IMG/VR virus record: IMGVR_UViG_3300044631_000894
Coordinates: 1 to 20,390 of that record
Direction: 5' to 3' (one strand)
DNA: 20,390 bases
Origin: a virus
Shown piece by piece: positions 1 through 20,390 of the stretch. The notes beneath the pieces are model-generated. The model was not told the origin of the DNA and ran no database searches. It worked only from the letters and a program-made list of their open reading frames with translations. Position numbers and translations under genes: made by a program. The stretch's first letter is position 1. Each line of letters begins with the position of its first letter.

Positions 1-472
1 CTTCATATGTTGATACTAATAGTTTTTCAACTTCCTTTACTGTGAAATCAGTATATGCTTTTACATTACTAGTATTACCCGCAGTACCAAATGAAGCAGT
101 ATGAATCATCATATTCGCACTATCCAAAACAACTACATTATGGCAGTTTAGTGCAATCATTGAAGCAGCACTATAACATTCACCCATGATGATACCAGTT
201 ACCTGGGCATTTGAATGTTTGATGCCCTCAATAATTGCAAGTGCGGAATTTAGATGCCCACCCTGCGAGTTGATAAAGATGTTGATACTATCATTCTCAT
301 TTGCATTGAATAGTAACGTAATTAGATCTCTGTAGTTTTGAGGTTCTCCAATATCAGTATCAAGAAATACATCGTGGCGTTTTACTTCTTGAGTTACAGT
401 TCGAATGAAATCAAACTCTCTTGAGAATAGATTAGGAATAATCTCCTCATCTTTATTTGATGTTTTGTTCAT
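1..472 (-). CDS. ClpP-like serine protease (partial, cut by left edge)
   Basis: About 157 codons are visible from the ATG at 472; the reading frame is still open at base 1, so the C-terminus is missing. The protein shows the ClpP/crotonase-type fold pattern: an INSQGG turn followed by an amphipathic helix, then GECYSAAS, which matches the ClpP nucleophile region (usually GQAAS), and MMIHTASFG, which matches the catalytic-His region (usually MIHQP). In ClpP the Ser and His form the triad with an Asp lying further on, here probably beyond the window edge. Phages use ClpP-like proteases either as head-maturation proteases or as accessory proteolytic subunits. The neighbours here are lysis and DNA genes, not capsid genes, so a prohead role is not supported by position. 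The start lies 2 bases after the stop of the upstream hydrolase gene. Confidence 0.85.
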   Translation of the reverse strand, partial: MNKTSNKDEEIIPNLFSREFDFIRTVTQEVKRHDVFLDTDIGEPQNYRDLITLLFNANENDSINIFINSQGGHLNSALAIIEGIKHSNAQVTGIIMGECYSAASMIALNCHNVVVLDSANMMIHTASFGTAGNTSNVKAYTDFTVKEVEKLLVSTYE

Positions 473-474
473 GA

Positions 475-930
475 TTACTTTCTATAAAATTTGTGATTAC
501 CAATTTCAACAGTCATCTTTTCGTGTGATGCCCATTCGGGAGATACTTCGTGGTTATGGAAGAATAATGCACCTCCTGTTATGTCTCTTATTTCACCAAA
601 GTAAATCTTCTTTGCCAATTTGTTGATCTCATTGTATGTAGTTTGGGGGATTTGGCGTATCTTACCACTACAAAACCATGAAAACTGGCACGCTCCCTTA
701 TATGATTGAGTAATGACACCACATACAGTATTGGGAAACTGGTTGCTTTTCATTCTGTTCATGGTAACGTTGCCCACTGCAATCTTGCCTTGTTTGGACT
801 CGCTGCCTGCTTCATAGTAAATGTTCATGGTCAAGCACGCAATCTCTGCATCAATGATTTGCTTGATACCCATGTGATGCAGAGGTGACACGACAAAGAG
901 TAGTGCAAGCGCCAAGAATACTTTGATCAT
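475..930 (-). CDS. SleB-type cell wall hydrolase (Hydrolase_2 family), secreted
   Basis: 151 residues. The first ~18 residues form a hydrophobic stretch after Met-Ile-Lys, consistent with a signal peptide or signal anchor. The rest matches the SleB/CwlJ (Hydrolase_2) pattern in order: CLTMNIYYEAGSES, a GKIAVGNVTMNR stretch, PNTVCGVI, CQFSWFC, TGGALFFHNHEVSPEWA and IGNHKFYR near the end. Family members are lytic transglycosylase-like peptidoglycan enzymes, and the Glu of YYEAGSES is the likely catalytic acid. Length is typical for a single-domain phage version. The start ATG overlaps the upstream exonuclease stop (ATGA). Together with the GH19 enzyme two genes upstream it gives this phage two peptidoglycan-active enzymes; with a signal sequence this one could act in the periplasm. 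Confidence 0.85.
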   Translation of the reverse strand: MIKVFLALALLFVVSPLHHMGIKQIIDAEIACLTMNIYYEAGSESKQGKIAVGNVTMNRMKSNQFPNTVCGVITQSYKGACQFSWFCSGKIRQIPQTTYNEINKLAKKIYFGEIRDITGGALFFHNHEVSPEWASHEKMTVEIGNHKFYRK

Positions 931-1577
931 AGTCCAAAGGTTTCCTTGTATTGTTTACGAAGCTGCATGAACTCCTTGATCCAGTTGTCTCGGTGCTCGA
1001 CGAAAACAAGGGGTGATTCGTCTTCCACTGCCATGAGAACAACCAGCTGGGTGATTGGCTTCTTTGTTAGCTCCTCCCACATCACAGCATAGGCGGCACA
1101 TTGCATGAAATAGGAGGGAATGTCTTCCGCACTTTTTACTCTACTAGAGGTTTTGAAGTCTATGATTGATAGGCGACCGTTCCACAATCCCACACAATCT
1201 ACTGTACCCGCTATACCCAGAAACTTGCTGTATAGAGGTGCCTCGAGTGCGTATACCTCTTCTATTCTTTCAACAAGAGGCTTGAAACTTACCCACATGT
1301 CGTAGTTGAAGATGTCTTTTGGGGGCTTCTGTGTGCCCTTTATATGCGCCTCACACAGAGCATGAATGTATGTGCCTCTATGTGCTGCTCTTGCCGCGAT
1401 TCGTTTTGCTTCTTCTTCGCCAACAGAAGCTCTCCAGTCATCCAGATCTTGATTGGGTTTGTGCGAAAGTACAGTGGTAACTGAAGGAAATTCAAGACCT
1501 TCTTCTGTTACATAAACTCTGCCAAATTTACCCGTCTTTCTTTCTAGTGTTGGAAGTTCTATTGGTTGATATATCAT
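927..1577 (-). CDS. PD-(D/E)XK exonuclease, RecB/Cas4/MGME1-like
   Basis: 216 residues from the ATG at 1577; a TTG one codon upstream is in frame but ATG is preferred because it forms a TGATG junction with the preceding gene. Visible motifs of the PD-(D/E)XK nuclease fold are: H72 and E76 in the helix reading RGTYIHALCE, D127 in GIAGTVD, D140-x-K142 in IIDFKTS, and Q159 with Y163 in MQCAAYAVM, the QxxxY motif of the RecB/Cas4 branch. These are the metal-binding and catalytic positions, all present. The sequence style (PSVTTVL near the N-terminus, then HRGT..H) resembles MGME1-like single-strand exonucleases common in phages. Likely roles are recombination, DNA repair, or processing of ends during replication, in line with the PhoH and ligase genes nearby. 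Confidence 0.82.
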   Translation of the reverse strand: MIYQPIELPTLERKTGKFGRVYVTEEGLEFPSVTTVLSHKPNQDLDDWRASVGEEEAKRIAARAAHRGTYIHALCEAHIKGTQKPPKDIFNYDMWVSFKPLVERIEEVYALEAPLYSKFLGIAGTVDCVGLWNGRLSIIDFKTSSRVKSAEDIPSYFMQCAAYAVMWEELTKKPITQLVVLMAVEDESPLVFVEHRDNWIKEFMQLRKQYKETFGL

Positions 1578-2182
1578 CAAAGGTTACTCATTGCTCGATT
1601 ATAAATTGCTTGTCGATCTTCAAGTCCATGTTGACCTCCGTTGACTATTCTCGTGGTCTTCACAACATCATCAGCATAATCATTCAACTTATTCGCGGAC
1701 CAGAACCAGCATGCTGATAGTATAGCATATTTGGGCTCCAGTAACAAGTCGGGATCATGAACAAGTCTACCATCTTCAAACAAGAATTGTGAGCAAGCAG
1801 AATAATTTCTATATCCAGTGCACTGGATTAGACCTCTACCTCTATAATTCCAACCATCTTGTGTTGCCTCGGGACCATTACCCATACGATTACCATAAAC
1901 TCTTGACGCAATTGTAACCGGCTTTCTAGCATAAGAAGCGGCTAGTTCATCCGTGGGGAAATACTTACCAAAGATCTTGCGAAGTCCGTCTTTGGAATAG
2001 TTTAGATTTTCCTCAAGAACATTGAAGTGTGCCGACTCATGTCCGGTTTGGGATAGAAAAGATGCAACCTGTTCCGTGGTTGTGATGTTGTACTGATACA
2101 GTTCAGACTCAAGCTCAAATGCCCAACGATCAGGATCCTTGCATCTTGGAAGAATAATTGAAAGATTCTCGGCAGTTACCAT
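1577..2182 (-). CDS. GH19 chitinase-like endolysin
   Basis: 201 residues from the ATG at 2182. A longer reading from a GTG at 2221 lies inside the PhoH gene; MVTAENL is where family members normally begin and it sits 1 base after the PhoH stop, so 2182 is chosen. GH19 features: QTGHESAHF with E49 as the likely catalytic acid, LEENLNYS with E57/E58 as the likely second acid, then YGNRMGNG, the WNYRGRGLIQCTG substrate-groove segment, and a C-terminal VNGG. Phage GH19 proteins cleave the glycan strand of peptidoglycan and release progeny. There is no signal peptide, so export would need a holin, which I do not see in the window. Confidence 0.88.
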   Translation of the reverse strand: MVTAENLSIILPRCKDPDRWAFELESELYQYNITTTEQVASFLSQTGHESAHFNVLEENLNYSKDGLRKIFGKYFPTDELAASYARKPVTIASRVYGNRMGNGPEATQDGWNYRGRGLIQCTGYRNYSACSQFLFEDGRLVHDPDLLLEPKYAILSACWFWSANKLNDYADDVVKTTRIVNGGQHGLEDRQAIYNRAMSNL

Positions 2183-2183
2183 A

Positions 2184-2945
2184 TCAATACCCGTTTTGTT
2201 CGCAAGCAATAATCCAGTCACGCACCAGAGAGCTTCTCACGATGTCGTTTGGTGTGAAGTAAACTTCCTGAAACGCCGACATTGATGTAGCGACCTTTCT
2301 AAAATCGTGAAAGGCGCTTGTGTCTTTGTTTGACTTGATAAGATCAGTTTGTTTGAAGTCACCACAGAAGATGATCTTGGAGCGATGACCAACACGTGAC
2401 ACAATTGTATTTATTTCGGACCAATTGCAATTCTGAATTTCATCGACAATGATGATTGAATCATCAATGGAGATACCACGAATAGCGGTTGTGCTGATAA
2501 ATCTTGCATGCCCCTGTTCTTTCAAACGATCCCACGCATCAGATCTACCAAACAGAGTACCACAAATTTCCTTGTAGGGTAGTTCGTAAATCTCTTGCTT
2601 TTCTTCTAGATTGCCCGGCAGATGACCAATCTCACGCAACTGCACAAGACTTCTCACTACTACAACCTGCTTGAACGGATTGTCCTTTGCCAAAACTTCC
2701 TCAATGGCTCTGTACATTGCAAGGAATGTCTTGCCCACACCGGGGCTACCAAAAAGCCCAATAAAATAACCCCCTCCCCGATACATCTCAAAAAACTTTG
2801 CTTGATTATCGGTTAGGGGGTCAAAGGTTCGTAGATGGTCTAGTTTGACTTTTAGTCCATTAGATACGGGTTGATGTTGATGCTTGTGATCTTCGCCTTC
2901 AATGACTTCTTCTCGTCGTTGTGCCGCGGTCTTTTTGGTTGCCAT
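2184..2945 (-). CDS. phoH: PhoH-like P-loop ATPase
   Basis: 253 residues from the ATG at 2945. The first ~35 residues are charged and probably disordered. The ATPase domain starts at FDPLTDNQAKFF (about 41-52). Walker A is GSPGVGKT (66-73), Walker B is IIIVDEIQN with D168 and E169, and GDFKQTDL (195-202) is the sensor-like motif typical of PhoH. In PhoH-family proteins this fold is related to the helicase-type P-loop of superfamily 1. PhoH is very widespread in phages, with a proposed role in RNA metabolism or phosphate stress that is not settled. The ribosome site upstream is poor (no clear AGGAG), and a 38-base gap separates it from the gene before. Confidence 0.88.
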   Translation of the reverse strand: MATKKTAAQRREEVIEGEDHKHQHQPVSNGLKVKLDHLRTFDPLTDNQAKFFEMYRGGGYFIGLFGSPGVGKTFLAMYRAIEEVLAKDNPFKQVVVVRSLVQLREIGHLPGNLEEKQEIYELPYKEICGTLFGRSDAWDRLKEQGHARFISTTAIRGISIDDSIIIVDEIQNCNWSEINTIVSRVGHRSKIIFCGDFKQTDLIKSNKDTSAFHDFRKVATSMSAFQEVYFTPNDIVRSSLVRDWIIACEQNGY

Positions 2946-2983
2946 CAGAGGTCTCGGTTAGTAAAACACTCTGTATATAGTCT

Positions 2984-3229
2984 CTATCGTATATTGTCTC
3001 TTAGTACCTTCCCGCCTGGGGCTCGCTCGGAAATCTTCTGTAGAACTTCCTTGAAGCCATTGTCGGGTTTAATACGACCCATACGAACCGGATCACCAAA
3101 ATTAGGAGTATCGACAAGAGCACGTTCAAGTCGGGGGTTTGCCTCCTTGAACGCGTCTAGCTCGGACATTCGCATTACATGTTCTTCGAACTCACCCGTA
3201 TCTAGATTGCGGAATGTATATGTGGGCAT
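2984..3229 (-). CDS. Small FmdB-like protein lacking zinc cysteines
   Basis: 81 residues. The start MPTYTFRNLDTGEFEE resembles the N-terminal beta-hairpin of FmdB-type zinc ribbons (MPTYEYRC..CG..FE), but the cysteines are absent: TFRNLDTGE stands where CxxCG would be. The rest (a helix MSELDAFKEANP, then ALVDTPNFGDPVRMG and a basic C-terminus) is like small proteins common in T4-like and marine phages. Function unknown. The start codon shares one base with the stop of the HAD gene (TAATG), so it is probably translated by reinitiation in the same operon. Confidence 0.7.
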   Translation of the reverse strand: MPTYTFRNLDTGEFEEHVMRMSELDAFKEANPRLERALVDTPNFGDPVRMGRIKPDNGFKEVLQKISERAPGGKVLRDNIR

Positions 3230-3741
3230 TACACTACCTCTGCTTTTGCGCTGTTACGGATTAGTTCAACATTCTCGATAATCTCATGCTTAATGGTGTC
3301 GAACTTTGCATCATCATATAGAACACCCAAGCCACCATGCTTGATGAATTGGGCAATCACATCACTTCTGTCATCAATCATAATTGATCGATGAGAAGAA
3401 TAGTTCTCCTTGAGACTCCATGAGTTCACAAAGTTTAGTTTTGATGCGTTGATACCGTGCATGTGAAGCCATTTGGTCTTTTGTGCAGCAACTTGCATGG
3501 CTACCTCTTTATTATAGGTACCCATAGAAGACAGGATTTGCACCTCTACCTTTAGCTCATCAAACAAAAGACTCAATAGATTCTTTGCGTTGGGTAGCAA
3601 AGGTAACTTCTCAAAAATTCTATGTACACGAACCGCATCATAGAACTTTTCTTTTGAGTCAATTTGAGGAGTAACCGCATTGTACACAGAGATGAAGTCG
3701 GCGATGACTCCATCCATGTCCAACATGATAATTGGTTTCAT
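3229..3741 (-). CDS. HAD-superfamily 5'(3')-deoxyribonucleotidase-like phosphatase
   Basis: 170 residues. HAD motif I is LDMDGV with D8 (nucleophile) and D10 (acid/base), close to the N-terminus as in the NT5C deoxyribonucleotidases. Motif II is in VQILSS (about 85-90). A KTKWL segment follows in the motif III region, and motif IV is MIDDRSDV. The short cap between motifs I and II (about 60 residues, helical) is that of the C-type cytosolic nucleotidases. Likely role: dephosphorylation of deoxynucleoside monophosphates, adjusting the phage nucleotide pool, next to a MazG-like NTP pyrophosphohydrolase. A related possibility is removal of unmodified dGMP-type products, but no residue shows base specificity. 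It overlaps the MazG gene by 4 bases (ATGA). Confidence 0.78.
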   Translation of the reverse strand: MKPIIMLDMDGVIADFISVYNAVTPQIDSKEKFYDAVRVHRIFEKLPLLPNAKNLLSLLFDELKVEVQILSSMGTYNKEVAMQVAAQKTKWLHMHGINASKLNFVNSWSLKENYSSHRSIMIDDRSDVIAQFIKHGGLGVLYDDAKFDTIKHEIIENVELIRNSAKAEVV

Positions 3742-4346
3742 TTTACGTAGTTCTTTAGATTAGGTTTGAAGAAGTTCTTACCCTTGATAACCTTACCGTT
3801 GGCATCTTTTGCCATGTACAGATTACCGTTTTCATCCTCCATGCACTTTGACATATTGGAACTCATTACCTCATTGGCAGCGGAGTCCACTTCCGCTCCC
3901 AATGCACAAGCACCACCCAGAGCAACTACCGCCAAGTCAATATCAGCATCCAATGCTTCTACTCGATGTTCATGGTCCATCTTTTCCACTAGATTGTCAA
4001 ACGTGCCTTCCTTGAACAACCTTGAATGGTATTCAAGTGCAACACGCAACTTACCTAGTTTATCGTATGGGTCGGGAATGGACTCGATCTTCTCTGCCAT
4101 TTCCTCTAGTTGTAGACCAACATAAAGGGCAACCATACGGGGGTTGAAAGTATTCTGACCTCCCGCTAGGCGGTTGAACTCAACAACCTCTTGTACAAAA
4201 TTTCGTTCTTTCTTTTTCATGGTCCAAGATCCATCCTTATTGTCAATCCATTCAATCATGTCACCAACATTCCAATTCTCTGGAAGGGCACCATCGGGAA
4301 AGACAAGATATGCCTCGTCTCCATCCCACTTTACATCAACCATCAT
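3738..4346 (-). CDS. MazG-like NTP pyrophosphohydrolase with N-terminal AbrB-like segment
   Basis: 202 residues. Two parts are visible. Residues 1-48 (WDGDEAYLVFPDG, NVGDMIEWIDNKDGSWTM) look like the small swapped-hairpin AbrB/SpoVT-like domain. Residues ~50-195 are all-alpha with the NTP-PPase metal motif: LQLEEMAEKI (E81, E82, E85) and LDADIDLAVVALG (D133, D137), followed by NEVMSSNMSKC, typical of the phosphoribosyl-ATP-pyrophosphohydrolase-like/DR2231-like branch. Members hydrolyse (d)NTPs to (d)NMPs and PPi. Two Mets begin the protein; GGAG eight bases before the first favours 4346. Overlaps the phosphoesterase stop. With the HAD nucleotidase downstream it would make a two-step dNTP to deoxynucleoside route. 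The fusion is unusual to me. Confidence 0.75.
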   Translation of the reverse strand: MMVDVKWDGDEAYLVFPDGALPENWNVGDMIEWIDNKDGSWTMKKKERNFVQEVVEFNRLAGGQNTFNPRMVALYVGLQLEEMAEKIESIPDPYDKLGKLRVALEYHSRLFKEGTFDNLVEKMDHEHRVEALDADIDLAVVALGGACALGAEVDSAANEVMSSNMSKCMEDENGNLYMAKDANGKVIKGKNFFKPNLKNYVK

Positions 4347-5200
4347 AGTTCTGTCTCCGCTAGTTCATACTCAGTTCGAAGCTCACCCGGGTAGCCTCTT
4401 GGGTTCAGTATAATTTCACACTCGCCCATAGTCAACCTTTTTGCTATATGGGTGTGCCCACAAAACCATCTCTTGATACGCGGGTTATCCATAATAAAGT
4501 TGTCAAGGTTGTTATGATAGCAACAGTTGTACTCATCACCAAGGTATACAGGATCACACATAGCCAATGAAGGAGAGTGGTGAGTAACAACCACATAGTT
4601 CATTTCATTGTGAAACGCCACGTCTTCTTCAAGCGCTTTGATAAACTCAAAGTGATCTTCTGTTGTATCGCTGGGAAGCAAGGTTCCCGAACGATACTTC
4701 ATAAACAGTCGATCATCTTCGGTCCTCGCTCTGTATGCTATTTTCCTCGCGGTGTTCTCTACGAGGAAGTAGTCATTCATTCCTTTTCTTGCAAACTGTG
4801 ACTTGATCGGATCAGAAAGATCAGTCCACATTGTACCACCAAAGAAACGAACCCCGTCAATAAAGACTCCAGTCTTTTCCAGCAGAGTAATGTTGCTGTA
4901 TTGGAAGATGAACTCACCAATTAGGTGCTTTGTGTTTGGAAAGTCGCCTTCGTAGTGTTCATGATTACCCATCACGTAGATGACATTCTTGTAATGCTTA
5001 GAAAAGCAACCAAATACATTGTCGAGCTTTCCTCGAACTCCCTTCTTCTTGTTCTTCAAAACTTCTGAGTTTAGAATGTCACCAGCAAGAATAAGCACAT
5101 CGGCTTTTGAACCATTGTATAGAATGGTGTCAGACAGACCATAGTTCTCCTTATGTCCGTGAAACTCCAGATGCAAATCCGATGCGCTTACAATTTTCAT
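4343..5200 (-). CDS. Calcineurin-like metallophosphoesterase
   Basis: 285 residues. All motifs of the two-metal phosphoesterase fold are present: D8-x-H10 (ASDLH), G40-D41 (LILAGDILN), G78-N79-H80-E81 (MGNHEHY), H207-H208 (VVVTHHSPS) and G248-H249-T250-H251 (FCGHTHIA). The final strand carries NPRGYPGE. Length and motif spacing fit a single-domain cytosolic enzyme, with a helical insert at ~135-200. Substrate unknown; phage members may act on nucleic acids, cyclic nucleotides or protein phosphates. The stop overlaps the MazG start, and the start lies 1 base after the acidic-protein stop. Confidence 0.88.
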   Translation of the reverse strand: MKIVSASDLHLEFHGHKENYGLSDTILYNGSKADVLILAGDILNSEVLKNKKKGVRGKLDNVFGCFSKHYKNVIYVMGNHEHYEGDFPNTKHLIGEFIFQYSNITLLEKTGVFIDGVRFFGGTMWTDLSDPIKSQFARKGMNDYFLVENTARKIAYRARTEDDRLFMKYRSGTLLPSDTTEDHFEFIKALEEDVAFHNEMNYVVVTHHSPSLAMCDPVYLGDEYNCCYHNNLDNFIMDNPRIKRWFCGHTHIAKRLTMGECEIILNPRGYPGELRTEYELAETEL

Positions 5201-5201
5201 A

Positions 5202-5483
5202 TCAATCCCAATCTTCGTCTTCGTCGTCTTCTTCTTCCGGATCTAGTTCAATAGTGTAGTCACCCGGATAGTCTTCATCTTCAGTGAAACCAATAGGTAC
5301 TTTACCAAAGTCATGTTCATCGTTGAATGCTCCCAAGTCACACAACAGATCAGACATTGCAACCGTCTCGTAATTTCGGTCGCCTAGTCGAACATGGTTC
5401 AACACCGATGCAACAAGATTCCATTGATCAATGCTCATTAGTAACCTAACGTTACCCTTATCAGTAATCTTTGCCTTTGCCAT
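5202..5483 (-). CDS. Unknown small protein with acidic C-terminal tail
   Basis: 93 residues. I do not recognise the family. The last 17 residues are almost all Asp and Glu, and the mid-part (VLNHVRLGDRNYETVAMSDLLCDLGAFN) is probably helical. It has a strong ribosome site, AAGGAG, seven bases before the ATG, embedded in the last codons of the ligase gene. Acidic tails of this kind in phage proteins often mark DNA mimics or partners of basic proteins, but nothing here proves that. It is transcribed between ligase and phosphoesterase. Confidence 0.75.
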   Translation of the reverse strand: MAKAKITDKGNVRLLMSIDQWNLVASVLNHVRLGDRNYETVAMSDLLCDLGAFNDEHDFGKVPIGFTEDEDYPGDYTIELDPEEEDDEDEDWD

Positions 5484-5484
5484 A

Positions 5485-6801
5485 TCAAACTCCTTTTATG
5501 CTAATCAAATTCAAACTATCTGCCTCGTTCTTGTCGATACGCACTTGGACGAATCGAGGCAGGAACAGAGACCACTTTGCGCCGTCTGTTTTGTTGACGA
5601 TGCGTTCATTGTATTGGACTTCAACAATCTTGTCAATGAAGAAGCTAAACTTCTCTGCTCTATCTTGATCCGTTAGACCAGTTCCCACATTTACCTCAAG
5701 CTCACTATCCGAGCTCTGGCACACAAGGGCACCAATCTTTCCTTTATTCTTACCAGTACCTTCTTCTACACCAACAACTCTAAGATCACAGGTTAGAATA
5801 CCTTTCATCTTCAGCTGATACTTGCTACGCTTGTTTTCCCAGAAACTTTCCTTGTCCTTTAGAATGGTTCCTTCGTTTCCATCTTTATATAGTTTCTTGA
5901 AATGATTCAATGCCTCGCGCTCGCTGTTGACCATCTTGGTCTCAACAACCGAGGCGTTATGGCGAAACTTTTCACTGTACTGTACAAGAGCTTGAAACCG
6001 ATACTCGTATACCTTGCGCCAGATACCAGCCTTCCAGTCTGCAAGGGGAACGATATCAAAGGCAACAAAGTGCAGTTGCTTTGCCTGTGCCGCGGGGATG
6101 GTTCCCTTCACTGCACGGTTCACGATGCCATTACCCTTCTTCCGTTCCATGAACTTGCCGGTGTCTTCTGTAACAAGCAACTCGCCGTCAAAGACCAGAT
6201 TGTCTGTTACATTGGCAAACCAATCAAAGTAACCATGGGTCTCGATGGGGCGCCCACTCGATGAATACACAGTAACAGTGCCGTTATTGATGACAATCTG
6301 CGCCCGTGCACCATCCAGCTTTAGTTGACTGTAGGCAGGAAACGAGATGTTTTGAATAGTCTTCTCATCATGAGGCGTAGCCTTCATTACCGGAAAGTCA
6401 AAGATAAGACCTTTCCACACAGAGTTTACTGTAGCCTCTGCGACACCACACTTGGGATCCTTGCCAAGGATACGGATTAGCACCTCTGCATTGTCCTCTG
6501 TTACATTTTCGAGAACGTAAGTAAGATGGCTAATGGCATCGTTACCTGTAATGGCACGAGTGGCAAATTGCTTCTCGAATTGATCCATACCCCAATCTAA
6601 TTGAGCTGAATCGTCACCAAGTGGATTACGGTTGGGCGTGTATACTGGAATCTTCTTGATGCCAAATGTGATCAGGGGATCAAGCGCAAGCCTGAAGAAT
6701 TCCTTCAGTAACAGATTGTCTTTGTTTGTGCGTAGAATAGCCAACTTCTCATTTCGAGAAGAAACTGCTGCCAAAGAATTGAGAATAGAAAGTACAGACA
6801 T
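5485..6801 (-). CDS. ATP-dependent DNA ligase (T4 gp30-like)
   Basis: 438 residues from the ATG at 6801; an in-frame TTG one codon earlier is rejected. The adenylation domain has KLDGARAQ with K161 as the AMP-accepting lysine (motif I), SSSGRP (motif Ia), FDGELLV with E207 (motif III), NEGTILKD with E310 (motif IV) and YQLKMKG with K331/K333 (motif V). The helical N-terminal domain (residues 1-150, e.g. LECG-like KDPKCGVAEATVNSVW) follows T4 ligase closely in layout. The C-terminal OB domain runs from ~340 to the end. It seals nicks during replication and recombination. TGATG junction with the upstream gene. Confidence 0.95.
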   Translation of the reverse strand: MSVLSILNSLAAVSSRNEKLAILRTNKDNLLLKEFFRLALDPLITFGIKKIPVYTPNRNPLGDDSAQLDWGMDQFEKQFATRAITGNDAISHLTYVLENVTEDNAEVLIRILGKDPKCGVAEATVNSVWKGLIFDFPVMKATPHDEKTIQNISFPAYSQLKLDGARAQIVINNGTVTVYSSSGRPIETHGYFDWFANVTDNLVFDGELLVTEDTGKFMERKKGNGIVNRAVKGTIPAAQAKQLHFVAFDIVPLADWKAGIWRKVYEYRFQALVQYSEKFRHNASVVETKMVNSEREALNHFKKLYKDGNEGTILKDKESFWENKRSKYQLKMKGILTCDLRVVGVEEGTGKNKGKIGALVCQSSDSELEVNVGTGLTDQDRAEKFSFFIDKIVEVQYNERIVNKTDGAKWSLFLPRFVQVRIDKNEADSLNLISIKGV

Positions 6802-7031
6802 CAAATCACCTTGCCTAAAACACCGTATATAAGTTTATCCAAATCTGCTTGATAGTCAAGACCCCTGCGACGATTCAACCAGATAGATTCTAGTAGTTCA
6901 CGCATTTCATCAGCATCAACACCTTTGGTATTATAGTCCACACCTCGAATTTCTAGTTCTTCAATGAGATCATAGTCATCAAACTCTGACAAATCAACTT
7001 CGGCTTCAACCGTTACATATCTTGTTGTCAT
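6801..7031 (-). CDS. Unknown 76-residue acidic protein
   Basis: 76 residues from the ATG at 7031. A longer frame to 7139 exists but its N-terminal part reads through the small membrane-protein gene, so the internal MTTRYVTVEAEVDLSEF start is preferred. The sequence is acidic (DLSEFDDYDLIEELEIRG), followed by a helical C-terminus with LESIWLNRRRGLDYQADLDKLIYGVLG. I do not recognise the family; the N-terminal beta strand then DDYDLIEEL recalls small phage proteins seen in other genomes. Stop overlaps the ligase start. Confidence 0.65.
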   Translation of the reverse strand: MTTRYVTVEAEVDLSEFDDYDLIEELEIRGVDYNTKGVDADEMRELLESIWLNRRRGLDYQADLDKLIYGVLGKVI

Positions 7032-7038
7032 AATTACT

Positions 7039-7194
7039 TCACGTCCTAAACTTACGCTCATACCAAGCAGATAGTGAGTCGCTGATACGGTGGCTAAACA
7101 GCATATCAATAACCATAAATGATAACGCCAAGGCTGCAACGCAGACAGAAAATGCTAAACACCCCATCACAATAAGACCAATTGTTTCATACAT
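7039..7194 (-). CDS. Small membrane protein, 51 residues
   Basis: A short gene. It has a strong ribosome site, AAGGAG, eight bases before the ATG at 7194. The protein begins MYETIGLIVMGCLAFS and has one hydrophobic segment (~5-33), followed by a short basic tail SAWYERKFRT, so a single-pass membrane protein with the tail in the cytosol by the positive-inside rule. The ATG shares one base with the DUF1737-like stop (TAATG). Function unknown; a holin or superinfection role is only a guess. Confidence 0.65.
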   Translation of the reverse strand: MYETIGLIVMGCLAFSVCVAALALSFMVIDMLFSHRISDSLSAWYERKFRT

Positions 7195-7346
7195 TATTCA
7201 TTCTCCTTAATCATAGCCTGACTGTGATTAGCGCCCGTATTGTAGTGTGTAACTCCACCTTGTGGACGCCAACCTTGCTTGATATACTCGTTGACTTTCT
7301 TTTCAAGTTCCGGTAGAGTAACTGCTCTGAGAATAATATATTCCAT
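7194..7346 (-). CDS. DUF1737-like small protein
   Basis: 50 residues from the ATG at 7346 (a second ATG at 7349 is in frame). The reading EYIILRAVTLPELEKKVNEY followed by IKQGWRPQGGV matches the pattern of DUF1737 proteins (beta strand, a helix with LEKKVNE, then GWxPxGG). These are ~50-residue proteins of unknown function seen in bacteria and phages. It overlaps the small membrane-protein gene on either side: upstream stop TGA shares bases with the ATGs. No Shine-Dalgarno is visible, so coupled translation is likely. Confidence 0.65.
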   Translation of the reverse strand: MEYIILRAVTLPELEKKVNEYIKQGWRPQGGVTHYNTGANHSQAMIKENE

Positions 7347-7462
7347 CATTTGATCTTGAACATTACAATCCAAAAAACCTTGACTAAAATAGCCAAGATC
7401 ATCACCATACCAACAACTGCAATGGTCAGTGCCAAATAACTAACGATTTCTTGTCCTAACAT
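7346..7462 (-). CDS. Very small membrane protein, 38 residues
   Basis: From the ATG at 7462 (an adjacent ATG at 7465 is also in frame). One long hydrophobic helix (residues ~6-37) with lysines at the C-terminal end (KIK). It has a ribosome site GGAG seven bases before the ATG, formed by the FGVE codons ending the preceding gene. Function unknown. Being 38 codons long, it rests mainly on the coupling, the ribosome site and the clean transmembrane pattern. Confidence 0.5.
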   Translation of the reverse strand: MLGQEIVSYLALTIAVVGMVMILAILVKVFWIVMFKIK

Positions 7463-7671
7463 CATTCTACTCCAAACCTAAAGTCGGTTTCTATATTCCA
7501 ATTCTCTAGAAAAAGATAAAAAATGTAACCGTCTAATTGTGGATTTTCTAAACACTCACAATAGATCAAATCTTCATTATCGCAGTGCCAGTATTTTGGT
7601 ATTAGTGTTAGTCCAATGTACTCTGACATTTTTGATTTAGTATATTCATCTACTATTAATTTAGTAGGCAT
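7462..7671 (-). CDS. Small unknown protein ending in FGVE
   Basis: 69 residues from the ATG at 7671 (the adjacent ATG at 7674 is also possible). The N-terminal part (LIVDEYTKSKMSEYIGLTLIPKYW) is unlike the MNERIKEL family, but the protein ends with RFGVE followed by a TGA, the same C-terminal motif as its neighbours. GGAG of the preceding gene's FGVE codons lies seven bases before its ATG. Two Cys (HCDNEDLIYCEC) might bind metal. No family recognised. Confidence 0.6.
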   Translation of the reverse strand: MPTKLIVDEYTKSKMSEYIGLTLIPKYWHCDNEDLIYCECLENPQLDGYIFYLFLENWNIETDFRFGVE

Positions 7672-7937
7672 CATTCAACTCCAAACTTATCAACGATTTC
7701 CCAGTAGACGATCTCCATGCCATAGCCGATATCACGGTCTTTGTCGCTGCCTTGATATCGTAGAGCAATTCGCTCCTTGAGATCGCCTAGGCACTCACGG
7801 ATGATCAGTTCGGCGAACTTGTCTAGTTTTTCTTGACTAACGATAAAGCCGTCTAGGTCTGGATGTTTGGGATCACTAAAACTATGTTGAGTAATCCCAG
7901 ATTGAAATGCCAGTTCATCAATTCGTTCTTTGTTCAT
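7671..7937 (-). CDS. MNERIKEL/FGVE-family protein, copy 1
   Basis: 88 residues from the ATG at 7937. It opens MNKERIDELAFQSGI, has the family block LDKFAELIIREC, and closes IVDKFGVE. Members in this window share three parts: an N-terminal helix MNERIKELxxQAG, a central FAELIVREC helix, and a C-terminal HFGVE. The family appears in other phage genomes without a known role. Here its TTTGGAGTTGAATGATG end carries the Shine-Dalgarno for the next gene. Confidence 0.7.
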   Translation of the reverse strand: MNKERIDELAFQSGITQHSFSDPKHPDLDGFIVSQEKLDKFAELIIRECLGDLKERIALRYQGSDKDRDIGYGMEIVYWEIVDKFGVE

Positions 7938-8143
7938 CATTCAACTCCGAAATGTTCTCGAATCTGTTTGGATGCTGCTCTCAACACCGCACTATCGCCA
8001 CCGTCAACATCACCCAAATCAGTATCGGGTACGATACGGGCACATTCCCGAACAATCAACTCGGCGAGTTTATTAGCACGACTAGCAAGTTCAGGAGCAG
8101 CATATCCTGCTTCTAACATGAGTTCTTTAATTCGTTCGTTCAT
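7937..8143 (-). CDS. MNERIKEL/FGVE-family protein, copy 2
   Basis: 68 residues from the ATG at 8143; a longer in-frame reading to 8203 lies inside the preceding gene and lacks a ribosome site, whereas AAGGG precedes the 8143 start. MNERIKELMLEAGY, LAELIVRECARI and REHFGVE give the family signature. The variable middle (RIVPDTDLGDVDGGDSAVL) differs from the other copies. It ends TGA inside GAATGATG, which provides the next start. Confidence 0.75.
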   Translation of the reverse strand: MNERIKELMLEAGYAAPELASRANKLAELIVRECARIVPDTDLGDVDGGDSAVLRAASKQIREHFGVE

Positions 8144-8144
8144 A

Positions 8145-8387
8145 TTATACCCTTCTATTCCACTTGTCAATACATTCTTGTTTACTATTGCCACTGATTT
8201 CAACGCCGCATCCGCCTGATGTTGTTACACAATGAATGCTGTAACACCATTGTTCTTTTGGCACTACACTATAGTGGTGATATGAATAATACCCGTTATT
8301 TCTAACCTCCCATCCGATACCGTTCGGATATAGGGTATCTGGATCATCTAAATCAACAGCGTGACCACAATATGGGCAAGGTTTCAC
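8145..8387 (-). CDS. Lar-like restriction-alleviation-family zinc protein
   Basis: 80 residues, beginning with GTG at 8387 one base after the upstream stop. The start MKPCPYCGHAV has the CxxC zinc knuckle of Lar-type proteins, a second pair lies in HCVTTSGGCGVEI, and the end SKQECIDKWNRRV matches the WNRR signature of that family. Lar (Rac prophage) relieves type I restriction of unmodified DNA; most phage homologues are unproven. In a phage with an apparent 7-deazaguanine locus it could be a second antirestriction measure. Ribosome site GGAG is nine bases away, in the FGVK codons of the preceding gene. Confidence 0.72.
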   Translation of the reverse strand: MKPCPYCGHAVDLDDPDTLYPNGIGWEVRNNGYYSYHHYSVVPKEQWCYSIHCVTTSGGCGVEISGNSKQECIDKWNRRV

Positions 8388-8388
8388 T

Positions 8389-8649
8389 TCATTTTACTCC
8401 AAAATGTTTTTGTATTGCGTAGATAGGGTGTTGACAATTATATTCAATACCGTCTACAAATATAGCCTTCATACGATAAGTAGCAAGAATATCTATAACT
8501 TCGGTAAGAATTAACTCGGCGAACCGTTCGGCACTACGATCACCACCCCAATATACGGTAGGAGGATTGCCACCACGCATAGGATCATCTAGGGGATATT
8601 CCCGCACCATGTGAGCCTGACGGTATAGTTCCTTAATTCGTTCGTTCAT
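8389..8649 (-). CDS. MNERIKEL/FGVE-family protein, copy 3 (ends FGVK)
   Basis: 86 residues from the ATG at 8649 (the adjacent ATG at 8652 is possible). It starts MNERIKELYRQAH, has SAERFAELILTEV in the middle and ends IQKHFGVK. The middle differs from the other copies (a REYPLDDPMRGG stretch). The cysteine of the usual FAELIVREC helix is missing. Its HFGVK end still holds GGAG for the Lar-like gene that follows. Confidence 0.7.
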   Translation of the reverse strand: MNERIKELYRQAHMVREYPLDDPMRGGNPPTVYWGGDRSAERFAELILTEVIDILATYRMKAIFVDGIEYNCQHPIYAIQKHFGVK

Positions 8650-8792
8650 CATTTGATCTCCAGTGTCTTCTTTAGTTCAATAAGTTCCTTGGCCAGTTTG
8701 TCATAGTCGCTCTTCCGAACAAACTTAATATACTTTGAGGTTCCTACACTGGTCATAGCACGGACCCAAAATGTCCAAGTTTTTGGTTTCAT
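8649..8792 (-). CDS. Unknown basic small protein, 47 residues
   Basis: ATG at 8792, GGAG seven bases upstream within the FGVSE codons of the preceding gene, and TGATG coupling with the next gene support it. The protein starts MKPKTWTFWVRAMTSVGTSK and ends with a lysine-rich helix (KLAKELIELKKTLEIK). The MKPK(T/K)W opening is shared with the 61-residue gene three genes away, which may reflect a relation or chance. Family unknown. Confidence 0.55.
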   Translation of the reverse strand: MKPKTWTFWVRAMTSVGTSKYIKFVRKSDYDKLAKELIELKKTLEIK

Positions 8793-9019
8793 TCCGAAAC
8801 TCCGAATAAAAGTTCTTTGAAATACTTTTGATAATCAACATCCATTCCTTTTGCGTGTTCTGCATGTTTAGCACATTCCCGAACAATAAGTTCGGCGAAC
8901 TTTTTGAGTTCTTCTGTACACGTTATTGCCTCATAGCCATCAAATACGTGAAGATTGTCTCCACCGTCGTCTTCAATAAAACCAGCCTGTAGAGCAAGTT
9001 CCTTAATTCGTTCGTTCAT
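8789..9019 (-). CDS. MNERIKEL/FGVE-family protein, copy 4 (ends FGVSE)
   Basis: 76 residues. MNERIKELALQAGF, LKKFAELIVRECAKH and LLFGVSE give the family signature; the middle is acidic and rich in histidine (HAEHAKG). ATG at 9019 overlaps the preceding stop (ATGA). The end TTCGGAGTTTCGGAATG serves as ribosome site and start for the 47-residue gene. Confidence 0.75.
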   Translation of the reverse strand: MNERIKELALQAGFIEDDGGDNLHVFDGYEAITCTEELKKFAELIVRECAKHAEHAKGMDVDYQKYFKELLFGVSE

Positions 9020-9201
9020 TTTCCAATCCTCTCAGCAATACGGCGGCGCAACTCTTCAACGTATTCGTTATGCCAACCAAACTGGAACTCAGGATGTTCC
9101 TGAGAAAACTCTTTAGCCTGCACCAAAGACTTCTGCAACTCGCTCAACGACTTGCCTTCAAAGTGTCTTGGGTCAACAGGAGACCACTTTTTCGGTTTCA
9201 T
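9016..9201 (-). CDS. Unknown small protein, 61 residues
   Basis: 61 residues. It starts MKPKKWSPVDPRHFEG, then mostly helix (SLSELQKSLVQAKEF, YVEELRRRIAERIGK). It is basic at both ends. The family is not recognised. Start lies 4 bases after the preceding stop; its stop overlaps the next start. Codon and base composition match the neighbours. Confidence 0.6.
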   Translation of the reverse strand: MKPKKWSPVDPRHFEGKSLSELQKSLVQAKEFSQEHPEFQFGWHNEYVEELRRRIAERIGK

Positions 9202-9205
9202 GATG

Positions 9206-9409
9206 TTATCGTCCTACAGTTTGGATCCTCGTGTTCAATGCCCGTTCAGCGTCGATCAGTGTCTCTAAACGGTTGACAAGATCGACGTAGTACCCCGATT
9301 GATGTGGGCTATGACTCAGACGTTGTTCAAGTCGAGCGCAGGCTCGCATTGAGTAGAGCACACCTAGAAGATGTTCAACAAGGTCTTGGCGGTTAGGGGT
9401 CAGGTCCAT
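9206..9409 (-). CDS. Unknown helical small protein, 67 residues
   Basis: 67 residues from the ATG at 9409, which has AGGAG six bases upstream (a second ATG at 9412 is too close). The protein is almost all helical with regular Leu and Arg spacing (VEHLLGVLYSMRACARLEQRL, then LVNRLETLIDAERALNTRI), suggesting a coiled coil or helix bundle. No family recognised. Confidence 0.6.
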   Translation of the reverse strand: MDLTPNRQDLVEHLLGVLYSMRACARLEQRLSHSPHQSGYYVDLVNRLETLIDAERALNTRIQTVGR

Positions 9410-9419
9410 CATTTACTCC

Positions 9420-9677
9420 TCAAAAAACCAATTCGCCTGCGGCGACATAAATCGTCTTGGTGATGTAAGCCTTGCGGGTGAAGGGGCTTACCTTGTACTC
9501 ACCGCGAGAATAACCACTAAGATTGATGAATTCCTTAGCCAAACCCTTAGCAACCAACTTCTTGGCAGCTTCCACTTCACGCTTACCTTGGAGAGAAATA
9601 CGAGACTTCGTATAAAAACGGCTGTAATCCTTGAACTTCTTCAACAGATTTTGCTCGGTCTTTGTGAGTTCTTGCAT
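9420..9677 (-). CDS. Unknown basic small protein, first gene of the 9.7 kb operon
   Basis: 85 residues from the ATG at 9677, with AAGGAG six bases upstream. Sequence is lysine-rich and begins with a helix (ELTKTEQNLLKKFKDYSRF), then VEAAKKLVAKGLA, a short beta part with SGYSRGEYKV and TRKAYITKTIYVA. The layout (helix, helix, beta-hairpin) recalls a winged-helix DNA-binding fold, but key residues cannot be judged by eye. It is the first gene after a strong sigma70-type promoter and could be early expressed. Confidence 0.65.
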   Translation of the reverse strand: MQELTKTEQNLLKKFKDYSRFYTKSRISLQGKREVEAAKKLVAKGLAKEFINLSGYSRGEYKVSPFTRKAYITKTIYVAAGELVF

Positions 9678-9695
9678 CATCTACTCCTTATTTCC

Positions 9696-9711
9696 TACTG
9701 TACCTACAGTA
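9696..9711. promoter_or_regulatory. Perfect palindrome overlapping -10 and start site (possible operator)
   Basis: TACTGTA-cc-TACAGTA, two perfect 7-base arms with a 2-base centre, covers the -10 end and the start region of the promoter at 9,708-9,736. Position and symmetry fit a repressor operator. A similar but degenerate copy (TACTGTA then TGCAGAC) is at the promoter near 16,700. The binding protein is unknown. Confidence 0.5.
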
Positions 9712-9736
9712 TAAGGGATCTTAGATTAAATTTCAA
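9708..9736 (-). promoter_or_regulatory. sigma70-type promoter for the small-gene operon
   Basis: On the minus strand: -35 TTGAAA (9731-9736), 17-base spacer, -10 TATACT (9708-9713). The -35 overlaps the TGA stop of the glycosyltransferase gene. Expected transcription start is near 9701, about 12 bases before the AAGGAG of the 85-residue gene. The TTGAAATTTA and TATACTGTA stretches recur in the promoter at 16,703-16,731, which suggests a common early-phage promoter type using host RNA polymerase. Confidence 0.75.
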
Positions 9737-10809
9737 GCCTTTCCGATGAGCTCCATCATCTTTTCACCACTGAAGAACTGTTGTTGTATTCTTACAACAT
9801 CTTTCCCCCATGCTTCTTTATATGAGGTATAATTATCAACCATATAGATAATAATTTGTGCCAAGGGCTCTAGGTATAATCCTGGATACTCATAAAAGTT
9901 TGCCGACATATCATATAGAAACTCTGTACTATACATTTCCTTATAAGATAGTTTGCTTGGTACTAATGGTAAACAACCCGCTGTCATTGCCTCGAAAGTA
10001 CCAATACCCAGATTTTCGTGCTTATTTGCACTAAAAACAACCTTGCAACTCTTCAGAAACTCGTAATACTCTTCCTTGCTCATATTCATATCTTGTGTTC
10101 GAACAAACTCAATGTCTTTTCGACCAAAGATATCTTGAACATAAGTTTGCAACATAGTAAAGATTTCGGGTGCTTTATCCGAATTGATTCTATGTGGGAA
10201 TACTACAATGTTTTTCTTCTCATTGTTGTTTCGTAAATCAGCGATATACTCTAGAGGATAACCACAAACATAACTCTTTGAATGATACTTGGGATTATTG
10301 AGTTCAAGATTGGTTAGAAACTTATCCTTGTGTTGCTCCGTTGCAAAGAACATCATGTCAAAGGCACTTGCATACGAGCGCTCAAGTTCCTTTACCCAGT
10401 CTTTGTTCTTGATACGCAGAGCCAGAATGTCTGTCGGATCATACGCGCCCGCGTGGAAGATACCAACCAACTTTACATCAATGCCGTTGAGTTCCCTGAT
10501 GTACTTTACTGTATGGACAGTTTGATTCCATGCGTCAGTAAAGAAGAAAACATCTCCGTTACCAACAGCGCCGCTGGAGAACAGCTTAGAGATTTCAACC
10601 GCTTGGCTTGCCTTGTACTCACACGTAGCTGAGAAGTCAAAGAATGCACCCGCAGCAGGTCTATCATACGCAGTTGCGTGTCCACTCACGGGAACAACCC
10701 GAAACTTATCACCAAGAGTCTTTTGTGCCAACTCGGGAATCCAAGTAGCCCATTGCTTGGTGTAACGATTGTCCAGGGGTTCGATATCAACAATAAACAA
10801 ATTTCTCAT
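9733..10809 (-). CDS. GT-B glycosyltransferase, similar in motifs to tRNA-queuosine mannosyltransferase
   Basis: 358 residues. The C-terminal half has the GT4-type donor-binding pattern: FPHRINSDKAPEIF (205-217), SKEEYYEFL (244-252), VVFSANKHENLGIG with E265, TFEAM with E273, then AGCLPLVPSKLSYKEM. From memory, this run (PHR-x-DK-PE-F, the HE-x-x-G line, GCxPLxP, YPE-like) is unusually close to the DUF3524/GTDC1 family that mannosylates queuosine in tRNA, and closer than I would expect of a generic GT4. The N-terminal half (FFFTDAWN, IFHAGAYDPTD, DMMFFATEQHKDKFL) is compatible with the acceptor domain. It is the last gene of a coupled run with dpdA, a QueD-like and a PMI-cupin gene, so a sugar on modified phage DNA is a fair guess. 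It could also modify a protein or 5-hydroxymethylcytosine. Confidence 0.78.
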   Translation of the reverse strand: MRNLFIVDIEPLDNRYTKQWATWIPELAQKTLGDKFRVVPVSGHATAYDRPAAGAFFDFSATCEYKASQAVEISKLFSSGAVGNGDVFFFTDAWNQTVHTVKYIRELNGIDVKLVGIFHAGAYDPTDILALRIKNKDWVKELERSYASAFDMMFFATEQHKDKFLTNLELNNPKYHSKSYVCGYPLEYIADLRNNNEKKNIVVFPHRINSDKAPEIFTMLQTYVQDIFGRKDIEFVRTQDMNMSKEEYYEFLKSCKVVFSANKHENLGIGTFEAMTAGCLPLVPSKLSYKEMYSTEFLYDMSANFYEYPGLYLEPLAQIIIYMVDNYTSYKEAWGKDVVRIQQQFFSGEKMMELIGKA

Positions 10810-11177
10810 GTCTTCCTCGCGTAGTCATCTTCGTGTCGAGTAATGTCGGATTCGGCACATGCCTCGCCCATTTGTAGCTCCACTATAACACAGTGAGTTG
10901 GGCTGGCGCAAGAGACTCTATGTTTTGCTTTGACTGGAATGTTTACAACCTTGCCGGGTGTTGCAAAGAAAACTTCGTTGTCTAGTTCTACTTTTGCAAT
11001 TCCCGCGGCAACAACCCAAACCTCCTTACGCTTATCATGATGCTGCAAGCTAAGTCTTTGATTGGGGTTGATGATCATTGTTTTGATCTTGAACATGTGA
11101 GTGAGTTCATCACCACATGCGTGTGTAGTGAACTCACCCCAAGGGCGCTCCTCGCGCTCGTTCTTGTAGACAATCAT
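10806..11177 (-). CDS. Type II mannose-6-phosphate isomerase-like cupin
   Basis: 123 residues, a single cupin. Motifs: RPWGEFTTH near the N-terminus (ERPWG is typical of the PMI part of ManC/ManA type II), RLSLQHHDKRKEVWVVAAGIAKV with the HHxKRxE metal-binding line, IPVKAKHRVSC with a later metal His, and the C-terminal E-x-DITRHEDDYAR, which matches the IVRFEDDYGR end of PMI domains. It would interconvert fructose-6-phosphate and mannose-6-phosphate; no pyrophosphorylase domain is attached. Overlaps both neighbours by ATGA. The pairing with a glycosyltransferase suggests a sugar-supply role. Confidence 0.82.
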   Translation of the reverse strand: MIVYKNEREERPWGEFTTHACGDELTHMFKIKTMIINPNQRLSLQHHDKRKEVWVVAAGIAKVELDNEVFFATPGKVVNIPVKAKHRVSCASPTHCVIVELQMGEACAESDITRHEDDYARKT

Positions 11178-11542
11178 ACGTCAATAGGAATGTTTTCAAC
11201 AATACCATCAGACTCGCCGTCTTCACTAACCACAACCTCGTAGTAGCGATTGCCATACTTGGGAATTAGATGATGGTTGATAATTTCTCTAGCAATCATT
11301 TCGCAAGACTTGTGGTTCATGTTTCCACCACTGATGAACTCTTGCAATGCCCACTTTACTAGAAAGAACTCAAGCTCTCGGTTGTCGTGTTCAACTTCAA
11401 TCTTCACCTCAACCTTGAACATATGACGATGCACATTTTCAAGGAACCCAATGCGGGTATCAATATCACCTGCGTTGGGGTAGAAATGGTAACCCTCGAA
11501 CTCGGTTCGAACTTTGATGTAACTAGGTTGGCTGGATGTCAT
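11174..11542 (-). CDS. QueD/PTPS-fold protein lacking catalytic residues
   Basis: 122 residues. It aligns by eye with the 6-pyruvoyl-tetrahydropterin synthase fold: EFEGYHFYPNA with H19, NVHRHMFKVEVKIEV with H38 and H40 (the three zinc His of QueD), SCEMIAREI, and YYEVVVSEDGES with E107. The catalytic Cys four residues before the HxH is Leu here, and no Asp-His pair is seen in the middle, where a LEFFLVKWAL segment stands. So a normal QueD reaction is unlikely, and a new task on a 7-deazaguanine is more probable. A CDG decarboxylase called DpdL has been proposed in phages; I cannot tell whether this gene belongs to it. Coupled to dpdA (TAATG). Confidence 0.65.
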   Translation of the reverse strand: MTSSQPSYIKVRTEFEGYHFYPNAGDIDTRIGFLENVHRHMFKVEVKIEVEHDNRELEFFLVKWALQEFISGGNMNHKSCEMIAREIINHHLIPKYGNRYYEVVVSEDGESDGIVENIPIDV

Positions 11543-12771
11543 TAGAAAAACTCCTCAAGTGTTGCTGGTTGACCGGCGGCGATTCGATTAGACTTCACGT
11601 ATCGCCCAACCTCGCCTTTCCAGTAATTATACGAGTCAATGTCTTTTACATCAACCAAGTTTCTAATAGGAAGTAGATTCTTATCTGAAGACACGAACTT
11701 GTCAAATGCCTTAGGATTCTCGAGCAAGGAATCAATGTACTTGCAGAAATTTAGAACACTTCCAATGATAGTTGCAAGTCTCACGGCATAGAACAATTCT
11801 ACATCACCGCCGACTTCAATGTACTTCGTCTTTCCTGTGTTTAGAATTTTGAAGAACTCGTCTTGTGGTATGTCAATGTTCGTGATTTTAGACGACTCAC
11901 GATGCATCAGTTCATACACCGAATTGTAGCTACGGCTGAACGACAACATAGAACGCTCGCCAAAGTAGTTACCCAACTCTACACCAGATGAATGTGTCGT
12001 GGAGTCGTAACTAACAGACACACCGTCGTACATTCCATTCTTGATGAACATAATGTAGGGTAGAAGTCGCTTGGCAGCACCCACACCCAGAATGTGCAAA
12101 TGACTCTTCTCTAGTGGTAGTTGCGTAAAGAAGAACGCACGCTCAATGTCTTCCAACGAACCTGTGCCAAGTGCGGCACCACCCATAGCAACACCACCAA
12201 TGTGCTTGTGCTTGCTCTGGGGAATCTCCTTGAGAATGTACTCAGTCCACTTCATGTACGTGTCGTAGCAGTTTCCTTGTGCAATGAGAATGGGCTTGCA
12301 CGTTGACTTCTCTTCTAGAAACACATCAATCTGTCTGTGAATGTTCTTTCCAGTTTCCCGAGCCATGGCTTCCAGATTCACGGGATCAAAGAAACGATTT
12401 GTAGTGTCGTTTCTTCCCGAAGTTAGACCGGTTGTCTTGATTGGAATCTCATCAAAGCACATTCCAAGATCAGCATGGCTTGCCTGATTGCGATAGATCT
12501 TATCTTTAATCTCTGCCGTTGCTGTTAGACCCTGTGTAATGATCTGCAACCCACCCGAGTCAGCATGAATGCTATCAACGTTGAATTTCTTTAGGTTATT
12601 ACCAAAGCCGGGCTCAGTGAACGCATTGTACAAAAGACCAAACTTATGGTTTGTCTCCTTTGCTACTCGTCCAAAGATATCATCTGCCAAGGAAACGATG
12701 TTTGGTCGGTCCATAGCTGCATGAACTCTTGTATAAGAGGTGCCGCTTAGAATATATTCTAGTCGTTTCAT
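11542..12771 (-). CDS. dpdA: DpdA-type DNA guanine transglycosylase (TGT-like)
   Basis: 409 residues from the ATG at 12771 (the TTG one codon before is rejected). TGT-like barrel: HADSGGLQI with D71 (the DSGG motif, the general acid position in TGT), GMCFDEIP, VAMGGAALGTG for the base-recognition glycine loop, HILGVGAAKRLLPYI, and VSVSYDSTTHSSG with D256 as the likely nucleophile. The Cys-rich zinc site of tRNA TGTs is not seen, in keeping with phage DpdA proteins. Expected activity: exchange of guanine in DNA for a 7-deazaguanine. No ribosome site; the preceding 42 bases are A/T-rich. FolE, QueD and QueE upstream give the precursor. Which DpdA subfamily is uncertain. Confidence 0.82.
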   Translation of the reverse strand: MKRLEYILSGTSYTRVHAAMDRPNIVSLADDIFGRVAKETNHKFGLLYNAFTEPGFGNNLKKFNVDSIHADSGGLQIITQGLTATAEIKDKIYRNQASHADLGMCFDEIPIKTTGLTSGRNDTTNRFFDPVNLEAMARETGKNIHRQIDVFLEEKSTCKPILIAQGNCYDTYMKWTEYILKEIPQSKHKHIGGVAMGGAALGTGSLEDIERAFFFTQLPLEKSHLHILGVGAAKRLLPYIMFIKNGMYDGVSVSYDSTTHSSGVELGNYFGERSMLSFSRSYNSVYELMHRESSKITNIDIPQDEFFKILNTGKTKYIEVGGDVELFYAVRLATIIGSVLNFCKYIDSLLENPKAFDKFVSSDKNLLPIRNLVDVKDIDSYNYWKGEVGRYVKSNRIAAGQPATLEEFF

Positions 12772-12813
12772 CAAAAATTACTTTTTTATAAATATAAGGT
12801 ATTTTACTTATAT
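12772..12813. other. A/T-rich gap between folE and dpdA
   Basis: Forty-two non-coding bases, one of the few gaps here. It contains AAAAATTAC followed by a T run, a weak hairpin that is not convincing as a terminator, and no clear promoter on the minus strand. TATAAATA, the T4 late-promoter core, occurs on the plus strand, where no gene follows. Confidence 0.4.
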
Positions 12814-13518
12814 CTAGTACACACCCTTACCACCCGAAGATTGTTGTAGCTTAACATTATCAAAGAATTCTTTCTTTGTACTAGGATCAGTCTTAAAAGA
12901 ACCACGTAATATGGTTGTTTGCGTTAAAGAGCTAGTTGCCATTATACCTCTATTAGTGCAACAACCATGTTCAGCACCTATATGAACTGCAACATCCTTT
13001 GCTCCGGTTGCTAATTGAATTTCCTTTGCAATGTCATTGGCTAGTTCTTCTTGTAGTGTTCCTCTACGGGCACACCACTGAGCAATGCGAGTGTACTTAG
13101 AAAGCCCAATAAGTTTCTCGGCAGCGATAATCCCAATATAAGCGACACCGTTGACAGGCTGATGATGGTGAGAACACATGCTACGAAGCTCGCTTCTAAC
13201 CACCAACATACCTTCGTAACGATCTTCTGAATCATTTGGGAAAGCGGTTGCATCTGGTCGTTCATCATACCTACCTGCCATAATTTCGTTGAAATACATC
13301 TTGGCAAGTCTACGTGCTGTACCTTTACTGTTAGGATCATTTTCACGATCAATCAACAAACGATCCAGAACAAGCTCAAATGCCTCTGATGCCTCATTGA
13401 TTAGATGTTCTTTGTCAGAGTCAGCAACGTATTCGCTAATGTTGTCACCAGCCCAGAAACGCTTACCATCTTGTTTCATCCTAGAGCGAATAGCATCCGC
13501 CAAATATTTTTCACTCAT
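12814..13518 (-). CDS. folE: GTP cyclohydrolase I
   Basis: 234 residues. FolE motifs: TARRLAKMYFNEI, MCSHHHQPVNGVAYIGI with C115, H117/H118 (zinc region, normally CEHHLLP), KLIGLSKYTRIAQWCARR, LQEELANDIAKEI and HGCCTNRGI with C186/C187 as the last zinc Cys and then RG. The zinc site is complete. The family makes 7,8-dihydroneopterin triphosphate from GTP, the first step to 7-deazaguanine and folate. In phages with queD and queE it usually feeds DNA modification. ATG overlaps the 152-residue gene by 8 bases. Confidence 0.9.
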   Translation of the reverse strand: MSEKYLADAIRSRMKQDGKRFWAGDNISEYVADSDKEHLINEASEAFELVLDRLLIDRENDPNSKGTARRLAKMYFNEIMAGRYDERPDATAFPNDSEDRYEGMLVVRSELRSMCSHHHQPVNGVAYIGIIAAEKLIGLSKYTRIAQWCARRGTLQEELANDIAKEIQLATGAKDVAVHIGAEHGCCTNRGIMATSSLTQTTILRGSFKTDPSTKKEFFDNVKLQQSSGGKGVY

Positions 13519-13969
13519 TATTTTTCCTATTCTTAATTCTTTCGTATTGTTGTTCGTTGTATGCTTGTATCGCTTCTACAAGCTCTTGCTTTTCAACTGA
13601 ATCATTCCAAGCCTCCAACTTTTCATAGAATTGAATTCTGTACTTGTCAGTATCTAGCGAATATCCAAACTTTTCAATAGAATTATACAGTTTGGCAATG
13701 CGAAAGTCAAGGTCTTCTATTAGAGCAGGTGGAGCTTTTATTCTCAACAAAGTTTCTTTTTGATCTAACAACCTATTGAGGCGAGTCATAAGATCATCAC
13801 GCGTCTCTGTAGGAAGTTGTTTGAATTCTTCCCCCATAAAAGAGACTCTGTTTTCTTCTAACAACGATTCTCCGCGTTCTTGAAGACTGCCATAGAGACG
13901 TTCGTCTAAAAGGTAAAGTTCATAATCGGGTGAATTATGACCAACACCCAAATGCACTATAGGTCTCAT
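13511..13969 (-). CDS. Unknown helical protein inside the 7-deazaguanine operon
   Basis: 152 residues, between queD and folE. Start at 13969 has AAGGA five bases upstream. It opens RPIVHLGVGHNSPDYE and then is long helices with Leu/Glu/Lys repeats (DDLMTRLNRLLDQKETLLRI, ELVEAIQAYNEQQYERIK), so a coiled-coil or helical bundle. No family recognised. Position suggests involvement with the modification or just passenger status. Confidence 0.7.
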   Translation of the reverse strand: MRPIVHLGVGHNSPDYELYLLDERLYGSLQERGESLLEENRVSFMGEEFKQLPTETRDDLMTRLNRLLDQKETLLRIKAPPALIEDLDFRIAKLYNSIEKFGYSLDTDKYRIQFYEKLEAWNDSVEKQELVEAIQAYNEQQYERIKNRKNNE

Positions 13970-13977
13970 AACATTCC

Positions 13978-14469
13978 TTATTCAGCAAAAAGATCTTCGC
14001 CCCACTCACGATGACCTTCTCGGTATGCCATATTGGATTGTGTCTCTCGAACCTCTACACGGAAGCACCAAAGACGCTCTGCCTCGCTCTCTCCCCAATA
14101 GTCGGGAATAAACACACCGTTGACAAATTTGTAGAGTTGATCCGCAAGCCCCTCACAACCCAGCTTAGGCAAGATGGTTAGTTTTGCCAACTTTCTTGAT
14201 TGAAGCTCTTTATATAGCTCTAGTTCAGGATCATCTTGTGCCACTAGCAAAGTATGGTCGAATTGATCCTGTAGAATCTCTTTCAGTTCTTTCAAGCCGC
14301 CATAGTCGGCAACCCAATTACGAACATCAAGATTATTTGTTCCAAAGAAAAACTTCATGGAAAAACTGTATCCATGAATCATGTTGCAATGCGAGTCAGC
14401 GCGCCATTGCCTATATGCACAGGGAAATGCGTCAATGTATTCCTTTGTGCTCACGTATTTGTAGTTCAT
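13978..14469 (-). CDS. queD: QueD-like 6-carboxytetrahydropterin synthase
   Basis: 163 residues. QueD fold pattern: FPCAYRQWRADSHCNMIHGYSF with catalytic Cys C28 four before H32, DYGGLKELKEILQDQFDHTLLV with D71-H72, CEGLADQLYKFVN, VRETQSNMAYRE with E142. Compared with E. coli QueD, the first zinc His (FxxxH) is Tyr (FPCAYR) and the HGH pair is HGY; H27 and H32 remain. This variant appears in other phages as I recall. Product would be 6-carboxytetrahydropterin for QueE. Overlaps the small membrane-protein gene by ATGA. Confidence 0.82.
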   Translation of the reverse strand: MNYKYVSTKEYIDAFPCAYRQWRADSHCNMIHGYSFSMKFFFGTNNLDVRNWVADYGGLKELKEILQDQFDHTLLVAQDDPELELYKELQSRKLAKLTILPKLGCEGLADQLYKFVNGVFIPDYWGESEAERLWCFRVEVRETQSNMAYREGHREWGEDLFAE

Positions 14470-14639
14470 ACTAGTTCCTCTACTACGCCAAGAATCTCTG
14501 CCGCGATTAGCAGCAATCCTGCCATTATAAACGAACCATAAATTAGAAACAAGAAGGCAAGAATTCTAACGGCACTCTTGATCATTGAAACGTTGAAATG
14601 ATTCTTACTTGGATCTTTTGGTTGAATTTCAATCATCAT
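14466..14639 (-). CDS. Small membrane protein, 57 residues
   Basis: 57 residues from the ATG at 14639 (GTG at 14648 is in frame but lies in the upstream gene and lacks a spacing for the GGAG there). One hydrophobic helix (ILAFLFLIYGSFIMAGLLLIAAEILGVV) after a basic N-terminal part (QPKDPSKNHFNVSMIKSAVR). It is a single-pass, N-in membrane protein. Role unknown; it lies between a 99-residue gene and queD in the same operon. Confidence 0.65.
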   Translation of the reverse strand: MMIEIQPKDPSKNHFNVSMIKSAVRILAFLFLIYGSFIMAGLLLIAAEILGVVEELV

Positions 14640-14935
14640 TCTCTCCACTCATAAATGCTATCTGATTCGGTCTTGAACTTTACATAAAGCCGGTCTCGTT
14701 GGCATGTTTCGTCATACATCATCTTTTCTTCTAGAATTTCTTTTATGTAAGACGTTTGCCACCAGTCTTGTCTAGCAAAAGACCGTCCCCCAATTGAACC
14801 CACTCGCATACAAACACCAACACGGGGCTTTACATCGTGTTCGTATTTTACCTCGCCGTTTTCTTCCCACACAGCGAGACTCATGGAACCCGAGTCACCC
14901 TTCCACTTGTTGTTTACATCATACATCCAAGGCAT
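14636..14935 (-). CDS. Unknown small protein, 99 residues, conserved phage type
   Basis: 99 residues from the ATG at 14935, which has AAGGAG six bases upstream; a longer reading to 15028 would overlap queE and is rejected. It starts MPWMYDVNNKWKGDSG. Its C-terminal half, with PRVGVCMRVGSIGGRSFARQ, DWWQTSYIKEILEEK and LYVKFKTESDSIYEW, resembles a small family seen across phages (R-x-Y/F, D-W-x-T-x-x-IKEILE, V-F-T-x-S-Y-W). Beta-rich. No function known. Confidence 0.7.
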   Translation of the reverse strand: MPWMYDVNNKWKGDSGSMSLAVWEENGEVKYEHDVKPRVGVCMRVGSIGGRSFARQDWWQTSYIKEILEEKMMYDETCQRDRLYVKFKTESDSIYEWRE

Positions 14936-14945
14936 AATTTTCTCC

Positions 14946-15797
14946 TTATGTTCCCCATGCGTTCTTAAAGAGCGGAATTTGAAGTCTATCACTGTAGCGT
15001 AGACCATTTTGCATTGCCAGTTCAGCAACTTTGCGATTGTTCAGCGCATAGACAGATTCAACGCCACCAACAGGCATAAGATAAGCAGGACCCCTAAAAC
15101 CATGATATCGATAAACGTCAATGGTTTCGAGAGCTTCACCCACATCTTCATCAGTCGCAACGACAAATTTGAGATAAGTGTAACCAACAGATTCATAACC
15201 AACAACTACCTCGGGTTTGATTGCATCAGTTCGTGTCTCACCACTGCAACTCAACTTGGCACTAACGCTAAAGGTCACAGCATTGTAACCTCTATGTTCG
15301 ATGCCCCAATTGAATAAGTAATCCCTAAACTTGGGATCCAGGGGTTGTGTGCCGTTAGTCTCAAAGGTAAGTTCCTTTAGATAGCGCATCTTGGGATGAT
15401 CAAGAAGATCCGGATAACTACGCTGCCAACCCAACAAGGGCTCGCCTCCGGTGATTACCAGGTGTTCATCTCGCCACTCTTTGTACGGGAGCATGTTAGC
15501 GATACTTTCCGCAATGCTATCCGTCGTAAGAACTGGTGAAAGGTCCTTGAACCTAGGATCCCAGCTAGCATAAGAATCGCAACCGGTACTAACAAGAGGT
15601 AGATCTCGATATTGCTTATACTTTTCAATGCTACTTGCAACAAGGTGTCGCTCATTCGATTTTTCTCCTCGAGCCATTCCAAAACCATCACAAGTAAAAT
15701 TACAGCCAAATGTTCTTAAGAAGATGCTTGGGACACCCATAAAACGCCCTTCTCCCTGGATGCTGTAGAATAATTCTGATACTTTCAATTTTGCCAT
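14946..15797 (-). CDS. queE: 7-carboxy-7-deazaguanine synthase (radical SAM QueE)
   Basis: 283 residues. Starts KVSELFYSIQGEGRFMGVPSIFLRTFGC, the QueE N-terminus. Fe-S cysteines: C32 and C36 in GCNFTC, then the third is most likely C73 in TGCDSYASWD, about 36 residues further than in the usual CNFxCxxCDT. The rest has LVITGGEPLL (SAM-binding GGEP), ELTFETNGT and KLSCSG. It converts CPH4 (from QueD) to CDG. First gene after a strong promoter at 15,825-15,853. The Cys spacing is a known variant in some phage QueE proteins as I recall, not a defect. Confidence 0.9.
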   Translation of the reverse strand: MAKLKVSELFYSIQGEGRFMGVPSIFLRTFGCNFTCDGFGMARGEKSNERHLVASSIEKYKQYRDLPLVSTGCDSYASWDPRFKDLSPVLTTDSIAESIANMLPYKEWRDEHLVITGGEPLLGWQRSYPDLLDHPKMRYLKELTFETNGTQPLDPKFRDYLFNWGIEHRGYNAVTFSVSAKLSCSGETRTDAIKPEVVVGYESVGYTYLKFVVATDEDVGEALETIDVYRYHGFRGPAYLMPVGGVESVYALNNRKVAELAMQNGLRYSDRLQIPLFKNAWGT

Positions 15798-15824
15798 ACT
15801 AATCCTTTAATAGTGATCATGAGT

Positions 15825-15853
15825 AGTATATATCATTCGTAATTTGTTGTCAA
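15825..15853 (-). promoter_or_regulatory. sigma70 promoter for the queE operon
   Basis: Minus strand: -35 TTGACA (15848-15853), 17-base spacer, -10 TATACT (15825-15830); this is nearly the perfect consensus. Transcript would start near 15,818 and run into queE (ATG 15797). The -35 contains the stop codon of the 122-residue gene. Strong promoter with no visible operator palindrome. It may drive queE, the two small genes, queD, the 152-residue gene and folE. Confidence 0.8.
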
Positions 15854-16218
15854 CGGCGCATGGAAGCTAGACTTACCGCTTCTTCGTCAGTAAACACCGG
15901 CACCGCATTAGACTTGTGTAGTGTGCCAATGCCCTTCATCTTTGTTCCAGTATATTGCATAGCGGGCTTGCTAGAAACGGGACCAGTAATCCACTCGCCA
16001 AGACTCTTGGGTTTCTCCGATACACGATGTTGCGATGTGGGTGCCGCGACTGTAACTTTCCTTGCCACGATCTTCTTGGGTTTGTGGGAGTCAAGAATCT
16101 TTTGCCATTCTTGTGCAAGTTGATCGGCACGACGCTTTGCCTCGGCAGATGCAAACTTCTTCTTGCCTTTCTTTTTGCCCTGCATAGACAACCAGGGACC
16201 TTCAAGATGCATCGTCAT
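15850..16218 (-). CDS. Conserved phage protein of unknown function, YTGTKM/HKSNAVPVF type
   Basis: 122 residues from the ATG at 16218 (a TTG at 16227 and ATG at 16212 are alternatives). The N-terminal part is very basic (KKKGKKKFASAEAKRRADQLAQEW), then a Ser/Pro-rich linker with QHRVSEKP and SLGEW, and a conserved C-terminal part MQYTGTKMKGIGTLHKSNAVPVFTDEEAVSLASMRR. I recall that tail as widely shared by tailed phages, with no known role. The basic part may contact nucleic acid. Confidence 0.75.
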   Translation of the reverse strand: MTMHLEGPWLSMQGKKKGKKKFASAEAKRRADQLAQEWQKILDSHKPKKIVARKVTVAAPTSQHRVSEKPKSLGEWITGPVSSKPAMQYTGTKMKGIGTLHKSNAVPVFTDEEAVSLASMRR

Positions 16219-16230
16219 GGAGTTCAACGC

Positions 16231-16476
16231 CTATTCTACTTCAAATTTAATCGTACCGTCAACCACGCTGATACGAACTACCTTGCGTCCCTCGATTAGA
16301 TAACCCGGGGAAATGAACGGACCACCGCTGGGGTCAACAAATCCCAGATTTTGATAGTTGATAAATTGATCACCTTCCTGTCCACCATAGCGCCAGTATT
16401 CAAGAGCACCCCTGATGGTGTAGTTGTTTGCGTCTAGTTGTTCAAAACGATATTCAACGCCATTACGATTGCGCAT
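16231..16476 (-). CDS. Unknown small beta-rich phage protein
   Basis: 81 residues from the ATG at 16476, with GGAG seven to eight bases upstream; the extended frame to 16518 lies inside the previous gene. Sequence VEYRFEQLDANNYTIRGALEYWRYGGQEG then FVDPSGGPFISPGYLIEGRKVVRI, ending in TIKFEVE, is mainly beta strands and appears similar to small conserved phage proteins. No function known. One base separates the preceding stop from its start. Confidence 0.7.
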   Translation of the reverse strand: MRNRNGVEYRFEQLDANNYTIRGALEYWRYGGQEGDQFINYQNLGFVDPSGGPFISPGYLIEGRKVVRISVVDGTIKFEVE

Positions 16477-16477
16477 T

Positions 16478-16672
16478 CTATTCTCCGTAATATCCAAGAA
16501 CAAATTCCATTGCTTCAATGTACTTTTGGTTCATAACAACATCATCTGGATGCAGCCATTCGCCATTCTTGTGATCCTCAAGTTCCTTTTGAAGGTATTC
16601 TATTGCATCTTTCAAAGATAGAACCACAATTCTGTCCGCTGTCTCGATGTCCAAATAAAATTTACGTTCCAT
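16478..16672 (-). CDS. Unknown small protein, 64 residues
   Basis: 64 residues. ATG at 16672, AGGAG seven bases upstream. Starts ERKFYLDIETADRIVVLSLKD, then a helix (AIEYLQKELEDHKNG), then HPDDVVMNQKYIEAMEFVLGYYGE. First gene after a clear promoter; the following genes at 16476 and 16218 probably belong to the same transcript. Family not recognised. Confidence 0.7.
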   Translation of the reverse strand: MERKFYLDIETADRIVVLSLKDAIEYLQKELEDHKNGEWLHPDDVVMNQKYIEAMEFVLGYYGE

Positions 16673-16702
16673 TATTCAACTCCTGTTATTGTCTGCACTT
16701 AC

Positions 16703-16731
16703 AGTATACACTAACCGGGAATAAATTTCAA
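16703..16731 (-). promoter_or_regulatory. sigma70-type promoter upstream of the 64-residue gene
   Basis: Minus strand: -35 TTGAAA (16726-16731), 17-base spacer, -10 TATACT (16703-16708), followed by GTAAGTGCAG. It shares TTGAAATTTA and TATACTGTA with the promoter at 9,708-9,736. The -35 again overlaps the stop codon of the gene before. A degenerate palindrome (TACTGTA ag TGCAGAC) covers the -10 and start. Confidence 0.75.
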
Positions 16732-16970
16732 TTCTGGTCAACACCAAAATGATATTTCACTCTTTCGACACAATGGTCCCGCATAGATTTTAGAATCTGA
16801 TCACGGTAATCTCCATAACCAAGTGGTGTATCATCAATAATCTTGACACATTCTCGAATCAATAACTCACCAAACTCTCGCCATTCAAAGTCTCCGATGT
16901 ACTCGCGATCAGAGCCGTGTTCTTTCTTGAGTCCGGCTTTTTTAGCTAGTTCTAGGATTCGTTCGTTCAT
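16728..16970 (-). CDS. MNERIKEL/FGVE-family protein, copy 5 (ends FGVDQN)
   Basis: 80 residues from the ATG at 16970 (a GTG two codons earlier is rejected). Starts MNERILELAKKAGL, has FGELLIRECVKI, ends VKYHFGVDQN. Compared with the other four copies it lies 7.7 kb away, has an added DQN, and its FGV codons read GGTGTT, not GGAGTT, so no ribosome site is formed. Correspondingly no gene starts right after it; a promoter does instead. Confidence 0.72.
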   Translation of the reverse strand: MNERILELAKKAGLKKEHGSDREYIGDFEWREFGELLIRECVKIIDDTPLGYGDYRDQILKSMRDHCVERVKYHFGVDQN

Positions 16971-16972
16971 AA

Positions 16973-17179
16973 TCACCAGTTTTCTGTATCCGCGATTACA
17001 AACTGAATTGTAGCAATGCGACTATGGATTTCCGCTATATACTCCATTGTTGTGGTGTATCCGATGCCACTATCATTGTCTTGAATCAAAAGAAATGCTT
17101 TTTCTCCAAGTCCATTCTCTTTAACGATCTCAAGAATCTTCTCAAGATCCGTTTTTGTTATGTAGAGTTTTTGTTTCAT
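16973..17179 (-). CDS. Unknown small protein, conserved phage type
   Basis: 68 residues. ATG 17179, AGGAG five bases upstream. Sequence MKQKLYITKTDLEKILEIVKENGL then FLLIQDNDSGIGYTTTMEY, ending FVIADTENW. The LIQD..SGIGYTT run looks like a phage family I have seen in several myoviruses, with no known role. Two bases separate its stop from the start of copy 5 of the MNERIKEL family. Confidence 0.7.
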   Translation of the reverse strand: MKQKLYITKTDLEKILEIVKENGLGEKAFLLIQDNDSGIGYTTTMEYIAEIHSRIATIQFVIADTENW

Positions 17180-17375
17180 TTCTGCTCCTATTTACAATGG
17201 TCATGATTTTTTCCACAAAGTCTGGATTGCGATCAATAATCTCATCAATGACACTATCTAGTTCCGCTAGACTTCTTTTGTCTTTTGATGGATTTCTAAG
17301 ATGATGCATCATCTCCTCTGGTGTGAGTTCTTTTGGAAAGTCTATGGGATTGTCTGTGTTTGTGTAGTGTATCAT
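17142..17375 (-). CDS. Unknown small protein overlapping the next gene
   Basis: 77 residues. ATG 17375 directly follows the TGA of the preceding gene, with AAGGA at a proper distance. Starts MIHYTNTDNPIDFPKEL, with PEEMMHHLRNPSKDKRSLAELDSVIDEIIDR. The last ~12 residues (38 bases) lie inside the next gene in another frame, which is a longer overlap than typical here. The C-terminal NETKTLHNKNGS may therefore not be under selection in its own right. No family recognised. Confidence 0.6.
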   Translation of the reverse strand: MIHYTNTDNPIDFPKELTPEEMMHHLRNPSKDKRSLAELDSVIDEIIDRNPDFVEKIMTIVNRSRNETKTLHNKNGS

Positions 17376-17753
17376 TCAGTTCCTTGGATCAATGCCACCA
17401 TCCGACACAACATCAGTATAACTAGCATTACCCCGACTTGTCAACTGTTTTCTTAGTTGTTTTACTTCTGCCTTTAGATTGCGATTCTCGTAATCTGCCC
17501 ACCCAGCGCGATCTTGCATTTCCTTCATCTGCTTTGCAAAGTCTCTGTCACTTGGTGTCAGGTCTTCTTCGGGCGTGATGATGAATTTACCACTATCCCA
17601 GTCAAAGCCCATATTCATGGTCTTTACTTTGACTGTGGGCATCCCGCCAACTGTAGAGTACGGAAGTTTGATTTGAATAACTACTTCTGGATCTTCGTAA
17701 TGACCATCTCTGTAATTGAGATCAACGATTTTCTTTAGTTCACTGAATTTCAT
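17376..17753 (-). CDS. Unknown phage protein, 125 residues
   Basis: 125 residues. Starts MKFSELKKIVDLNYRD, has DPEVVIQIKLP, TVKVKTMNMGFDWDSGKFIITPEEDL, then a coiled-coil-like tail (FAKQMKEMQDRAGWADYE, NLKAEVKQLRKQL). Part one resembles a phage family that binds or checks small ligands, GFDWD...GK, with no known function. GGAG seven bases before the ATG is coded by the last codons of the preceding gene (GEEE). Confidence 0.7.
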   Translation of the reverse strand: MKFSELKKIVDLNYRDGHYEDPEVVIQIKLPYSTVGGMPTVKVKTMNMGFDWDSGKFIITPEEDLTPSDRDFAKQMKEMQDRAGWADYENRNLKAEVKQLRKQLTSRGNASYTDVVSDGGIDPRN

Positions 17754-17995
17754 TCTTCTTCTCCGTTTGGACCTGTTACGTTATATCGCCCACCGCAACC
17801 CGAGCAGTAGAACCAACTCCAGCCAAATCCATTGTTGTGAAAGTTATTACCGTAGTGACCGATCTTTTTACAGTCTTCAATTAATTGCTTTTTGGCTGGG
17901 TAGTAGACTGTTCGGTCATACTCATCCATCAACTCTTTTTCTTTATCTCGCCTTGCTTTGTCAATTTCTTGGCGGCGCTTCCAGATATCACTCAT
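17750..17995 (-). CDS. Small putative zinc-binding protein
   Basis: 81 residues from the ATG at 17995 with AGGAG six bases upstream; the longer frame lies in the beta-helix gene. N-terminal half is helical and charged (DIWKRRQEIDKARRDKEKELM). C-terminal half has CKKIGHYGNNFHNNGFG then WSWFYCSGCGGRYNVTG: Cys and His followed by CSGCG, a zinc-ribbon-like arrangement. Overlaps the beta-helix stop by ATGA. Function unknown. Confidence 0.7.
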   Translation of the reverse strand: MSDIWKRRQEIDKARRDKEKELMDEYDRTVYYPAKKQLIEDCKKIGHYGNNFHNNGFGWSWFYCSGCGGRYNVTGPNGEEE

Positions 17996-19206
17996 AATTG
18001 GCTCCTGGCTAAGATACTCAATAGCCAGGCTGTTATGGCCACTGCGGCTGCCCCACCTAGGACTATCCAATCTGAGTGCTTATTCTTGTTTTCTGCTTCT
18101 ACCACTTCTTCTGTCACTGTCACTTTAACTTCGTCTGTCACTTCGTCTTTAACTACGTCTTCATATACATTGGGGCCTATACTATTAACGAATACATTTC
18201 CGCTATCTTGTATATTTCCTTCTTTATGATCTTTGATCGTATTTCCTTCGATCTTACTATTAATCCATGGCTTTCCGTCTTTTTCTGACCAGCCGAATAT
18301 ACCATGGGTTTGGGTCTTTACCGACTGGTTGTCGTAGATCTTATTACCGATTATTACGATATCGGTACTAGTACCGGTATTATGTACCCCAATCCCTGAT
18401 GCTCTATTGAACCCTTGGTATACGTGAGATTCTTGCCCGTTGTTAAATATCACGTTATTCAGTATAGTAACATCTGAACAATCGGTCAGTGAGATCCCAT
18501 CGGATGCACAATACGAGATGGAATTATTTTCTATCTGAACATTGTGTCCCCCTATTTCTAGACCCGATCCCGATATATTCGATCTCTTCGTACCTCTGAT
18601 AACGTTATTCGAAATACGGATATTTCGGCCGTGGTGGTTGACAAAGACTGCCGATTCTTTGTTGTTTGTAAATTCATTGAACGATATAACCCCGGTATAA
18701 GGCATGAAGTAGATACCGGACCATCTATTATTTTCAAACCTATTATCGGTGATTTTGATGTTCTTGGCTCGTTCTCCCACCCATATCGCCGATCCCTGTT
18801 CGGCTGATTGTACCGGGGAGCCTAGTTGGGTGAAGTATGAATTGTTGATACTGACGTTTTCCCCGGTAATTCCAATACCGATGTACCTAGAATTTTGGAT
18901 GGTGCAGTATTGGACCTCAACATCAGTTCCGGTGATGGAGATAAGTTCGGTGTTTTCACGTTCGTTGTCATCCCCGTCTACCGCTATACCGGAAATAAAC
19001 ACATTACTTTCCTCCACCAATATGGCCGGTGAGGTGTGGGGGAGTTTATTTGATACCTTAAATACCGCCCCTTGACCTATAACCCTCTGTCCGGTTTGAA
19101 TACGCCAGGTTTTATCGATTACATAAACACCGGCGGTCAGATGAATTTCTTTAAGATGGCTGTTAAAATTGAAACTCTCCGGTGTAAATACTGTAACGTT
19201 ATTCAT
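17992..19206 (-). CDS. Right-handed beta-helix (pectate-lyase-like) protein with C-terminal membrane anchor
   Basis: 404 residues. Residues ~1-340 show many beta-helix turns with the N-N-x-I-x-x-N pattern (ITDNRFENN, ISNNVIRGT, IENNSISYC, ILNNVIFNNG, IIGNKIYDN). This is the pectate_lyase_3/NosD-like parallel beta-helix common in phage tail-spike and depolymerase proteins. At 350-375 a Glu/Asp/Val-rich linker (KDEVTDEVKVTVTEEVVEAE), then residues ~380-399 a hydrophobic helix (IVLGGAAAVAITAWLLSIL) and a short basic end (ARSQL). A tail anchor on a beta-helix protein is unusual. Strong AAGGAG nine bases before ATG. Alternative: membrane-bound sugar-binding or exclusion protein. Confidence 0.82.
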   Translation of the reverse strand: MNNVTVFTPESFNFNSHLKEIHLTAGVYVIDKTWRIQTGQRVIGQGAVFKVSNKLPHTSPAILVEESNVFISGIAVDGDDNERENTELISITGTDVEVQYCTIQNSRYIGIGITGENVSINNSYFTQLGSPVQSAEQGSAIWVGERAKNIKITDNRFENNRWSGIYFMPYTGVISFNEFTNNKESAVFVNHHGRNIRISNNVIRGTKRSNISGSGLEIGGHNVQIENNSISYCASDGISLTDCSDVTILNNVIFNNGQESHVYQGFNRASGIGVHNTGTSTDIVIIGNKIYDNQSVKTQTHGIFGWSEKDGKPWINSKIEGNTIKDHKEGNIQDSGNVFVNSIGPNVYEDVVKDEVTDEVKVTVTEEVVEAENKNKHSDWIVLGGAAAVAITAWLLSILARSQL

Positions 19207-19240
19207 TTATCTTTTCTCCTTTAACTTGGTTAGTATCGCG
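19207..19240. other. Composition junction: A/T-rich phage to GC-rich segment
   Basis: To the left the sequence is A/T-rich with many AAG/GAT codons; from about 19,240 to the window end it is clearly GC-rich, with gc-clusters such as gcggcggcgc. The switch occurs within the short stretch between the beta-helix start and the end of a 28-codon ORF. No repeat or att site was found at the join by eye. Confidence 0.7.
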
Positions 19241-19316
19241 TGCGGGCATCAGGTGTATGCAACAGAATTACCAAAGCCCCTGGTGCCTGGTACGCCACAT
19301 TACTCAAATCAGTCAC
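19230..19316 (-). CDS. Very short ORF, possibly truncated gene at the junction
   Basis: 28 codons from a GTG at 19316 overlapping the TGA of the frameshifted gene. It reads MTDLSNVAYQAPGALVIL and stops at the junction with a TAA. No family certain. It could be the start of a longer gene cut by the join. Confidence 0.3.
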   Translation of the reverse strand: MTDLSNVAYQAPGALVILLHTPDARTRY

Positions 19317-19544
19317 GATTGTCCTCTGGCGCGGATGGCGGCGGCGCAAGTGAAGCCTGACGGCGTGTGCGGCGCGTTTCCGCTGCGCCGTTCAAGTCCT
19401 TCACACACCTTCGCACACGCCTCGCGCTCGGCAGCAGCAACGAGGGCGGCGAAGCGTTCAAGCCCCGCCATTAGCGTCAACTCGGTATGCGCGGCGTATA
19501 CACCAGCCTGCTGGCGCCATGCGGATGATGTCTTCTCTGTTCAT
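19313..19544 (-). pseudogene. Frameshifted small gene (MNREDIIRMA.. LERFAALV type)
   Basis: From ATG 19544 the frame reads MNREDIIRMAPAGWCIRR and stops after 28 codons. Dropping one base near 19,515 (ATGGCG-C-CAGCAG) restores QQAGVYAAHTEL, then LMAGLERFAALVAAAEREACAK, ending at TGA 19,313. MNREDIIRMA..AG plus LERFAALVAAAERE is a familiar small-gene type of GC-rich phages and prophages, parallel in style to MNERIKELxxQAG/FAELIVREC. So this is either a true frameshift, a pseudogene or a sequencing error. Confidence 0.6.
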
Positions 19545-19813
19545 ACCTTCCCCTCCACCCGTGCGATGACGGCGTCCGTAGCAGCCATCGCGGCCCGCCG
19601 CATGTCGCGCAGCGACTCCCAATGGACATCGTCTTCTTGGCCCATCAGGCGCACCCGGCGTTCTTCCAATAGCGCCTCCAGCAGTTCCCCGTTCAGGGCG
19701 TGCAGGCGGCGCAGTTCGGCTGCGGCGGCATTCATCTTTGCGTTCCAGTTATCACCGCCACAGGCCCGCACATCAAGCCAATCAGCCAGCCACAATGCAG
19801 TAGGTTGTGTCAT
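19541..19813 (-). CDS. Small phage-type protein with AAELRRLH motif, copy A
   Basis: 90 residues, ATG 19813 overlapping the preceding stop. Starts MTQPTALWLADWLDVRACGG, has AAAELRRLHALNGELLEALLEERR, ends VIARVEGKV. Helical, with a possible coiled coil. Shares TALxLADxL and AAELRRLHxxN with the gene just upstream, so they are paralogues. I recall this type from beta-proteobacterial phages; role unknown. Confidence 0.65.
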   Translation of the reverse strand: MTQPTALWLADWLDVRACGGDNWNAKMNAAAAELRRLHALNGELLEALLEERRVRLMGQEDDVHWESLRDMRRAAMAATDAVIARVEGKV

Positions 19814-20001
19814 TTCAGTTCTCCTTCAGATGCGATGGTGCTGTTCACCACGTCTTCGTCATCGCCGCACGCTTTCCACAAAGCATCCTTCAGCACTTGG
19901 TTGTTGTGGTGCAGGCGGCGCAGTTCGGCGGCTTGCGCTGCCGTATTCCCGCCCAGATACGCTATCAGCTGATCAGCCAGCCGCAGGGCGGTAGATTCCA
20001 T
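19810..20001 (-). CDS. Small phage-type protein with AAELRRLH motif, copy B
   Basis: 63 residues, ATG 20001. Starts MESTALRLADQLIAYLGG, has AAELRRLHHNNQVLKDALWKA, ends GELK. Shorter copy of the next gene, with the same N-terminal and helix motifs. Overlaps the upstream partial gene by 29 bases. Confidence 0.65.
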   Translation of the reverse strand: MESTALRLADQLIAYLGGNTAAQAAELRRLHHNNQVLKDALWKACGDDEDVVNSTIASEGELK

Positions 20002-20390
20002 GATTCTTGCTCCTTAAAGCGGCCTCGACTGCGCGGGCAAATTCTTCATGCGTGGCAGAGCGCACGTAGATGTACCCGAACTCCTCCTCGCTCAGACTCT
20101 GCCACTCGCGGCGAGGCGGGTGGGTGTAGAGGGCGCCCTTGACCATGCCCTCCATCTCCGGTTCGTCCGATGCGCACCAGAAATCGACATCGGCTTCGGT
20201 GCCGACAAGTTCCGTTTGTAGCTCACCATTTTTGAAGCATGCCCACGCCACCGGCTCCTGCTCTGGCTGCTCCAGCGCGGCGTCAATCTCCCGCTTCCAG
20301 TACGCACCATCGCTGTCCGGTATGTCCAGTGCATCCCACTGCCGGATGCGCTTCAGAAGATCGCGTAGATGGGTTGCCTCTTGCGGCTGC
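19973..20390 (-). CDS. Partial phage-type protein, cut by right window edge
   Basis: The frame is open to base 20,390, so the start lies outside. A GTG at 20,251 could be read as a start but the frame continues upstream with LLKRIRQWDALDIPD, WKREIDAALEQPEQEPVAW, in line with known proteins of this type. The C-terminal part has HPPRREWQSLSEEEFG and EFARAVEAALRSKN. Such proteins are frequent in GC-rich beta-proteobacterial phages and prophages; role unknown. Confidence 0.7.
   Translation of the reverse strand, partial: QPQEATHLRDLLKRIRQWDALDIPDSDGAYWKREIDAALEQPEQEPVAWACFKNGELQTELVGTEADVDFWCASDEPEMEGMVKGALYTHPPRREWQSLSEEEFGYIYVRSATHEEFARAVEAALRSKNHGIYRPAAG

Follow-up and report, generated by a model that had tools for sequence, protein, structure and literature searches.

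The window, the whole 20,390 nt analysed here from IMG/VR record IMGVR_UViG_3300044631_000894, is a phage fragment that carries on its minus strand a run of four genes encoding a DpdA of the phage DpdA2-like group (11542..12771, assigned by phrog_10773), a small PTPS-like T-fold protein (11174..11542, predicted structure and Pfam PTPS), a single-domain PMI-type cupin of 123 amino acids (10806..11177, PF01050 and TIGR01479) and a GT-B retaining-type glycosyltransferase of 358 amino acids (9733..10809; AF2 model, QTMAN HMM and invariant motifs), termed dpd-GT or GT in the following. Directly upstream and on the same strand lie the genes for FolE, a GTP cyclohydrolase I (12814..13518; PF01227, E 4.7e-40), for QueD, the pathway 6-carboxytetrahydropterin synthase (13978..14469; phrog_2389, E 7e-36; TIGR03367, 1.1e-8), and for QueE, a radical SAM synthase of 7-carboxy-7-deazaguanine (CDG) (14946..15797; QueE-like phrog_2076, E 1e-51). 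The DpdA and PTPS-like genes are joined by TAATG (11544-11540), the PTPS-like and cupin genes by ATGA (11177-11174) and the cupin and GT genes by a further ATGA (10809-10806). An earlier note on this DNA had thus described the position, strand and overlaps of the four coupled genes correctly, and family searches back each of its assignments. Short gene overlaps are frequent in phage operons and constitute weak evidence by themselves; the case for a single cassette therefore rests on conservation across phages.

This conservation is extensive. Homologues of the GT are present in at least 590 IMG/VR stretches, and the cassette also occurs in cultured jumbo phages, e.g. Paride and PA5oct, and in bacterial and archaeal assemblies. 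Among 38 non-redundant GT loci or genomes whose flanks extend for at least 5 kb to either side, all 38 encode DpdA in the same record, 35 of them within the locus and the remaining three (Phosso, PhiXhv-12 and L083) elsewhere in the genome, while the PTPS-like protein (37/38), QueE (35/38) and FolE (33/38) are usual companions. In cellular genome assemblies, the GT adjoins DpdA in 23 of 25 loci and the other two contigs end early; certain bacterial loci have no local FolE/QueE. Since the DpdAs that accompany the GT family can be as little as 12-20% identical to the window protein, the GT tracks function and not a single lineage. The claim that the cassette is conserved in other phages is therefore confirmed as far as GT and DpdA are concerned, whereas the gene-order survey proposed along with it found the cupin in only about 12 of 72 GT loci, a count based on a cupin-only HMM because a broader HMM (39 matches) also took RfaE-II-like nucleotidyltransferases. 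PADLOC yielded no match in the window or in the bacterial GT loci and thus no sign of a known Dpd defence island in either.

The window DpdA matches phrog_10773 with an E-value of 2.6e-95 and TIGR00430 (Tgt) weakly (0.002), and it is 30-32% identical to homologues from KVP40, Moby, pf16 and ACP17. Two aspartates, D71 in the motif D71-S-G-G and D256, are invariant across 19 divergent DpdAs; we take them to be the two catalytic Asp residues of TGT. The protein is accordingly a predicted DNA guanine transglycosylase of the DpdA2-like group with TGT-like catalytic aspartates in place. DpdA2 of phage nt-1, which stems from the KVP40-type Vibrio homologue group, has been described for DNA (PMC6884629).

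Neither Pfam nor PHROGs nor NCBIfam provided an informative family for the GT sequence alone, the Pfam match being a weak one to Glycos_transf_1 (1.7e-4), and family profiles compared with a QTMAN set were needed to place it. Its AF2 model (pLDDT 92.8) has a GT4-type GT-B fold that superimposes on BshA, MshA and SPS with Z 24-26 and rmsd 2.9-3.3 over 304-320 residues, and the basic donor-phosphate residues R206 and K211 together with E264-x7-E272 are invariant in 68 relatives. By fold, E-x7-E motif and basic residues, the predicted protein is a GT-B/GT4-type enzyme with intact catalytic motifs. Searching the sequences of the PDB with a single GT or its profile returned no relatives; in the PDB fold search generic GT-B enzymes dominate and QTMAN is named in none of the 50 matches listed. 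When the C-terminal donor domain was compared with profiles of both candidate families, as had been proposed, the QTMAN HMM was strongly favoured over the generic GT4 HMM (E 6e-19 versus 0.018), and the GT scored better with it than all 34 control GT4 enzymes, the best of which reached 1.5e-8. In agreement, hhalign aligned this domain with QTMAN at Prob 99.2, the QTMAN HMM scored below 1e-3 for 94 of 96 GT family members and for no further ORF in 93 loci, and in a donor-domain tree the dpd-GTs form one clade (100/100) that groups with QTMAN apart from GT4 (97/85). Judged by its sequence, the donor domain is specifically QTMAN-related. The N-terminal, acceptor half shows no detectable similarity to QTMAN (Prob 0.6), and QTMAN_N (PF12038) was found in 0 of 68 family members at E<=1. 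Membership in the GTDC1/DUF3524 family, as proposed in the earlier note, thus applies to the donor domain and not to the enzyme as a whole; because QTMAN_N is absent from all 68 members scanned, the GTs are better regarded as a sister family. They share with QTMAN/GTDC1, the queuosine-tRNA mannosyltransferase, which uses GDP-mannose to place an alpha-mannosyl group on queuosine of tRNA-Asp, a homologous donor domain and a link to 7-deazaguanine in nucleic acid, but their N-terminal domain is unrelated by profile and their proposed acceptor is DNA instead of tRNA-Q. An unrelated GT and an unconserved cassette were the two observations accessible from sequence that had been named as speaking against the proposal; instead, the donor domain is QTMAN-related and the linkage conserved.

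The small PTPS-like protein matches Pfam PTPS (0.0018) and, weakly, the QueD profile, remaining far below the QueD equivalog (TIGR03367, 13.4 bits versus a cut-off of 89). Its AF2 model (pLDDT 92) is a T-fold with QueD as best match (Z 11.5 over 107 residues), and the zinc-type His triad H19/H38/H40, S79-C80-E81 and E107-D108 are invariant in 61 relatives. Fold and triad are those of the QueD/PTPS group, and zinc binding is predicted. Since canonical QueD, FolE and QueE are encoded directly upstream, the small gene specifies a second, divergent paralogue and not the pathway QueD. The family is also present in Cellulophaga phage phiST, and no match was found genome-wide in five alphaproteobacterial genomes carrying GT loci. 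The PTPS-like protein occurs where QueC is missing.

A QueC scoring above its family cut-off was found in 0 of 50 GT records, but the three phages tested that have DpdA and no GT (KVP40, Moby and pf16) each encode one. Without QueC, preQ0 and preQ1 are improbable as the base, which probably comes from CDG instead; by its fold, conserved residues and occurrence, the PTPS-like protein probably takes over from QueC in acting on CDG. In this respect it may correspond to DpdL, reportedly a CDG decarboxylase (Cui 2023), which would likewise act on CDG in QueC-less phages; this possible identity is a lead. A CDG-derived base bears no obvious hydroxyl for glycosylation, a chemical difficulty overlooked by the earlier note. 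Should the base keep its carboxyl, a sugar ester would be labile; should it be plain 7-deazaguanine, with neither hydroxyl nor amine side chain, C-glycosylation or some other handle would be required.

The cupin covers nearly the whole PF01050 MannoseP_isomer profile (E 4.2e-21; 75.7 bits, gathering score 23.6) and matches the C-terminal part of TIGR01479 (4.4e-21) as well as PDB 7zvm, a mannose-6-phosphate isomerase of 113 amino acids (E 0.005). It thus resembles, over its whole length, the C-terminal cupin of type II mannose-6-phosphate isomerases (GMP-PMI) but differs in being a stand-alone protein of 123 amino acids and an optional part of the cassette; some relatives are fused to an RfaE-II-like nucleotidyltransferase. 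By homology, it probably supplies mannose-6-phosphate for GDP-mannose in the lineage of the window. Given the optional nature of the cupin, mannose, the sugar originally proposed, is plausible for this phage but not as a general conclusion. Sugar-supply genes near the GT vary from phage to phage and comprise those for GalE-like proteins, UDP-glucose dehydrogenase, RfaE-II-like nucleotidyltransferase and PMI; some of them may be components of surface-sugar clusters.

The gene identities, established by profile and fold, the conserved linkage, the absence of QueC and the kinship of the donor domain to QTMAN are, in our view, probably best explained by a phage DNA hypermodification in which DpdA introduces a 7-deazaguanine into the DNA and the GT glycosylates it. 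From these grounds we infer in what order the steps occur, which base and sugar are used and at which atom they are joined, as well as a protective role. FolE, QueD and QueE would provide CDG, which the PTPS-like protein would take over instead of QueC, most simply as a decarboxylase yielding 7-deazaguanine. Through DpdA, this base would replace guanine in the phage DNA, and the GT would then attach a hexose to it, unless the sugar is added while the base is still free; in the window phage the donor would probably be GDP-mannose, which the PMI cupin would help to provide. Being bulky, the sugar would protect the DNA against restriction enzymes and comparable nucleases. Several observations count against this reading: the lack of an obvious handle for the sugar, the acceptor half unlike that of QTMAN, the varied sugar-supply genes, the bacterial loci missing a local FolE/QueE, the five alphaproteobacterial genomes without a PTPS-like match, and the weak match of the PTPS-like protein to the QueD profile. 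A more specific version, in which DpdA inserts the bare, decarboxylated base and the GT bonds the sugar to carbon 7, giving a C-glycosylated guanine analogue, is put forward as a speculation that we consider rather doubtful.

DpdA and TGT tolerate substituted 7-deazaguanines, and our data impose no order on the GT and DpdA steps, which leaves room for a GT that modifies the free base or nucleotide so that DpdA inserts a pre-glycosylated base. We judge this order improbable, as a hexosyl base is large for the DpdA pocket and the queuosine mannosyltransferase works after the base has been inserted into nucleic acid (PMC4425180). That QTMAN acts on tRNA (PMC12518689) bears the further possibility that the GT is a tRNA glycosyltransferase of the queuosine type, or that the DpdA homologue acts on tRNA, and that the cassette modifies RNA; the missing QTMAN_N half, the absence of QueC, without which the phage does not make a Q precursor, and the grouping of the window DpdA with the KVP40-type Vibrio homologues, including the DNA-assigned nt-1 DpdA2 (PMC6884629), make this quite improbable.

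The acceptor might also be a different modified DNA base, with the GT merely co-localised with deazaguanine genes. Known phage DNA glycosyltransferases use hydroxymethylated pyrimidines as acceptors, and 5 of 12 GT records encode a PF00303 enzyme, which may be a plain thymidylate synthase. The complete genomes of ACP17, X1 and BUCT-ZZ01, however, contain no PF00303 member, which renders such an acceptor unlikely in these three, and with the linkage of GT and DpdA being essentially complete we hold this explanation to be unlikely overall. Cyanophage polysaccharide clusters contain cupin isomerases, nucleotidyltransferases and glycosyltransferases (PMC7824862), and sugar-nucleotide genes occur near the GT, which could then serve an LPS/capsule or superinfection-exclusion sugar pathway, its proximity to dpdA being incidental. 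Unlike in a polysaccharide cluster, the GT4 HMM detected no second GT4-like gene in the GT loci; DpdA is constant and PTPS-like protein, FolE and QueE are usual across very different phages and bacteria, and the donor domain is QTMAN-specific, so that a role at the host surface appears very unlikely.

In having FolE, QueD, QueE and a DpdA2-type transglycosylase clustered, the window resembles the phage DpdA modification systems described by Hutinet 2019 (PMC6884629) and reportedly also by Cui 2023, but it lacks QueC, the amidotransferase and QueF in the cluster and adds the PTPS-like protein and the GT. A survey reports a deazaguanine system in PA5oct, and the passages found in it tie no GT to that system. 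In line with the earlier statement that no such system was known, no sugar-bearing 7-deazaguanine in phage DNA was found in the literature searched; Cui 2023, outside that search, possibly mentions one. The GT cassette is akin in concept to the T-even glucosyltransferases, which act on 5-hydroxymethylcytosine, in that a base of the phage DNA would carry a sugar as a safeguard against restriction, whereas base, enzyme family and route to the acceptor all differ. If glycosylation of a DpdA-inserted base holds true, it would represent a second, unrelated phage route to sugar-coated DNA, on a purine analogue instead of a pyrimidine, and this sugar-coating cassette would be as widespread as its occurrence in IMG/VR, cultured jumbo phages and bacterial and archaeal assemblies indicates. 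A C-linked sugar, if present, would be held by a carbon-carbon bond resistant to hydrolysis and ordinary glycosidases. The proposed modification would also account for the presence of deazaguanine genes without QueC in GT phages, assign functions to two unannotated families, the GT and the T-fold protein, and lead toward new DNA-glycosylating enzymes.

On the 20.4-kb phage fragment in IMG/VR, the genes of the proposed pathway lie on the minus strand in the transcription order QueE (15797-14946), QueD (14469-13978), a 152-residue protein without family assignment (13969-13511), FolE (13518-12814), the DNA guanine transglycosylase DpdA (12771-11542), a small PTPS-like protein (11542-11174), a cupin of the mannose-6-phosphate isomerase (PMI) type (11177-10806) and, last, the glycosyltransferase GT (10809-9733). 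The TAATG, ATGA and ATGA overlaps described in the earlier note for the final four genes proved exact. Elsewhere on the fragment, five small ORFs (7671-9019 and 16728-16976) with a common N-terminal M(N)xERIxEL motif apparently form a repeated gene family, and the end at 19200-20390, where GC reaches 56% against about 42% elsewhere and two short ORFs resemble each other (MxxTALxLAD), may represent an insertion or a junction made in assembly.

The linkage of GT and DpdA is kept in other phages. GT homologues with 28-40% identity occur in Phosso, ACP17, Paride/PA5oct and X1, which have very different hosts, and an alignment-based scan of IMG/VR found at least 590 stretches encoding one; the 80 retained lie nearest to the query alignment, and co-occurrence may thus be lower among more distant members. 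Iterated HMMs applied to 38 non-redundant GT loci, each flanked on either side by 5 kb or more, detected local DpdA in 35, PTPS-like protein in 37, QueE in 35 and FolE in 33, and the three loci without local DpdA (Phosso, L083 and PhiXhv-12) have it elsewhere in the same genome. In cellular genome assemblies GT adjoins DpdA in 23 of 25 GT loci, the remaining two contigs being short. Since the accompanying DpdAs diverge down to 12% identity to that of the window, GT tracks the function and not one lineage. The closest DpdA (49%), from phage BUCT-ZZ01, is directly followed by a PTPS-like gene and a divergent GT family member; a further GT4-like gene, distinct from that one and immediately upstream of dpdA (7659-9002 of L095), suggests two sugars in that phage. 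GT-DpdA pairs also occur in mostly alphaproteobacterial genomes (L111-L129; Sulfitobacter, Shimia, Devosia, Magnetospirillum and others). Several of these loci lack FolE/QueE nearby, and in some the pair is followed by 538-585-residue proteins without a match in Pfam or PADLOC; the loci may be prophages, islands or host systems. A xanthine/guanine-type phosphoribosyltransferase is encoded near the cassette in 50 of 72 GT loci (e.g. L046, 9999-10484).

GT is modelled (pLDDT 92.8) as a retaining GT-B glycosyltransferase of GT4 type, and the family has an invariant E-x7-E pair, R206 and K211. The likeness to the queuosine-tRNA mannosyltransferases (QTMAN; DUF3524/GTDC1) suggested in the earlier note holds for the donor domain. 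Profile comparison with QTMAN, represented by 15 fetched gammaproteobacterial homologues, gave Prob 99.2 and E 6e-20 over residues 148-323, where a mixed GT4 profile reached Prob 22, and every single QTMAN sequence scored 50-108 whereas all 34 GT4 controls scored 12-27. Of the 96 members of the GT family a QTMAN HMM matched 94, and it matched nothing else among the ORFs of the loci; it gave 6e-19 for the window's GT and 1.5e-8 for the best GT4 control, while a GT4 HMM gave only 0.018 for the window's GT. A donor-domain tree joined the family with QTMAN (support 97/85), although the tested alternative grouping was not rejected (p-AU 0.375). In the N-terminal half, however, no similarity to QTMAN was detected, and QTMAN_N (PF12038) matched none of 68 family members at E<=1. 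GT thus combines a QTMAN-related donor domain with a distinct acceptor domain, which is what a change of acceptor would predict.

The sugar of QTMAN is alpha-mannose (PMC12518689), and the rat-liver enzyme accepts GDP-mannose (PMC4425180). The proposal that the cupin supplies mannose fits the window, where a good PMI-type domain is encoded by a gene overlapping that of GT, but does not generalize, PMI being found near GT in about 12 of 72 loci. Neighbours in other phages include GalE-like epimerases (22/72), UDP-glucose-dehydrogenase-like proteins (11/72), RfaE-II-like nucleotidyltransferases and oxidoreductase pairs. In PhiXhv-12 (L005, 5663-8897), annotated glutamine-fructose-6-phosphate aminotransferase and N-acetylglucosaminyl deacetylase flank a distant GT member, which would fit GlcNAc transfer followed by deacetylation; this genome also encodes DpdA and a QueD-like protein. 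The sugar may therefore differ among phages, and mannose is a tentative guess confined to the phage of the window.

QueC, whose substrate is 7-carboxy-7-deazaguanine (CDG; PMC13329287), is encoded by all three GT-less DpdA phages tested (KVP40, Moby and pf16), whereas PF06508 was above the family cut-off in none of 50 different GT-bearing records, window included; many of these virus records are fragments, and the five isolate genomes ACP17, Paride, Phosso, X1 and BUCT-ZZ01 carry most weight. One sub-threshold match, in X1, appeared in a batch of 12 GT records. In GT phages CDG would therefore be used by something else or itself be inserted. For the former we propose the PTPS-like protein. AlphaFold2 models it (pLDDT 92) as a T-fold whose nearest structural matches are QueD and PTPS (Z 11.5 and 2.4 A across 107 residues); its score lies far under the QueD cut-off. 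H19, H38 and H40, all invariant, resemble the zinc triad, and E107 resembles the ring-anchoring glutamate; the likewise invariant S79-C80-E81 is a signature peculiar to this family. The simplest guess is a CDG decarboxylase, as DpdL is reported to be (Cui 2023). The protein occurs, too, in Cellulophaga phiST and six further phages that lack GT, and our alignment found no DpdA in the six of these searched. In L099-L104 (Cellulophaga phiST, Vibrio Bakedbeans and D479, Aeromonas Ahp1, Rhizobium RHph_I1_18, Chryseobacterium MA9V-3) its gene adjoins FolE, often QueE and in some a MazG-like or nucleotide kinase gene.

The analysis shows the identity and linkage of the genes, and their probable route is that FolE, QueD and QueE produce CDG, the PTPS-like protein converts it, DpdA puts the product into DNA and GT adds a sugar; the order of steps, base, sugar and attachment atom are our inference. 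ACP17, X1 and BUCT-ZZ01 encode no PF00303 enzyme, which makes a hydroxymethyl pyrimidine an unlikely acceptor in these three phages. On a 7-deazaguanine, the sugar could be held as a carboxyl ester or through another handle provided by an unassigned gene. Should decarboxylation by the PTPS-like protein be right, the most striking possibility would be a C7-linked C-glycoside.
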